From assembly GCF_937425535.1 (NCBI RefSeq), contig NZ_OW485601.1, positions 4,199,501 through 4,263,500 of the forward strand: a stretch of 64,000 nt of DNA. The letters run 5' to 3'. Position 1 is the stretch's first letter. The number at the start of each line of letters is the position of its first letter. This document shows positions 1-64,000 of the stretch, one piece after another. Source of the DNA: Rhodovastum atsumiense. GTDB taxonomy: Bacteria > Pseudomonadota > Alphaproteobacteria > Acetobacterales > Acetobacteraceae. The translations under genes were made by a program, and so were the position numbers. The notes beneath the pieces were generated by a model. It saw only the letters and a program-made list of their open reading frames with translations. It made no database searches and had not been told where the DNA came from.

Positions 1-69
1 GGAGAGCAACAATGCACCGAATGCCATGATGAAGCGATTGCGGATACCGATCCGAACCATGCCGAACAT
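1..69 (-). CDS. Start of a membrane protein gene, probably a chemoreceptor (partial)
   Basis: The reverse strand reads from ATG at 69 (or 60) into a short basic segment (RIGIRNR) followed by a hydrophobic stretch (FIMAFGALLLS) up to the window edge. A short Arg-rich start followed at once by a transmembrane helix is the usual beginning of methyl-accepting chemotaxis proteins, and other receptor genes in this window begin similarly. Only about 20 codons are visible, so the assignment rests on the N-terminal style alone; any bitopic inner-membrane sensor would fit. It is divergent from the GGDEF-EAL gene. Confidence 0.4.
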   Translation of the reverse strand, partial: MFGMVRIGIRNRFIMAFGALLLS

Positions 70-421
70 GGGCGCGCTAAACCCCAGGATAGTTGATCAT
101 TTATATTGATTAAGCTATCTGAACTGATGCAGTCTGCCCAGACGTAACTTATCTATCATGATCGTAATACTTTAGGTAGGAAATTATATTTTCTGCGCGT
201 GTCCTGTGCTCTGCCGTCGGCGGTCTGGGGTGAGCCCCACTGATAAGGGCCGTCCGGGGCGGAGAAAAGATGCAATATCGATATCATTCGGCAGGAAGAT
301 GCGCAAATTCATCTCGGCATCGATTAAATTGTCGGCATCTTGCAGCGAAGGGAACCAAGTAACACTGGTTTTCCACCAATAATAAGGCTATCGACGAATC
401 GAAAGGCATTCCCGGGCCCCC
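70..421. promoter_or_regulatory. Divergent intergenic region, AT-rich near 90-200
   Basis: No gene is seen in these 352 bases. The part around 90-200 is much richer in A and T than its surroundings and contains AACTTATC near 146-153, similar to the AACTTAT core found upstream of chemoreceptor genes elsewhere in this window. It presumably holds promoters for the leftward receptor-like gene and the rightward GGDEF-EAL gene; no convincing -35/-10 pair was assigned. Confidence 0.35.
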
Positions 422-3400
422 ATGTCCCTCTCTCCGCCCAGATCCCCTGCCTCTGTCTGGACGGCGCTGGCCAGGGTGGTTGCGGCGTGCCGGGCGCGGT
501 TGCGCCCGCGGGAACAGGCCGGATACTGGCGCGTGCTCGCCGCCGCCGTGCTGGGGCTGGCCCTGGCCGTCGGCGCCGGCGCCTACCTGCTGCACCAGCG
601 CGAGGAGGTGCTGCGCGACGGCGGGCGCGAGCTGCGCAACATCGCCCTCGTGCTGGCCAACTGGGTGGAGAGCGATTTCAACGCCATCGCCTTCCTCGAA
701 GACAGCGTGGCGGAATGGGTGCGCGCCGAGGACATCGTCACGCCCCAGGCGTTCCGCGAGCAACTGGGCGGGCGCGACGTGCACCTTTCCCTGCGCGGGC
801 GCATCGGCGCGCTGCCGCGGGTGCGGCGCCTGTTCCTGGTCGATGCCGCGGCGCAGGTCGTCGCCAGCTCCGGCGGCTGGCCGGCCTCCGCCCCGTCCCT
901 GGTGGACCGGCCGTATTTCCAGGTGCTGCGCGACGATCCCGCATCGCAGGTGGTGTTCAGCGACCCGTTGCGCAGCGTGGTCGACGGGCGCTGGAACATC
1001 TACGTCGCCCGCCGGATCGCCGCCCCGGACGGGACCTTCCTCGGCATCGTGGTCGCCGCCCTCGACCTTGCCTATTTCGAGCAGGCGTTCGGCCGCCTGC
1101 AGCTCGGCGGGCGCAGCGCGGTGGCGCTGTATCGCCAGGACGGCATGCTGCTGGTGCGCCATCCCTGGCCGGAGCAGCGCATCGGCACCGTCCTCGGCCC
1201 CGACGACCCGGTGCGGCGGATGCTGGCGGGCGTGGAGGGCGGCACCGTCACGCGGACCAGCCCGGTGGACGGGATCGAGCGCCTGATCGCCGCGCGCCGG
1301 CTGCAGGGCTACCCGCTCTATCTCGTGGCCGGGCGCGCCACCGCGGAGGTGCTGGCACCGTCGCGCCAGGAAGCCGGACGCATCCTGCTGGGCGTGCTGG
1401 CGCTGCAGGGCGCCATCGCCGCCGGCGTGCTGCTCGCCGCCCGGCACGACCGGCACCGCCGCGCCATGCGCCGGTCGCGGGCGGCACAGGCCGAGGCCGA
1501 AGCCAGGGCCGCGCTCGCCGAGCAGGCCGCGCGGGCGGCGCGCGCGCGGGAACACGAGGCGGCGCTGGACGCCGTCTTCGCCAGCGGCTCGGCCGGCCTG
1601 GCCGAACTGGAGATCGCCTCCGGCCAGCCGCTGCGCGCGAACCGCCGCTATTGCGAGATCGTCGGGCGCGGTGAAGCGGAGCTGCGCGCCGGGGTGCCGG
1701 ACGAGATCGCCCGCTGGCTTCGTGGCGCCGCCGCCCGGGGCAGCCGGGAGACCGAGCTTTGCCTGCAGCGGCCGGACGGCAGCACGGCATGGGCGCATCT
1801 GAGCCTCTCGGTGTCGCGTCGCGACGAAGCGGGGCGGCCGCTGCGCTGCATCGCCATCGTGCAGGACGTGACCGAGGCGCGCGCCGCCACCGAGCAGTTG
1901 CGCGCAAGCGAATCGCTGCTGCGCCTGAGCATGGAGATCGGCCATATCGGCACCTTCCGCCGCGACCTGCGCGCGGGCCTGATTCATTGCGGGCCGCGGA
2001 CCCGGACGCTGCTTGGCCTGCCGGAGGGCGACGAGCCGGTGCCCACCGAAGCCTGGCTGGCGGTCCTGCTGCCCGAGGAGCGGGAACGGGTGCGGCGGCG
2101 GATCGAGGAAGCGCTGGCGCAGCGCCTGCCGGACCTGCATCTGCATTACCGCTGCCACCGGCCCGGCGACGGCAAGACCCGCCATATCGAGGTGCGCACC
2201 CGCTACGACTACGACGCCGACGGCACCCCGCTGTCCACGCTCGGCGTCGTCATCGACGTCACCGCCGCGCGCGAGGCCGAGGACCTGCTGCGGCTGTCCA
2301 TGCAGGCCGGCCGCATCGGCACCTTCCGCCACGACTTCACCACCGACCTGGTCGAATGCAGCGCGGAAGCGCGGTCGATGTACGGCCTGCCCGCCGGCGA
2401 GGCGCCGCTGACCGCCGCGCAATGGTGGAGCGCGATCCTGCCCGAGGACCTGCAGCGCCTGCGCGCGCTGATCGACGCCAGCACGATGACCCGCGCTGAC
2501 GGGGAGAACGCCAATTTCCGCATCCGCCACCTGGAGAACGGCACGCTGCGCCATGTCGAATCCCGGGTCCGGCGCGAATATGCCGCCGACGGCACCCCGC
2601 TCAGCGCGCTCGGCGTCGTCATCGACGTGACCACCGCCCGCGAGGCCGAGGCGCTGCTGCGGCTGTGCATGGAAGCCGGCCGCATCGGCACCTTCCGCCA
2701 CGACTTCGCCACCGGCACCGTCGAATGCAGCCCGCAGGCCCGCGCGCTGTACGGCCTGCCGCCAGGCGAGGAGCCGGTCACCGAGGCACAATGGTGGGGC
2801 GCGATCCTGCCCGAGGACCTGCAGCGCCTGCGCGCGCAGATCGCGACGAGCACGGCGGCGCGGGCCCCCGCGCTGGTCGCCAACTACCGCATCCGCCATC
2901 CGCGCGACGGTGGCCTGCGCCATTTCGAATCCCGGGTCCGGCGCGAATATGCCTCGGACGGGCGGCATCTGTGCACGCTTGGCGTGGTGCTCGACGTGAC
3001 CGAGCAGCGCGAAGCGGAGGCGCACATCGCCCATCTCGCCCAGCACGACGCGCTGACCGGGCTGCCCAACCGGATGCTGTTCCGCGAGCGGCTGGAAGCG
3101 GCGCTGGCGCGGGCGCAGCGCGGGCACGGCTGCGCGGTGATGCTGGTGGATCTCGACCGGTTCAAGGAAGTCAACGACACGCTCGGCCATCCGGTCGGCG
3201 ACGCGCTGCTGCGCGAGGTCACCGCGCGGCTGCAGGGGGTGGTGCGCGAGACCGACACGCTGGCACGGCTCGGCGGCGACGAGTTCGCCATCATCGCCGT
3301 GGATGTCGACCTGCCGGAAAGCGCCACCGTGCTGGCGCGGCGCGTGGTCGAGAGCCTCGGCGCGCCGTTCCGGCTGGACGGGCAGCAGGTCGGCATCGGC

Positions 3401-4333
3401 GCCAGCGTCGGCATCACCGTCTCGCCCGCGGACGGGCTCGATCCGGACATGCTGGTCAAGGCTGCCGATCTCGCGCTGTATCGCGCCAAGGCGGAGGGGC
3501 GCGGCTGCTGGCGCTTCTTCGAGACGGAGATGGATGCGCGCATGCAGAGCCGCCGCGCCCTGGAACTGCAACTGCGCGACGCCCTGGCCACCGGCGCCTT
3601 CGAGGTGTTCTACCAGCCGATCGTCGAGGTGGGCTCGCGTCGCGTCGCCGCGATGGAGGCGCTGCTGCGCTGGCACCATCCCGAATCCGGCCTGGTACCG
3701 CCTGCGGGCTTCCTGAAGCTGGCCGAGGAAACCGGGCTGATCGTCCCGCTCGGCGAATGGGTGCTGCGGCGGGCCTGCGCCGAGGCGGCGACCTGGCCTG
3801 GCGGACCGAGGGTCAGCGTGAACCTCTCGCCCGCGCAGTTCACCCATCGTGGCCTGTCCGCCGCGATCACCGCGGCGCTGGCGGAGTCCGGGCTCGCGCC
3901 GGAGCGGCTGGAACTGGAGATCACCGAGGCGGTGATGCTGCAGGACCCGGCCGCGACCGAGGCCACGCTGCGGCTGCTGAAAGCGCTCGGGGTGCGCATC
4001 GCCATGGACGATTTCGGCGCGGGCCAGTCCTCGCTGGGCTGCCTGCGCCGCTTTCCTTTCGACCGGGTGAAGATCGATCCCGGCTTCATCCGCGATCTCG
4101 GGGCTTCGCAGCAGGACAACGCCATCCTGCGCGCGCTGGCCGCGCTGTGCGCCGGGTTCGAGATGACTCCCACCGCCGAGGGCGTGGAGACGGAAGATCA
4201 GCTCGCGGTGCTGCGCCGCGAGGGCTGCGCCGAGGCACAGGGCATCCTGTTCAGCGCGCCACTGCCGGGCGAGGCGGTGCCGGCGCTGCTGCGGCGGCTG
4301 CAGCAGGCGGCGCCGGACACGCCTTCAGTTTGA
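422..4333 (+). CDS. Membrane sensor diguanylate cyclase/phosphodiesterase (periplasmic sensor, PAS repeats, GGDEF, EAL)
   Basis: A 1303-residue c-di-GMP enzyme. A transmembrane helix lies near residues 35-55, a Cache-like periplasmic domain at about 60-310, and a second helix at about 318-340. A first PAS-like domain precedes three tandem PAS units starting near 497, 621 and 745, the last two almost duplicates. GGDEF is intact at about 951 with an RxxD inhibitory site (RETD) five residues before it. The EAL domain has EAL at 1079 and keeps VNLSP, LEITE, DDFGAG, KID and EGVE metal/catalytic motifs, so both activities are possible. The net direction cannot be told from sequence. The ATG at 422 starts a typical Pro/Ser-rich then basic leader. 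The gene is monocistronic and its 3' end overlaps the efflux-gene remnant by 9 bases. Confidence 0.93.
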   Translation: MSLSPPRSPASVWTALARVVAACRARLRPREQAGYWRVLAAAVLGLALAVGAGAYLLHQREEVLRDGGRELRNIALVLANWVESDFNAIAFLEDSVAEWVRAEDIVTPQAFREQLGGRDVHLSLRGRIGALPRVRRLFLVDAAAQVVASSGGWPASAPSLVDRPYFQVLRDDPASQVVFSDPLRSVVDGRWNIYVARRIAAPDGTFLGIVVAALDLAYFEQAFGRLQLGGRSAVALYRQDGMLLVRHPWPEQRIGTVLGPDDPVRRMLAGVEGGTVTRTSPVDGIERLIAARRLQGYPLYLVAGRATAEVLAPSRQEAGRILLGVLALQGAIAAGVLLAARHDRHRRAMRRSRAAQAEAEARAALAEQAARAARAREHEAALDAVFASGSAGLAELEIASGQPLRANRRYCEIVGRGEAELRAGVPDEIARWLRGAAARGSRETELCLQRPDGSTAWAHLSLSVSRRDEAGRPLRCIAIVQDVTEARAATEQLRASESLLRLSMEIGHIGTFRRDLRAGLIHCGPRTRTLLGLPEGDEPVPTEAWLAVLLPEERERVRRRIEEALAQRLPDLHLHYRCHRPGDGKTRHIEVRTRYDYDADGTPLSTLGVVIDVTAAREAEDLLRLSMQAGRIGTFRHDFTTDLVECSAEARSMYGLPAGEAPLTAAQWWSAILPEDLQRLRALIDASTMTRADGENANFRIRHLENGTLRHVESRVRREYAADGTPLSALGVVIDVTTAREAEALLRLCMEAGRIGTFRHDFATGTVECSPQARALYGLPPGEEPVTEAQWWGAILPEDLQRLRAQIATSTAARAPALVANYRIRHPRDGGLRHFESRVRREYASDGRHLCTLGVVLDVTEQREAEAHIAHLAQHDALTGLPNRMLFRERLEAALARAQRGHGCAVMLVDLDRFKEVNDTLGHPVGDALLREVTARLQGVVRETDTLARLGGDEFAIIAVDVDLPESATVLARRVVESLGAPFRLDGQQVGIGASVGITVSPADGLDPDMLVKAADLALYRAKAEGRGCWRFFETEMDARMQSRRALELQLRDALATGAFEVFYQPIVEVGSRRVAAMEALLRWHHPESGLVPPAGFLKLAEETGLIVPLGEWVLRRACAEAATWPGGPRVSVNLSPAQFTHRGLSAAITAALAESGLAPERLELEITEAVMLQDPAATEATLRLLKALGVRIAMDDFGAGQSSLGCLRRFPFDRVKIDPGFIRDLGASQQDNAILRALAALCAGFEMTPTAEGVETEDQLAVLRREGCAEAQGILFSAPLPGEAVPALLRRLQQAAPDTPSV

Positions 4334-4690
4334 CGCCGGCGCCGATGCGGACGCGGCCGGGAAGCTGTCTTCCCAGTCGCCGCCGAGGGCCTTGTAGATC
4401 AGCACGGGGTTGATCGAGATCGTCGTGGTGCTCTCGACCAGTTGCTGTTCCATCGCCAGCGCGCTGCGCTGCGTGTCGAGCACCTGCAGATAGGGGATGT
4501 CGCCGTCGCCGAAGCGCGTCCGCGCCTGCCGCAGGGCGAACCTGCACCTCGTGCAGCGCCCGCAGGATGGTGCGCTGATAGGCAATGGCGGCTTCCTGCT
4601 GCTGCGCCTTGCGCAATTCCAGGAACCGCCGCAGCCGGCCACCTTCGAAGATCGGCAGGGTGATCGTGGGGCCGAACGTTCGCCACGCCG
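4325..4690 (-). pseudogene. Remnant of a TolC/NodT-type outer-membrane efflux protein (5' truncated, frameshifted)
   Basis: Two reverse frames together encode the C-terminal part of an RND outer-membrane factor. One (about 4690-4540) reads GPTITLPIFEGGRLR followed by a helical ALHEVQ segment. After a shift near 4535-4550, the other frame reads FGDGDIPYLQVLDTQRSAL and LIYKALGGDWE up to the stop at 4325. These blocks are characteristic of the family's final helical hairpin. About 115 of the expected 450-500 residues remain, there is no start codon, and at least one frameshift is present. No RND pump genes are nearby. The broken 5' end meets an aldolase fragment on the other strand. Confidence 0.75.
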
Positions 4691-4702
4691 GCCCTGGCCG
4701 AG

Positions 4703-4917
4703 GCCCGGTGGCGGCCCTGTCCGGCCGGACCGCCTGCCTGCTCGCCAACCATGGGATGGTCTGCCACGGGACCGACATCGCTTCGGCGCGACTCGCCGCG
4801 CTGCGGCTGGAGAGCCTGGCCCGGCAATACCCGATCGCCAGCGCCGCCGGGACGGTGCGGCTGCTGACCGATGCGCAGTTCGCCGCTGCCTGCCTGCGGT
4901 ATCGCAGCTATGGGTAG
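4703..4917 (+). pseudogene. C-terminal fragment of a class II aldolase/adducin-family gene
   Basis: The forward frame gives about 70 residues matching the end of L-fuculose-phosphate aldolase-type proteins: RTACLLANHGMVCHG (the ANHG motif contributes a zinc-ligand histidine), then a helical segment ending LESLARQY and a C-terminal RYRSYG before the TAG stop. The first two thirds, including the catalytic glutamate and HxH zinc ligands, are missing. The upstream sequence belongs to the oppositely oriented efflux-gene remnant. I read it as the tail of an aldolase gene left by a deletion or rearrangement with its junction near 4690-4705. Confidence 0.65.
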
Positions 4918-4971
4918 CAGCCAGGGACCTGCAGGCCCCTGGATCCCGTAAGCGCCGCGCGGCACGGCAAG

Positions 4972-5068
4972 TGTAGGGCGGATAAGCGAAGCGCAATCCG
5001 CCGTCGCAAGGTGGCCACCTCGCGGAACTGTGGCGATGGCGGATTGCGCTGCGCTTATCCGCCCTACA
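4972..5068. repeat. 97-bp interspersed palindromic repeat, copy 1
   Basis: The outer arms TGTAGGGCGGATAAGCG and CGCTTATCCGCCCTACA are perfect inverted complements, with inner arms continuing through GCGCAATCCGCC and GGCGGATTGCGC. The whole unit can fold into one long hairpin. A near-identical copy lies at 8208-8303 and a decayed one near 21513-21590. It sits in the gap between the aldolase scar and the 3' end of the kinase gene. Size and structure fit a REP/BIME- or MITE-like non-autonomous element; no transposase is nearby. Confidence 0.85.
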
Positions 5069-5081
5069 TGGATCCCGCGAC

Positions 5082-6371
5082 TCACCGCCGGCGTGCGACA
5101 GGCCCCAGCAGGCGCCGGAAGCTTTCCTGTTCCGCCGTCCGCGGGATGTGCCGCAGGCAGCCCTGCATCAGCGTGTCGAGGTCGGGCGATCGCGCCAGCA
5201 GGTCGCGCAGCAGCAGCGGCGCCACCGGGCCGAGCACCTGGGTCAGCGCGCTTCGCACCGTGGCGATCGTCGCCTCGTCCAGCCCGCCCGTGGACAACAG
5301 GTCCCGCATCTCGCGCGTGAAGCTGCGTTGTTCGCCGGCATCCGGCAGCAGGGCGACCAGCCGGGCGCAGAGATCCTCCGGCGAGGCGGACGCGGCGAGG
5401 GCATGGCGCAGGTGATGGCGCGCCATCGGGCCGACATGGTGCGCGAGCCGCCGCTCGATCGTGGTCAGCGTCGGGGGATCCAGGGTGCCGGCGAAGGAAG
5501 GCGGCGCGGTAACGACCGTGGTGTCGCCCGCCGCGTCGGCCGCGATGTCGCCGGGCAGGGCCTCCAGCGCCCGCGCCATCGCGCCGGCATCGGCGAAGCG
5601 GTCCTCGGGGCGCTTGCGCAACGCCCGCTCCACCACCTCCACCAAAGCGGGCGGCAACTCGGGCCGCAAGTCCGACAGCGGGGCCGGCGGCTCGTGGATC
5701 AGTCGGTGCATCGTGGCGAGGGGCGTGTCGGCGGCAAAGGCGCGGCGGCCGGCGAGCAACTCGTACAGGACGCAGCCGAACGAGAACAGGTCGCTGCGCG
5801 CGTCCACCGCGCCGCCCAGGCATTGTTCCGGCGACATGTAGCAGGGCGTGCCGACCAGCGCCGAGGTCATGGTCGCATCCGTCGCGAGCGCGCGCGAGAT
5901 GCCGAAATCGGTGACCTTCAGCCCGGCCTTGTCGGCAAGCAGGATATTCGCGGGCTTGATGTCGCGGTGGATGACGCCGAGGCCGTGCGCATGGCCCAGC
6001 GCGTCGAGCACCGGCAGGGCAATGCGCCGCAGCGTCGCCGGCGCCAGCCGGGTGCCACGCGGGAAGGCGCGGCCGAGATCGCGTCCCTCGACATATTCCA
6101 GCACCAGGAACGGATTGCCCTCGTGCTCGGCGTAATCGTGGATGGCGACGATATGGGGATGGACGCAGCGCCCGGCCAGGCGCGCCTCGTTGCGGAAGCG
6201 CGCGAGGGACTGGGCCCGGCTGTCGCCGTCCAGCAGGTCGGCGCGCACCAGCTTGATCGCCACCGTCCGCTCGATCCGGGGATCATGCGCCTTGTAGACC
6301 ACGCCCATGGCGCCGCGCCCCAGCACGCCGAGCACCCGGAAGCGGCCAATGTGGTCCGGGGACGTTTCCAT
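5082..6371 (-). CDS. ppkA: Serine/threonine protein kinase of the T6SS threonine-phosphorylation switch
   Basis: A 429-residue protein with a Hanks-type kinase domain at about 1-265: Gly-rich loop GRGAMGVVYKAHD, catalytic loop HRDIKPAN, TDFGIS and the APE-like MSPEQ segment, all apparently active. It lacks the transmembrane/periplasmic half of Pseudomonas PpkA. Instead it has a roughly 140-residue all-helical tail of unknown function. It is the last gene of T6SS operon 1, 6 bases after the haem-sensor gene. Established knowledge: PpkA phosphorylates the FHA protein to activate T6SS assembly and PppA reverses this; both partners are encoded in operon 2 (28967-30247 and 21628-22359). The symbol is by role. 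Confidence 0.88.
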   Translation of the reverse strand: METSPDHIGRFRVLGVLGRGAMGVVYKAHDPRIERTVAIKLVRADLLDGDSRAQSLARFRNEARLAGRCVHPHIVAIHDYAEHEGNPFLVLEYVEGRDLGRAFPRGTRLAPATLRRIALPVLDALGHAHGLGVIHRDIKPANILLADKAGLKVTDFGISRALATDATMTSALVGTPCYMSPEQCLGGAVDARSDLFSFGCVLYELLAGRRAFAADTPLATMHRLIHEPPAPLSDLRPELPPALVEVVERALRKRPEDRFADAGAMARALEALPGDIAADAAGDTTVVTAPPSFAGTLDPPTLTTIERRLAHHVGPMARHHLRHALAASASPEDLCARLVALLPDAGEQRSFTREMRDLLSTGGLDEATIATVRSALTQVLGPVAPLLLRDLLARSPDLDTLMQGCLRHIPRTAEQESFRRLLGPVARRR

Positions 6372-6377
6372 GGAGGG

Positions 6378-7250
6378 TCAGCCGTCCAGCATGCGCAGCG
6401 CGGCGGCAAGGCTGCGCCGCATGCGGTTGAACGAGCGTGACAGCGAGCCGATCTCGTCGCGCCCGCCGGTGTCGAATTCCGGCGCGTCCATGTTGCCGAG
6501 GCTGACCTCGTCGGCGACCTTGGTGATGCGCCGGACCGGCGCGATGATGGCGACGTGCAGCAGCAGGTTGACCAGCAGGATCATCACCGCGAACACGCCC
6601 GACAGCCCCAGCATGACGCTGGTCAGGGTCTGGCGCGCCCGGTCCTGGGCGACGCGCTCCGGTACCGACACCACGCGGGCGCCGACGATCTCGTTCAGCT
6701 TCCAGCCGAAGCCGTTCTCGCTGCCGTACACGTCGATCATGGAAGGCGGCGCAGCCTGGGGCGTGGAGTGGCAGGCGAGGCAGGACGGGTCGCCGACCCG
6801 CACCGGCTGCGCATAGGACAGGATCTGGCCGGCCGGGGTCTGGCGCTCGCTGACCAGGGAGGACAGCGTCGGCTGGGCGATGAAGGTCTGGATGATCTCG
6901 CTTTCCCACGGCAACGGCCGGTCGGTGGGATTGGTCGGGTTGAGCGTCGGATGGCGCACGCTGTAGTCGGGGAACTCCTTCGCCATCAGCGCGAAGGTCT
7001 GCTGTGCCGTGAAGAACGGGATGGCCTGCGGCAGGAACTGCACCTTCAACGACCGCTCCAGCAGCGGCGAGACCTGCGTGTCGGTGTAGTGGATGGTGGC
7101 GTCGAGCTGCCCCATCATGATCGCCGCTTCCGACATCACCGCCTGCCGGGCGGTGCGCTGGCTCAGCACGTTCACCAGCAGCGCCGCCAGCCCGAGCCCG
7201 ATCAGGAAGGCCACCACCATCACCAGGTTGAACTTGAGGCGCAGGCTCAT
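6378..7250 (-). CDS. Membrane Tll0287-like haem (CxxCH) sensor with C-terminal HAMP domain
   Basis: A 290-residue protein: N-terminal membrane helix at about 8-30, periplasmic region at 35-200 with a single c-type haem motif CLACH at 157-161 in a Tll0287-like (DUF3365) context, second helix at about 205-228, then a HAMP domain ending soon after DEIGSLSRSFNRM. There is no kinase, methyl-accepting or cyclase output. ATG 7250 overlaps the stop of the pseudo-caspase gene (ATGA), and the kinase gene follows 6 bases downstream. I infer that it may sense redox state or a small ligand outside the membrane and pass this through HAMP to a partner, most simply the adjacent kinase. Confidence 0.8.
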   Translation of the reverse strand: MSLRLKFNLVMVVAFLIGLGLAALLVNVLSQRTARQAVMSEAAIMMGQLDATIHYTDTQVSPLLERSLKVQFLPQAIPFFTAQQTFALMAKEFPDYSVRHPTLNPTNPTDRPLPWESEIIQTFIAQPTLSSLVSERQTPAGQILSYAQPVRVGDPSCLACHSTPQAAPPSMIDVYGSENGFGWKLNEIVGARVVSVPERVAQDRARQTLTSVMLGLSGVFAVMILLVNLLLHVAIIAPVRRITKVADEVSLGNMDAPEFDTGGRDEIGSLSRSFNRMRRSLAAALRMLDG

Positions 7251-8401
7251 GGGGTTGCCTCCGGGGCGTTGAGCAGGCGGCTCACCTGCGATGGCGTCGG
7301 CACGCCGGTCGGCGGATCGCCGATCCGGGCCTGGAAGTCACGGATCGCCGCCTGTGTGCGCGGGCCGAGGATGCCGTCGATCGGGCCGGGATCGCTGCCT
7401 TCCCGGGCCAGCGCCGCCTGCAGGCGGCTGACGCGGGCATCGCGGGGCGACAAGGGGGGAGCGGCGGCGGTTGCCGGCGGCGCGGCCGGTTCGGGCGCCG
7501 GCGGCGCCGTGGCGATAGGCGGCGCGGGCGGCGCCGGCGGGGCAGGGGGCGGCAGCAACAGCACCTCGCCATGCTCCGGCCGCGGCAGCGCCCGCGCGAA
7601 CGCGTCCCAGCCCGCATCGGGTCGCGCCCCTTGTCCCAGCGCGCCGAGCCCGGCGCCCGGACCGGTCCACAGCGCCATATGCAGCCCCGACGGCAGGCGG
7701 CGGCGCAGCACGGCCAGGGCCGCCGCGGCATTGTCGTCCGGCGGCAGGCCCAGCTCGGCCACCAGCGTGCCGCCGCTGCCGTCTAGCGCGTTCAGCAGAG
7801 CCTGCACGATGATGCCCTGCGTCTCTGGCCGCAGCGGCTTCTGCAGATCGGTATCGGCGGGCAGCACGAACAGGCGCTGGCCCTCGGCGGCGGCAGCGCC
7901 ACAGACATAAATCAACGCGGCGCCGGTGCCGCCATCGGCGCGTTGCGCGGCGAAGTCGTCGAGCGCGGCACGCAACGCGACGGCGGGTGCGTCGAGTCGT
8001 TCCATCACGGTGAAGCCGTCCTGCCGCAGCCGCTCGCGCAGCGCCTGCACGGCGGGACGGCAGCCGCTGTGCTGCGGGTGTCCGGCATAGACGTCGTTGC
8101 CGATCAGCAGGGCGATGCCCCGATCCGCCGCCGCGGCGGGGGCGAACGGGACCAAGGCAGCGAGGAGGGCGCCGGCAAGCGGAAGCTGCCGGAAAGGCCA
8201 GGACTCTTGTAGGGCGGATAAGCGCAGCGCAATCCGCCATTGCAAGGGTCCGTAAGGTGGCCGGCTTGCGTTGGCGGATTGCGCTGCGCTTATCCGCCCT
8301 ACATGACCGGGTTCCAAGGGCTTTGCCCTTGGTGGAGGTCCAGGAGGCGAAGCCTCCTGGTGGGGTGCGGGGCAACGCCCCGCCAGGCGGATTCGGGTCA
8401 T
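7247..8401 (-). CDS. Exported caspase-like (degenerate) protein with C-terminal peptidoglycan-binding domain
   Basis: 384 residues as read from ATG 8401, which overlaps the tssG stop. Residues 1-5 and about 66-92 look like one signal peptide interrupted by about 60 residues encoded by inserted repeats (8208-8387). A caspase-like (C14) fold starts at RGIALLIGNDVY (about 94-105). The usual AGHG histidine motif is replaced by YVCGAA (about 165-170), and the expected DAC cysteine segment reads VAELG, so the active site is lost. A Pro/Ala-rich linker leads to a PG_binding_1 domain at about 320-375 (LQAALAREG, DGILGPRTQAAI). In operon context it may anchor or regulate the T6SS at the cell wall. Confidence 0.75.
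   Translation of the reverse strand: MTRIRLAGRCPAPHQEASPPGPPPRAKPLEPGHVGRISAAQSANASRPPYGPLQWRIALRLSALQESWPFRQLPLAGALLAALVPFAPAAAADRGIALLIGNDVYAGHPQHSGCRPAVQALRERLRQDGFTVMERLDAPAVALRAALDDFAAQRADGGTGAALIYVCGAAAAEGQRLFVLPADTDLQKPLRPETQGIIVQALLNALDGSGGTLVAELGLPPDDNAAAALAVLRRRLPSGLHMALWTGPGAGLGALGQGARPDAGWDAFARALPRPEHGEVLLLPPPAPPAPPAPPIATAPPAPEPAAPPATAAAPPLSPRDARVSRLQAALAREGSDPGPIDGILGPRTQAAIRDFQARIGDPPTGVPTPSQVSRLLNAPEATP
8208..8303. repeat. 96-bp interspersed palindromic repeat, copy 2, inside a coding region
   Basis: Same outer arms (TGTAGGGCGGATAAGCG / CGCTTATCCGCCCTACA) and inner arms as the copy at 4972-5068; most differences are in the loop. It lies inside the reading frame of the pseudo-caspase gene, between the start codon and the hydrophobic core of the signal peptide. 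Together with the adjoining hairpins it adds about 180 bases, a multiple of three, so the frame stays open. Confidence 0.88.
8314..8383. repeat. Cluster of three short perfect hairpins
   Basis: Three consecutive inverted repeats: 8314-8332 (CCAAGGGC-TTT-GCCCTTGG), 8340-8360 (CCAGGAGGC-GAA-GCCTCCTGG) and 8367-8383 (GCGGGG-CAAC-GCCCCGC). They are contiguous with repeat copy 2 and lie in the same interrupted signal-peptide region. A related cluster occurs at 54534-54627, with the same first-hairpin design and an identical CAACGCCCCGC string, so this is a dispersed family rather than a local feature. Confidence 0.75.
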
Positions 8402-9378
8402 GGCGAGTCTCCTGCGGCGAATAACGCCTCATCGGCATCCCGCGTGCGATGGCGTCGGGGCAGCCAACTGTCCCGGCCCAGTTGCCGGGCGCCGAGCGAC
8501 AGTGGCGGGACCGCGGCCGCCGCCAGCACCGGTCGCACGGCGAAGCCGGTTTCCATCCCGAGATACGTCCGCGCCAGCGACATCAGTTGCGGCAGCACCG
8601 CGCCGCCGGGCATCAGCGCGCGGAAGCGGTCGTACTCCATCGGGCCGATGCGCAGCACCACGCGGGACTGGATGTCCCAGCAGCGCGCGCCGGCGGCGGC
8701 ATCGACGCCCAGCCGGTGGAAGCGCCCGGCCACGCCGCGCGCGGGCAGGGCGGTGCGCTCCTCGCGCGCCGGCCGCAGCCAGTGCCCGGCGAATTGCTCG
8801 ACCGTCACCGCCTGCCCGAGCCAGTCCGACAGCAGCGCGCCCAGGCGCTCGGCCGAGCGCGGCCGTATCGCGAAGCTGCCGGCGTGGAACAGCACCGCAT
8901 CCAGGATGGGGCCAAGCCGCTCCGCCATACCGGGGAGCCCGTGCCCGACCAGGGCGAGCAGGGCGTCGCGCATACCGTCGGCCGGCGTCTCGGCGAGCCG
9001 GTGCGGCCGGTACTTGATCCCGGCACGCAGGAACTGGGCGAGCGGGCGTTGCGCCAGCAGGTCGAGGAAGGCGCCGAGCGCCGGGGCGCGCCGCCGCCGC
9101 TCGCCGTTGACCAGTTCGGTATAGGGCCGCGGCAGCACGCCCGACGGGCCGGTCAGGCCGAGCAGGCCGGTGGTGAGGGCAAAGCCCGCGCCATCGGCTG
9201 CTACCGCCGCGACGTCGGCGGCGACGAAGCCGAGCCCCGCGCTGGCATGGAAGCGGATGGCGTCCCCCGGATCGGCGCGGCCGGCGGCGCGCATCATCAC
9301 TCCCGCGGCTGCGTCCAGCCCGAAGCGCGACGGCTCGGCAAGCAGCGCCTGCCGCAAGGTCGGCGGCGCGGCGTTCAC
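8398..9378 (-). CDS. tssG: T6SS baseplate subunit TssG
   Basis: 326 residues starting at GTG 9378, whose GTGA overlaps the tssF stop. Family hallmarks include the N-terminal LAEPSRFGLDAA segment, IRFHASAGLGF, GLTGPSGVLPRPYTEL, and the C-terminal block with GPMEYDRFRALMPGG, LVRTYLG-like and LGRDSWL segments. TssG forms the TssEFGK wedge with TssF under the sheath and hub. Length matches the usual 300-350 residues. It is translationally coupled to tssF and to the pseudo-caspase gene. Confidence 0.95.
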   Translation of the reverse strand: MNAAPPTLRQALLAEPSRFGLDAAAGVMMRAAGRADPGDAIRFHASAGLGFVAADVAAVAADGAGFALTTGLLGLTGPSGVLPRPYTELVNGERRRRAPALGAFLDLLAQRPLAQFLRAGIKYRPHRLAETPADGMRDALLALVGHGLPGMAERLGPILDAVLFHAGSFAIRPRSAERLGALLSDWLGQAVTVEQFAGHWLRPAREERTALPARGVAGRFHRLGVDAAAGARCWDIQSRVVLRIGPMEYDRFRALMPGGAVLPQLMSLARTYLGMETGFAVRPVLAAAAVPPLSLGARQLGRDSWLPRRHRTRDADEALFAAGDSP

Positions 9379-11195
9379 AGCAGCACCCGCGCCCCGGCCA
9401 GCGGGGCGAAGCGCGCCGCCACGCCGGGGCGTCCCTGCAGCACGCACTCGGTCCGCACGAAGCTGTTGACCGTGGCGTGCAAGGCGAGAAACCGGCTCAG
9501 CACCGAGGCCAGCAGGTAGAGCCCGCCGCTCTCCCAGGCGCGCGGCTCGAATTCCAGCGTGACGTCGAGGCCGCGACAGAAACTGCCCGGCCGCGCCCCC
9601 GGCACCCGCGCGGTGCCCGGCCGCGAGCGCACCCCGACCAGGGCGGCGATGGCGGCGCGCGTTTCCTCGGTGTCGCGCAGGTCGTAGAGCCGCAGCATCT
9701 CCCGCAAGCTCTCCGCCGCCGCCGGGCCGCCGACCAGCGACACCTGCCCGAGCGAAAGATGCGAGATCAGCCGCCAGCTTCGCTGCTCGCGCAGGGGCGC
9801 GCGCAGCGAGGCGCCGGGTGCGGTGAGGCAGGTGACGGCGGCGACGGCGCTCGATCCTTCCGGCAGGTGCAGGCGCGGCTGGCCGCCGCCGAAGGGCAGT
9901 TCGCCCGGCAGGTCGCGGTTGCTGCACAGCGCATCGACCGAGAGCACGCCTTCGGCGGGGCGATCGACCGACAGCGCCGGATCGAAGGGCGCGAGCAGCA
10001 CGTCGCTGCCCGGCCCGCCGGGGCTGTCGCGCCGGGACAGCAGGTAGAAGCCGCAGGCGCCGGACTCGGTGCCGGGGCCGGTCGCCTGCCGGTAGAAGGG
10101 CTGCCACGGCCGCGTCGTGCCGTCGTCGCGCAGTTCGTTGACCCGCTCGACGCTCCAGACTTCCAGCGCGGCGGGGCGGCGAGCGTCGGGCACCACCGGG
10201 TATTCGGTGCGGTGATAGTCGAGCCGCACCGGCTCGCAGGGCTGGCGGAACAGGTTGACCACCGGGGTGCAGCCGAGCGCGAGGCAGTCGGGCGGCAGGC
10301 GCCGTTCCAGCTCCGGGCGCGCGGCGTCGAAATAGAGGAACAGCTCCAGCCGGTGGCTCTCCTGCACCAGGGTACGGGCGTCCAGGCCGGTGAGGTCGAG
10401 GAACAGGAATTTCTCGGGCAACGCGAAATATTCAGTCAGCAGGCGGAATCCGGAGAAGGCGCGCGCCGACCAGGGATAGAGCGCATCCTCGGGGGCGAAG
10501 CCGACCGGGCGCAGCAGGGAGGGCGGCAGCAAGGTGGGGCGGTCGTCGTTCGGCCCGTTGGCCAGGGCCGCGCCCAGCAGATGGCCGCAGAGCAGTTCGT
10601 ACAGCGCGAGGCTCTGTTCGGCCGGGCCGCGCAGGAACAGCCGCAGCGTCGCCGGGGCAAGTGCCGCGAAGGTCACGTCGGGATCGGTGGTGGACAGCAC
10701 CACGCGCAGCACGCTGCGCGCGCCCTTCGCCGCCGGGTTGGCCGGGGCGGCCAGAGGCAGGCCGGTCAGCCGCGCGCTCTCGATCGTCACCGGCCACAGC
10801 GTGGTGTCGCCGGTGGTGCGGAAGCGGCAGGGCTCGCCGCGCACCGGATCGGTTTCCAGCTTGGTGCCGGCGGGCAGCGTCACCTTCACGCGCAGGTCCG
10901 GGCGCGCGGCGAACTGCACGATCGCCGCGGCGGGCACCGGCGCCAGATAATGCGGATACAGCGCCCCGAGCAGGGCATCGGTGATTTCGGGGAACTCGTC
11001 GTCCAGCCGCTGCTGCACGCGGGCGCAGAGGAAGGCGACGCCTTCCAGCAGCCGCGCGACATGCGGATCGTCCACCACCCCCGGCCCCAGCCGCAGCCGT
11101 CCGGCGACCTTGGGATGTGCCTCGGCGAAGCTGCCGGCGAGGGTGCGCAGCGCGTCGAGCTCGCGGTTGTAGACGGGGAGCAGGCTGTCCGACAC
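9375..11195 (-). CDS. tssF: T6SS baseplate subunit TssF
   Basis: 606 residues from GTG 11195, one base after the tssE stop. The N-terminus SLLPVYNRELDALR followed by AHPKVAGRL and DPHVARLLEGVAFL is the diagnostic opening of TssF, and the DDEFPEITDALLGALYPHY segment follows. An upstream extension of the same frame (to 11303) reads a low-complexity Pro/Ser stretch overlapping tssE and is rejected. Expected size for the family is about 580-620. Co-transcribed with tssE and tssG; its product forms the baseplate wedge. Confidence 0.96.
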   Translation of the reverse strand: MSDSLLPVYNRELDALRTLAGSFAEAHPKVAGRLRLGPGVVDDPHVARLLEGVAFLCARVQQRLDDEFPEITDALLGALYPHYLAPVPAAAIVQFAARPDLRVKVTLPAGTKLETDPVRGEPCRFRTTGDTTLWPVTIESARLTGLPLAAPANPAAKGARSVLRVVLSTTDPDVTFAALAPATLRLFLRGPAEQSLALYELLCGHLLGAALANGPNDDRPTLLPPSLLRPVGFAPEDALYPWSARAFSGFRLLTEYFALPEKFLFLDLTGLDARTLVQESHRLELFLYFDAARPELERRLPPDCLALGCTPVVNLFRQPCEPVRLDYHRTEYPVVPDARRPAALEVWSVERVNELRDDGTTRPWQPFYRQATGPGTESGACGFYLLSRRDSPGGPGSDVLLAPFDPALSVDRPAEGVLSVDALCSNRDLPGELPFGGGQPRLHLPEGSSAVAAVTCLTAPGASLRAPLREQRSWRLISHLSLGQVSLVGGPAAAESLREMLRLYDLRDTEETRAAIAALVGVRSRPGTARVPGARPGSFCRGLDVTLEFEPRAWESGGLYLLASVLSRFLALHATVNSFVRTECVLQGRPGVAARFAPLAGARVLL

Positions 11196-11196
11196 G

Positions 11197-11682
11197 TCAC
11201 GCGTCTCCGTGAACCGGGTTGAGGACGATATCGGCGGTGGTGGTGTCGATGGCGGTGTCGAAGGCGACCGGCTGCGGCACTGGATCGACCAGCAACAGCG
11301 CATCGATGCGCAGCATCAGGGTGGCGCGCAGCGGCGCCACGTCCTCGGCCAGGGTGACGCGCAGCTCGGCGAGACGCGGTTCGAAGCGGCGCAACGTGTC
11401 CTCGATCTCGGCGCGCAGGCGGTCGCGCTGGCGGCGATCGTTGAAGGCCCCGGCGGTGAAGTCTGGCAGCCCGTAGGCCAGCGGCGAGACCAGCAGCGGC
11501 GTCAGGCCGGGCGGCACCGAACGCCAGGGGCGGCGGGCGTTCAGCAGCGCCTCCACGTCGCGCTGCACGGCGCGGCGCAACCGCGCGAGCGCCTCGGTCG
11601 CCGGCACTGGCGCCTCTTGCACCTGCTCCGGCCGTTCGTCGAGCAGGCGGTCGAGCACGGACAGGCGGATGGTCGCGCTCAT
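11197..11682 (-). CDS. tssE: T6SS baseplate subunit TssE (gp25-like)
   Basis: 161 residues with the family's arrangement: SVLDRLLDERPE near the start, a central LLNARRP segment, then LPDFTAGAFNDRRQRDRLRAEIEDTLRRFEPRL, typical of GPW/gp25 lysozyme-like baseplate proteins of contractile tails. The ATG at 11682 overlaps the tagJ stop (ATGA). It nucleates sheath assembly on the baseplate. Confidence 0.95.
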   Translation of the reverse strand: MSATIRLSVLDRLLDERPEQVQEAPVPATEALARLRRAVQRDVEALLNARRPWRSVPPGLTPLLVSPLAYGLPDFTAGAFNDRRQRDRLRAEIEDTLRRFEPRLAELRVTLAEDVAPLRATLMLRIDALLLVDPVPQPVAFDTAIDTTTADIVLNPVHGDA

Positions 11683-12494
11683 GCGAAGCTCAACGCGGCA
11701 AGCTGGTGGATGGCGATGCCGTCCTCGCCGACCAGGAAGACCCGCTGGCCGCTGCCGCGCACCGGCGGTGTCGCCGACCAGTCGGTGGCGCGGCCCAGCA
11801 GCAGCCGTTCCGGCGTGTCGGGGGGCATGTCATAGAGCGCGGGGACATAGACATCGCCATCGGGGCCATCGCGCACGTCCAGGGTGCAGCGGCGCCAGGC
11901 CAGGTCGCGCGGACGCCGGGCGGGGTGGAAGTCGATGGCGGCGATGCGCTCCACCGGCACCCAGAAATAGCGGCCGGTGGTGGTGAGGACTTCCAGCGTC
12001 CCGCCCCAGAGATCGCAGGCATCACGGAAATCCTCGAAGGGTTCGGAGGCGCCGTCGCGCGACAGCAGGCCGGGCGCGGCGGGGCGCGCCGCTTCGGCGG
12101 CGAGCGCGGCTTCGGCCGCTGAAGCAGTGTCGCCGGCGCGCAATGCCACCAGCGCCTGCAGCAGATGGCGCTGTGCCGCGACCGGCTCGCCGAGGAAATC
12201 CGGCAGCCGGCCTTCACCCAGTACCTGCCGCCGTGCCATGGCGGCGCGCAGCAACTGGCGGAATTCGGCGACGACCAGCAGGGCCGAGGGATCGATCGCC
12301 GCGGCGGCGGACAGCACCGCGTCGGCGCGCACGGGATCGCCCGCGAGCAGCAGCAACTCGGCGAGCAGGATGCGCGCGCCGGCATCGGTGGGCGCGCGCC
12401 GCGCCGCTTCTCCGGCGGCGACGACGGCTTCGGCCAGCCGCCCTTCGCGGAACAGCGCGCCGGCCTCCGGTGCGGTGGTGTCGTTCTGTGCCAT
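11679..12494 (-). CDS. tagJ: T6SS accessory protein TagJ/ImpE
   Basis: 271 residues from ATG 12494, which has GGAG about 8 bases upstream; the frame extends further into the preceding gene but that part lacks family character. The N-terminal half is TPR-like helical (EAGALFREGRLAEAV, AGARILLAELLLLAGD); the C-terminal half contains FRDACDLWGGTLEVLTTTGRYFWVP and a beta-rich region typical of ImpE. TagJ binds the TssB N-terminus and modulates sheath/ClpV interaction in some systems. Its place between the second tssC-like gene and tssE matches the Rhizobium imp gene order as I recall it. Confidence 0.92.
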   Translation of the reverse strand: MAQNDTTAPEAGALFREGRLAEAVVAAGEAARRAPTDAGARILLAELLLLAGDPVRADAVLSAAAAIDPSALLVVAEFRQLLRAAMARRQVLGEGRLPDFLGEPVAAQRHLLQALVALRAGDTASAAEAALAAEAARPAAPGLLSRDGASEPFEDFRDACDLWGGTLEVLTTTGRYFWVPVERIAAIDFHPARRPRDLAWRRCTLDVRDGPDGDVYVPALYDMPPDTPERLLLGRATDWSATPPVRGSGQRVFLVGEDGIAIHQLAALSFA

Positions 12495-12525
12495 CTTGGT
12501 CAACTCCGTTGTTGCGGGCAGCCTG

Positions 12526-14049
12526 TCAGGCCGCCCGTCCGGTGGCGGCGAAGCCGGTGACGAGGCGGAAGCTCGTGGCGACGTCATCAAGCTGGTAGTA
12601 GGGCTGCAAATGGATCACGCAGGCGAAGGCGCCCGGCCGGTCGGCATGCTCCTGCACCGAGACGCGGCTTGCCACCAGCGGATGGCGGGCGCGGCTGTCG
12701 GCATCCGGCGTCTGGCTCGCGTTGGTGTAGCCGGACAGCCAGGATTGCAGCCGCCGCTCGATCTCGCCCGCGGTCATGAAGGCGCCGCTCAGCTCGCGGC
12801 CGATGATCTTGACGTAATGGGCGAAGCGCGAGACGCAGAGCATGCTGTTGATCTGCGCGGACAGGCGCTGGTTGGCGATGGCCGCCGTCATCGGCCGGCC
12901 GGGCGCGGGATCGGCGCGGGCCTGCAGGCTCTGCACCGCGGCGAAGCCCGCCTCGCCATACGGCAAGGTGTTCAGTGGCATCAGCCCGGCCAGCACCAGA
13001 TCGCGTTCCTGCCGGTCGGTCAGCGCGAGATCGAGTGCCGGGCGCGGCCAGCGCGTCGCCGCGCCGAGCACGACATCCTCCTCTGGCAGGCCGCGCACCA
13101 GCCCGCCCCCGACCCGGTCGGGGACGATGCCGCGCACATCGGCCGGCCAGCCATGCAGCGCCTGGGCACGCGCGACCGTGGCGGCGAAGGCATAGCCTGC
13201 GCTGAACCAGCTTCGTTCGCGCGCCGAGGGTGCGTGTTCGGCATAGGCGAAGCCGGCGGCATGGTCGTGGCGTGGCCGTGCCAGCACGCGCGGCAGCGTC
13301 ACGCACAGGAAGCGCGCCTCTTCCCGCCGGGCCAGCGCCCGCCAGCGCGCATGGTCCGCGTCGGCGAGCACGGCCGTGACATCCTGCGCCAGCGCCAGAT
13401 CCTCGAAGCGATCGACCCCGAGCAGGGACGGCGCGGCGGCGAGCACCATCGGCGCGAAGGCGGCGGCGCCGACCGCGGCGAGTTCGGCCAGCACCGACAC
13501 GTCGTCCACCGGCGCCGCCGCGCCCGCTTCCCGCCGTTCCGGCAGATGGCGCACTTCGTGGTCGATCACCAGCAGGCCGAAGGGCTCGCCGCCGGCATGG
13601 CCGAATTCGTTTTCGTAGACCAGCCGGAACAGTGCCGAGCGGTCGAAGTCGCCGGCCCGGTCGAAGTCGCGGGCCAGCTCCTCCCAGCGTGCCGACAGCA
13701 GCCGCACCCGCACCGGTGCCGCCTGCCCGATGCCCGCCAGCATCCAGGCGAGGCCGCGCCAGGATCCCTCCAGGCGCTGCAGCCGTGGATGATGCAACAC
13801 CGCGTCAAGCTGGGCCGCGATCAGCGCATCGAGCCGCGCGAGATCGCGATCGACGAGGCCGCGCAGGCGCTGCGGATCGCGGCGCAGCGCCGCCGCGGGG
13901 CCGGCGCCGAACCAGGATGCGAGGGCACCGCGCGGCTCGGCGAGGAAGCGGCCGAGCCGGGCCGCCACCTCGGCCACCTCCGTCCTGTCCGGCCGGGTGT
14001 GACGGCCGGACAGGATGGCCTCGCGCAGGGGAATGTCCTCCGGGCGCAT
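12526..14049 (-). CDS. Second TssC-family sheath-like protein (ImpD-type)
   Basis: 507 residues, homologous to but clearly diverged from the TssC encoded just upstream (14069-15568). Shared landmarks are [55 protein letters not shown] and the final block with LQPYYQLDDVATSFRLV. The N-terminus is shorter and differs. Paralogous tssC genes in tandem are typical of Imp-type loci in alphaproteobacteria; the product's exact role (cap, alternate sheath element or chaperone) is not settled by sequence. It starts 19 bases after the tssC stop; a 31-base gap precedes tagJ. Confidence 0.88.
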   Translation of the reverse strand: MRPEDIPLREAILSGRHTRPDRTEVAEVAARLGRFLAEPRGALASWFGAGPAAALRRDPQRLRGLVDRDLARLDALIAAQLDAVLHHPRLQRLEGSWRGLAWMLAGIGQAAPVRVRLLSARWEELARDFDRAGDFDRSALFRLVYENEFGHAGGEPFGLLVIDHEVRHLPERREAGAAAPVDDVSVLAELAAVGAAAFAPMVLAAAPSLLGVDRFEDLALAQDVTAVLADADHARWRALARREEARFLCVTLPRVLARPRHDHAAGFAYAEHAPSARERSWFSAGYAFAATVARAQALHGWPADVRGIVPDRVGGGLVRGLPEEDVVLGAATRWPRPALDLALTDRQERDLVLAGLMPLNTLPYGEAGFAAVQSLQARADPAPGRPMTAAIANQRLSAQINSMLCVSRFAHYVKIIGRELSGAFMTAGEIERRLQSWLSGYTNASQTPDADSRARHPLVASRVSVQEHADRPGAFACVIHLQPYYQLDDVATSFRLVTGFAATGRAA

Positions 14050-14068
14050 GGCGGTGCCTTCGTCGCTG

Positions 14069-15568
14069 TCAGGTGCGCTCGGGGATGCGCGCCACGAGAC
14101 GCATGCTGGTGGTCAGCTCCTCCAGTTGCAGCCAGGGACGCAGGAAGGCGACGGCGTTGTAGGCGCCGGGCCGGCCCGGGATCTCGCGCACCTCGACGCG
14201 GGCCTCGCGCAGCGGGAACTTCGCCTTGCTTTCGGCGCCCGCCTGCTCGTTGGTGTTGACGTAGGTCTTGATCCAGCGGTTGAGCCAGCGCTCGCAGTCA
14301 TCGGCCTCCATGAAGCTGCCGATCTTGTCGCGCGCCATCACCTTCAGGTAATGCGCGAACCGGCCGGTCGCCATGATGTAGGGCAGGCGGGCGGAGATGC
14401 GCGCATTCGCGGTCGCATCCGGCCGGTCGTACTCCTTCGGCTTCTGCGTGGTCTGGGCGCCGAAGAACACCGCGTAGTCGTGGTTCTTGTAGTGGCACAG
14501 CGGCAGGAAGCCGAGATGCGACAGTTCGTACTCGCGCCGGTCGGTGATGCCGATCTCGGTCGGGCACTTGGCGTCCATGTCACCGTCGTCGGACTGGAAG
14601 ATGTGCTGCGGCAGGTTGTCCACCTTGCCCCCGCCCTCGGCGCCGCGGATCGCGGTGCAGAAACCGTGTCTGGCAAAGGCATCGGTCAGGCGGGCGCCCA
14701 TGACGAAGGCGGCGTTCATCCAGCAATACTCGTCGTGCCGCATCGGCAGCGGCGCGCCGGCGGGATCGAGCGGCGCTTCCTCGTACTGGAAGGCATCGAT
14801 CGGCCGGGTCCGCTCGCCATAGGGCAGCCGGGCGATCACGCGCGGCATCGTCAGCGCCACGAAGCGGCTGTCCTCGCTGTCGCGGAAGCCGCGCCATTTC
14901 AGGTACTCGACGGAATCGAAGATCTTGGCGAGGTCACGCGGCCGCGACAGCTCGGTCCAGCTCTCGAAGCCCATCATGCCGGCCCCGGCGGCGGAGACGA
15001 AGGGGGCGAAGGCGGCGGCGCTGACATTGGAGATCAGCCGCAGCGTCTCGATGTCTTCCGGATGGCTGGTCCATTCGTAGTCGCCGATCAGCGCGCCGTA
15101 AGGCTCGCCGCCGGGGGTGCCGAACTCGTTCTCGTAGATCTTGCGAAACAGCAGGCTCTGGTCGAACTCGACGGCGCGGGTCAGGTCGCGATGCAGCTCC
15201 CGCTTGGAGGCGTTCATCAGCCGGATCTTCAGGTTGGTGCCGGTCTCGGAGTTCATCACCAGATAGTGCAGCCCCCGCCAGCTGCCTTCGAGGCGGAGAA
15301 ATTTCGGGTCGTGGATGATCTCGTTGAACTGCGCCGACAGCATGCCGTCGATGACGGTGATGGCGCGCTCGATGGTGCGGGTGAGGTTGCGGTCGAACAC
15401 GATGGTGCCCTGCGTGGCCTGCTCGACCAGGGTGCGCACCAGTTCCTGCGCGCGGTCGGGCGCGGTCTGCTTCGTCGCTGACAGCACCTGGTCCAGCAGC
15501 ACGCGACCACCGGCGGGGGCGTCCGGCGCGGGGCCGGCCTGCGGGGTTGGCTGGGTCTCGGACATCAT
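14069..15568 (-). CDS. tssC: T6SS contractile sheath large subunit TssC
   Basis: 499 residues from ATG 15568, overlapping the tssB stop (ATGA) and with AGGAGG just upstream. Conserved sheath features: [49 protein letters not shown], the ARLPYG-containing segment, [21 protein letters not shown]-like region and the C-terminal [17 protein letters not shown] strand that interlocks with TssB. TssC with TssB forms the contractile sheath around the Hcp tube, disassembled by ClpV. Confidence 0.97.
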
Positions 15569-16071
15569 CCGGCCTCCTTCGTGCCGAGTTCGCCGGCAAT
15601 CGCGTCGAGGTCATCGCGGTTGCGCAGCACCTGTTCCAGCAACGCCTCCAGTTCCTCCGAGCGATCGGCCTTGCTCATCAGGTCGCGCAGCCGGTTGCGG
15701 GTTTCCAGCAGGCTGCGCAGCGCCGGGATCTGGTCGAGCACGCGCTCCGGCTCGAAATCCTCCATGCCGCGGAAGCGCAGCTCCACCGCCATCTGTCCGC
15801 CTTCCGGCGACAGCTTGTTCTCGACCTTCAGCTTGAGGCCGGGGCCGAGGCGCTGCATCACCTCGTCGAAATTGTCGCGGTCGACCTGGATGAACTTGCG
15901 CTCGGCGAGCGGGCGCAGGGGCTGGGTCGGGTCGCCCGAGAAATCGCCGAGCACGCCGACGACGAAGGGCAGTTCCCGCACGATCTGCGCGCCCTCGGTC
16001 TCGACCTCGTAGGTGATGTGGACGCGCGGCCTGCGCACGCGGCCGAGCTTTTCGTGGATACTCGCGCTCAT
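15565..16071 (-). CDS. tssB: T6SS contractile sheath small subunit TssB
   Basis: 168 residues from ATG 16071 with AGGAG 6 bases upstream; upstream in-frame residues are rejected. Hallmarks are [38 protein letters not shown] and the [13 protein letters not shown] segment, then a helical C-terminus rich in Leu and charged residues. Partner of TssC in the sheath. It starts 19 bases after the tssA stop. Confidence 0.97.
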
Positions 16072-16090
16072 CGGATGCTCCTGTTGCGGA

Positions 16091-17197
16091 TCATTTTGCC
16101 TCGACGCGGATGCCGAGCCCGGCGAGCACGGCACCGCGCGCCGCCGGCTCGGGCATCATCTCCTGCAGCAATTCGGGCCAGGACAGCCGCGCGCGTCGCA
16201 CCGCTTCTTCCAGCGTGTAGCTGAAGGGTGAATTCGGCTCGGCGGTGCGAAACCGCCGGGCGATGCGCAGCACGTCTTCCAGCATCGCGTTGCGGTCGAA
16301 GCCTGGCGCTGGCATGGCCGCCTCCGTGCGTTCCGGCGCGGTGGCGGCCGGCGTGTCGGGATCGGCGACGGCAAGATCATCGCTCGCGATGGGCGGGGCA
16401 TAGGTCTCCGCCAGGGCGCGCAGGTTTTCCAGCAGCTCGCGCAGGCGCCGCAGCGAGGGCAGCGCCTCGGCGGCGACCACCGCGCCGAGATCCTGTTCCA
16501 GCGCGAGCCAGCCGGCGAGGGCGGCGCGGGCCATGCCCGCCACCTGCCGCAGCGCCGCCTGTCCGGAGCCCCGCGCGAGGCGTTCGAGCTCGTCGAGCGG
16601 CGGCAGCCCGGCGGCGCCGCGCGGCGGCTTCGCCGCGGGCGTGGCGGCGCGCGCCCGCATCTGCTCGAATTCCCAGAAGGTGATGGGCGTCCCGTCCGGT
16701 TGCTCGAACAGCACCAGCTTGCGCAAGGGCTGCAGCAGCGTGCCGTCGCTGCCGCCGGCGCCGCTGAGCCCGCCGAGCGGGGCGAGCCGCGCCTCCGGGC
16801 CTTCCTCGTCGGGCAGCGGGAACAGCCCGTCCGACCAGTAGCGCGCGACCAGCCGCCGCAGCAGCGCGGTTCCCGCGACCAGCCCGGCGAGGCCGTCGCT
16901 GCGCACCAGCGCTTCCGTCAACCAGGCCGCGACTTCGAGATCCTTGCCCTGCCCGCCGAGAATTTGCGTGGCGAGGTCGCGCACGCGCTTCCAGTGGCCG
17001 GTGCCGCTGTCCTGCGCCGAGGGGTCGTTGTCGGCGGTCCGCTCGGCGGCGCGGGCGTCGGAGCGGGCATCGCGCAGGCGGAAATACAGCGATTGCGGCG
17101 TGACATCGGCGCGTGGATCGGCCCCGGCTGCCGGCCCGTCCGCGAAGGGCGCGGCAAGCTGGTCCGGCATGTCCCCGAGCGTCATATCTGGCATCAT
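16091..17197 (-). CDS. tssA: T6SS assembly protein TssA
   Basis: 368 residues with an ImpA-type N-terminal domain: [52 protein letters not shown] and the [14 protein letters not shown] motif. The C-terminal region ends with a short helical block ([29 protein letters not shown]) typical of short TssA forms. TssA caps and coordinates tube/sheath polymerisation. It is the first gene of the leftward operon, downstream of the conserved promoter block at 17262-17309. Confidence 0.93.
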
Positions 17198-17261
17198 CGC
17201 GTCCCTCCGGTCGCCGGGACATGCGTGCGTCCGGCGACACCGCGATCAATGACCCGGCCGC

Positions 17262-17309
17262 GCTACAGCACGATGTCAGGCGCCGGCAACTGGGTTACAC
17301 CTGCAACCC
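17262..17309 (-). promoter_or_regulatory. T6SS operon 1 promoter: palindromic operator plus spaced -10-like element
   Basis: An 18-bp palindrome at 17292-17309 (GGGTTAC-ACCT-GCAACCC, one mismatch between arms). Exactly 24 nt downstream, in the direction of tssA, is TGTAGC (17267-17262), within GACATC-GT-GCTGTAGC. The same palindrome-N24-TGTA arrangement occurs before hcp and before vgrG. If TGTAGC is the -10 hexamer, the palindrome is centred near -45, a position for an activator replacing a weak -35. This assignment is inference from shared architecture. Confidence 0.7.
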
Positions 17310-17375
17310 GACAGCGATGGACAGTGCCGCGCGGCGGCCCATAGGGTCCGGCCATCAGGGACGGGAGGACCGCGC

Positions 17376-19985
17376 ATGTCCGCAATCGACCTCAGGCGGC
17401 TTGTTGGCCGCCTTGACGAAACCTGCCGGAAATCACTGGAAGCGGCCGCGGGCAACACGCTCTCGCGATCGCACTACAATGTCGAGCTTGAGCACTGGCT
17501 GCTGCAACTGCTCGACATGTCGCGCTCGGATGTCGTGCTGGCGGTCGAGCGGGCCGGGATCGTGCCGGCGCGGCTGGCCGGGGAACTGACCGCGGCGCTG
17601 GCGCGCATGGCGACCGGCAATGGCCGCGCGCCGTCGCTGGCGCCGGAACTGGTCGGCGTGCTCAAGGAAGCCTGGGTCTTCGCCTCGGTTGAGCGCGGCG
17701 AGGCATCGCTGCGGTCCGGGCACCTGCTCTGCGCGATCCTGGCCGACGAGACCGTGGCGCAGCGCCTGTTCCTGGTCGCGCCGTCGCTGCGCCGGATCGG
17801 GGCGGAGGCGCTGCGCCGGGATTTCGACAAAATCTTCGACGGTGGCAGCGAGACCGCCGCGCGCGAGACGGCAGCGGTGCCGGGGCAAGCGGCCGCGCCG
17901 GGGGCGATGGAGGCGCTGGAGCGCTTCACCATCGACCTCACCGCGCGCGCCCGCGCCGGGGCGATCGACAAACTGTTCGGTCGCGACACGGAAATCCGGC
18001 AGCTCGTCGACATCCTGACGCGGCGGCGGCAGAACAACCCGATCCTCACCGGCGAGGCGGGGGTGGGCAAGACCGCCATCGTGGAGGGGCTGGCGCTGCG
18101 CATCGCGGCGGGGGACGTGCCGCCGCTGCTGGCCAGTGTCGCCATTCGCACGCTCGATCTCGGATTGTTGCAGGCGGGGGCTGGTATTCGCGGCGAATTC
18201 GAGAACCGGCTCCGTGCGGTGATCGACGGCGTGCGCGCCTCGCCGGTTCCCGTCGTGCTGTTCGTCGACGAGGCGCACATGCTGGTCGGCGCGGGCGGGG
18301 CGGAGGGGCAGGGGGATGCGGCCAACCTGCTGAAGCCGGCGCTCGCGCGCGGCGAGTTGCGCATGATCGCGGCCACCACCTGGGCCGAATACAAGAAATT
18401 CTTCGAGCGTGACGCGGCGCTGACCCGGCGCTTCCAGCCGGTGAAGGTGGAGGAACCGCCCGAGCCGGTGGCGATCGACATGGTGCGCGGCCTGCTGCCG
18501 GCGCTGGAGGCGCATCACGGGGTGCGCGTGCTCGACGAGGCGGTGGCGGCGGCGGTGCGGCTCTCCGCGCGCTTCCTTCCCGGCCGGCAATTGCCCGACA
18601 AGGCGGTGAGCCTGATCGACACCGCCTGCGCCCGCGTCGCCATGAGCCAGGCGGCCACGCCGGCGGCGATCGAAGGCGACACGCGCCGGCTCGCGGCGAT
18701 CGCGACCGAGACGGCGCTGCTGCACCGTGAAGCGCTGGCCGATGGAGCGCACGCGGACCGGCTCGCGGCGCTGGAACGCGAGCAGGCCGGGCTCGATGAC
18801 CGGCTCGCCGGGCTGCGCGTGCGCTGGCAGGAGGAGCGGGCACTCGCCGCCGAGGCGGCGGCGCTGCGCGCGGCGCTGGAGGCGGCGCCGACGGATCCGG
18901 CGCGGCGCGACGCGCTGCGTGCCACGCTGGCGTTGCTCGAGGCGGTGCAGGGCGCGCGGCCAATGGTGTTTCCGGTGGTCGATGCCCAGGCGGTGGCGGA
19001 GATCGTGGAAAGCTGGACCGGCATTCCGGCGGGCCGCATGCAGCAGGACGAGATCCGCACCGTGCTCGGACTGCGCGAGGCGCTGGGCCGGCGCGTCATC
19101 GGGCAGGACCACGCGCTGGAGGCGGTGGCGCAGGCGATCCGCACCGCGCGCGCGGGGCTGACGGATCCGCGCAAGCCGGTCGGCGTGTTCCTGATGGTCG
19201 GGACCTCGGGCGTCGGCAAGACCGAGACCGCGCTCGCGCTGGCGGAGTTGCTGTATGGCGGCGAACAGAACCTGACCACCATCAACATGAGCGAGTTCAA
19301 GGAGGAGCACAAGGTTTCGCTGCTGATGGGCGCGCCGCCGGGCTATGTCGGCTATGGCGAAGGCGGCGTCCTGACCGAAGCAGTGCGGCGCCGGCCGCAT
19401 TCGGTGATCCTGCTGGATGAGATCGAGAAGGCGCATCCCGGCGTGCAGGACGTGTTCTTCCAGGTCTTCGACAAGGGCACGATGAAGGATGGCGAAGGGC
19501 GCGACGTCGATTTCCGCAACAGCGTCGTCATCATGACCTCGAACGCCGGCACGGAGACGATCGCCGCGCTGTTCGCCGATCCGGCGACGGCGCCGGATCC
19601 GGACGGGCTGGCGCAGGCGTTGCGCGCGGATCTGGCGAAGCAGTTCCGGCCGGCGTTCCTGGGCCGCGTCACCGTCGTTCCGTATGTGCCGCTCGATGCC
19701 CCGGTGCTGCGGCGCATCGTCGGGCTGCAGCTTGAACGCGTGCTGCGCCGCGTGCGCGAGCGCTTTGGCACGGAGGTCACGTTCGCGGACGGGCTGGTCG
19801 ATGCGTTGCAGGAGCGCTGCACCGATCCAGGCGTCGGCGCGCGCGGCATCGAGACGCTGCTCGCACGCGGGCTGTTGCCGGAGCTTGCGGCGCATTTCCT
19901 GGGGCGCATGGCCGGGGGGGAGGCGATCGGGCCGGTAGCGGTGGCGGAAGACGGCGCCGGCGGGTTCGAGGTGCGGGCAAGATGA
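17376..19985 (+). CDS. clpV: T6SS AAA+ ATPase ClpV (TssH)
   Basis: 869 residues. Clp-N-like domain at about 1-150 (LVGRLDETCRKSLEAAAG, the ClpV signature start), AAA1 with GEAGVGKT and VLFVDEAH, a middle coiled-coil region at about 430-510, and AAA2 with GTSGVGKTETALALAELLYGGE, ILLDEIEKAHP, and the C-terminal ClpB D2-small domain. It unfolds and recycles contracted TssBC sheaths. ATG 17376 follows GGGAGGACCGCGC. It is transcribed divergently from tssA and followed by hcp after a 122-base gap. Confidence 0.97.
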   Translation: MSAIDLRRLVGRLDETCRKSLEAAAGNTLSRSHYNVELEHWLLQLLDMSRSDVVLAVERAGIVPARLAGELTAALARMATGNGRAPSLAPELVGVLKEAWVFASVERGEASLRSGHLLCAILADETVAQRLFLVAPSLRRIGAEALRRDFDKIFDGGSETAARETAAVPGQAAAPGAMEALERFTIDLTARARAGAIDKLFGRDTEIRQLVDILTRRRQNNPILTGEAGVGKTAIVEGLALRIAAGDVPPLLASVAIRTLDLGLLQAGAGIRGEFENRLRAVIDGVRASPVPVVLFVDEAHMLVGAGGAEGQGDAANLLKPALARGELRMIAATTWAEYKKFFERDAALTRRFQPVKVEEPPEPVAIDMVRGLLPALEAHHGVRVLDEAVAAAVRLSARFLPGRQLPDKAVSLIDTACARVAMSQAATPAAIEGDTRRLAAIATETALLHREALADGAHADRLAALEREQAGLDDRLAGLRVRWQEERALAAEAAALRAALEAAPTDPARRDALRATLALLEAVQGARPMVFPVVDAQAVAEIVESWTGIPAGRMQQDEIRTVLGLREALGRRVIGQDHALEAVAQAIRTARAGLTDPRKPVGVFLMVGTSGVGKTETALALAELLYGGEQNLTTINMSEFKEEHKVSLLMGAPPGYVGYGEGGVLTEAVRRRPHSVILLDEIEKAHPGVQDVFFQVFDKGTMKDGEGRDVDFRNSVVIMTSNAGTETIAALFADPATAPDPDGLAQALRADLAKQFRPAFLGRVTVVPYVPLDAPVLRRIVGLQLERVLRRVRERFGTEVTFADGLVDALQERCTDPGVGARGIETLLARGLLPELAAHFLGRMAGGEAIGPVAVAEDGAGGFEVRAR

Positions 19986-19991
19986 GGAACC

Positions 19992-20039
19992 GGGTTACGC
20001 CGGTAGCCAAGTTTCAGGGCAAGGCAATATTCGTGTAAT
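19992..20039 (+). promoter_or_regulatory. hcp promoter: palindromic operator plus spaced -10-like element
   Basis: GGGTTAC-GCCG-GTAGCCA at 19992-20009 begins 7 bases after the clpV stop. TGTAAT at 20034-20039 follows exactly 24 nt later in the direction of hcp, matching the architecture of the tssA and vgrG promoters. This gives hcp its own promoter besides possible read-through from clpV, consistent with the high demand for Hcp. Confidence 0.68.
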
Positions 20040-20107
20040 ACGCAGCATGAATACTGCCTTCGATGGCGCGGAAGGCAAGCAACAAGCGCCAGGAGAAGGA
20101 AAAGCAT

Positions 20108-20584
20108 ATGGCAATCTATATGAATTACAACAACATCCCCGGCGACGTAACCGAGAGTGGGCACGCCAAGTGGATCGAGCTGAATTCGTTCCGGTGGGGA
20201 ATGGGGCGAGGCATTTCCAGCCCGGTCGGCTCGTCCGCCGAACGCGAGTCGACGGCGCCGTCGGTGAGCGAGGTGGTCGTCACCAAGGAAAACGACATCG
20301 CCACTAGCAAGCTGATGCAGGAGGCTTTCTCCGGCGAGGGCCAGACGGTGAAGATCGACTTCACCCGCACCGCGAAGGACAAACAGGAGATCTATCTCTC
20401 TATTGAACTCACCAACACCATGATCAGCGGCTATTCCCACAGTTCCGCCGGCGACCGTCCCGGCGAGACGATCTCACTGAACTTCACGAAGGTGCAGTTC
20501 TCGACGACGCAGATGGGGCCGGAAGGCGATGAAGGCCAGCCGGATCACGTGATCTACGATCTGGCGACCGCCAAGACGTCCTGA
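20108..20584 (+). CDS. hcp: T6SS tube protein Hcp (TssD)
   Basis: 158 residues from ATG 20108, preceded by AGGAGAAGGA. Family features are the N-terminal MNYNNIPGDVTESGHAKWIELNSF, GISSPVG, the central VVVTKENDIATSKLM segment, and the C-terminal ETISLNFTKVQF strand. Hexameric rings stack into the inner tube, and small effectors may ride in the ring lumen. An upstream ATG at 20063 in frame is less likely because it lacks a ribosome-binding site as good as that of 20108. Confidence 0.96.
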   Translation: MAIYMNYNNIPGDVTESGHAKWIELNSFRWGMGRGISSPVGSSAERESTAPSVSEVVVTKENDIATSKLMQEAFSGEGQTVKIDFTRTAKDKQEIYLSIELTNTMISGYSHSSAGDRPGETISLNFTKVQFSTTQMGPEGDEGQPDHVIYDLATAKTS

Positions 20585-20807
20585 TCGCGGCTCTTCGGCA
20601 CGGTGAGCGGTGGAAACCAACGCCGTTCATCGCGTCACGTTCAGGCTGCGGAATGCCCAGGTTGCGAACGCCCACCCATGCCGCGAGTGATCCGGACTCA
20701 CCGTAGCTCGTCGGCAGGATTGAACAGCCGTGCCCCCCTCCATCTTAAATCCCGGACGCCTTGGGGTAATATAATCGTTCAGAATGTCAAGTATATAGGA
20801 GTATGAA

Positions 20808-21422
20808 ATGCCCGGACAGTACTATCTATTCGTCCCCTTCACTAAAGATGAGCTCGATAAAAGAATGTCTGATGAAAGGTCAGTAAAGACAATTGCCCAA
20901 TTGTGGCGACAAGATTCTGATTGGAAATATGGAAAAGCACGCAAGCGACCTGAGATAATTTGTTATGGAGATACTCTGTGCGATGGTTGGAAACTTCCCG
21001 GATTCAGCCCGGAGCACGACACGATCTACATTATTGGTCATTGCCGTAGGGGCGGGCAAGATCTTAGCAGCAGCCGTGCCGGATTCCGCTTCGACCGTGC
21101 CCAATTAGATGCGGAGACTGTGGTCAATCGCCTGTTAGAATATGTTCCTACAGAAATGATAAACTTTAAGCTCTTCGCCTGCTTCGGAGGTCAGATAAAC
21201 GAGACTGGCACCTCCGATGATGGCAGCTATCTGTTCGACCAATCCTTCGCCCAGCGCTTCTACTCTCGCCTCAAGCGCCGCTTCCCCTCCGCGATCCTGT
21301 CGGCTTACATGTTGCCGGTGATAGCTGGGCTGGACGTTGACGGCCATAAGCGACTCGCCAATGAAGACGGTCATGGCTACTGGGGTCGTGCATCGGGCAA
21401 CCGCATCACCTTTGGCGCGTGA
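20808..21422 (+). CDS. Unrecognised 204-residue protein next to hcp; candidate T6SS effector with a possible clan-CD Cys/His pair
   Basis: I do not recognise the family. The start ATG 20808 has AGGAG ending 6 bases upstream. Base composition is clearly lower in GC than all neighbours, especially in the first 400 bases, suggesting transfer. No signal peptide or membrane helix is seen. Two hydrophobic strands end in TIYIIGHC (His78) and FKLFAC (Cys125), the order and spacing seen in clan-CD cysteine peptidases (caspases, MARTX CPD), though GHC replaces the usual GHG. The small size and position directly after hcp fit an Hcp-carried cargo. No obvious immunity gene follows. It could also be an unrelated accessory gene. 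Confidence 0.6.
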   Translation: MPGQYYLFVPFTKDELDKRMSDERSVKTIAQLWRQDSDWKYGKARKRPEIICYGDTLCDGWKLPGFSPEHDTIYIIGHCRRGGQDLSSSRAGFRFDRAQLDAETVVNRLLEYVPTEMINFKLFACFGGQINETGTSDDGSYLFDQSFAQRFYSRLKRRFPSAILSAYMLPVIAGLDVDGHKRLANEDGHGYWGRASGNRITFGA

Positions 21423-21512
21423 ACGAAGGGGGGCTGGAGGAGGGCTGGACCAAGCATTACTCCTCCGGCCTGGGTGCACCTGGATAAAGCTGCGTAGCGG
21501 AATGTCGGATGG

Positions 21513-21590
21513 CCGATCGGCGCAGCGCAATCCGCCATTGTAGCGCTCAGCGAGATGATTGGCTTGCGTTGGCGGACTGCGTCTGCCTTA
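21513..21590. repeat. Decayed copy of the interspersed palindromic repeat (copy 3)
   Basis: The sequence GATCGGCGCAGCGCAATCCG through the right arm TTGGCGGACTGCGTCTGCC follows the inner arms and loop (including CGCAATCCGCCATTG and GGCTTGCGTTGGCGGA) of copy 2 but the outer TGTAGGGCGGATAAG arm is eroded. It lies in the 205-base gap between the candidate effector and the 3' end of the phosphatase gene. Confidence 0.65.
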
Positions 21591-21627
21591 CGACAACCGA
21601 TCGCTCGCAGGCGACGATTTCCTCTCG

Positions 21628-22359
21628 CTACTCTTCCACCGCCGTCGCGCACACCGCGACGGCGGTGACGTTGTCGCGCGCGCCCACGGCCAGCGCCGCC
21701 TCGACCAGCAGGGCGGCGCAGTCGCCGTCGCAGGCCAGCCGCCCGGCGATGGCGGCTTCGGAGAGGCTGCGGTAAAGCCCGTCGCTGCACAGCAGGAACC
21801 GGTCGCCCTCCCGCAGCTCGCCCAGCGCCTTGTCCAGCGCCGGCGCCTCGGCCTCGGCGCCGATTGCCCGGGTGATGACATGGCCCTGTGGGTGGCGCTC
21901 GGCCTCCGCCTCGGTGATGTCGCCGGCATCGACCAGGGCCTGCACCAGGCTGTGGTCGCTGGTCAGGCGATGCAGCCGGCCGTCCCGCAGCAGGTAGGCC
22001 CGCGAATCCCCGGCCCAGACACAGGCGAAATGGCGATCGTGCAGCAGCAGCGCGACCAGCGTGGTGGCGAGCAGCGCCGGCGGCCGGCGCGCGCGGCCCG
22101 CCTGCCACAGCCGGCGATGCGCCTCGGACACCCCCGACCGCAGGTCAGGAAGGCGGCCGGCGGGACCGCAGGCCACCGGCAGGGCGTCCAGCCGTTCGAG
22201 CATCGTCCGCGCCGCCAGCGCGCCGTCCTGGTGCCCGCCGGCCCCGTCGGCGACGGCGAACAGCCCGATTTCGGGCCGGCACAGCCAGGCATCCTGGTTG
22301 GTGCCGCGCACGGCGCCGCGATGCGAGGCGGCGGAATGGTGCAGCATCGGGCGGATCAT
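21628..22359 (-). CDS. pppA: PP2C-type protein phosphatase PppA of the T6SS switch
   Basis: 243 residues from ATG 22359, overlapping the tagF stop (ATGA). PP2C motifs for two metal ions are present: RGTNQDAW, AVADGAGGH, WAGDSRAYLLRDG, LTSDHSLVQALVDAGDIT, LLCSDGLYRSL and GARDNVTAVAV. It should dephosphorylate the kinase/FHA module and switch T6SS off. It is the last gene of operon 2, whereas the matching kinase is last in operon 1. Confidence 0.93.
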   Translation of the reverse strand: MIRPMLHHSAASHRGAVRGTNQDAWLCRPEIGLFAVADGAGGHQDGALAARTMLERLDALPVACGPAGRLPDLRSGVSEAHRRLWQAGRARRPPALLATTLVALLLHDRHFACVWAGDSRAYLLRDGRLHRLTSDHSLVQALVDAGDITEAEAERHPQGHVITRAIGAEAEAPALDKALGELREGDRFLLCSDGLYRSLSEAAIAGRLACDGDCAALLVEAALAVGARDNVTAVAVCATAVEE

Positions 22360-22871
22360 GAAGCCTCCGTCAGCATCCGCAGGAACAGCGCCGCGTCCGG
22401 CATCGCGGCCGGGGTGAAGGCGGCGTCGCCGCCCCGCCACCAGCGTCCGGGCGCGGCCTCCGCCGGCGGCGGCACGGCCAGCGCCGCGAGCCGGGCGGCG
22501 AGCGCGGCCGGTTCCTCGCATCCCTCGATCGCCGCGCGGCAGGACGCCTCGATGGCGGCGAGGAAGGCGTCCTCCGGCGCGGCCGCCTCGGCGCCGGCCA
22601 GCAGCGGGAAGGCGCGGCCGACCGCGTCGGTGCTGGGCAGCCAGACGCCGCTGAAGGGGGTGCCGCCGGCCAGCGCCGCCGGCAGTGCCAGCCGCCAGCA
22701 CGGCGCCGCCCGCCAGATCGCGTCCCAGCCTTCGGGGCCGATCGCGGCGCGGGCCGCCGGCAGCACCGATTGCACCCAGCCGTCCCAGGCCGCCACGGTC
22801 TTCCGCGACAGGCCGCCGCGCACGAAGTCGCCGCGCGCGGGCAGCTTGCCGAAGAAGCCGGCGCGGCTCAT
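22356..22871 (-). CDS. tagF: T6SS post-translational regulator TagF/ImpM
   Basis: 171 residues from ATG 22871 (ATGA overlap with the tssM stop). The TagF opening GFFGKLPARGDFVRGGLS and the following WDGWVQSVL are diagnostic; DAIWRAAPCWRLAL and WLPSTDAVGRAFPL also match. TagF represses T6SS independently of, or through, the FHA protein in known systems. It lies between tssM and pppA, as in other Imp-type loci. Confidence 0.94.
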   Translation of the reverse strand: MSRAGFFGKLPARGDFVRGGLSRKTVAAWDGWVQSVLPAARAAIGPEGWDAIWRAAPCWRLALPAALAGGTPFSGVWLPSTDAVGRAFPLLAGAEAAAPEDAFLAAIEASCRAAIEGCEEPAALAARLAALAVPPPAEAAPGRWWRGGDAAFTPAAMPDAALFLRMLTEAS

Positions 22872-25800
22872 GGCTGGCGGATCACCGGGCAGCGGAAGCC
22901 GCGCAGCGGATTGCGGGCGAAGGGATGGCGCGCGGAGCCCGGCCGCAGCAGGAAGGCGGTGTCGCGCCCACCCGCGGCGAAGCGCAGCCGGATCTGCCCG
23001 GTACCCGCCGGCTGCGCCGTCCCCTGGTCGAGCAGCCGGAACAGCGCCCAGGGCCCGTGCGTCTCGATCGCCGGCGGCCCCGACCCGAAGGCCAGCGCGG
23101 CGCTGGCCATGCCGTCGCTGCCCGGCCAGGACAGGGTAAGGCCGGCGGAGGCGGCCGTCGTCCCGGTCTCCAGGCTCGCCTGCCCGAGCCGCAGCGTGGC
23201 GGCGGCGGCGGCCGTCGGATCGGGGGCGAGGCTGAAATGCAGTTGCGGCGCCGCCCCGCCGGCAGGGAAGAACATGGCCCGGATGGTGGCGGCGCGCTGG
23301 AACGCCGCCACCGTCGCCGCGTCGGCCGGCGGCGCCACGCCGCCCAGCGACCGCGCCTGCCAGACCTCGCCGCTGGTATCGACATAGGGGCGCAGCTCGG
23401 ACTGGAAGAAGCTGTCGAGCAGCCCGCCGGGGGCGAACAGCCGGATGAAATCGTCGATCGGCGCGTCCTCGGCGGCCGAGGAGTCGAACGGGTAGCGCCC
23501 GTTCACCACGCTGCGGCACAGCGCCGCCGGGCCGTCGCTGCCGGCGAAGGCGGCGGCGGCGGCGGCGCGCGCGGCGCTGCTCAGCCCGGCGCGGCCGGTC
23601 GCGGCGATCTGCCGCAGCCACAGCGCCAGCGGGGCCGGTTGGCGGCCGGCCTCGGCCAGCAGCAACTGCGCCGGATCGCCCGCCGCCTGCAGCGTCGCCG
23701 GCACCGGCGCGCCGCCGGGGCTCGCCTGGGCCAGCGCCTGCTGCAACTGGTTGATCAGGCGCAGCACCCCATCCAGCGGCGTCGGCTGCCCCGCCCCGGG
23801 CTGCCCCGCCGCAGGTCGTGCGGTCAGGTCGCGCAGGGCCTGGAAATGCGCGGCGATCCCCGCCAGCGCCGGTTCCGGCGCGGGCGGATCGAGCGCGAGC
23901 TGCCCGGCGATGGCGGCCAGCAGGTCGCGCATCGGCGATTGCGGGGAACCGAGCACGTACAGGCTCTCGATGCTGCCCTCGCGTCCCTCGACCGGCGCCA
24001 GCGCGATGTCGCCGAGCAGCGCATCCCAGGCCTGTTGCGCCTCGGTCGCCCACAGCGCCAGCACCGCCTGTTCCAGCTCCGCCACCGCCGGGCCCTCGGT
24101 CGGGATCTCCTGGGCGCGGCCGAGCACCCAGCTTTCCCCCGCGACCGCCCGCGTGGCCGCCGGCAGGTCGCGCAGCACCGCCTCGCGCAGCCCCGCGCCG
24201 GTGAGGAAGCCGGGAATGCCCTCGGTCAACGGGCGGCCGGAGGGGCGCAGGAAGAAGCGCGCCCCGGCCTCGCCGAGGGCCATGGCCGGGGTCCAGGCGG
24301 GCAGGCGCGCGGCGGCGTCGGTGGCGCGCAGCCGGCCATGGACGCGCGCGGCCAGGGTGACGCGGCTGAAGGTCGCGCGCGCCGCCTCCACCAGCGCGCC
24401 GTCGAGCGTGACCGGTGGCAGCGGCTCGGCCAGCAGCGCGTCCAGGTGGGCCAGCAGGCGCCCGCGCAGGGCGGCGTTCAGCGTGCCGGGGAAGCGCGCC
24501 TGCCAGTCGGCCTGCAGCCAGCCGCGCAGCACCGCCGGATCGAGCGGGCCGGCGCCGCCGAGCATCAGATAGGCGCGCGTGGCCTGGTAGAGAAAATCCG
24601 GATCGTCGAAGCGCGCGCGCATCTGCTGCTCGATCCGCCAGACCAGGCGCGGCAGCAGCAGGCGTTCCAGCGCGTGGCGGTAGGCGAGGCGGCTGCCCTC
24701 GGCCAGCTTGCCGGCCTGCGACAGCCCGAAGAAAGCGGCCGCGCCCTCCGGGGCGGGGGGCGGCGGCGCCATGGCGTCGAGCAGCGCCGCCAGTTGCGGC
24801 AAATCATCCCGCGTCACCGGGTCGAGCACCATCCCGGCGAGGCGCGCGCGATTGGCCGCGAGGCTGTCCCCGGCGCGCTGCACGGCGGCGTCGTTGGCCG
24901 CCTGCGCCTGCCACAGCAGCGCCGCCCCGGCCAGCGTCACCAGCCCGATCGCGGCGAAGCCGCCGAGCCGCAGCAGCTTCTGCCGCCGGATGCGGCCGGG
25001 CCGGTGCGTGGCCAGCAGCGCCTCGCCGAGGATCACCTCGCGCAGCAGCTTCGCCACGAAGTAGCTGCGGCCTTCCGCCGGGCGCAGGCTGGCCACGCGC
25101 TGCTGGTCGATGCCGAAGGAGCGCGCCAGCAGCCCGGTGATGCGGTCGAGCGGCGTGCCCTCCTGCGTCGCCGAGGTCAGGTAGGCGCCGCGCAGGAAGG
25201 GCGCCGGGGCAAGCCGGCTGCCGGTGAAGGCTTCCAGCATGAAATCGGTCAGCGGCCGCGCGAGACTCGCCACCTGCAGCGGGAAGCCGGCGATCAGGCC
25301 GCGCCGTGCCGTGGTGCGCTCGGCCTGCAGCCGTTCCACCAGCCGCCGGTCCAGCCGCTCCAGCAGCAGGCGGAATTCGCCGGCGAAGCTGTCCACGCCC
25401 TCGGCCAGCGGGAAGGTCGCGCCCCAGACCTGCGCCCGCGCCTCGCGGTCGAGGTCGTCGAACCAGGCATCGAAGCCGGCGATCCGGTCGGCCTTGCTGA
25501 ACACGACATAGACCGGCAGGCGCAGCTTCAGCCTCTCCCCGATCTCGTCGATGCGGCGGCGGATGGCGCGGGCATGGGCGCGGCGTTCGGCCACCTCGGC
25601 GGCGGCGAGGGTGGGCAGGGAGATCACCACGATGATGCCGTTCAGCGGCTGGCGCGGCCGGGTGCGGCGCAGGATGTCGAGGAAGCCGAGCCAGCCCGCC
25701 CGGTCCACCACCGCGTCGGAATCCTGCGTGGTGTAGCGGCCGGCGGTGTCGATCAGTACGGCCTCGTCGGCGAACCACCAGTCGCAGAGCCGGGTGCCGC

Positions 25801-26296
25801 CGACGCCGCCGATCGCGCCGGGGCCGTCTTCCCCTTCGGCTTCGAGCGGGAAGTGCAGCCCCGAATTGCGCAGCGCCGTGGTCTTGCCCGAGCCCGGCGG
25901 CCCGATCAGCACGAACCAGGGGCGCTCGTAGAGGCCGCGCCCGTCCCGCCGCGCCCCGAGCCGGGCCAGCGCCGCGCGCATGCGGTCCCGCAGCATCGCC
26001 ACTTCCTCGGCGGCATCCGCCTCGGCCTCGCGCGCCGGGCGGTCGCCGCCGGCCGCGTCGGTCATGGCAGCGGCCAGCGCCCGGTTGCGTCGCCGCGTCC
26101 GCCAGGAGAGCACGCCATTCACCCCGGCCCAGAGCAGCACCAGCAGCAGGATCAGCAGGGCGCGCGGCAGCGGTCCCGCGAAGCCCGGCAGCAGCGGCCC
26201 GAGGTACCAGACCAGCAGCCCGGCGGTGGCGACGCCGGCAAGGCCGCTGGTCCAGCGGTTGAGCAGAAGGGCGGCGAGCGAGGACAGGCCCTGCAT
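22868..26296 (-). CDS. tssM: T6SS membrane-complex subunit TssM (IcmF-like)
   Basis: 1142 residues from ATG 26296, whose A is shared with the tssL stop (TGATG). Two N-terminal membrane helices (about 15-75) precede a cytoplasmic NTPase-like domain with an intact Walker A GPPGSGKTT at about 130 and the IcmF landmarks DTAGRY, NGIIVVISL and VVFSKADRI. A third helix (GFAAIGLVTLAGAALLW) precedes the large periplasmic domain, ending in the TssM C-terminal beta domain (LSWPGSDG, GPWALFRLLDQG). It forms the trans-envelope channel with TssL. No tssJ lipoprotein gene is found in the locus. Confidence 0.96.
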   Translation of the reverse strand: MQGLSSLAALLLNRWTSGLAGVATAGLLVWYLGPLLPGFAGPLPRALLILLLVLLWAGVNGVLSWRTRRRNRALAAAMTDAAGGDRPAREAEADAAEEVAMLRDRMRAALARLGARRDGRGLYERPWFVLIGPPGSGKTTALRNSGLHFPLEAEGEDGPGAIGGVGGTRLCDWWFADEAVLIDTAGRYTTQDSDAVVDRAGWLGFLDILRRTRPRQPLNGIIVVISLPTLAAAEVAERRAHARAIRRRIDEIGERLKLRLPVYVVFSKADRIAGFDAWFDDLDREARAQVWGATFPLAEGVDSFAGEFRLLLERLDRRLVERLQAERTTARRGLIAGFPLQVASLARPLTDFMLEAFTGSRLAPAPFLRGAYLTSATQEGTPLDRITGLLARSFGIDQQRVASLRPAEGRSYFVAKLLREVILGEALLATHRPGRIRRQKLLRLGGFAAIGLVTLAGAALLWQAQAANDAAVQRAGDSLAANRARLAGMVLDPVTRDDLPQLAALLDAMAPPPPAPEGAAAFFGLSQAGKLAEGSRLAYRHALERLLLPRLVWRIEQQMRARFDDPDFLYQATRAYLMLGGAGPLDPAVLRGWLQADWQARFPGTLNAALRGRLLAHLDALLAEPLPPVTLDGALVEAARATFSRVTLAARVHGRLRATDAAARLPAWTPAMALGEAGARFFLRPSGRPLTEGIPGFLTGAGLREAVLRDLPAATRAVAGESWVLGRAQEIPTEGPAVAELEQAVLALWATEAQQAWDALLGDIALAPVEGREGSIESLYVLGSPQSPMRDLLAAIAGQLALDPPAPEPALAGIAAHFQALRDLTARPAAGQPGAGQPTPLDGVLRLINQLQQALAQASPGGAPVPATLQAAGDPAQLLLAEAGRQPAPLALWLRQIAATGRAGLSSAARAAAAAAFAGSDGPAALCRSVVNGRYPFDSSAAEDAPIDDFIRLFAPGGLLDSFFQSELRPYVDTSGEVWQARSLGGVAPPADAATVAAFQRAATIRAMFFPAGGAAPQLHFSLAPDPTAAAAATLRLGQASLETGTTAASAGLTLSWPGSDGMASAALAFGSGPPAIETHGPWALFRLLDQGTAQPAGTGQIRLRFAAGGRDTAFLLRPGSARHPFARNPLRGFRCPVIRQP

Positions 26297-27624
26297 CAGC
26301 TTGCTCCCGATCCGGGCGCCGGCGGGCGCAGCAGGATCTCGATGCGTCGGTTGCTTTGCCGGCCCTCCGCGGTGGCGTTGCTCGCGATCGGGTCGGCATC
26401 GGCCCGCCCCTCCGCGCTCAGGCGCGCGGGCGGGACGGTGCGGGCGAGCACCGCGGCGGCGGCGCGGGCACGGGCGGCGGAGAGCTGGAAATTGGAGGGG
26501 AAGGCGACAGTGCGGATCGGCTGGTCGTCGGTGTAGCCGATCACGGCGAGCGTGCCGTTGCGGTCCTTCAGCACCTCGGCGATGCGGGCCAGGACCGGCA
26601 GGAACGCCGCCTCGATGGTCGCGCTGCCGGAGGCGAACATGCCGTTGCCCTGCAGCCGCAGGATCGGCAGCGCGTCGGTCCCGGCGATGCCGACCTGCCC
26701 GGAGGCGATCTCCGGCCGCAGGCGCTCCGCCAGCACCTCGCGCGGGCCGGGCGGCCGGGGCGGCGGCGGGGGCAGCTTTTGCGGCGGCGCGAGCCGGGCG
26801 ATCCGCGGCATGGCGGCCGGCGGCAACCCGGCGCCGGCTTCGAGCAGGCGGTCGGACCGGGCATTGAGGTCGAAGGAGGCCAGCGCGGTGAGCAGGCCCA
26901 GCACCCCGGCGCCGAGCAGTGCCGCCACCCAGACCGGCAATTGCGCGCGTGGCGGCCGGAACGGCGCGGCGACGCCCTGCCAGTGCGGCGAGAGCGCGCG
27001 CTCGGCCGGGCCGCGCTGGCGCAGGATGACGAGGTAGGTTTCCTCGCGCACGCGGTCGAGTTCCGCCGGCCCGCGCGGCGACAGCCGGTAGCGGCCCTGC
27101 ATGCCGACCGCCATGCAGAGATACATCAGCTCGACCACCGGCAGGAACCTTCCGGCATTCTGGCACAGCCGGCCCAGCAACTCGAAGAAACGGTCGCCGC
27201 TGCGCACTTCCTGGTGGAAGGTGGAGACCAGCGAGGCATCGGCCCAGGCGCCGCTTCTTCCCCAGGGCGTGTTCAGCACCACGTCGTCGAGGCTGGCGCA
27301 GAGCGCGTAATGCGCCGTGCGGATCTGCTCCGCCGGCAGCCGGAGGTCGCGCAGGGTCTGCTCGTAGCGCCGCATCTCCGCGATCGCGCTGTCGCGCAGC
27401 GCCGCCGGATCGGGCAGCGAGAGGACATTGCCGATGCGCGCGACCAGCGCCAGCACCGGCGCCGCCGCGGCCAGCACCGGCGAGGTGCCGAGGGCGGGCA
27501 GCTCGACGAAATCGCCCGTCCCGGACGGGGGTGGTGGCGGGGGCGCGGTGGTGCGGGCCGCGCCGGCCGGCAGGATCACGGTGCGCTCGTCGTCGCCCGG
27601 CTCGGCGAAGGGATTGTCGCTCAT
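26296..27624 (-). CDS. tssL: T6SS membrane-complex subunit TssL with OmpA-type peptidoglycan-binding domain
   Basis: 442 residues from ATG 27624 (AAGGA about 9 bases upstream); an alternative ATG at 27648 overlaps the tssK stop (TGATG). After a disordered Pro-rich leader, the DotU domain spans about 50-240 (YALCASLDDVVLNTPWG, STFHQEVRSGDRFFELL). One membrane helix follows (WVAALLGAGVLGLL), and then an OmpA/MotB domain at about 320-430 (GYTDDQPI, NFQLSAARA, SEGRADADPI, NRRIEI). Such evolved TssL proteins can anchor the complex to peptidoglycan, which may offset the lack of TssJ. Confidence 0.95.
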   Translation of the reverse strand: MSDNPFAEPGDDERTVILPAGAARTTAPPPPPPSGTGDFVELPALGTSPVLAAAAPVLALVARIGNVLSLPDPAALRDSAIAEMRRYEQTLRDLRLPAEQIRTAHYALCASLDDVVLNTPWGRSGAWADASLVSTFHQEVRSGDRFFELLGRLCQNAGRFLPVVELMYLCMAVGMQGRYRLSPRGPAELDRVREETYLVILRQRGPAERALSPHWQGVAAPFRPPRAQLPVWVAALLGAGVLGLLTALASFDLNARSDRLLEAGAGLPPAAMPRIARLAPPQKLPPPPPRPPGPREVLAERLRPEIASGQVGIAGTDALPILRLQGNGMFASGSATIEAAFLPVLARIAEVLKDRNGTLAVIGYTDDQPIRTVAFPSNFQLSAARARAAAAVLARTVPPARLSAEGRADADPIASNATAEGRQSNRRIEILLRPPAPGSGAS

Positions 27625-27647
27625 GCCGATCGGTCCTTGCGGGGTCA

Positions 27648-28970
27648 TCAGCGGATGGCCCAGAGATCGAGCTCCAGGCCGGGGAAATTGCCGGACACAT
27701 GGATGGCGAAGCCGCCCGATGCCTGCATCTGCTGCCAGTGCGGGCTGTTGCGGTCGAGCTCGAAATACAGCGCGCCCGGCACGAAGGGCATCTGCCGTGG
27801 CGCCACCGGCAAGGCCCGCAATTCGATCCCGGGCAGCGCGACATTGACCAGTTCGCGGATGTGCTCGACCGCGCCGATCTTGGCGGTGGCGGGGAAGTTG
27901 CGGCGCAGCGCCTCCGCCGGCATGTCCGCCCTGACCACCAGCACGATGCCCGCCCCGCCCAGCAGCGTGCGGTCGGGGATCGGCGCCACGCGCACATTGT
28001 GCCGGCGTTCCTGCAACGGCAGCCGCACCGCGGTCTGTTCCAGCACCGCCGAGAGCGAGCGGCGGATGTCGCTCACCACCGGCGCGAAGGAGCGCTGCAG
28101 GTCCTCGTGACGGTACGCCGGATAGGTGGCGCCGCGGCGCGTGCTGTCGGTGAAGGTGGCCAGTTCGCCCGCCATCTGCACCAGCACCCGGTACAGCGCC
28201 TCCGGGTGCAGCGCGCCGGAGGTGGCGAAATGGGCGAACAGCGCCCGCCAGCCATTCACCGCCTGCAGCAGCAGGAAATCGGCAAGCTCCGTGTTGCTCT
28301 TGAGGCCGGTCGCGGTCAGCCGCGCCGCCAGCGCCTCGGCCCGCTGGCCGAGCATGCCCGACAGTTCCACCAGCAGCGTCGCCAGCGCCGGCGCGGCGGC
28401 GCAGGTGAGGGCGGGCGGCACCCAGCTTTCGTCCAGCACCACCCGCCGGTCGGCCATGACCTCGACCACGCGCGCGAAGGGCAGGCAGGCATAGCCGGAG
28501 CGGTCATCGGTCTCCAGCAGCGTGCGCAGACGCAGGCGGCCGATTTGCAGCGGCGCCGGTTCGCTGTCGCGGGAATGCGTGTCGAAGGCATCGAACGCCT
28601 CGATGCGGTAGCGTTCCTCGTCCTCGCCCTCGCCGAGTTCCGGCGCGCCGGGACGCCAGAGCGGGGCCGCCAGGAACACCAGGGCGTTGCGCGTGCTCTC
28701 CGGCACCAGCAACGGGGCTGGCGGCGGCGCCTCGTCCGGCACTGCGAAGGCGGTGCCGTCGTCGAACAGCCCCGAGGCCGCCGCCACCGCGACGCGGCCG
28801 ACGCCGAGCAGGTCGCGATCGACCCGCAGCGAGGCGAACCCCCAGGGAAACGGGCAGAGCACGCCGGCACTGGAGCGGATCTGGCGTTCCACCCAGCGGT
28901 CCTGCTGCTGGAAGTGCTGCGCCCGCAGGAACATGCCCTCCTGCCACGCGACGCGGTTGCTCCAGCTCAC
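27648..28970 (-). CDS. tssK: T6SS baseplate-membrane adaptor TssK
   Basis: 440 residues from GTG 28970 (GTGA overlap with the FHA gene stop). The opening WQEGMFLRAQHFQQQDRWVE is the TssK signature. The central region includes the RLPLQERRHNVRVAPIPD block, and the C-terminal head domain contains LPGIELRALPVAPRQMPFVPGALYFELDR. TssK trimers connect the TssEFG wedge to the TssLM membrane complex. Confidence 0.96.
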   Translation of the reverse strand: MSWSNRVAWQEGMFLRAQHFQQQDRWVERQIRSSAGVLCPFPWGFASLRVDRDLLGVGRVAVAAASGLFDDGTAFAVPDEAPPPAPLLVPESTRNALVFLAAPLWRPGAPELGEGEDEERYRIEAFDAFDTHSRDSEPAPLQIGRLRLRTLLETDDRSGYACLPFARVVEVMADRRVVLDESWVPPALTCAAAPALATLLVELSGMLGQRAEALAARLTATGLKSNTELADFLLLQAVNGWRALFAHFATSGALHPEALYRVLVQMAGELATFTDSTRRGATYPAYRHEDLQRSFAPVVSDIRRSLSAVLEQTAVRLPLQERRHNVRVAPIPDRTLLGGAGIVLVVRADMPAEALRRNFPATAKIGAVEHIRELVNVALPGIELRALPVAPRQMPFVPGALYFELDRNSPHWQQMQASGGFAIHVSGNFPGLELDLWAIR

Positions 28971-30247
28971 GGGGCTTGCTCCTCTCGCTGTGATCGCTCG
29001 TGCTCCTGCGCGGCGATGCCGGCCTGCACCTGCTCGTAGGCGCGCACGAAGGCGCGTCCGAAGACGCTGTCGAAATCATCGGCGAGCGCGCGCGTCAGCT
29101 CGGCGTGGCGCGCGGCCATCGCCTGCCAGGCCCGCCGGTGCCGCTGTCCCGGCACCCGGTCGAGGCCGCCCGGCGGCAGCCGGGCCAGCACCCGCGCGGG
29201 GTCGAGGCTGTCCAGCATCTCCCGCACGGCGACCTGCATGGCGGCGGACACCGCGAGGTCGTGGCGGCGGATGTCGCGCAACGCCTCGTTCACCGCCCGC
29301 TCCGCGCTCATGTCGCCGCGCCGGCCGATGCCCAGCAGTGCGCTGACCGCGTCGTCGTCGCCGGCGGCGAACTTGAGCGGGTTGTTGCCGCTCGCCCGGA
29401 TCATCGTCTGCTCGATGCGGAACTCGTTCTTGATGGTGGCGCGCGCGATCATGGCGCGGCGCAGCCCCACCACCATGGCGCGGAAGGCGCGGCCGAGCGC
29501 GGAAAGCGCCTCGGCGGGGGGCAGGGTTGGCTCTCCCGCGATGCCGGCGGCGGCGGCGACGCGCGCGAACGCCGCTGCCGCGCTGTCCCCCGGCGCATCG
29601 GCGGGGGCCTCCGGCGCCGGCACGGGGGCGGGTGGGGGCGGCCCGCCCGCCGTGTCGTCCGCCATGTCGTCCGCTGGCGCGTCCCAGCCAAGATCCCAGT
29701 CTGGCGGCAGCAACTCCGAGACCGGGCGCGGCGGGTCGAAATGCGCGTCCAGCGCCGGGACATGGTCGGCCACCGGCAGCGGCGCGTCCCCGAACACGCC
29801 ATCCTGGCCAAGCTGGTTGAAATCCTGCGGCAGCCCGATGCCGAACGCATCGCCCTCTGCGGGCGGGAAGGGATCGGCGGTGACGCGCGCGAAGCCAGGG
29901 CCGATGCCGGTGGCCTCGTCGGACGCCGGGGCCGCGCCCTCTTCGATCCGGATCTCGATCTCGTAGGCGCCGAGGCCGATCCGGTCGCCGTCGCGCAGCG
30001 CCCGCGCGGCGCCGGGAGAGAGGCAGGCGCCGTTGACGAAGGTGCCGTTGCGGCTGGTGTCGGTGACCTGCCAGGCGCCGGCCTGCCGGCCGATCAGGCA
30101 ATGCCGCTTCGAGAGGATGCGCTCCGGGTCCGCCAGCACCCAGCCATTGTCGCTGCCCCGCCCGAGCGTGACCGTGTCGGCCTCGATCCGGCGCGATTCC
30201 GGCGTGATGCCGGCCGGCGCGCGCAGCATGGCCAGGGACAGCGTCAT
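28967..30247 (-). CDS. tagH: T6SS FHA-domain scaffold protein (TagH/ImpI)
   Basis: 426 residues from ATG 30247 (ATGA overlap). FHA domain at about 20-100 with LGRGSDNGWVL, SKRHC and TSRNGTFVNG. A Pro/Asp-rich disordered linker (about 110-220) leads to the conserved C-terminal T6SS FHA domain (about 225-400) with KNEFRIEQTMIRASGNNPLKF and a long terminal helix. In the known pathway its threonine phosphorylation by PpkA promotes assembly; the disordered linker is the plausible phospho-region. Confidence 0.93.
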   Translation of the reverse strand: MTLSLAMLRAPAGITPESRRIEADTVTLGRGSDNGWVLADPERILSKRHCLIGRQAGAWQVTDTSRNGTFVNGACLSPGAARALRDGDRIGLGAYEIEIRIEEGAAPASDEATGIGPGFARVTADPFPPAEGDAFGIGLPQDFNQLGQDGVFGDAPLPVADHVPALDAHFDPPRPVSELLPPDWDLGWDAPADDMADDTAGGPPPPAPVPAPEAPADAPGDSAAAAFARVAAAAGIAGEPTLPPAEALSALGRAFRAMVVGLRRAMIARATIKNEFRIEQTMIRASGNNPLKFAAGDDDAVSALLGIGRRGDMSAERAVNEALRDIRRHDLAVSAAMQVAVREMLDSLDPARVLARLPPGGLDRVPGQRHRRAWQAMAARHAELTRALADDFDSVFGRAFVRAYEQVQAGIAAQEHERSQREEQAP

Positions 30248-30867
30248 GAGCCTGCCTCCGCCGCGTGCGGGCCGGGCGGGATCTGCGCGATGCGGCCGGC
30301 CTCGCCATGGGCGATGGCCAGTCCGCTGGCAATGAACCGGCGCGCCACGCTCTCCCGCCGCCGCGCCGCGTCGGCGTCGGGCACGCCCTCGCCGGCGCGG
30401 TCGAGCGCCTGGAAGACGGCCCCCTCCACGCCGGGGCCGAACCCCGCCATGCCGCCAAGCGCGTGGTTCCAGGAGATGGCGAGGCCAAGCCAGCCCGCCG
30501 GCAGGCCGGTGCAGTTGCGCGCCGCCGCGATGATGGCGTGCCGCCGCCGCTCGTCCGCGGGTTGGCGCACCCAGGCTTCCACCGCCGCCAGCGTCGCGCG
30601 CTCCGCCGGCAGGTCCGGCGCGGGCAGGGTCGCGGTTGCGCACATGCAGCCCCACCACATGGCCTCGCGTCCCGGCAGCGCATGGGCGAGAAAGCGGAGG
30701 GCGTCGTCGAGCCGGCCGGCTTCCATCAGGTGTTCCAGCAGCCGCGCGGGCTGCGCCAGCAATGCCTGCAGCGCGGGGTCCTCTTCCGCGAGGCAAAGCG
30801 CGCGCTGCAGCTCCGGCAGGGAGAGCACCTGCAGCCTGTTGTCCGTTCCCGCGGGGGATTGCGTCAT
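30244..30867 (-). CDS. T6SS-associated conserved protein (DUF6931-like)
   Basis: 207 residues, cytoplasmic, mostly helical. It has LHALPGREAMWWGCMC-like (LAHALPGREAMWWG) and SWNHALGGMAGFG-like (LAISWNHALGGMAG) blocks reminiscent of a small family found beside FHA and vgrG genes in proteobacterial T6SS loci; I recall it as DUF6931, without certainty. It has no signal peptide. It starts 13 bases after vgrG and overlaps the FHA gene by 4 bases, so it is made with the T6SS. A role as VgrG adaptor or FHA partner is conceivable but unsupported. Confidence 0.65.
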   Translation of the reverse strand: MTQSPAGTDNRLQVLSLPELQRALCLAEEDPALQALLAQPARLLEHLMEAGRLDDALRFLAHALPGREAMWWGCMCATATLPAPDLPAERATLAAVEAWVRQPADERRRHAIIAAARNCTGLPAGWLGLAISWNHALGGMAGFGPGVEGAVFQALDRAGEGVPDADAARRRESVARRFIASGLAIAHGEAGRIAQIPPGPHAAEAGS

Positions 30868-30880
30868 GCGGCCACGCTCC

Positions 30881-32830
30881 TCAGGGCAACGGCAAGGGCG
30901 GTGGGGCGGTGAATTTCGGTGTCGCCAGGACCACCCTGGCCGCGACGACCTGAAAGGCGGTGGTGAAGGTGTTCACGGTCATCGCCCGGGTCGTCACCGA
31001 GGCCGCGTCGGTGATCACACTTGCCGCCCGTGTCGTCACCGAGGCCGCGTTGGTGGTCACGCTGGTCGCCTGGGTCGTCACCGAGGGCGCGGTGATGGTG
31101 ATGCCCTGCGGCGTGAGGGTGATCGTGCTCGCGCCCACGCGCAGGGTGATGCGTTGCGCGGCGGTGATGTCGATGGCGCCGGCATCGGCACGGACGTTGA
31201 TATTTCCGGTCCGGCTGACCAGGCTGTGGTCGTGCTTCACCGTGACCGACTGGTCGTGGCCGATCTCGATGCGGCGGTCGTGCTCGACCTCGGTGCGGTA
31301 GTCCTTCTGCGCGTGCAGGAAGACCAGCTCATCGCCCTTGCGGTCGTCGAAGGACAGCTCGGAATAGTCCTGCGTCCCGCCGCGCAGGGTGGAGCGGCTG
31401 CGGAATCCCTGCTTCGTCTGCTCCGCCGGCAGGGGAAAGACCGGCGGCATGTCCTGGTGGTAGAAGCCCCCGACCACCACCGGCACGTCCGGGTCGCCGT
31501 TCATGAAGGCGACCGCGACCTCGGTGCCGACCCGCGGCAGGTGCTGCCAGCCCCAGCGCGATCCGGCCCAGGCATGGGCGATGCGCACCCAGGTGGCCAT
31601 GCCGGCCACCGTGTCCTTGCGGTGGTCGAACAGCAGCCGCACCTTCACCCGCGCGAGCTCGTCGGTGTGGATCTCCTCGCCCGCGTTGCCGAGCACGATG
31701 GCCGAGAACAGGCCCGCCATCGACGGGCGCGGGAGGTCGAGCGGCTCGCGCCAGGGCGTTGCCTGCAGCAGGCAGGTGACGTGGTTCTCGTACTGGCCGT
31801 GCCCGCCGCCGGTGATCCAGCTATCGTCGCTGGCGATGTGCTCGACGCCGTGGATCGCATGATCCACGGCCTGGGCACCGGTGAAGGGATCGCGCGCCAG
31901 GGTAAAGCGTGCGCCCGGCACGAACTCCGGGTTGTAGCCATGGGCGCTGCGCAGCGCCGCCCGCGCCTCGTCCGCCTCGATGCGGAAGCGCGCGCGCGCG
32001 GCGGCGATGCGGTTCTCCAGCGTCATCGCCGGCCAGTGGAACGCCTTGCGCGTCGCCGCCCCGGCGGTGGCGAGCGTGGTCGCCTGCTCGCCCTGCACCG
32101 GCGCCGAGGGGCGCGTCGGATCGTAGTCCTGCAGCCGCACCGCGCCGGTCGTGGTTCGCAGCGCCTCGCTCCAGCGATCGAGCACGTCGATGTTCTCGCC
32201 TTCGTGGACCACCCGGTGCAGCGGCTCCGCCAGTGGGCGGAAGGCCTGGTTGCGGTCGGTGACGATCAGCCGGTGCGCGTCGCGTTCGTGCTCGAAATAG
32301 TAGAAATACCCGGATTCCTGCATCACCCGTTCGACGAAGGCCAGGTCGGTCTCGTTGTACTGCGTGGTGTATTCGCGCACCGGGCGGTCGCCGTAGATGC
32401 GGAACTCCACCGGCGCGACGCGGTGTTCGGCGAAGATCTCCTGCAGGATCTGCACCGCGCTCTTCTGCTGGAAGATGCGGCAATCCACCGTCTGGTCCAG
32501 GAAGCGCAGCCAGGGCACCACTTCCAGCCGGTACTGCCAGCGGTCGCGCCGGGCCAGCCCGACCGCCTCCATGCGGCGGACCACGCCATGGATGTGCCGG
32601 TCCCGGCCGGGCTGGCGGCGGATCGTCAGGCGGACCGGCCGGACCAGCAGCTCCTGCGGGTCGATCGCGCGCACGGTCGAGACGACGGTGATCTCGGCGC
32701 AAAACGGCGTGCTCAGCCGCTCGGTGGCGTGCAGGCCGATGGCGTGCAGCGTGCCCTGCTGGATCGGCAGCGTGTCGTCGCCGAGCGGCGATGCCAGCAG
32801 CAGCAGCGGATTGACCGTGCCCGCGCTCAT
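30881..32830 (-). CDS. vgrG: T6SS spike protein VgrG (TssI)
   Basis: 649 residues from ATG 32830 (a TTG at 32851 in frame is an alternative). gp27-like domain: RHIHGVVRRME, LEVVPWLRFLDQTVDCRIFQ, EYTTQYNETDLAFVERVMQESGYFYYFEH. gp5-OB fold: VRIAHAWAGSRWGWQHLPRVG and VAFMNGDPDVPVVVGGFYH. The needle ends in six heptads of the type SVTTxAA, a triple-stranded beta-helix. There is no extra effector domain. It is the first gene of operon 2, downstream of the conserved promoter block at 32929-32976. No PAAR tip gene is seen in the window. Confidence 0.96.
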   Translation of the reverse strand: MSAGTVNPLLLLASPLGDDTLPIQQGTLHAIGLHATERLSTPFCAEITVVSTVRAIDPQELLVRPVRLTIRRQPGRDRHIHGVVRRMEAVGLARRDRWQYRLEVVPWLRFLDQTVDCRIFQQKSAVQILQEIFAEHRVAPVEFRIYGDRPVREYTTQYNETDLAFVERVMQESGYFYYFEHERDAHRLIVTDRNQAFRPLAEPLHRVVHEGENIDVLDRWSEALRTTTGAVRLQDYDPTRPSAPVQGEQATTLATAGAATRKAFHWPAMTLENRIAAARARFRIEADEARAALRSAHGYNPEFVPGARFTLARDPFTGAQAVDHAIHGVEHIASDDSWITGGGHGQYENHVTCLLQATPWREPLDLPRPSMAGLFSAIVLGNAGEEIHTDELARVKVRLLFDHRKDTVAGMATWVRIAHAWAGSRWGWQHLPRVGTEVAVAFMNGDPDVPVVVGGFYHQDMPPVFPLPAEQTKQGFRSRSTLRGGTQDYSELSFDDRKGDELVFLHAQKDYRTEVEHDRRIEIGHDQSVTVKHDHSLVSRTGNINVRADAGAIDITAAQRITLRVGASTITLTPQGITITAPSVTTQATSVTTNAASVTTRAASVITDAASVTTRAMTVNTFTTAFQVVAARVVLATPKFTAPPPLPLP

Positions 32831-32928
32831 CGGGCCGGCCCGCCGGGGCAAGGGACGAAAACCACGAAGCTGTGCATGATGCCGGTCCTGATTCCTCGCA
32901 CCGTCGCGGGACAGGTTGGCCGTGCCCG

Positions 32929-32976
32929 GCTACAGCTTGATGTCGCGGGCGCGCGGTTTGGCTACATCTGTAGCCT
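32929..32976 (-). promoter_or_regulatory. T6SS operon 2 (vgrG) promoter: perfect palindrome plus spaced -10-like element
   Basis: TGGCTAC-ATCT-GTAGCCT at 32959-32976 is perfect over GGCTACA/TGTAGCC. Reading toward vgrG, TGTAGC (32934-32929) starts exactly 24 nt after it, within GACATC-AA-GCTGTAGC. The latter differs only at its central two bases from the tssA promoter. A sigma-54 reading (TGGC/TTGC) was tested and the spacing does not fit. The element also lies 20 bases from the 3' end of the response regulator gene. Confidence 0.72.
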
Positions 32977-32996
32977 TGCCCCGGCCCGCGCCGGGG

Positions 32997-33737
<741 letters not shown>

Positions 33738-33837
33738 TTCGTCTCCTGGGGCGTAGCCAGACGGCTTGCGACAGCGCCGTTCTGCCGCCTGGGACGGACG
33801 CTGTCGAGGCATCGAACGGGACCGGAAGAAGTACCCA

Positions 33838-34755
33838 GTGGCACCTGTCGGCCGTTGCCTGTTCTGCCTTGTCCTGACCTGGACCATGGCGGCCGCCCAG
33901 GTGCCGTCGCCAGCCGAGGAGCCGATCACGCCGGTCCCGCCGCCGCCGCCGGTGGATGCGCGGCGGGTCGCGCTCGGCGCCGCGCTGTTCGCCGATCCGC
34001 GCCTGTCCCGCGATGGCACGCGAAGTTGTGCGTCCTGTCACGATCTCGCCAGCAACGGCGCCTCGGCACTGGCGCGCGACCATGCCCCCGATGGCAGCCC
34101 CATCGCCACCAACACCAACACCGTCTTCAACGCGGCGCTCAGCTTCCGGCTGAACTGGGCGGGCAGCGCCCGGACGCTGGAGGAGCAGGCGGAAGGCGCC
34201 CTCCTGCGGCCCGACATCATGGCCAATACGCGCGCGCAGGCGGTCGCGACGCTCGTCGCCGATCCGGCCATGGCCCGGTCCTTCCGCGACGCCTATGGCC
34301 ATGTTCCGGACTGGCCCTCGCTGCTCGACGCCATCGCGACCTTCGAGCGCACCCTGTTGACGCCGGACAGCCGGTTCGATCGCTGGCTGAAGGGCGATGC
34401 CACCGCCCTGAGCCCGGAGGAGAAGGCCGGCTACGAGACCTTCCGCTCGCTCGGATGCATCGCCTGTCACCAGGGCGTGAACATCGGCGGCAACCTGTTC
34501 GAACGGGTCGGCGTGTTGCGGGCGGTTCCCGGCCTGGAGCGCAAGGTGATGCGCGTGCCGAGCCTGCGCAACGTCGCGGTCACGCCGCCCTATCTGGACG
34601 ACGGCAGCGCGAAGACGCTGGACGACGCCGTGCGCCGCATGGCGGTCGGGCAGCTCGGCCTCGACCTGACGGAGGCCGAGGTGTCCCGGATCGTGGCGTT
34701 CCTGGGCAGCCTGACCGGCCAGTACGAAGGTCGTCCGCTGCGGGCGCCACAATGA
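33838..34755 (+). CDS. Di-haem cytochrome c peroxidase (MauG/CcpA family)
   Basis: 305 residues from GTG 33838, which gives a standard signal peptide (CLFCLVLTWTMAAAQ) and has GGAAG upstream; the longer ATG 33766 frame adds a charged leader and is less likely. Two c-type haem motifs, CASCH (64-68) and CIACH, with FADPRLSRDGTRSCASCHD and RVPSLRNVAVTPPYLDDGS typical of bacterial di-haem peroxidases. It acts in the periplasm, reducing hydrogen peroxide or oxidising a partner. Its stop overlaps the kinase ATG (ATGA), so the pair is translationally coupled. Confidence 0.9.
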   Translation: MAPVGRCLFCLVLTWTMAAAQVPSPAEEPITPVPPPPPVDARRVALGAALFADPRLSRDGTRSCASCHDLASNGASALARDHAPDGSPIATNTNTVFNAALSFRLNWAGSARTLEEQAEGALLRPDIMANTRAQAVATLVADPAMARSFRDAYGHVPDWPSLLDAIATFERTLLTPDSRFDRWLKGDATALSPEEKAGYETFRSLGCIACHQGVNIGGNLFERVGVLRAVPGLERKVMRVPSLRNVAVTPPYLDDGSAKTLDDAVRRMAVGQLGLDLTEAEVSRIVAFLGSLTGQYEGRPLRAPQ

Positions 34756-37202
34756 TCGCCTTCCTGCGCGGCATGGCCGTCATCCTGCCGATGCTGGCGC
34801 TGCTGACCTGGCTGCTGGTGCACAGCCTGGGTCCGCGCAACGACGATTACGCGCAGGCGCAGCGCGTGGTGCTCGGGCTTGCTGCGGGCGAGTCCGACCT
34901 GCAGCGCGACGTGCTGATGGCGCGCGCGGGATTGCTGCGCAACTACGATCCCCTGGTCGCCGATATCGGGCGGTTGTGGTGGATGGCGGAGGCGCTGCGG
35001 CAGCATCCCATGATGCAGGCCGACGCCGCGGCGACGCTGGCGGAGCTGGCCGACACCATCGGGCGGATGGAGGCGTTGCTCGAGGACTTCAAGAGTCGCA
35101 ACGCGCTGCTGCAGAACTCGCTGGCCTATTTCGATGCGCTGCAGCAGCGGCTGGCCGCAGCGGAGGCGGATCCGGTGGTCACGCCGGCAGTGGTCGCGCT
35201 CGGCAACGCGATGCTGCATCTGGTGCGCGACCCGTCCGCCGGCGCGCAGCAGCGGACCCGGCAGCGCCTGCAGGCGGTCATGGCCGCCGTCGTCGGCCAC
35301 CGGGACATGCCGGACGGGCGCGGCCTGCAATTGCTGGTCCTGCACAGCCGCCTGCTGCTGGACCTGCTGCCGGCGGTCGACGACGACCTGCGCCGGTTGC
35401 TGGCGATCTCGACAGGCGAGCTGCGCAGCCGCATCCGCGCCAGCCAGGATGCGCGGCGGATGGCCGAGCAGCGGCAGGCGGAGCGGTTCCGCCTGGGGCT
35501 GTACGGGCTGGCGATGCTGCTTGCGGTGCTGCTGGTCCGCGTCGGCCTGCAATGGCGGGCCGGCCTGCACCTCCTGCGCCAGGGCGCGCGCATGGAAGCG
35601 CTGATCTCCGAGATGTCTTACCGGCTGGCGACCGCCCCCTGGGGCCGGTTCGAGGCGTACCTGGACGAGGTGCTGGCGGAGCTGGGCCGGGCCTTCGATG
35701 CCGACCGTGCCTATCTCGTCCTCGACCGGGGGCAACCCACCCGCCGGATTTGGCACGCGCCGGGAGCGGAGGCGACGGGGGTTGCCCCGGAACGGGTGCT
35801 CGACGCGGTCAGGGCGGCATCGCCGACCCCGGAGGGCATCATGACCCTGTCCGGGCTGCCGGAAGGAGATCTGCGCGCGCTGTTGCGGGGCGCGGGTGTC
35901 GCGCAATGCTGCGCCGTGCCGCTGCGGCTGGGCGACGAGCCGGCCGGCCTGCTCGGCTTCGAGCGTGTCCGCGCGGCGCGGCGTTGGCCGGAGGTCGGCA
36001 CCGGCTTCGTCCGCATGGCGGGCGAGGTACTGCAGGCCGCGTTGGAGCGCCGCCGCGCCGCCACCCGGCAGGCCGAATTCGAGGCGCGGCTGCACCGCGC
36101 GCGGCGCCTGGAGGCGATCGGCACCTTCGCCAGCGGCATCGCGCACAACTTCAACAACGTGCTCGGTGCCATGCTCGGCCATGCGGAGATGGCGGAGGAA
36201 GCGACGCCACCGGGCGGCGCGGCGGTGCGCCACATCGCGGAGATCCAGCGCGCCGGGGCGCGGGCGCACGAGCTGGTGGCCCGCATTCTCGATTTCGGCG
36301 CACGGCAGAAGACCCGGCACCGCACGGTTCCGGTCGATGGGCTGCTCGCTGAGACGATCGCGCTGTTGCGTGGCCTGGTGTCGCATGACGTGGAACTGCT
36401 GCTGGAGCCGCGCGCGCCGGGACAAATGGTGTCCGGTGACCCGGTCCAGTTGCAGCAGGTGCTGGTCAATCTGGTGAAGAATGCCTTCCAGGCCATGCCG
36501 AAGGGGGGGCGCGTGACCATCCAGGTGGAGGCGGTGCGGTCCGACCAGCCTCTCGCGCTGTCGCACGACACGCTGCCGCCGGGGGCCTTCGTGCGCATCG
36601 GCGTCGTCGATACCGGCACCGGCATGGACGCGGTGACGCTGGCCAATATCTTCCGTCCCTTCTTCACCACCAAGCCCGCCGGCACCGGGCTCGGCCTCGC
36701 CACCGTGCGCGAGATCGTGCTGGACCATGGCGGCGTCGTCGATGTGCGCACCTCCCCGCATTTCGGCAGCGTCTTCAGCGTCTGGCTGCCCTCCGGCGGC
36801 GAGGCCGGGGGCGTGCCCGCCGTCGCCGGCCCGACCGGGCAGACCGTCATGCTGGTCGGGCTGGAGCCAGACAACATCCTCGGCGACGAGGAGATGATCG
36901 CGGCGCTCGGCTACGAGCCGGTCAGCTTCGCAACCCCCGAACAGGCCCTTGCCGCCGTGCAACGGACGCCCGACGGCTTCGACGCCGTGCTCGTCACCCT
37001 GCACGCGCTCGACGAGGACGGCATCGCGATGCTGCGCGTGCTCTCGGCGGGCATGGCGGGGCGGCCGTTCATCCTGGTGACGACGGAGGCAAGCGACCTC
37101 GACCCGTCCCAACTGATCGAGCTGGGGGCGAGGGAAATCCTGCAGCGGCCGCTGCGCTCGGCCCGGGTCGCGGCGGCGCTGATGGAGGTGCGGCAGGCGT
37201 GA
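34752..37202 (+). CDS. VirA-like hybrid sensor histidine kinase with degenerate receiver
   Basis: 816 residues. Helix at about 5-25, an all-helical periplasmic domain (about 30-245), second helix (LYGLAMLLAVLLVRVGL), GAF-like domain at about 280-430, then a kinase core with the phospho-acceptor His465 in GIAHNFNN. The ATPase domain has NLVKNAFQAM, DTGTGMD and GTGLGLATV. The C-terminal receiver is degenerate: the Asp position reads VLVT and the Lys position ILQRP, so it cannot take phosphate normally. Domain order matches Agrobacterium VirA. Coupled to the peroxidase gene and divergent from the VirG-like regulator. The ligand is unknown. Confidence 0.88.
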   Translation: MIAFLRGMAVILPMLALLTWLLVHSLGPRNDDYAQAQRVVLGLAAGESDLQRDVLMARAGLLRNYDPLVADIGRLWWMAEALRQHPMMQADAAATLAELADTIGRMEALLEDFKSRNALLQNSLAYFDALQQRLAAAEADPVVTPAVVALGNAMLHLVRDPSAGAQQRTRQRLQAVMAAVVGHRDMPDGRGLQLLVLHSRLLLDLLPAVDDDLRRLLAISTGELRSRIRASQDARRMAEQRQAERFRLGLYGLAMLLAVLLVRVGLQWRAGLHLLRQGARMEALISEMSYRLATAPWGRFEAYLDEVLAELGRAFDADRAYLVLDRGQPTRRIWHAPGAEATGVAPERVLDAVRAASPTPEGIMTLSGLPEGDLRALLRGAGVAQCCAVPLRLGDEPAGLLGFERVRAARRWPEVGTGFVRMAGEVLQAALERRRAATRQAEFEARLHRARRLEAIGTFASGIAHNFNNVLGAMLGHAEMAEEATPPGGAAVRHIAEIQRAGARAHELVARILDFGARQKTRHRTVPVDGLLAETIALLRGLVSHDVELLLEPRAPGQMVSGDPVQLQQVLVNLVKNAFQAMPKGGRVTIQVEAVRSDQPLALSHDTLPPGAFVRIGVVDTGTGMDAVTLANIFRPFFTTKPAGTGLGLATVREIVLDHGGVVDVRTSPHFGSVFSVWLPSGGEAGGVPAVAGPTGQTVMLVGLEPDNILGDEEMIAALGYEPVSFATPEQALAAVQRTPDGFDAVLVTLHALDEDGIAMLRVLSAGMAGRPFILVTTEASDLDPSQLIELGAREILQRPLRSARVAAALMEVRQA

Positions 37203-37229
37203 GGCGGCGCCTGCTGCGCGGCGGCATCC

Positions 37230-38447
37230 TCAGGCCAGCATTTCCATGAAGGCCTTGATGCGGGTGATCTGTTCCTCGGTGGGCGGCTCCCGATGGACAT
37301 CGGTGTCGATGGCGATCAGCGGCACCCCGATCTGCTTGAAGTGGTCGCGTTCCAGTTGCTGCATCATGCTGGCGTAAGGGCAGCCGATCAGCGAGGCGGA
37401 CACGATGCCGCGCGCGCCGGTGCGGCGCACGGCCTCTTCCACCAGCGTGCGCCGGTACGACACCGACGCGCCCACCGCTTCTCCAAGATCGCCACGGCCC
37501 TGTGCGTCCAGCACGTAGTGGGCGAGCGATTCCAGCGGCGGCACGTCTTCCCGATACTCATAGGTGCCGTTCATCACCCAGCCGACGATCACGCCATGCG
37601 ATTCCTCGATGGCGTCGAGGATGCGCTGGTTGCCGACGCCACCGGCGATCACCAGCGGAATGTACGACGGTGGCAGCGGCAACGGTTCAAGCGCCTCCAG
37701 CTCGCCGATCAGCAGGTCGAGGGCGGCACCGAAGGCGTCGAGATCGCCGTAGCCGTGCATCGATCCCATGAAGATCTGCCGCGTCCGGCTGGCCGACACA
37801 TAGAACGGGTGGACGGCGCGCAGCTCCACCAGGTGCTTCACCTTGCGGATGACGCTGTTCTTGCGCCGGATCTCCTCGGCCACCCGGTCCTCGTCGGCCG
37901 GGCGGCCGGTCAGCCACACCGCCACCCGATGCAGCTCCCGCACCAGGAAGGCGACCGCATGCGGGCGCTTTTCCTCCGGCGTGAAGGCCGAGACGGTCTC
38001 GATGGTGTGGATGTCGTAGCCGTCGCGCCGGGCCAGTTCGAACACCGCGTTGACCGGCTCGCATCCCGATCCGAAATGCAGCACCTTCTTGATGTGGCGG
38101 TCGCGGTCGGCATGCAGCCGGCCGATCATCGCCTTGATCATCGAGCAGAACTCACCCGGCACCTGGAAATGGTCCTCGGCGGTTGCCTCCGAGCGGCGGC
38201 TGTCGGTGGCCCAGAGCTGGTCATGCGCCACCGGGATGGTGTCGCAGGCGAACACCAGCGGCGATTCCCAACTGCGCCCGCCCCAGATGACCTGGCGCCC
38301 GGCCTCGGCCAACTGGTGGATGTTCTCGAGCGAATAGGTGGCGGCGATCTCATCCAGCGCGGCGAGGCCGGGCGAGTGAACCGCCTGGTGGAATCCGGTC
38401 GTGTCACCCGGGATGCCGGAGGAACGGCGCTCAATCACATCGCTCAT
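37230..38447 (-). CDS. 2-hydroxyacyl-CoA dehydratase/benzoyl-CoA reductase-type subunit (HgdB/BcrC-like)
   Basis: 405 residues. Cysteines expected to ligate an iron-sulfur cluster are present at FACD, EFCSMIK, GSGCEP and IGCPYASMMQQLERDH. The end DTDVHREPPTEEQITRIKAFMEML is typical of the family. Members normally work as a heterodimer with an ATP-dependent activator, in anaerobic dehydration or dearomatisation. Here no second subunit or activator gene is adjacent, so the gene is an orphan. It could act in another radical-type reduction, or with partners encoded elsewhere. Divergent from a methyltransferase gene across a 148-base AT-rich gap. Confidence 0.82.
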   Translation of the reverse strand: MSDVIERRSSGIPGDTTGFHQAVHSPGLAALDEIAATYSLENIHQLAEAGRQVIWGGRSWESPLVFACDTIPVAHDQLWATDSRRSEATAEDHFQVPGEFCSMIKAMIGRLHADRDRHIKKVLHFGSGCEPVNAVFELARRDGYDIHTIETVSAFTPEEKRPHAVAFLVRELHRVAVWLTGRPADEDRVAEEIRRKNSVIRKVKHLVELRAVHPFYVSASRTRQIFMGSMHGYGDLDAFGAALDLLIGELEALEPLPLPPSYIPLVIAGGVGNQRILDAIEESHGVIVGWVMNGTYEYREDVPPLESLAHYVLDAQGRGDLGEAVGASVSYRRTLVEEAVRRTGARGIVSASLIGCPYASMMQQLERDHFKQIGVPLIAIDTDVHREPPTEEQITRIKAFMEMLA

Positions 38448-38521
38448 GACGAGGGTCCTGTTTGCAGGGGGGATCGGGCGGCGGGGCAGGGGTGCAAAAT
38501 ATCCTATTCAAACGCGTTTAT

Positions 38522-38545
38522 ATCGCAATACTACTAATTCGCGAT
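38522..38545. promoter_or_regulatory. Imperfect palindrome between divergent dehydratase and methyltransferase genes
   Basis: ATCGC-AAT...ATT-CGCGAT forms an inverted repeat with one unpaired base, in the AT-rich 38500-38560 stretch between the divergent starts at 38447 and 38596. It resembles an operator or a promoter-overlapping regulator site; the regulator is unknown. Confidence 0.35.
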
Positions 38546-38595
38546 GTTATAAAACCCCGCGCACCCACCCGCGCGACAGCGATGGAGATCCCGGC

Positions 38596-39441
38596 ATGTC
38601 CCAGGACAGCGTCACCGATCACCGGCATGCGGCCCCCCCGCGCGCGGTCGAGACCTTCCCGGAGCGCTTCCGCGGTGCCGCCGGCTTCTACACCTCCGGA
38701 CGCCCGGCCTATCCGCAGCGCCTTGCCCGCCGCGTCGCCACGCTGGTGGGCGGGCTGGAACAGGGCCGGGTGCTCGACCTCGGCACCGGCCCGGGCTTCC
38801 TCGCCATCGACTTCGCCCCCCTGGCCGGCGCGGTGATCGGCGTCGATCCGGAACCGGCCATGCTGGCGGCGGCCGAACGCAACGCCGCCGCTGCCGCCGC
38901 CGGCCGGCGCATCCGCTTCCTCCCCGGCACCGGCGAGACGCTCGATCCGGGGCTCGCGCCGTTGCGGCTGGTGACGATCGGCCGGGCCTTCCACTGGATG
39001 GACCGGCCGCGCACCCTGGCGGTGCTCGACCGCCTGGTGGCGCCGCGGGGGGCGGTGGCGCTGTTCGGCACCGCCTATCCCGACGTGCCCGAGAATGCCT
39101 GGGTGCCGGCCTTCCAGGCGGTGCTGGATCGCTACGACGATGCCGATCCCGCCCGCACCCATCTGCGCACCGCCCGCAACCACGACGCCGAATTGCTGGC
39201 CTCCACGTTCGGCCACCTGGAACGGGTCGCCGTGCTGGAACGGCGGCGCACCCCGCTGGCGCGGCTGGTCGACCGGGCCTTTTCCTTCGGCAAGGTGTGG
39301 GGCGACCAGCCGGACCGGCTGCCGCCCACCCTGGCCGAAGAGGTGCGGGCGGCCCTGGCCCCGCATGCGGTGGAGGGCAGCATCACCGAGGTGGTGGAAG
39401 GCCGCGCCACCATCGCCTGGCGCCCCGGCGAGATCGACTGA
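38596..39441 (+). CDS. Class I SAM-dependent methyltransferase
   Basis: 281 residues from ATG 38596 (GGAG 8 bases upstream). The N-terminal FPERFRGAAGFYTSGRPAYP block is seen in the YafE/UbiE-type group. The SAM-binding motif I is VLDLGTGPGFLAIDFA, followed by VIGVDPEPAML. AFHWMDRPRTL matches the group's conserved FHWMD. The substrate cannot be predicted. Followed 25 bases later by the radical SAM gene, probably the same transcript. Confidence 0.88.
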   Translation: MSQDSVTDHRHAAPPRAVETFPERFRGAAGFYTSGRPAYPQRLARRVATLVGGLEQGRVLDLGTGPGFLAIDFAPLAGAVIGVDPEPAMLAAAERNAAAAAAGRRIRFLPGTGETLDPGLAPLRLVTIGRAFHWMDRPRTLAVLDRLVAPRGAVALFGTAYPDVPENAWVPAFQAVLDRYDDADPARTHLRTARNHDAELLASTFGHLERVAVLERRRTPLARLVDRAFSFGKVWGDQPDRLPPTLAEEVRAALAPHAVEGSITEVVEGRATIAWRPGEID

Positions 39442-39466
39442 CCCCGCCCGGACCCGGAGCACGGCG

Positions 39467-40420
39467 ATGGCACGTTTCCTGTTCGGGCCGGTGAACTCGC
39501 GGCGGCTGGGCCGGTCGCTCGGCGTGGACCTGCTGCCGTTCAAGACCTGTTCGCTCGACTGCATCTACTGCGAGTGCGGCTTCACCACCGACCACACCAC
39601 CACCCGCCGCGAATTCGTCCCGACCGACGCGGTGATCGCCGAACTCGATGCGTATCTGGCCGAGGCGCCGCCGCCCGACCACGTCACCTTCTCGGGCGCG
39701 GGCGAGCCGACGCTGCATGCGGGCATCGGCCGTGTCATCGCCCATCTCAAGCAACGGCATTCCCGCTGCCGCGTGGCGGTGCTGACCAACGGCACCCTGC
39801 TCGGTGATCCCGCCGTGCGCGCCGATCTCGCTTTGGCTGACCTGGTGGTGCCGTCCCTCGACGGGGCGAGTGAGGCGGCGTTCGGCGCCATCTGCCGGCC
39901 CGCCCGTGGCCTCACGGTGGAGGCGGTGATCGCCGGCATCGCCGCCTTCCGCCGCGACTTCGCCGGGCTGCTGCTGCTGGAAATCTTCATCGTGCCCGGC
40001 CTCAACGACACTCCCGCCGAACTGGCCGCGCTGAAGGTGGCGGCCGGCCGCATCGGGCCCGATGCCATCCAGCTCAATCACCTCGACCGGCCGGCGCCGC
40101 ATCCGGGCGTGGCGCCGGTGAGTCCGGCGGCGCTGCGGGCGATCCGTGACAGCTTCCGGCCGCTGCCGGTGCAGCCGGTGCGGGAGCGTGGCGCCGCCGA
40201 GGCGCCCCCCTGGAGCGACCCGGCGCTGCAGCAGGAGATCCTGGCCCTGCTGCAACGGGGGCCGGCCGACCTGCACCGGCTGTCGGCGCTGAGCGGCCTG
40301 CGCACGGGCGATCTCGCGAAGATCCTGGCCCGCATGACGGACCAGGGCCTGGTGCGGGCGGAGAGCGGCGGCCTGTTCCGGCCGGTGCCCCGCGTCAGGC
40401 GGCCCTCGACGCCGCCCTGA
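39467..40420 (+). CDS. Radical SAM protein with C-terminal winged-helix-like tail
   Basis: 317 residues. The radical SAM cluster motif CxxxCxxC is at Cys28, Cys32 and Cys35 ([10 protein letters not shown]), preceded by [19 protein letters not shown], characteristic of a family of uncharacterised or wyosine-like radical SAM proteins. [13 protein letters not shown] and VLTNGTL supply the SAM-binding segments. The last 80 residues look like a small winged-helix domain ([20 protein letters not shown]). The reaction is unknown. Its 3' end overlaps the convergent chemoreceptor gene by 26 bases. Confidence 0.88.
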
Positions 40421-42074
40421 CCCCGGCGAGGAAGGACCCGATCTCACGGTTCAGCCCCTCGGCCTGGCGCGAGAGGTCGCGGGCGGCACCGAGCACGTTG
40501 TTGGCGCCGCTGCCCGCGTCCTTCGCCGCGCGGTCCACATCGGCGATGCTGTGGGTCACTTCCCGCGCGCCCGCCGCCATCTGCTGCGCGTTGCGCGCGA
40601 TCGCCTGCGTGGTGGCCCCCTGTTCCTCGACCGAGGCGGCGATCAGCGCCGTGGTCTGGCTGACCTGGCCGATGGCGCCGGCGATCGCCTCGATGGCGGC
40701 GACGGCCTCGCGGGTCGCCACCTGGATCTGCCCGACCTGCACGGTGATGTCCTCGGTGGCCTTGGCGGTCTGCGAGGCCAGCGTCTTCACCTCGGAGGCC
40801 ACCACGGCGAAGCCCCGTCCGGCCTCGCCCGCCCGTGCCGCCTCGATCGTCGCGTTCAGCGCCAGCAGGTTGGTCTGGCCGGCGATGCCGCTGATCAGCT
40901 CGACGACCTTGCCGATGCGCTCGGCGCCCTCGGCGAGCGAGCGGACGATGGTGCCGGTCTGCCGGGCATCGTCCGCCGCCTTGTCCGCGGCGGCGGTGGA
41001 CTGGCTGACCTGGCGGGAGATCTCGCTGACCGAACTGGCAAGTTCCTCGGCCGCGGCGGCAACCGTCTGGATGTTGGCGTCAGCCTGCTCGGCCGCGCTG
41101 CTCACCGTCGTGGCGCGCTCGGCCGTGCGCCCGGTGGCGTCGGAGAGCGATTGCGCGGTGGTGTTGAGCAGTGTCGCCGCCGAGGACAGGCCGCCCACCA
41201 TCTGCCCCGCATTCGCCTCGAAGCTGCGGGTCAGCGTGTCCAGCCGGCCTGCCCGCTCGGACTGCGCGGCCTGCCCGGCGGTCTGGGCGGCCGCCAGTGC
41301 GTCGGCCTCCTGCAGCCCGGTGCGGCACTCGCCGATGGCCCGCGCCAGTTCGCCGATTTCGTCGTCGCGCGCGGCGCAGGGCAGGTCGAAGGCATAGTCG
41401 CGGCGGCTGAGCTGGCGCGTGGTGCCCGACAGCCGCACGATCCGGGCGATGACGTTGGTGTTCATCCAGACGGCCGAGGCGATGGCGAGCAGGGCGGCGA
41501 GCAGGGTGGTGCCGCCGATCAGCCAGACGGTCTGGCGGAACGTGGCGCGGATGGCCTCGGTGCTTGCTGTCCCGGTCCGCTGGTTGTAGTCGAGCGAGGC
41601 CTGCACGGTGGCGCGCAGATGGCGGAAGGCCGGCGCCGTGTCGACGTTGTAGATCCTGGTCGCCGTGACCTGGTCGAGCTGGTTGTCCTCCAGCCGTGCG
41701 GTCGCCGCCGTGTAGTCGCGCCAGGCGGCGTCGATGGCCGGAACGATCCGGTTCGCCTCGATGCCGGGGTCGATGGAGGCCTCGTAGGCGCGGCGGCCGG
41801 TGGTGAATTCGGTGCGGGCCTCGTTCAGCAGGCCCTTCAGGTCGGACAGGCGTTCGGCGGTTGGGGCCAGCAGGTAGGAAGCCTGCACCGCCCGGAAGCG
41901 TTCGAGCGCCCGGGCCATGTCGTTGACGATCCGCAGCGTCGGGACGGAGTCCTCGGTGATCGCGGTGGCGGCATCGTTCAGCGCCGTCGCCTGGTACAGC
42001 GCGATGCCGCCGGCCAGGAGGACCACGAGGAACATCGCGCCGAAGGCAGTGAAGAGCCGGGTGACGATTGTCAT
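40395..42074 (-). CDS. Methyl-accepting chemotaxis protein (four-helix periplasmic sensor, HAMP)
   Basis: 559 residues from ATG 42074. Helix at about 8-28; periplasmic all-helical sensor at about 30-190; second helix at about 193-213; HAMP with [19 protein letters not shown] and [11 protein letters not shown]; and a signalling domain with the conserved tip [29 protein letters not shown]. No CheA/CheW genes are in the window. The ATG has only a weak ribosome-binding site. Confidence 0.94.
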
Positions 42075-42426
42075 GCGGGAGAACCTGGCATGGAGAGGGG
42101 CTGCCCTGTCCGGCGGGGATGCGGACCGGCGTCGGGCACGGGGTGGGGCGGAACGGCTGCGGGCAAAGGACCAACCGAAGTATTTTGCAATGAGCCTTAA
42201 CACAATAAGTAGTATTTTTATACGAAAATGACAATCATAAATTGATTTACCGTTATTATATTTTGGGAAATATAAATAATATTGTCACGAAAAACAGATG
42301 CATGTTCGGCGTGCCGTGTGCGGAAGATGCTTTCGGATGCGAAAACAGCAACTTAATGTTGATTGTCATATCTTGTATCTCTACTTTGAATTTCACCAGC
42401 GAATTTTGCCGTCATCTGGATACGCA
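42075..42426. promoter_or_regulatory. AT-rich divergent region between two chemoreceptor loci
   Basis: About 350 bases without a convincing gene; 42180-42400 is strikingly AT-rich relative to the genome. It contains CACAATAAGTAG at 42201-42212 (reverse strand CTACTTATTGTG), identical to a 12-mer at 60411-60422 and related to the CAACTTATTGGTTG element before two other receptors. A 68-codon frame in this stretch has no coding character. Promoters for 40395-42074 and for 42427-44558 must lie here. Confidence 0.45.
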
Positions 42427-42756
42427 ATGGCAATACGTGCCGTGTTGACACTGTCGCCTGCGCTGCTGCTGCCGCTCGGCATTGCGGCGACGTTGACGAT
42501 CCTGCGCGCCATCCCCGACGAAGCCGCGCCGTTGCTTGCCCGCTATGCCGACGACCAGGCGGCGGTCGCGGGCGCGGTGGCGGCCGGTGCCACACTGATC
42601 GGCCTGGCCGCCCCGGGCGCGATCGCGGTGCAGGGCGCGCCAGGCCTGGTCGCCCGGCTGCGCGCGACCGGCGCCACCCGGATCACGCCGCTGCGCGCCG
42701 CCCTCGGCTGCCTGGCCGCCCCGTTCGACCCGCGTGAAAGAAGCTTCCGCAAATGA
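42427..42756 (+). CDS. Small hydrophobic protein of unknown function, coupled to a chemoreceptor gene
   Basis: 109 residues from ATG 42427; the frame extends upstream to 42298 with unlike codon use. One or two hydrophobic segments are seen ([18 protein letters not shown] and [21 protein letters not shown]), with Ala/Leu-rich composition. It ends in a basic RERSFRK tail. Codon use matches the genome's high third-position GC. The stop overlaps the ATG of the next gene (ATGA), implying co-translation with the chemoreceptor-PilZ protein. I do not recognise it; it may be a membrane partner or a fortuitous leader cistron. Confidence 0.55.
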
Positions 42757-44558
42757 CGTCAGCCGCTGCCGTTCCCCCGCCTGATCGCCTCATGGCCTTC
42801 CGTGCGGGCGGCGTGCGATTCCTTTTGGGCATGCTGTGGGCGCAGGGGCCGCTGGTCATTGCCGTCGGCGTGGCGAGCGGGCGTGGCATCGGCGTGGTCG
42901 CGACGCTGTGGGCGGTCTCCGCCCTCCTCGCCACGGCGGTGTGGCGGATCGATCCGGTGGGGGTCGGCACGCGCTGCACACTGGCCTCCGCGCTCGCCGG
43001 CATGCCGGCGCTGTTCCTCTATCTGCTGGAAGCCCATCCCTGGCAGCTTGACCTGCACATGGCCTTCTTCGTCGCGGTCGCCATGGCGTCCGTGCTGGCC
43101 TGCGTGCCGGCGCTGGTGGCCGCCACGCTCACCGTCGCGCTGCACCACCTGCTGCTGAACTTCCTGATGCCGCAATGGGTGTTCCTGGGCGGCGGCGATT
43201 TTTCGCGGGTGCTGTTGCACGCCGTCATCCTGATCGCGGAATCGGGCACGCTGGCCTGGATGGCGTTCACGCTGGTCCGGTTGATCCAGGCCGCCGACGC
43301 CGCCGCCGCCGCGACCGCCGCCGAGGCGGGGCAACGCGCTGTGGCCGAGCGCAGCCTCGCCGCCGAGCGCCAGCAGCACGAGGCCGACCGCACCCGCCGC
43401 CAGGCGGCGATGGACCGCCACACCCAGGATTTCGGGACCTCGATCTCCGGGGTGATGGGCGAGCTGGCCGGCGCCGCCGAGATGATGCGCCAGGCCGCGG
43501 ACGGCATGACGCAGGCCGCCGGCGACGTGCACAGCCAGGCCGGGGGCACCGCCGAGGGCGCGGTGGCGTCCTCGCGCCAGCTCACTTCGGCGGCGGCGGC
43601 GCTGGAGGAACTGACCGCCAGCGTCGCCGAGATCGCCCGCCAGGCGGGCATCGCCGCGCAGGTGGCGCAGGAAGGGGTGACGCGCGCCGACGCCAGCCAG
43701 GGGGCCATGCGCGGCCTGACCGAGGCCACGGGACGGATCGGCGAAGTGGCCGGGCTGATCAGCGAGATCGCGAGCCAGACCAACCTGCTGGCGCTGAATG
43801 CCACGATCGAGGCGGCGCGCGCCGGGGAAGCCGGCCGTGGCTTCGCCGTGGTCGCGGGCGAGGTGAAGGCGCTGGCCGGGCAGACCGCGCGCGCCACCGC
43901 CGAGATCAGCGGCCAGATCGAGGCGGTGCGCGGCGCCACCGGCCAGTCGGTGGCGGCGATGCAGGACGTGGCGCAGATCATCGGCCGGCTGCAGGAAGTG
44001 GCGACGGTGATCGCCGCCGCGGTCAACCAGCAGAGCGCCACCACCCGCGACATCTCCGGCAACGTCCAGGGCGTGACGGCGCAGGCGCGGCAGGCAAGCG
44101 AGGCGATGCAGTCGGTGCTCGGCGTCTCCGACGCGACCGAGATCGCGAGCCGCAAGGTGCTGGCCGCCGCCGGCGGGATCGGGGAGCGGACCACGCTGCT
44201 GCGCGCCGAGATCGACAATTTCCTTGCCGCCCTGCGCGAGGATGGCAGCAACCGCCGCCGCTACGAACGCATCCCCGGCAACGGCACGATGGCGATGCTG
44301 GCGGCCGCCGGGCGCGGGCGCGTCACGGTGCCGGTGCAGGACATCTCGCGCGGCGGGCTGGCGGTGCTGTGCGACTGGACGCTGCCGGCCGGTGCCGAGG
44401 TCACGATCGAGCTGCCCCAGGCGGGCGGCGAGATCCATGCCCGGGTGGTGCGGTCGAACGGGCGCGACCTCGGGCTGGTGTTCCGCCAGGACGTGGCCAC
44501 GCTGGCCCGCGTCGATCGCGTCCTCGCCGGGATCGGCGGCGCGGGCATGGCGGCCTGA
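42753..44558 (+). CDS. Polytopic chemoreceptor with C-terminal PilZ (c-di-GMP-binding) domain
   Basis: 601 residues. The N-terminal 180 residues carry five to six membrane helices with little periplasmic sequence, so sensing is probably in or near the membrane. No HAMP is evident. The signalling domain spans about 220-490 with [29 protein letters not shown] PilZ domain follows at about 500-590 with RRRYER (RxxxR) and DISRGG (D/NxSxxG), which bind c-di-GMP in known PilZ proteins. This joins chemotaxis signalling with c-di-GMP in a single protein. Confidence 0.9.
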
Positions 44559-44762
44559 TCTCCGCGCATCGTGTGCCACGAAATGTATTCTATGTGTAAT
44601 AATATGCACTAAATATAAATTATCTTATATTCATCAATCGTGCTTCCGATAAATCAAGTATGCTTCTTGTGTACCTTGACTTTCTTACTGCCGGAGCTTT
44701 CTCTTCACGCGGCTGTGCGGTCGGAATTTTCGACGACGCGTTGTTTTCGGGAAGCGGTCGGG

Positions 44763-46541
44763 ATGGTGGTGGAGAGCGGCGTCTTGCCCGGGTGCGACGG
44801 GCGGACCCAGGATGATCTCAATCTTCTCGGCCGTGCCGTGCGCCGCAGCTTCCGGGCGCTCGACAATGTCCGGCTGACGGTCATCAGCACCATCACGTCG
44901 TACCTGACCGTCCTGGTGTTCCTGGTGGGGCTGGTCGCCACTGTCCTGACCATGCAGAACATCGTCGGCATCGCCGCGACCTGGCGGGATTTCGACACCG
45001 GCCTCGGCCGTCGCCTCGACCTGTTCGCCGATCTGCGCGGCCATCTCGGCTATGGCGGGCTCGCGCAGCACTGGGCCGCCTGGCGGGCCGGCGACCCGGC
45101 GGCGCGGCAACGGGTCGCGCATGACATCGAGGAACTGCGCGCCATCCCGCCGGCCTGGCTCGGCGCCCGTCCCGGCGCGGAGGAGCAACAGGCGCTGGCC
45201 GAGGTGATGCGCCGCGTCGAGGGCTATGAGCGGGCGCTGGCGGCGGGGACGGACGCCGCGGGCGACGACACCGCGGCGGAACGCGCGCTGGAACGCATCG
45301 CCGCCATCCTCCGCCACGAGCGTGCCACCGGCGCGGCCGGGGTGGAGGACGCGATGTGGCGGCTCGGCGCCACGGTCAGTGGCGTGATGGCCTTCTCGGC
45401 GGTGCTGCTGGTCGGGCTGACCGTGTTCTTCTTCTGGTTCACCCGCATCCGCGTCGTCGCCCCGGTGCGCGCGGCCGCTGCCGCCATGCTCGCGCTGGCT
45501 GGCGGCGACACCGCCGTCGCGGTGCCCTTCACCGACAAGACCGACGAGATGGGCGACATCGCCCGCACCGTCGAGATCTTCAAGCGCAACGCCATCGAGC
45601 GCAACCGGCTGCAGCAGGAACACGCCCAGGCCGGGCACCGTATCGCCGCGCAGCGCCGCCAGGAGATGCTGCGCATCGCCAGCGCCCTGGAGGAACGGCT
45701 GCACGGCGTGGTCGCCGCGGTGCGCAAGGAAGCAAACGCCATCCACGGCTTCGCCGATGCCCTGACGGCCAACGCGCGCCACACCGAGCAGCAGAGCGCC
45801 GTCGTCGCCGCCTCCACCCGCGACGCCAGCGACAGCGTGGTCTCGGCCTCGAGCGCGGGGGCGGAGCTGACGCAGTCGGTGCACGAGATCTCGCGGCAGG
45901 TGGCGCAGGCGGCCGAGGTGGCGCACCAGGCGGCGGCGGAGGCGCAATCCGCCCATGCCACGATCCTGGAGCTGAACGCGGCGGCGCAGCGGATCGGCGA
46001 CATCGTGCAACTGATCGACGCCATCGCCGGCCAGACCAACATGCTCGCGCTGAACGCCACCATCGAAAGCGCGCGGGTGGGCGAGTCCGGCAAGGGCTTC
46101 GCCGTCGTCGCCAACGAGGTGAAGGCGCTGGCGCGGCAGACCGGCGGCGCCACCGAGCAGATCAGGACCCAGGTCGGCGGTATGCAGGAACGCGCGCTGG
46201 AAACGGTCCGGACCATGGAGAGCATCGCCGAAACCATCCGCCGCGTCGACGAGATGTCCACCATCATCGCCGGCGCGGTCGAGCAGCAGGGTGCGGCCAC
46301 CGCCGCGATCGCCGGCAACCTGGAGACGGCCTCGGCCAGCACCCGGCTGGTCACCGGCAGCATCTCCGGCGTCGCCGAGGATGCCGTCGGCACCGGCCGC
46401 ATGGCCCGCGAGGTGTTCGGCGTCGCCACGTCGCTGGTGCAGGAGATCACCATGCTGGAGGAAACGGTCCGGGGCTTCCTCGCCGAGATCCGCGCCGGTG
46501 CCGCCGGGCAGCAGGAGGCGGACCATGCGGAAGCCGCGTAG
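44763..46541 (+). CDS. Methyl-accepting chemotaxis protein overlapping the hydrogenase operon
   Basis: 592 residues from ATG 44763; an upstream frame extension to 44640 is AT-rich and unlike coding sequence. Helix at about 45-70, a roughly 150-residue periplasmic helical domain, second helix ([19 protein letters not shown]), HAMP ([18 protein letters not shown]) and signalling domain with [36 protein letters not shown]. Its last 17 bases overlap the start of the hydrogenase small-subunit gene, whose ribosome-binding site AGGAGG (46513-46518) lies inside this gene. It is therefore probably expressed with the hydrogenase. Confidence 0.92.
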
Positions 46542-47634
46542 CGTGCCGAGCACCGCCGATGCCATGCGCGCGCGGGCGATCCCGCGCCGCGAGATGCTCG
46601 GATTCTGCGCCTGCATGGCGACGATGCTGGGCCTCGGCCCCGGCGGCGGCGCGCGGCTCGCGCAGGCGATGGAGACCCGCCCGCGCGTGCCGGTGCTGTG
46701 GCTGCACGGCCTGGAATGCACCTGCTGTTCCGAAAGCTTCATCCGCTCCGGCCATCCGCAGGCTTCCGACATCATCCTGTCGATGATCTCGCTCGACTAC
46801 GACGACACCATCATGGCCGCCGCGGGCGAGCAGGCGGAGGCGATCGTCGAGGAGATCATCCGCGACTACAAGGGCGGTTACCTGCTGGCGGTGGAAGGCA
46901 ACGTGCCGCTCGCGCATGGCGGCTGGAACTGCATCGTCGGCGGCCGCACCTTCCACAGCCGGCTGGAGGAAGCGGCTCGCCACGCCCGCGCGGTGATTGC
47001 CTGGGGCACCTGCGCCTCGTTCGGCTGCGTGCAGGCCGCCCGCCCGAACCCGACGCAGGCGACGCCGATCTCGCGGCTGGTCAGCCATGTCCCGGTGGTC
47101 AACGTGCCCGGATGCCCGCCCATCGCCGAGGTGATGACCGGCATCCTGTCCTACATGCTGATGTTCGACCGGCTGCCGGAAGTCGACCGCAACCTGCGTC
47201 CGAAGATCTTCTACGGCCAGCGCATCCACGACAAATGCTACCGCCGCGCCCATTTCGACGCCGGGCAGTTCGTCGAAGCCTGGGATGACGAGGGCGCGCG
47301 CCAGGGCTTCTGCCTCTACAAGATGGGCTGCCGCGGCCCGACCACCTACAACGCCTGCGGCGCCACCGGCTGGAACGAGGGGCTGTCCTTTCCCATCCGC
47401 TCCGGCCATGGCTGCATCGGCTGTTCCGAGGACGGGTTCTGGGACCGCGGGCCGTTCTACGAGCGGCTGCCGACGCTCGCGCAGTTCGGCATCGAATCCA
47501 CCGCCGACGGCATCGGTGCCGCCGCCCTGGCCGGCGTCGGCGCGGCGCTCGGTGGCAAGGTGGCGCTCACCGCCGGGCAGGGGCTGCTGCGCCGCTGCCG
47601 CCGGACCGCACCGGACGCGGACGAAACGCCATGA
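46525..47634 (+). CDS. hupS: [NiFe] uptake hydrogenase small subunit
   Basis: 369 residues from ATG 46525 with AGGAGG 6 bases before it. Twin-arginine signal [10 protein letters not shown] then a hydrophobic stretch, so the mature enzyme faces the periplasm. Iron-sulfur ligands are in [22 protein letters not shown] and the C-terminal [15 protein letters not shown] and [14 protein letters not shown] blocks, as in group 1 HyaA/HupS. The C-terminus is hydrophobic then basic ([10 protein letters not shown]), consistent with the membrane anchor of group 1 enzymes. Confidence 0.95.
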
Positions 47635-49415
47635 TCCCGCCAGCGCCCCCGGCCCCCGCCGCCGGCCGCCGCGTGGTGATCGACCCGGTCACCCGCATCG
47701 AGGGCCATCTGCGCCTGGAGGTGAATGTCGACGCGGGCAACGTCATCCGCAACGCCGTTTCGGTCGGCACGATGTGGCGGGGGCTGGAGCTCATCCTGAA
47801 GGACCGCGACCCGCGTGACGCCTGGGCCTTCGCCCAGCGCGTCTGCGGGGTCTGCACCGGCACGCACGCGCTGGCCAGCCTGCGCGCGGTGGAGGACGCG
47901 CTCGGCATCACCATTCCGCCGAACGCCAACCTCATCCGCAACATCATGCTGATGACGTCGAACATCCACGATCACCTGGTGCATTTCTACCTGCTGCACG
48001 CGCTGGACTGGGTGGACGTGATGTCGGCGCTGAAGGCGGACCCGGCGGCGGCTTCCGCCTTCGCCGGGGCAGCCTCGCCCTGGCCGAAGGCCTCGCCCGG
48101 CTATTTCCGCTCGGTGCAGGAGAAGCTCGCGCGCTTCGTCGGGTCGGGCCAGCTCGGCCCGTTCCGCAACGGCTACTGGGGGCACCCGGCCTACCGGCTG
48201 CCGCCCGAGGTGAACCTGGTCGGCGTCGCCCATTACCTGGAGGCGCTGGATTTCCAGCGCGAGATCGTCAAGATCCACACGGTGCTGGGCGGCAAGAACC
48301 CGCATCCGAACTGGCTGGTCGGCGGGGTTCCCGCCGCCATCAACGCGCACGGCACCGGCGCGGTCGGCGCGCTCAATGTCGAGCGCATCGCGCTGGTGCG
48401 CGAGATCGCCGTGCGGGTGCGCGAATTCATCGACCAGGTCTATGTCCCCGACCTGCTGGCCATCGCCGGTTTCTACCGCGACTGGACCAGATGGGGCGGC
48501 GGGCTGTCGTCGCAGAACCTGATGGCCTATGGCGACTATCCGGTCCGCGCCAACGACCGGTCCGATGCCAACATGGGGATGCCGGGCGGGCTGATCCTCG
48601 GCGGCAACCTGCGGGAGCTGCGCCCGGTCGACCTGCGCGATCCCGGTGGCGTCCAGGAATTCGCCGTGCATTCCTGGTACAAATATCCCGACGAGGGCAG
48701 GGGGCTGCATCCCTGGGATGGCATCACCGAATGCGATTTCCGCCTCGGCCCGGCGGCGAAGACCGAGGGCGAGGTGTTGCGCCAGGTCGATGAGGCCGGC
48801 AAGTACAGCTACATCAAGGCGCCGCGCTACCAGGGCCACGCCGTCGAGGTCGGCCCGCTGGCCCGCCTGGTGATCGGCCATGCCGCCGGCCGGGCCGATC
48901 TGCGCGAACTGGTCGATGGCGCGCTGAAGCGTATCGATGCTCCCTTCGCGGCGCTGTTCTCCACGCTTGGGCGCACGCTGGCGCGCGCGCTGGAATGCCA
49001 GTGGCTGGCCGATCGCATGCTTGCCACCGTCGACGAGCTGATCGGCAACATCCGCAACGGCAATCTCGATACCGCCAACACGGAGAAATGGTCGCCTGCC
49101 ACCTGGCCGGCCTCGGCCCGCGGCGTCGGCGCCTGCGAGGCCGCGCGCGGCAGCCTCGGGCACTGGGTGCGCATCGAGGCGGGGCGCATCGCCAACTACC
49201 AGTGCGTGGTGCCCACCACCTGGAATGCCTCTCCGCGCGACACGACCGGGCAGATCGGCGCCTACGAGGCGGCGTTGCTCGGGGTGCCGCTCGCGGATCC
49301 GTCGGCGCCGCTGGAAGTGCTGCGGGTGGTGCACAGCTTCGACCCGTGCATGGCCTGCTCCACCCATCTCTTCGGCCCGGACGGGGCCGCCATCGTCGGC
49401 GTGGAGGTGCAGTGA
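47631..49415 (+). CDS. hupL: [NiFe] uptake hydrogenase large subunit
   Basis: 594 residues; ATG 47631 overlaps the small-subunit stop (ATGA). Nickel ligands are in [10 protein letters not shown] near the start and DPCMACSTH near the end. The residues after that histidine ([15 protein letters not shown]) are the C-terminal extension removed by the maturation protease. [19 protein letters not shown] and GHYVEALDFQ-like segments also match the family. It oxidises hydrogen with HupS. Translationally coupled to the cytochrome b gene (TGATG). Confidence 0.96.
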
Positions 49416-50113
49416 TGCGTCGCCGCGGCTACGCCAGGCTGCCGGACGAGGGGGAGCTGCCCTCGGCCTATATCCACGACGTGCCCAGCCGCATCTGGCA
49501 CTGGGTGAACGCGCTGTGCATCGTGGTGCTCGCCGTCACCGGCTACCTGATCGGCACGCCGCTGCCCTCCGCGGCCGGGGACACCTCGTCGCTGTACGTG
49601 ATGGGCTGGATCCGCTTCGCCCATCTCGCCACCGGCCAGGTCTTCGCCGTGGCCTTCCTGGCCCGTGCCACCTGGGCCTGGGCCGGCGGCGGCTATGCCG
49701 GGCAGTTGTTCCTGCCGGCGATTTGGCGCCGCTCCTGGAGCGACGGCTTCGTCGAACAATGCCGGCTGGCCGTCTTTGGCTCGCCACGTCCGCCGCGCTA
49801 TCTCGGCCTGAATCCGGCCGCGGGCTCGGCCATCTTCGTGCTGTTCGTCGTGCCGGCGGTGATCGTCATCCTGACCGGCTTCGGCATGCTGGCGGAGGTC
49901 AAGGGGCATGGATCCTGGACGCATCTGGCCTTCGGCTGGATGACCACGCTGTTCGGCAACACGCTCGATCTGCACCTGGTCCACCGGCTGTGCCTGTGGG
50001 CGCTGCTGTGCTTCGTCGCGATGCACGTGGTCATGATGGTCGACGAGGACGTCACCGGCCGGCAGAGCGTGGTGTCCACCATGCTCTCGGGCTGGCGGAG
50101 CTTCCGGCCATGA
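49415..50113 (+). CDS. hupC: Hydrogenase b-type cytochrome subunit
   Basis: 232 residues with four membrane helices and the HyaC/HupC opening YIHDVPSRIWHWVNALCIVVLAVTGYLIG; haem-ligand histidines lie in RIWHW, RFAHL, DLHLVHR and AMHVVMM contexts. It passes electrons from the hydrogenase to the quinone pool. Start ATG 49415 shares bases with the hupL stop; the stop overlaps hupD (ATGA). Confidence 0.94.
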   Translation: MRRRGYARLPDEGELPSAYIHDVPSRIWHWVNALCIVVLAVTGYLIGTPLPSAAGDTSSLYVMGWIRFAHLATGQVFAVAFLARATWAWAGGGYAGQLFLPAIWRRSWSDGFVEQCRLAVFGSPRPPRYLGLNPAAGSAIFVLFVVPAVIVILTGFGMLAEVKGHGSWTHLAFGWMTTLFGNTLDLHLVHRLCLWALLCFVAMHVVMMVDEDVTGRQSVVSTMLSGWRSFRP

Positions 50114-50634
50114 GCGGGGGCGGGGGAACGCTGGTGCTGGGCGTGGGCAACCGGCTATGGGCGGACGAGGGCGTCGGCCCGTACCTCGCCGACCTGCTGG
50201 CCACGCGCGTCCGGGTGACGGACGGCGCCATCCTGGATGGCGGCACCCAGGGCATCTTCCTGCTCGCGCGGATCGCGGAGGCACGGCGCCTGCTGCTGCT
50301 GGATGCGGTCGAACTGGGCCTGCCGCCGGGCGAGGTGGTGGTGGTGCGCGGCGCCGGGCTGGAGGCGTTCTTCGGCTGCCGGGCGCTGTCGTTGCACCAG
50401 ACCTCGCTGCGTGACCTGCTCGCCGCGGCCGGGCTGATCGACTGCCTGCCGCGGGAGGTGGTGCTGGTGGGCGTGCAGGTCGCCGATACCGGCACCTGGG
50501 GGGGCACGCTCAGCCCGCCGGTCGCCGCCGCCTGCCCGCGCGCGGTGGCGCAGGCGCTGGCCATCCTGCGGCGCTGGGGGGCGGTCGAGGACATTCCGGC
50601 CGAGGCGTCCGCCGAGGACGCGCCGGCCGGGTGA
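50110..50634 (+). CDS. hupD: Hydrogenase maturation endopeptidase
   Basis: 174 residues. HyaD/HupD motifs: LVLGVGNRLWADEGVGPYLADLL, LDGGTQGI, LLLLDAVELG and SLHQTSLRDLLAAA. Glu in ADEGVG, Asp in LLDAVE and His in SLHQ correspond to the nickel ligands of HybD/HyaD. It clips the hupL C-terminal extension after nickel insertion. It is the last gene of the visible hup operon; the hyp genes needed for cofactor assembly are not in this window. Confidence 0.94.
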   Translation: MSGGGGTLVLGVGNRLWADEGVGPYLADLLATRVRVTDGAILDGGTQGIFLLARIAEARRLLLLDAVELGLPPGEVVVVRGAGLEAFFGCRALSLHQTSLRDLLAAAGLIDCLPREVVLVGVQVADTGTWGGTLSPPVAAACPRAVAQALAILRRWGAVEDIPAEASAEDAPAG

Positions 50635-50640
50635 GGACGC

Positions 50641-50687
50641 CCCCGGCAACGGAACGATAGCGACGCTGGCGGCTGCCGGGCGCGGGA
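50641..50687 (+). pseudogene. Relic of a PilZ-coding sequence (47 bp)
   Basis: These bases match 44274-44320, inside the PilZ domain of the chemoreceptor-PilZ gene, with about four substitutions over 46 positions (for example CCCCGGCAACGG then ACGAT and CGCTGGCGGC). One substitution creates an in-frame TAG in the equivalent reading frame. No other part of the gene is left. It sits 7 bases after hupD and in front of the TPR gene promoter. Confidence 0.65.
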
Positions 50688-50801
50688 AACAGTATCCGCG
50701 AAATAACAACTTATAATTGAATCACGCTTCAGTATTGTATACCAATACGTGTGCCGCCCGGAGATCCGTGGGGGTGTTGTCAACGGTCCGGGGCCGAAGT
50801 G

Positions 50802-52637
50802 ATGGTTGGTTTGAAGCAGAAGACGCGTCCGTCCGCGCAGCGGGCCGGATCTTCGATGGCTCGTCCGCAAAAAACGAGCGCAGCCCTGCAGGCATTGACG
50901 GAAAAGGCCGTGCGGCATCATCAGGCCGGCCGCCTGGACGAAGCGGAGCGTCTCTACCGTCAGGTGCTGGCTGTCGATCCCCGCCATGCGGACAGCCTCC
51001 ATCTGCTGGGGCTGGTCAGCCACCAGCGGGGCCACATGGCCGAGGCGGTGGATCTGATCGCCCGTGCCATCGGCCTGCGGGGCGCGGTGCCGGTCTATCA
51101 TGCCAATCTCGCCGTCGTGCTGAAGGCGCAGGGGCGTGCGGAGGCAGCGCTGGCCGCCCGGCAGGCGGTGGCGCGCCTGCAGCCGGAATCGGCCGAGGCG
51201 CAGCTCAACCTGGCGCTCGCGTTCGGCGATCTCGGCCGGCTGGCCGAGGCGGAGGCCGCCTGCCGGGCCGCCTTGCGCCTGGCGCCGGACAACGGCGCGA
51301 TCCATGCCCGGCTCGGAGACGTTCTCAGGATCATGGGGCGCTGCGGCGAAGCGGCCCCGGCGTACCAGGCCGCCTTGCGCCTCTGCCCCGGGGACGGGGA
51401 GACCTGGTCCAATCTCGGCGTGGCCCTGGCCACGGCGGGACGTCCCGGGGAAGCCGTGGCCGCCTTCGAGACCGCTGTGCGCCTGCGGCCGGATCTGGGT
51501 GAGGTGCATGCCAATCTCTCTTTGGCGCTGGCCGAGCTGGGGCGGGCGCCGGAAGCCGTCGCCGCCGGCGCGGTGGCGGTGCGGCTGCGCCCGGAGGTTG
51601 CGGGGTTCCATCTCAATCTGGGGGTCTCGCTGTCGATGCTGCGCCGTCTCGACGAGGCGATCGCGGCGTATCGCACCGCGCTTCGCCTTGATCCGGACTG
51701 TGCCGACGCGCACTACAACCTGGCCACGGCGCTGCTGGCGCAGGGGCAGATGGAAGCGGGGCTGCGCGAATTCGAATGGCGCTGGCGCATGCCGCAGATG
51801 CGCAACGCCTGCCGGCGCTTTCCGCAGCCCCGCTGGCAGGGGGAAGCGGCCCCGGGGCGCACGCTGCTCGTGCACGCCGAGCAGGGCTACGGCGACACCT
51901 TGCAGTTCTGCCGCTATGGCACGCTGGCGGCGGAACGGGGGCTGAGGGTGGTCATGCAGGTGCAGCGGCCGCTGCTGCGGCTGATGCGCAGCCTGCCCGG
52001 GGTGGATCTGCTGGTGGCGAACGACGAGGTCCCGCCCGCCTTCGACCTAGAATGCCCGATGATGAGCCTGCCGCTGGCGGTTGGAACAACGCTCGAAACC
52101 ATCCCGGACAGGACGCCCTACCTGCAGGCCGACCCGGCGGAGCTGGCGGCCTGGCAGGCCCGCCTGCACGCCCTGGCCCCGGAGGGGCGGCGGGTCGGGG
52201 TGGTGTGGGCCGGCAATCCGCGCGCGCACCTCGCCGCCGCGGCGGCGGTCGACCGCCGCCGTTCGATGCCCATGACCATGCTGGCGCCGCTGCTTGAGGT
52301 GCCCGGCGTGCGGTTCTTCAGCCTGCAGATGCCGCCCGTCCCCGAGGCGCCGCTGATCGACCTCATGGGAGAGGTGCGTGACTTCGCCGATACCGCCGCC
52401 CTGATCGGGGCGTTGGATCTCGTGATCACGGTCGATACCGCCGTCGTGCATCTGGCCGGGGCGCTGGGCAGGCCGGTCTGGCTGCTGGATCGTTTCGATG
52501 CCTGCTGGCGCTGGCTGATCGACCGTCGCGACAGCCCCTGGTACCCGACCCTGCGGCTCTATCGCCAGTCGCAGCCGGGGGAATGGGGCAGTGTCATGGA
52601 AGCGGTGGCGCGGGATCTGCGGGCCTTCGCCGGATAA
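50802..52637 (+). CDS. TPR-repeat protein with C-terminal glycosyltransferase-like domain
   Basis: 611 residues from ATG 50802 (in-frame ATGs at 50751 and 50856 are alternatives). About eight tetratricopeptide repeats span about 30-330 (for example AVRHHQAGRLDEAERLYRQVLAVDPRHADSLHLLGLV and NLAVVLKAQGRAEAAL). The last 270 residues contain LLVHAEQGYGDTLQFCRY, VGVVWAGNP and DLVITVDTAVVHLAGALGRPVWLL, as in TPR-linked glycosyltransferase family 9-like proteins such as those tied to flagellin or surface glycosylation. Substrate unknown. AACTTAT at 50708-50714 lies about 90 bases upstream. Confidence 0.85.
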   Translation: MVGLKQKTRPSAQRAGSSMARPQKTSAALQALTEKAVRHHQAGRLDEAERLYRQVLAVDPRHADSLHLLGLVSHQRGHMAEAVDLIARAIGLRGAVPVYHANLAVVLKAQGRAEAALAARQAVARLQPESAEAQLNLALAFGDLGRLAEAEAACRAALRLAPDNGAIHARLGDVLRIMGRCGEAAPAYQAALRLCPGDGETWSNLGVALATAGRPGEAVAAFETAVRLRPDLGEVHANLSLALAELGRAPEAVAAGAVAVRLRPEVAGFHLNLGVSLSMLRRLDEAIAAYRTALRLDPDCADAHYNLATALLAQGQMEAGLREFEWRWRMPQMRNACRRFPQPRWQGEAAPGRTLLVHAEQGYGDTLQFCRYGTLAAERGLRVVMQVQRPLLRLMRSLPGVDLLVANDEVPPAFDLECPMMSLPLAVGTTLETIPDRTPYLQADPAELAAWQARLHALAPEGRRVGVVWAGNPRAHLAAAAAVDRRRSMPMTMLAPLLEVPGVRFFSLQMPPVPEAPLIDLMGEVRDFADTAALIGALDLVITVDTAVVHLAGALGRPVWLLDRFDACWRWLIDRRDSPWYPTLRLYRQSQPGEWGSVMEAVARDLRAFAG

Positions 52638-52656
52638 GGGGGCGCGGACGGGTGGG

Positions 52657-52683
52657 GGCCGGGACAGGGATCCTGGCCCGGCC
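52657..52683. terminator. Strong hairpin between convergent genes, probable bidirectional terminator
   Basis: Arms GGCCGGG (52657-52663) and CCCGGCC (52677-52683) enclose CAGG-GAT-CCTG with one A/G mismatch, giving an 11-pair stem. It lies in the 86-base gap between the convergent TPR and chemoreceptor genes. No T-run follows on the forward strand, so termination by an intrinsic mechanism is uncertain. Confidence 0.55.
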
Positions 52684-52723
52684 CGGCCTTGCCCGCGCGC
52701 CCGGCGAAGCGCATGCCGGGCTC

Positions 52724-54394
52724 CTACGCGGCGCGGATGCCGTCGAGGAACTGGCTGACCTCGGTGTGCAGGCTTGCCGACTGGCGCGCGAGGTCGCCCG
52801 CGGCAACCAGCACCTGCCCGGCGGCAGTGCCGGCCTCGGCCGAGGCGGCGGTGACCATCGCCACCCGCTCCGACACCACGCCGGTATGCCGGGCCGCGTC
52901 GGCAGCGCTGCGCGAGATCTCGCCCACGGCAGCGGTCTGCTGCTCGACCGCGGCGGCGATGCCGGTGCCGACCTCGCTGATCGCGGTGATCGAGGTGGTG
53001 ATGCGGCGGACCGCCTCGACGGCGCGCCCGGTGCTGCCCTGGATCGCGGCGATCTGGCGGGTGATCTCGTCGGTGGCGCGCGCGGTCTCGCCGGCCAGGT
53101 TCTTCACCTCGCCCGCCACCACGGCGAAGCCGCGGCCGGCTTCCCCGGCGCGCGCCGCCTCGATGGTCGCGTTCAGCGCCAGCAGGTTGGTCTGCCCGGC
53201 GATCGAGGAGATCAGTTGCACCACCTCGCCGATGCGTGCGGCCGCCTCGGTCAGCTCGGTGACGTTGGCGTTGGTGGCGCGCGCCTCGGCGGTCGCCTCC
53301 GTCACCATCCGGCTGGAGCGGCCGACCTGCTGGGCGATTTCCGACAGCGAGGCGGCCAGTTGCTCGGCGGCGGCGGCGACGGTCTGCACGTTGGCGCTGG
53401 CCTGGCGCGCGCCCTCGGCCGAGCCGAGCGCCTGGCGGCTGGTGGTCTCGGCGAGACCGGCCATGCCGTGGGCGGTGGTGTCGAACTGGCTGGCGGCGGT
53501 GGTCAGGGTCTTCAGCACGCCGCTGACCGAGTGCTCGAAGCGGGTGACCAGCTCGGTGAGGCGGGCGGTGTGGTGGTCCTTGGCGTGGCCTTCCTCCTGC
53601 TGGCGGGCGGCGGCGTCATCGGCGGCGCGCAGGTCGCGGCGGAACTGCTCCAGCGCCTGGGCCATGATGCCGATCTCGTCGTGGCGGTCGCGGCCGACCA
53701 CCTCGATGTCCGGCTCGCGGGCGGCGACCTGGCGCATCTGCTGCGCCAGCGCCAGGATCGGGCGACAGGTGTGGGTGACGGTGAGGATGCCCCCGGTGGC
53801 GGAGATGCCGGCGGAGACCGCCAGCGCCCCGGCGATCAGCCACAGGCCGAAGGTGTAGGTGCTGTGGGTCTCGCCGACGCCGGTCCAGGCTTCCAGCACG
53901 ATCATCTGGCGCATGGTGTTGGTCGCATCGAGGAATTTCTGATAGGCGCCCTGGCCGGCCTCGGCGATGATCCTGCCGGCGTCCGGCTTGCGGCCGCCGC
54001 GCGAGGCGTCGAGCACGGAGGCGGCGATGCCGCGGTACTGCTCCCAGGCCGCGCGGGCGGTGTCGAGCAGGCGGCGTTGCTGGGCGGCGGAGAAGGTGGT
54101 TCCGGCGCCGGCGAAGAAATTGTCGATCAGCGTGTTCTCGTCGGCGAGCTGGCCCTCGATCGCGGCCATTTCCTTGGGCTCGGTGCTGATGACATGGCGC
54201 AGCAACAGGCGATTGTGCTCGTTCACCTCCGCGCGCAGGTCGGCGAGCACGCTGACATGCGGCAGCAACTCGGCGCCGAAGCGCGCGGCGACGGCATTCA
54301 GCCGGTCCGTCTGGTGCAGCGAGATCAGGCCAAGGACGAAGCAGGCGAGGAAAGCTGCGGCGAAGCCTGCGAGAATCCGGATGCGGAGGGTCAT
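52724..54394 (-). CDS. Methyl-accepting chemotaxis protein
   Basis: 556 residues from ATG 54394. Helix at about 5-25, helical periplasmic domain (about 30-185), second helix (LWLIAGALAVSAGISATGGIL), HAMP ending DEIGIMAQALEQFRRDL, and a signalling domain with [36 protein letters not shown]. The sensor resembles a four-helix-bundle domain but the ligand is unknown. The gene is separated from the next receptor gene by the hairpin repeats at 54534-54627 and carries the CAACTTATTGGTTG element about 83 bases before its start. Confidence 0.94.
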   Translation of the reverse strand: MTLRIRILAGFAAAFLACFVLGLISLHQTDRLNAVAARFGAELLPHVSVLADLRAEVNEHNRLLLRHVISTEPKEMAAIEGQLADENTLIDNFFAGAGTTFSAAQQRRLLDTARAAWEQYRGIAASVLDASRGGRKPDAGRIIAEAGQGAYQKFLDATNTMRQMIVLEAWTGVGETHSTYTFGLWLIAGALAVSAGISATGGILTVTHTCRPILALAQQMRQVAAREPDIEVVGRDRHDEIGIMAQALEQFRRDLRAADDAAARQQEEGHAKDHHTARLTELVTRFEHSVSGVLKTLTTAASQFDTTAHGMAGLAETTSRQALGSAEGARQASANVQTVAAAAEQLAASLSEIAQQVGRSSRMVTEATAEARATNANVTELTEAAARIGEVVQLISSIAGQTNLLALNATIEAARAGEAGRGFAVVAGEVKNLAGETARATDEITRQIAAIQGSTGRAVEAVRRITTSITAISEVGTGIAAAVEQQTAAVGEISRSAADAARHTGVVSERVAMVTAASAEAGTAAGQVLVAAGDLARQSASLHTEVSQFLDGIRAA

Positions 54395-54475
54395 GCGTTG
54401 GTCCTGGGGGTCGCGCCTTGGCGCGACGGGAAAGGCTACGGTCCGGAGTAATGGCGCCGGTATGGGAGGCGCGAT

Positions 54476-54489
54476 CAACCAATAAGTTG
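54476..54489 (-). promoter_or_regulatory. Shared chemoreceptor upstream element, site 1
   Basis: CAACTTATTGGTTG on the reverse strand, an inverted repeat CAAC-N6-GTTG, 82-95 bases before the ATG of the receptor at 52724-54394. An identical 14-mer lies at a similar distance before the next receptor gene. Confidence 0.5.
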
Positions 54490-54533
54490 ATAAGAAACGG
54501 GGGGTTTTATTGGTTTGATTTTGCACTTCAAGG

Positions 54534-54627
54534 CAAGGGCTCCGCCCTTGACCCGGCAGGGGTCAGGGGACCCCTGCACCCCAATCGCGCTGCGCGGCAC
54601 GGAATGCGACCCAGGCAACGCCCCGCT
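54534..54627. repeat. Hairpin-cluster repeat related to 8314-8383
   Basis: Hairpin CAAGGGC-TCC-GCCCTTG (54534-54550), hairpin CAGGGGTC-AGGG-GACCCCTG (54557-54576) and a tail with GGCAACGCCCCGC abutting the stop codon of the following receptor gene. The first and last parts match the cluster at 8314-8383 in design and partly in sequence. Confidence 0.6.
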
Positions 54628-56647
54628 ATGCGGCGCAGCTTCGCACCGCCTGCACCACGGACTCGCGCAATGCCCCCATCAGCCCCGCGAGCGAGGTGGC
54701 GTCGCCGTGCATGGTGGCGGCGCTTTGGTCGGTGTGGCCCGCCTCGGCCGAGACCTCGGCGGCGCGGGCGGAAATGCCGTTGGCCGCGGTGGCGGCGTCC
54801 GTCACCTTGCGGGCGATCTCGGCGGTGGCGGTGCCTTGTTGCTCGACCGCCGCGGCGATCGAGCCGGCGATCTCGTCGACTTCGCCGATGGTGCGTTCGA
54901 TGCGGCCGACCGCGGCCACCGACTGTTCGGTGGCGCTGCGGATTTCCTCGATCTGGCGGGCGATTTCCTCGGTGGCGCGGGCGGTCTGGCCGGCCAGGGC
55001 CTTGACCTCGCCGGCGACCACGGTGAAGCCGCGCCCGGCTTCCCCGGCGCGCGCCGCCTCGATCGTGGCGTTCAGCGCCAGCAGGTTGGTCTTCGCGGCG
55101 ATCTCGGTGATCATCCCGGCGGCGTTGCCGATGCGGGCGACGCGGTCATTCAGCGTCGCCATGATCGTGCGCGTGTCGTGGCTGCCGGCGACGGCCTGGC
55201 GTGTCACCATCGCGGACTGGCTGACCTGCTGGGCGATCTCGCGGATCGACGCGGCGAGCTGTTCGGCCGCGCTGGCGGCCGCCTGGGTGTTGACCATGGT
55301 CTCCGCCGCCGCGCCGGCGACGCCACTGGCCGCGCTGCCGGTACGGCTGGCCGAGCCCTGCATGGAGGTGGCCGCCTCCGCCATCGCCTGCACGCGCCGG
55401 GTGACCTCGGCCATCGCCGACGCGGTCGTCGCCTCGACCGTGTCCGCCATCGCCGCCATCGCCTGCCGCTTTTCCGCCGCCGCCCGCTGCTGGTCGCGTT
55501 CCTGTTCGGCGGCGAGGCGTTGCGCGCGCAGCACGTGTTCCCTGAAAGCCCGCACGGCATCGGCCATCTCGCCGATCTCGTCGGCGCGGCCGACATGCGG
55601 GACCTCGGTGTCCGGGGTGCCGCCCAGGATGTCTTGCGCGGTCCGCCGCAGGTCGCGCAGCGGGCGGCTGATCGAGGTGGCGATGAACCAGGCCAGGCTC
55701 GCCGAGATCGTCAGCACGGCAAGCGTCAGGCACAGGCTCCAGGTCATCCGCTGCTGCATGCCGTCGATGCGGGCGGCAAGCAGGTGGTCGAGTTCCCGCG
55801 ACATCGCGTCCCACACGGCGCGCGCCTGCAACTGCACCTGCCATTCCGCCTCGCGCAGCGTTGCCGCCTCGGGCGGTGGGGCATCGGCCGTGGCGGCGGC
55901 ATCGAGCAGGCGGGCATAGGCGCGGACCGGTTCCTGGAACCGTGCCAGCAGCCCGGACAGCGCCGTGCGCACGCTGCCGTCCGGGTTGCCGCGCAGCGCG
56001 GCGGCGACGTCGCTGTCGAGCCCGTCCAGCACGGTGGACAGTTCGCCACCGGCGCGCAGCAGGCGGACCGTCTGCGCCGGCGTGGGCGCCCGGCTCTGCC
56101 GCAGGTCGAGCGCGGCGTCGAGGGCACGGCTCGCGGCCAGCACCAGCGCCGGCAGCTTCTGCGTCACCAGGTCCTGCATGTAGAAGCTGTCGAGATCGGG
56201 ATCGAGGGTCAGGTTGGAGCCGTCGGCCACCTGGGTCAGGTGGTCCTTCACCGCGTCGAGCGCCGTGTCCAGGGCGGCGGCGGCGGCGCGGTCGCGCGGC
56301 AGGGCGAGCGCGGCGTCGATGGCCAGGGCGGCCTTGTCGGCGGCTGCCTCCGCGGCCATCGTCGCGGCATGCTCGGCCATGGCCGCGCGCACGGCCCGTT
56401 GCGCCGGTGCCATGGCATCGGCCGTGGCGCGGCCGTCGGCGATGTCGACCAGCACGTTCAACTGCGCCCGCAGCGCCGCCACGTAGCTGACGCCCACCTG
56501 TTCCTTCGTGGCGAAGACGATGTCCTTGCGCGTCTGCGCCACGAACAGGAAGGTCAGGAAGCCGATCGGGACCAGGAACAGCAGGCAGAGCAGCAACAGC
56601 TTGGCCTGGACCTTCATCCCGGCCAGCCATCGGTGCGGAGGGAGCAT
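54626..56647 (-). CDS. Methyl-accepting chemotaxis protein with long periplasmic sensor
   Basis: 673 residues from ATG 56647 (ATG 56617 is an alternative closer to the membrane helix). Helix at about 16-34, a roughly 290-residue Ala-rich helical periplasmic region with [18 protein letters not shown], which is typical of chemoreceptors binding small ligands through tandem helical bundles. Second helix at about 325-345, HAMP ending with [16 protein letters not shown], and signalling core with [36 protein letters not shown]. The stop codon sits at the edge of the hairpin repeat. Confidence 0.93.
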
Positions 56648-56738
56648 GGGCGGGTTCCGTTCAGGTCCGGTCGCGCGCCTGGGCGGCTGCCGGAGGTGGA
56701 CGCCTGCGCCGCTGCTTACCCGGATACAGGGTGAGTGA

Positions 56739-56752
56739 CAACCAATAAGTTG
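56739..56752 (-). promoter_or_regulatory. Shared chemoreceptor upstream element, site 2
   Basis: Same 14-mer as site 1 (reverse strand CAACTTATTGGTTG), 92-105 bases before the ATG of the receptor at 54626-56647, within a short AT-rich stretch. Confidence 0.5.
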
Positions 56753-56819
56753 CTGATGAAAGTTATATATAACGACTTTGGATTTCGGGATGACCGGTTG
56801 GCGCGCCAGGCCGCCGGGC

Positions 56820-57818
56820 TCAGGATGGCAGGCGGCTCCTGACCACGACGACGGGATGGCCGAGGCGCGCCCCGCGGAAATGGGCGGCCTGCGCCGCGTG
56901 CGCGTCCAGGCGGTGCGGCGCGAGCCGTTCCTCCAGCGCGTGGATGCGCGCGCCGGCCTCGGCGGGCGAGAGGCCCGCGAAGGCGTGTTCGAGCACCGGG
57001 ACCGGATAGAAGAAGAACGGCCCCAGCCCACGCCCCTGGTGCACGGCGTAGCCGCCGATCACTTCCTCCGGCTCCGACTGGACCTTCCAGGTGCAGGTGA
57101 GGATTTCCGGCACGAAGCCCGCGACCTCGGCCGTCACCAGGATGTCGCGCACCGGCACCCGCACGCCGATCGAGGACAGCACCGTGCCGCCGGCGCCGAG
57201 GAAATGCCGCGCCTGCCGCAGGGCGAGGTAATGTAGCGCCAGCAGATTGTCGGTCACCACCCCGGGCAGCGGCTCGCGGCGCGGCGCCACGAAGGTGGCG
57301 CTGGTCTGGCGGACCTGCAGCGACGCGCCCGTGGCGAGCGGGATGTTGGGCAGGTTCTCGTAGATCACGTCGAATTCCACGTCCTGGCCGAGCAGGGGGT
57401 GCAGCAGGTCGCCCGTGCCGGCGACGATGCGCAGCCGCTCCGGCGCGAGCAGGTTGCGGCGCAGATTGCCGGCGGCGGCGTCCACCACGTCGGCATGCAG
57501 GTCGGTCAGCCCGATCAGGTCGGGGGCGAGGATCTCGGCCGCGGCGATGGCGTCGAGCCCGGACCCGGTGCCGATCGAGCAGAAGCCGCGCACGTCGCGT
57601 CCCTCGCGCGCGAGGGCATGGCGCAGCGCGAGGAAGGCGGGCACCGCGACCGAGGCGACCCAGTCGCTGCGCGGGTCTTCCACCTTGGGCAGGTAGGAAT
57701 GGTCCGTCAGGTCCACCTGAAGCTGCGGATGGATGCGCTGCAGGTCGTCGATGCCGAGGAAGCGCTCCGCATCCACGGCGATGCGGCGGCGCGGCACGGC
57801 CTGCTGGAAAGCGGTCAT
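56820..57818 (-). CDS. SAM-dependent methyltransferase (PrmA/HemK-like fold)
   Basis: 332 residues from ATG 57818, overlapping the exporter stop (ATGA). SAM-binding motif [18 protein letters not shown] and acidic motif [12 protein letters not shown]; the catalytic-loop position reads YENLPNIP, a variant of the N/DPPY motif of N-methyltransferases. The N-terminal region has [35 protein letters not shown]. The substrate is unknown. Coupling to a DMT exporter suggests that a methylated small molecule is made and exported, but this is inference. Confidence 0.82.
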
Positions 57819-58732
57819 CTGCGGTTTCCTCGTGGCTGTGGGTGGGCGCGTTGGGTGACCAGCAGCAATCCCGTCGCGACGATGCCGATGCCGAGCCAGT
57901 CGGACGGGCGGATCGGGGTGCCGAACGCGGCCCAGGACAGCAGCACCCCGAAGACCGGGTTGAGCAGGTGGAACGAGGAGGCGACGCCCGGCCCGGCGTC
58001 GCGCACCAGGCGGAACCACAGCAGCATCCCCCCGATCGACACCACCGCGGTGAGATAGGCGAGCGAGCCGAGCAGCGCCGGCGCCGGCTGCACGGCCTGC
58101 AGCGGCACCAGCAGGCCGACGCAGACCAGCAGCGCCGCGCCGCCTGACAGAGATTGCAGGAAATTGACCAGCAGCGGGTCGGCGGCGACGAGATGGGCGC
58201 GGTAATAGACCGTGCCCGCGGCGAAGGAGAGCGTGCCGCAGGCGGCCATCGCCAGCCCGAGCGGCGAGGCTTCCCCCACCGGCCGCGTCGCCACGATCAG
58301 CAGGATGCCGGCGAAGCCCACCATGATCCCGGCCAGCCGCCACGGGGTCAGCCGCTCCAGCCCGATCGCCGCGGCCAGCGCCGTGGTCAGGAACGGGCCG
58401 GAACTGATCACGATGACGACCAGGCCGGGCGACATGTACTGCAGCGCCTCGAAAGAGAGGCCGAGATAGACGGCATTGTTGAGCAGCCCCAGCACCAGCG
58501 CCTTGCGCACCAGCAGGCCGGGCATGGCGAAGGGCCGGTCGAGCAGCCATTGCAGCGCCGCCAGGATCGCCCCCGTCATCAGGAAGCGCACCGTCAGCAG
58601 CGCCAGCGGATCCATGTAGGGCAGGCCGAACTTCCCGGCCACGAAGGCCGAGCTCCAGATCGCGCTGAAGGCCACGCCGGTGGCGGCGACGGCGGCCAGG
58701 TTGCGCGGCGGCGCCTGGGTCGTTTGTGTCAT
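57815..58732 (-). CDS. DMT-superfamily (EamA) transporter
   Basis: 305 residues from ATG 58732. Ten predicted membrane helices in two EamA repeats: WSSAFVAGKFGLPYMDPLALLTVRF in the first half and the matching LLVNFLQSLSGGAALLVC region and GVLLSWAAFGTPIRPSDWLGIGIVATGLLL in the second. Likely a metabolite or amino-acid exporter. Divergent from the LysR gene at 58864, which probably controls it, with the methyltransferase gene as the second cistron. Confidence 0.9.
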   Translation of the reverse strand: MTQTTQAPPRNLAAVAATGVAFSAIWSSAFVAGKFGLPYMDPLALLTVRFLMTGAILAALQWLLDRPFAMPGLLVRKALVLGLLNNAVYLGLSFEALQYMSPGLVVIVISSGPFLTTALAAAIGLERLTPWRLAGIMVGFAGILLIVATRPVGEASPLGLAMAACGTLSFAAGTVYYRAHLVAADPLLVNFLQSLSGGAALLVCVGLLVPLQAVQPAPALLGSLAYLTAVVSIGGMLLWFRLVRDAGPGVASSFHLLNPVFGVLLSWAAFGTPIRPSDWLGIGIVATGLLLVTQRAHPQPRGNRR

Positions 58733-58805
58733 GGCGGCAAGGATCGCGGGCGGGCGGCGCGCAACAAAATGCGTTCGGCGCGACGCATAATCGATTTTCT
58801 GAATG

Positions 58806-58821
58806 ATCACTGGCGTGTGAT
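58806..58821. promoter_or_regulatory. Candidate LysR operator
   Basis: ATCAC-TGGCGT-GTGAT, a perfect 5-6-5 inverted repeat in the 131-base gap between the divergent exporter and LysR genes, about 42 bases before the LysR start. LysR-type regulators generally bind such dyads (T-N11-A type) between themselves and their divergent targets; the match here is to the position and symmetry. Confidence 0.5.
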
Positions 58822-58863
58822 AAGCTCGGCCGGAGCAGCCATCCCGCAGTCCCGGAGACGATC

Positions 58864-59784
58864 ATGGCCGATGACCCGCGACGCCTGACGCTCGAGCAGA
58901 TGCGCGCCTTCCTGGCCGTCGTCGAGGATGGCGGTTTCCACCATGCCGGGACGCGGCTGCACCGCTCCCAGGCGGCGATCACCCATCGCCTGCAGGCGCT
59001 GGAGGAGGTGTTGCAATGCCAGTTGGTGATCCGCCGCCAGGGGCGGGTCACCCGGCTGACCGAGGCGGGCCAGCGCTTCCTGCACCATGCCCGTGACGTG
59101 CTCGATCGCGTGGACGCGGCGATGGATTCCGTGCGCCGCGACGAGTTCAAGGGCAAGCTGCGGGTCGGCGTGCCGGATGATTTCGCCATCGAGCACCTGA
59201 TCCAGGCGGTCCGGCGCTGCGTCGCTTCCAACATGCGGCTGCAGTTGGACGTGGTGTCCGATCTCTCGGCGCGGCTGTCGCGGATGATGGAGGAGAACGC
59301 GCTCGACCTGGCCTTCATCAAGCGGCTGTGCCGGTCGCGCGGCCCGGGGCGCGGCGGCGTGCGCATCGTGGTGGAGCCGCTGCTGTGGGTGGCGGATCGC
59401 GAGGTGGCGCTTGCGGATTTCGACGAGGTGCCGCTGGTCGTGTTTTCCGAAGGCTGCGTCTACCGCGAAGCCGCGGCGACGGCGCTGGCGCGGATCCGCA
59501 AGCCCTGGCGCGCCTCCTACAGCAGCACCAGCTACGAGACGGTGCGGCGCGCCGTTTCGGCGGGGCTCGGGGTCGGTATCCTGCCGCGCAGCGCGCTGGC
59601 GCCGGGCCACTGCATCCTGGACGCGCAGCGCGGCTTTCCCCCCTTGCCGGAGATGGAACTGACCGCGGTGGTGGCGCCGCACGGCCAGCACCGGCTGGCT
59701 TCCCAGGTCGCCGCCTACATCGCCAGGACCTGCGCGACGCCGTGGAAGGAAACGCTGGGGGAGGCGCGCGGCCGGGCGGCGTGA
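58864..59784 (+). CDS. LysR-family transcriptional regulator
   Basis: 306 residues. N-terminal helix-turn-helix with LTLEQMRAFLAVVEDGGFHHAGTRLHRSQAAITHRLQALEEVL, then the substrate-binding domain (GKLRVGVPDDFAIEHLIQAVRR, LDLAFIKRLCRS, AVSAGLGVGILPRSAL). The recognition-helix segment SQAAITHRLQALE is canonical. It likely regulates the divergent exporter/methyltransferase operon in response to the exported compound. Confidence 0.92.
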   Translation: MADDPRRLTLEQMRAFLAVVEDGGFHHAGTRLHRSQAAITHRLQALEEVLQCQLVIRRQGRVTRLTEAGQRFLHHARDVLDRVDAAMDSVRRDEFKGKLRVGVPDDFAIEHLIQAVRRCVASNMRLQLDVVSDLSARLSRMMEENALDLAFIKRLCRSRGPGRGGVRIVVEPLLWVADREVALADFDEVPLVVFSEGCVYREAAATALARIRKPWRASYSSTSYETVRRAVSAGLGVGILPRSALAPGHCILDAQRGFPPLPEMELTAVVAPHGQHRLASQVAAYIARTCATPWKETLGEARGRAA

Positions 59785-59999
59785 TCCGGTGTTGACGGGA
59801 TGCGGATGACGGGCGTATCGAGCCGTATCGGCACGGGATTGTTTCCCGTCGCCCGCTCGGGAGCCTGGATGTCGGAGATTGTGACCGGCCGCTGATGCCT
59901 CGCGGTTGCGGGACATCATGCGAAGCCTGACCGGAGCAGCGCCCATCATGGTGCGCGCCCGGTGCTGTCCTTTCGCGACGTCTGGCCTGGACTTCCGAC

Positions 60000-60257
60000 A
60001 TGAATCTCTCCAGGGGAGAACAGCGCGTCCTGCACGTGCTGGCCCAGGGCGGCCATATCCGCCACGACCATTCCACCCGTACCCGCATCATCGCCGTCCA
60101 TTGCGTCACCCGTGACGGCTACCGTTTGGGTGATTGCACGCTCGGCATCTTCGCGCGGCTGCGGCGCAAGCGCCTGATCGAATCGCATGATGGCGGCCCC
60201 TACCGCATTTCGCGGGCAGGCCGCGCCGCCGTGCGGCCGCAGCCCGACAACCGGTGA
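60000..60257 (+). CDS. YjhX-like (UPF0386) small protein
   Basis: 85 residues from ATG 60000. It aligns with E. coli YjhX from memory: MNLSRGEQRVLHVLAQGG, the central VHCVTRDGY, LADCTL-like LGDCTLGIF, LRRKRLIES and GPYRISRAG through the C-terminal DNR. YjhX is described as the toxin of the YjhX-YjhQ pair (topoisomerase inhibitor). No GNAT-type YjhQ partner gene is visible within several kilobases, so it may be a solitary chromosomal homologue. Start supported by an upstream GGACTTCCGAC region with weak ribosome-binding potential. Confidence 0.85.
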   Translation: MNLSRGEQRVLHVLAQGGHIRHDHSTRTRIIAVHCVTRDGYRLGDCTLGIFARLRRKRLIESHDGGPYRISRAGRAAVRPQPDNR

Positions 60258-60436
60258 CGGGGCCACATGATTCCGTCACGCCACGCTGCATCCGGGACAG
60301 GCAGGATGCACATCCGGCTTCGCGACGAATGGCCGGCGCCGTGAGCCCCAGGGCTGTTCGACGCCAGCGGCCTGACGTGCCCCTTGCATGTTGCCGCAAC
60401 GGGTGCGCGCCACAATAAGTAGGCGTAATGCGCATT

Positions 60437-60473
60437 ATTTCACCGGGAAGCCGTTGATACTTTCTGGTGAAAT
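60437..60473. promoter_or_regulatory. Inverted repeat upstream of the LprI-like gene
   Basis: ATTTCACC (60437-60444) and GGTGAAAT (60466-60473) are perfect complements separated by 21 bases. A perfect 12-bp palindrome TAATGCGCATTA (60426-60437) abuts it, and CACAATAAGTAG lies at 60411-60422, the same 12-mer as at 42201. The 285-base gap between the YjhX-like and LprI-like genes otherwise holds no gene. Hairpin or operator functions are both possible. Confidence 0.45.
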
Positions 60474-60542
60474 AGTGTGGCATTATCGATGGATCGATAT
60501 ACGATGCCGTTAAATGCATTCCATTTGAGGGATGAGTGGTCA

Positions 60543-60938
60543 ATGATGCTTCGTCTGAAACTGACCGCCGTGGCATTCATCCTCATGCTGACCCAGGCAT
60601 GGGCGGGCTCGCCGGAACTGGCGGTGTGCATGGACCATGTTGATCTCGGGGCGCTCAAGACGACGCAATGGATTGCATGCCAGGAGCAGGAACTGGCGCG
60701 GCAGGATCATCGGCTCAACGCCGAATACAAGAAGCTGCGATCTCAGGTTGCTGTAACAGGCAAAGAAAATGTCAACATGCTGATTGGTGCCCAGCGTCAA
60801 TGGCTTGCCTTCAGGGAAGCCTGGTGCAATTTCGAGGCGGCGTTCGCCGGAGCGCCCGGCCCCGCGTTCAACCGCGTCGCCTGTATGGTTGATCTGACCA
60901 CGGCGCAGGCGGACAAACTTCATTCCTCATTGCAATAG
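60543..60938 (+). CDS. LprI-like (DUF1311) secreted small protein
   Basis: 131 residues from ATG 60543. Signal peptide MLRLKLTAVAFILMLTQAWA, then a mature domain with four cysteines (AVCMDH, IACQEQ, AWCNFEA, VACMVD) and LGAQRQWLAFREAWC-like (QRQWLAFREAWC) motif of the DUF1311/LprI family, in which the cysteines pair. Some members inhibit lysozyme, so a role in protecting peptidoglycan is possible. Base composition is lower in GC than its neighbours. Confidence 0.82.
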   Translation: MMLRLKLTAVAFILMLTQAWAGSPELAVCMDHVDLGALKTTQWIACQEQELARQDHRLNAEYKKLRSQVAVTGKENVNMLIGAQRQWLAFREAWCNFEAAFAGAPGPAFNRVACMVDLTTAQADKLHSSLQ

Positions 60939-61211
60939 ATTAAGTAAAAATCGAATAGTCGCCAGGGCTTCTGCTGCCGGTTCGCCGGGACATGCGTGGC
61001 GCCTGAATTCGTAAATAAAAAATTCCAACGTCGTGGCGATGTGGTTCGTCTGCTGAATATTGCAGAGACACATCCGTCATAACGACTGAAAATCCGCCTG
61101 CCGCATCATTGCCGCTTGTGGCCTTGCTCCGCGCGGACAATGGTCATGCGACTTCCGCCCGCGCCGGCCTGCCCGGCCGGGGGCCGGGAGGGAAAACAGC
61201 GAGAGCCATCA

Positions 61212-62141
61212 ATGTCAGACGAAACCCTCGCGCCGACAGCCGTTGGCGACGTCGCCGCCCGTCAGCTCGCGAACGCGACCAAGACCGTGCCGATGATGTC
61301 GACCATCACGCCGCGGTGGCTGGTGCGGTGCCTGCAATGGTTGCCCGTCGAGGCCGGCATCTTCCGGCTGAACAAGGTGCGCGACGCCTCGCATGTCACG
61401 GTGGACTGTTCGGCGCAGGACGAGCGCGACCTGCCGCAGACCTTCGTCGACTACGAGGAAAAGCCGCGCGAGTACATGCTGACGGCGGTGACGACGGTGG
61501 TGGATGTCCACACCCGCATCTCCGATCTCTACAGCGTGCCGCATGACCAGATCGCCCAGCAGCTCCGCCTCACCATCGAGGCCATCAAGGAACGGCAGGA
61601 AAACGAGCTGGTCAACAACCGCAGCTACGGCCTGCTCAGCAACGCCGCGCCGGAGCAGCGGATCAGCACCCGCACCGGTGCCCCCACCCCCGACGACCTC
61701 GACGAGCTGATCACCAAGGTCTGGAAGGAGCCCGGCTTCTTCCTGGCGCATCCACGGGCGATCGCCGCGTTCGGCCGCGAATGCACCCGCCGCGGCGTGC
61801 CGCCGGCCACCATCACCATGTTCGGCTCGCCCTTCCTGACATGGCGCGGCATTCCGGTGGTGCCCTGCGACAAGCTCGCGGTGGAGGACGGCCGCACCAA
61901 CATCCTGCTGCTGCGCACCGGCGAGGTGCGGCAGGGCGTGGTCGGACTCTACCAGCCCAATCTCGCCGGCGAGCAGAGCATCGGCCTGTCGGTGCGCTTC
62001 ATGGGCATCAACCGCAAGGCGATCGCGTCCTACCTGGTCTCGCTTTACTGCTCGTTGGCCGTGCTGACCGACGACGCCCTGGCGGTGCTCGAGAACGTGG
62101 AAGTGGGCAAGTACCATGCTTACCCGGACACCTATGCCTGA
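61212..62141 (+). CDS. Family 2A encapsulin shell protein
   Basis: 309 residues from ATG 61212 (GAGAG about 8 bases upstream; a longer frame to 61116 is rejected). The N-terminal arm ARQLANATKTVPMMSTITPRWLVR, then LPVEAGIFRLNKV, and the HK97-fold regions REYMLTAVTTVVDVHTRISDLYSVPHDQIAQQ, VWKEPGFFLAHPRAI, TITMFGSPFLTWRGIPVVPCDKL and YHAYPDTYA match SrpI-type shells as I recall them. Length is normal for the group. Such shells self-assemble into roughly 24-nm compartments loaded with a cysteine desulfurase. That cargo gene follows with an 8-base overlap (62134-62141), so shell and cargo are translationally coupled. Confidence 0.93.
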   Translation: MSDETLAPTAVGDVAARQLANATKTVPMMSTITPRWLVRCLQWLPVEAGIFRLNKVRDASHVTVDCSAQDERDLPQTFVDYEEKPREYMLTAVTTVVDVHTRISDLYSVPHDQIAQQLRLTIEAIKERQENELVNNRSYGLLSNAAPEQRISTRTGAPTPDDLDELITKVWKEPGFFLAHPRAIAAFGRECTRRGVPPATITMFGSPFLTWRGIPVVPCDKLAVEDGRTNILLLRTGEVRQGVVGLYQPNLAGEQSIGLSVRFMGINRKAIASYLVSLYCSLAVLTDDALAVLENVEVGKYHAYPDTYA

Positions 62142-64000
62142 GCCCGAGGGCCACGGACTGCCGGACCTGGCGTGGCTGACGCAACTGGCGAACGAGATGT
62201 TCCACGCGCTGCCGACCAGCCCCGGATCGCCCGGCCCGCTGCCTTCGGGCGGGGTGCCGGCCGGCGTGGTGCCGGCGGGGGCCCCGACGACAGGGCTGCC
62301 GACGACAGGGCTGCCGAGGACGGCGGTGCCGACGGGGGCGTTCGGGGGGCCTGGCGTGTCACCGGCCTCGACGCCATTGCCCGACGCGCCGGACCCCGGC
62401 CTCGCCGCCCCCGGCATCGGGGGCGCCCATGCCGCGGCGGCACCGCTGGCGGCCCGCGTGCCGCCGCCGCTGCCCCGTTCCCCGACGCTGCCGGGCGTGA
62501 CGGCCGGTCCCGCCACGCTGGGCGGCATTGGCCTCGCCCCGCCTTCGGCGCCGCTGCCTGCGGCCGGGCCGCCGGTGCCCCCCGGCACGTCGTTCTACTT
62601 CCTCGACGAGGGCCACCGGGGCGCGGCCGCGCTGCCCGATCCCACCGTGCCCGGCGCTTCTGGTCCTGGCCCCTCTGTTCCTGACGTGGGGCAGGGGACC
62701 GGCGCGGCGCTGGCAGCCGCGGCCCCGCTGACGGCCCGCGCGGTGCCGGCCTTGCCGCCGGTGCCGGCCTTGCCGGGGGTCTCGGGGCCACCCGGCGCGC
62801 AGGGCGGTTTCGGCGCCCCCCCGCCCGCGTCCCCGCTGCCCGTCGTGCCGGCGCTCGGCCCGGCCATCCCGGGGCAGGAGGCATTGCAGGCGCTGCTCAT
62901 GCCGGCCCTGCCGCCGCCCCAGGCCCGGCCCGCGCCGTCCCCGGGCGGCCCGACGCCCTCGCTCTATTTCCTCCAGGATCTGGACGGGGGCGGGGTGCCG
63001 GCCGGGGCGATGCCCGCCTCCACGCCGGGGGCCGGCTTCGATCCGCACTCCCGCCGCGGCGACTTCCCGATCCTGGCCGAACGGGTGAACGGGCGGCGGC
63101 TGGTCTGGCTCGACAACGGCGCCACCACGCAGAAGCCGCGCGCGGTGATCGAGCGGCTGGTGCGGTTCTACGAACACGAGAACTCCAACATCCATCGCGC
63201 CGCGCACGAGCTTGCCGCCCGTGCCACCGATGCCTACGAGGGGGCCCGCGAGGTGACGCGGCGCTTCCTGAATGCGAGCGCGCCCGAGGAGATCGTGTTC
63301 GTCCGCGGCACCACCGAGGGCATCAATCTGGTCGCGCAGAGCTGGGGCCGGCGCTTCATCGGCGCGGGCGACGAGATCGTCATCACCTGGCTGGAGCACC
63401 ACGCCAACATCGTGCCGTGGCAGATGCTGGCCGAGCAGACCGGGGCGAAGCTGAAAGTGGCGCCGGTCGACGATGACGGGCAGGTGGTGCTCGATGCCTA
63501 TGCCAACCTGCTCGGGCCGCGGACGAAGCTGGTGGCGTTGACGCAGGTATCGAACGCGCTTGGTACCATCACGCCCGCGCAGGCGATGACGGCGATGGCG
63601 CACGCGGTCGGGGCACGGGTGCTGATCGACGGGGCGCAATCGGTGGCGCATATGCGCACCGACGTGCAGGCGCTCGGCTGCGACTGGTTCGTCTTCTCCG
63701 GCCATAAGGTGTTCGGCCCCACCGGCATCGGCGCCGTCTACGGCCGGCGCGACGTGCTGGCGGAAACCCCGCCCTGGCAGGGCGGCGGCAACATGATCCG
63801 CGACGTCACCTTCGAGTACACCGAGTACCAGGACCCGCCCGCCCGCTTCGAGGCCGGCACCGGCAACATCGCCGATGCCGTGGGGCTGGGGGCGGCGCTC
63901 GACTACGTCCAGCAGGCCGGGCTGGAGGCGATCGGCGCGCACGAACACGCGCTGCTGGAACATGCGCTGCATGACCTCGCGCATGTCCCCGGCTTGCGCC
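62134..64000 (+). CDS. Encapsulin cargo cysteine desulfurase (SufS-type) with long disordered N-terminal loading region, 3' truncated by the window
   Basis: 622 residues are visible. Residues 1-30 hold a short amphipathic segment, LAWLTQLANEMFHALP. Residues 30-305 are Pro/Ala/Gly-rich and disordered, but contain two similar motifs, SFYFLDEG (Tyr155) and SLYFLQDL (Tyr278). From about 310 the class V PLP fold begins: LDNGATTQKP, SNIHRAAHEL, RGTTEGINLV, LEHHANIVPW, and the PLP lysine in FSGHKVFGPTG. The catalytic cysteine loop would lie beyond the window. In family 2A systems the N-terminal extension targets the enzyme into the shell; the YFL and ANE motifs are the obvious docking candidates. 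Confidence 0.9.
   Translation, partial: MPEPEGHGLPDLAWLTQLANEMFHALPTSPGSPGPLPSGGVPAGVVPAGAPTTGLPTTGLPRTAVPTGAFGGPGVSPASTPLPDAPDPGLAAPGIGGAHAAAAPLAARVPPPLPRSPTLPGVTAGPATLGGIGLAPPSAPLPAAGPPVPPGTSFYFLDEGHRGAAALPDPTVPGASGPGPSVPDVGQGTGAALAAAAPLTARAVPALPPVPALPGVSGPPGAQGGFGAPPPASPLPVVPALGPAIPGQEALQALLMPALPPPQARPAPSPGGPTPSLYFLQDLDGGGVPAGAMPASTPGAGFDPHSRRGDFPILAERVNGRRLVWLDNGATTQKPRAVIERLVRFYEHENSNIHRAAHELAARATDAYEGAREVTRRFLNASAPEEIVFVRGTTEGINLVAQSWGRRFIGAGDEIVITWLEHHANIVPWQMLAEQTGAKLKVAPVDDDGQVVLDAYANLLGPRTKLVALTQVSNALGTITPAQAMTAMAHAVGARVLIDGAQSVAHMRTDVQALGCDWFVFSGHKVFGPTGIGAVYGRRDVLAETPPWQGGGNMIRDVTFEYTEYQDPPARFEAGTGNIADAVGLGAALDYVQQAGLEAIGAHEHALLEHALHDLAHVPGLR

Follow-up and report, generated by a model that had tools for sequence, protein, structure and literature searches.

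The genes at the right-hand end of the window (the 64,000-nucleotide stretch of DNA analysed here, G000:C1:4199501-4263500) very probably form a canonical family 2A encapsulin operon, with a cysteine desulfurase loaded in the shell. By analogy, sulfur is likely to be stored in the particle. Gene identity, gene order, overlap, and the catalytic and shell residues were read directly, and the same genome was followed beyond the window edge as L009. The operon sits on a chromosomal contig of 6.5 Mb, and the genome has one copy of the shell gene. Two sufS-type genes scored above cut-off in this genome, one of them inside a suf cluster, as did three cysE genes. Since the genome also has two photosynthetic reaction-centre genes, the host is probably a phototroph, in agreement with the purple-bacterium background guessed by the sequence-only reading. 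The features are collected in Table 1.

Table 1. Positions of the features, counted in the window unless a locus is named
Feature	Position	Strand	Basis
Family 2A encapsulin shell gene (SrpI-like, 309 aa)	61212..62141 (ATG at 61212, stop ending at 62141)	+	PF19307 360 bits (cut-off 22.8); NF041162 encap_f2a 534 bits (cut-off 380); PDB 6x8m E 2.4e-155
Family 2A cargo cysteine desulfurase (CyD), 714 or 708 aa	62116 or 62134..64000, running 260 bases beyond edge	+	NF041166, TIGR01979
Aminotransferase class V domain of desulfurase	63103..64000, continuing beyond edge	+	PF00266; PLP-Lys codon (SGHK) 63706-63708
N-terminal arm of cargo, ~300 residues, Pro/Ala/Gly-rich	62134..63033	+	Composition; putative cargo-loading region by analogy
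Arm motif 1, LTQLANEMF (published form LARLANEFFS)	62176..62202	+	Pattern match; published motif
Arm motif 2, first copy, SFYFLDE (published form AASPYYFLDG)	62590..62610	+	Pattern match; published motif
Arm motif 2, second copy, SLYFLQD	62959..62979	+	Wide pattern; missed by narrow one
Possible degenerate third motif, PGQEALQALL (relatives PGEAELRALL)	62869..62898	+	Read from sequence; outside counting pattern
LprI-like gene	60543-60938		PF07007, 58 bits
Sulfate-assimilation cluster with its own cysE	L148 (G000:C1:5748000-5760000), 2052-6760	minus	Domains, gene order

The family 2A model fitted the shell best, followed by the NCBIfam family 2B model, whose cut-off was also exceeded (435 bits, cut-off 400), and by the best phage head family, a PHROG major head protein with a weak match of 31 bits. 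The sequence-only reading had named a family 2A (SrpI-like) shell and proposed a comparison with other shells and with phage capsids; since the 2A model scored best, the claim came through that comparison. PF19307 was the sole Pfam match in the shell. Its top solved relatives were Protein SrpI (6x8m) and Major membrane protein I (8t6r), the latter presumably an A. baumannii structure. Residues 8-304 aligned to 6x8m without gaps, and an HK97 fold with an N-arm is predicted by homology to that structure only. Neither the Pfam scan nor the ungapped alignment over residues 8-304 revealed a cNMP-binding domain in the shell. The family 2B encapsulins, which are cNMP-domain shells, share the HK97 core with the window shell, and some of them have a desulfurase cargo (PMC8346489, in excerpt); the window shell, however, is 309 aa long and has no cNMP-binding domain, compared with open frames of 452-520 aa in the loci judged to be 2B. 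Assignment to family 2B was therefore rejected, even though its model scored above cut-off.

Five residues of the window shell (R193, G195, P197, F263 and Y274) are the same letters as in SrpI, with the numbering shifted by +1. According to the excerpts of PMC8049743, SrpI R192, G194 and P196 lie at the pore, and F262 and Y273 near the cargo density. The pore-charge residue R304 of SrpI becomes Pro305 in the window, by an alignment extrapolated one residue beyond its end; Arg is described as poorly conserved at this position (PMC8049743, in excerpt). Promoter, terminator and Rfam scans (59500-64000; 60900-61300) found nothing. A small dyad, GTCATAACGAC, lies at window 61076-61086, ~125 bases before the shell start, and is a possible operator. 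Similar, non-identical dyads apparently occupy the aligned place before the shells of loci L011-L015, as judged by eye.

The desulfurase gene ends at L009 5761. Its 708-aa form, read from the genome, scored 821 bits with the family 2A cargo model NF041166 (cut-off 800) and 551 bits with the sufS model TIGR01979 (cut-off 475), and together with the PLP-Lys codon these scores bear out the SufS-type cargo with visible PLP motifs that had been described earlier. The catalytic Cys (RAGHHCAQP), which was to be looked for past 64000, was found 120 bases beyond the edge, at 64120 if the window numbering is continued. The SGHK lysine and the RAGHHCAQP cysteine have the roles that they play in SufS enzymes generally. 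The second SufS of the genome has no arm and lies beside SufB/SufD-type and ABC-ATPase genes; thus, the encapsulin-linked copy is not the housekeeping one.

The reading frame of the desulfurase opens upstream of the shell stop. The 8-base overlap reported by the sequence-only reading corresponds to the ATG at 62134 and the 708-aa protein, but an in-frame ATG at 62116 would give an overlap of 26 bases and 714 aa. In a comparison of starts limited to ATG (76 rows, window included), the desulfurase frame opened before the shell stop in 74 rows. The commonest pattern was a sole ATG at overlap 26 (29/76), followed by a sole ATG at 14 (21/76). Three of the 76 rows, taken to be the Rhodopila loci L013-L015, offered only overlap 8 near the stop.

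A scan of genome contigs revealed 535 relatives, the best 80 of which were kept. Directly after the shell, 79 of these 80 loci carry a desulfurase, including L079, where it is in broken frames; the 80th locus (L038) ends ~550 bases after the shell. The same arrangement was found in all hold-out 2A loci (13/13). In L079, from Aquitalea pelogenes, the desulfurase is spread over three overlapping frames (6860-8723), and is therefore either frame-broken or mis-sequenced. Among the best 80 of 535, the nearest named shells come from MAGs of uncultured Acetobacteraceae and of Rhodopila (L011-L015). They are 80-87% identical to the window shell, lie in the same order shell-CyD-CysE and group with it in a single clade (98/98, the bootstrap not being fully settled).

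Shell matches were found in 5 of 200 genomes of the family (4/102 genera), in 5 of 385 drawn from the class and in 17 of 398 drawn from the phylum, where all counts include the window's own genome and the class and phylum draws overlap. Judging by frame length and split matches, 1/5, 2/5 and 4/17 of these, respectively, are of the 2B type, and one further class match is a weak fragment. Hence, the type is scattered and uncommon within the family, and occurs widely outside it. The excerpts of a paper on Acetobacteraceae (PMC8776678) mention linocin M18 encapsulins with DyP peroxidase only. G076, a genome from the same genus as the window's, carries a second shell-CyD-CysE set besides an intact one (L102, G076:C71:44000-62000, ~5700-9300, minus strand). 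In this second set, the shell changes frame near residue 40 and the desulfurase has a short arm of ~154 residues, reflecting either decay or an assembly error.

Past the window edge, the end of the desulfurase is followed by cysE (L009 5791-6666), one of the genes that the sequence-only reading had proposed to look for there. The other, a rhodanese gene, was not recognised: three small ORFs behind cysE matched no Pfam family, and the remaining small ORFs beside the operon were judged by eye, the Pfam scan having covered only some. A 95-aa ORF after cysE (L009 7071-7358, plus strand), which has no Pfam family, looks like a real small protein. Beyond cysE, the opposite strand carries a sodium/hydrogen exchanger, a caspase-domain gene, a Pfam-less protein and a PAS/histidine-kinase/receiver protein. 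The Peptidase_C14 caspase-domain gene adjoins the last two, of 355 and 1016 aa (L009 8844-14460, minus strand). Upstream of the shell lie LprI, LysR and EamA genes, which were compared by BLAST with the ORFs of the best 80 of 535 related loci. LprI and EamA had no match at 1e-8 in these loci, some of which are partial, so that neighbourhoods are incompletely counted; LysR matched in 5 of the 80 loci, with a family-level identity of 30-32%. All three were accordingly rejected as parts of the system. The LprI-like neighbour noted earlier is a real gene, but its link to the system did not hold.

The operon cysE encodes 291 aa with SATase_N and hexapeptide domains (TIGR01172, 239 bits, cut-off 211). 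Among the best 80 of 535 loci, a serine ACETYLTRANSFERASE lies directly upstream of the shell in 55 loci (29-37% identical to the window's) and directly downstream of the cargo in seven (63-82% identical), the latter from Acetobacteraceae, Rhodopila and Pararhodospirillum. In the other 18, some of them partial, it is lacking or otherwise placed. The upstream kind scored above the EpsC cut-off and below the cysE cut-off (3/3 tested, S. elongatus included), the downstream kind above both (3/3 tested, window included), and an 18-row tree separates the two kinds (100/100). Several loci of the window's lineage use another class of serine acetyltransferase, encoded behind the cargo gene instead of ahead of the shell. 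As a family-wide rule, this switch is weakened by G080 and G100, two genomes of the same family with a 2A shell, in whose fetched stretches no cysE match was found. In L011, the operon cysE has a further cysE as its convergent neighbour (9864-10811, minus strand), with 72% identity to that of the window.

Elsewhere in the window's genome, in the L148 cluster, is a cysE that shares 80.6% identity with the one in the operon. This paralogue adjoins two PAPS-reductase-type genes and a GTPase/APS-kinase gene, which by order and domains are predicted to be cysH, cysD and cysNC. A search within 12 kb of it for remnants of a shell or desulfurase gave nothing better than E 0.19. It seems that, for this role, one lineage recruited a duplicate of the CysE that it uses in sulfate assimilation. 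An enrichment of serine acetyltransferases at loci of this kind has been published (PMC8346489, in excerpt). Literature searches for serine acetyltransferase and for Rhodopila found no paper.

Pro, Ala and Gly make up 57% of the first 300 residues of the desulfurase vs 28% of its rest. The ~305-residue disordered N-terminus of the sequence-only reading stands as ~300 residues before the SufS homology, with disorder predicted from this composition. A role of the arm in loading has been published for S. elongatus, together with the arm motifs LARLANEFFS and AASPYYFLDG (PMC8049743, in excerpt). Both motifs are present in the window arm, the second of them twice (residues 153 and 276), and 6/9 aromatic residues of the arm fall inside motifs. 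Residues 86-175 and 176-300 form a repeated module, with a score of 161, whereas 500 shuffles that preserved the composition reached 116 at most; the split was picked by eye once the repeat was seen. Duplication of this module appears to have given the two copies of the YFL motif. DNA repeats in the arm are short ones only, with 74-94% identity.

We compared 84 arms, 80 of which came from the loci chosen as nearest to the window (best 80 of 535). A narrow pattern for motif 2 matched 74 of the 84 arms, and was widened after it missed the window's second copy. With the wide pattern, two YFL copies were found in 24 arms, one in 56 and none in 4; of these four, two have a PYFL variant and another, L079, was cut at the wrong place. 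In each of the five nearest relatives, L011-L015, the arm carries a single YFL copy and matches a third-motif pattern (type PGEAELRALL) three times; in the window arm, YFL occurs twice and that pattern finds no match. The pattern, written after the 84 arms had been viewed, matched 38 of them in 60 copies (shuffled mean 0.63, maximum 3). Leaving out the wrongly cut L079, motif 3 was found in 38/83 arms, motif 1 in 76/83 and wide motif 2 in 80/83. Among the hold-out arms, motifs 1 and 2 were each found in 11/13 and the third motif in 2/13 (shuffled mean 0.09). Given this low hold-out count, the third motif was rejected as a general feature and is limited to some lineages; the window's own copy does not fit the pattern. 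It is not one of the two motifs named in the excerpts of PMC8049743, and we claim no novelty for it. The motif 1 pattern used here had no match in the S. elongatus arm. Tentatively, the arm might be a tunable multivalent loading device, in which stickers (LANEMF, YFL, PGExELxxLL) set in a Pro/Ala/Gly spacer are duplicated or lost between species, so setting the firmness of packing or the number of enzymes packed; the window arm would then have duplicated a whole spacer-plus-YFL module.

The closest described system is SrpI/CyD of Synechococcus elongatus PCC 7942 (PMC8049743, in excerpt; PDB 6x8m, 6x8t), whose shell is 75% identical to the window's across residues 10-304. Both have a desulfurase cargo with a low-complexity arm, and both have cysteine-synthesis genes in the cluster (cysK and epsC in S. 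elongatus). The arm is ~300 residues long in the window and 225 in S. elongatus, with two YFL copies in the former and one in the latter. The serine acetyltransferase of the window is of another class and follows the cargo gene, whereas that of S. elongatus precedes the shell. In S. elongatus, cyd is followed by a rhodanese-like gene; none was recognised at the window operon, which lies on a chromosomal contig, whereas the S. elongatus cluster lies on a plasmid.

Herein, we describe how the operon, in the order shell, overlapping cargo desulfurase and cysE, might work, with the particle, its loading and the entry of substrate taken from published relatives. Sixty shell copies would assemble into a T=1 particle. 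The arm of the desulfurase, predicted to be disordered, would bind to the inside of the shell close to its threefold axes, so bringing in the enzyme during assembly. Cysteine would enter via the fivefold pore, the enzyme would take sulfur off it, alanine would exit, and the sulfur would stay behind in the particle. CysE would make O-acetylserine, feeding the cysteine pathway. In S. elongatus, the excerpts of PMC8049743 report a T=1 shell, arm-driven loading and likely cysteine entry by the fivefold pore. They also report knockouts with no growth defect, a point against the proposed role. For sulfur storage, PMC12140327 (in excerpt) cites Nichols 2021 and two Benisch and Giessen papers. Retention of sulfur in the particle, as opposed to its being passed on, is the least certain step of the process. 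The Benisch and Giessen papers on storage reportedly deal with A. baumannii.

If the compartment is as described, its sulfur may instead be passed on, by a persulfide relay to an acceptor at the shell, to supply Fe-S clusters or thio-cofactors under sulfur shortage. The enzyme is of the SufS type (TIGR01979), a rhodanese acceptor is proposed in the excerpts of PMC8346489, and the gene after cyd in S. elongatus is rhodanese-like; nevertheless, no rhodanese was recognised beside the window operon, where the scan covered some of the small ORFs, and a suf cluster with its own SufS is already in the genome. We regard such a relay as unlikely. More doubtful still is that the shell serves for control by sequestration, with no sulfur kept, restraining an enzyme which, if free, would deplete the cysteine of the cytosol. 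Although the excerpts of PMC8049743 name this possibility, they also report that the encapsulated S. elongatus enzyme is ~sevenfold more active than the free one. The HK97-type ancestry of the shell and the weak PHROG match would fit a domesticated or decaying phage head gene that forms no compartment. However, the encapsulin match is far stronger (534 vs 31 bits) and comes with a dedicated cargo, a desulfurase follows the shell in nearly all of the best 80 of 535 loci, and no phage genes were found among the scanned neighbours. An HK97-type phage major head protein was therefore rejected, and a phage origin without a compartment is given almost no credence. A family 2A compartment loaded with desulfurase is the reading that we prefer.

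Many genomes are already known to carry this type of system, and the operon is a sound identification of it in a new host; the understanding of the system is unchanged by these findings. Sulfur encapsulins gain a probably phototrophic, Acetobacteraceae-like host, and the duplicated arm module offers a naturally occurring variant with which to study what governs cargo loading. That the operon is tied, depending on the lineage, to one or the other of two classes of serine acetyltransferase argues that its link with the supply of cysteine is real.
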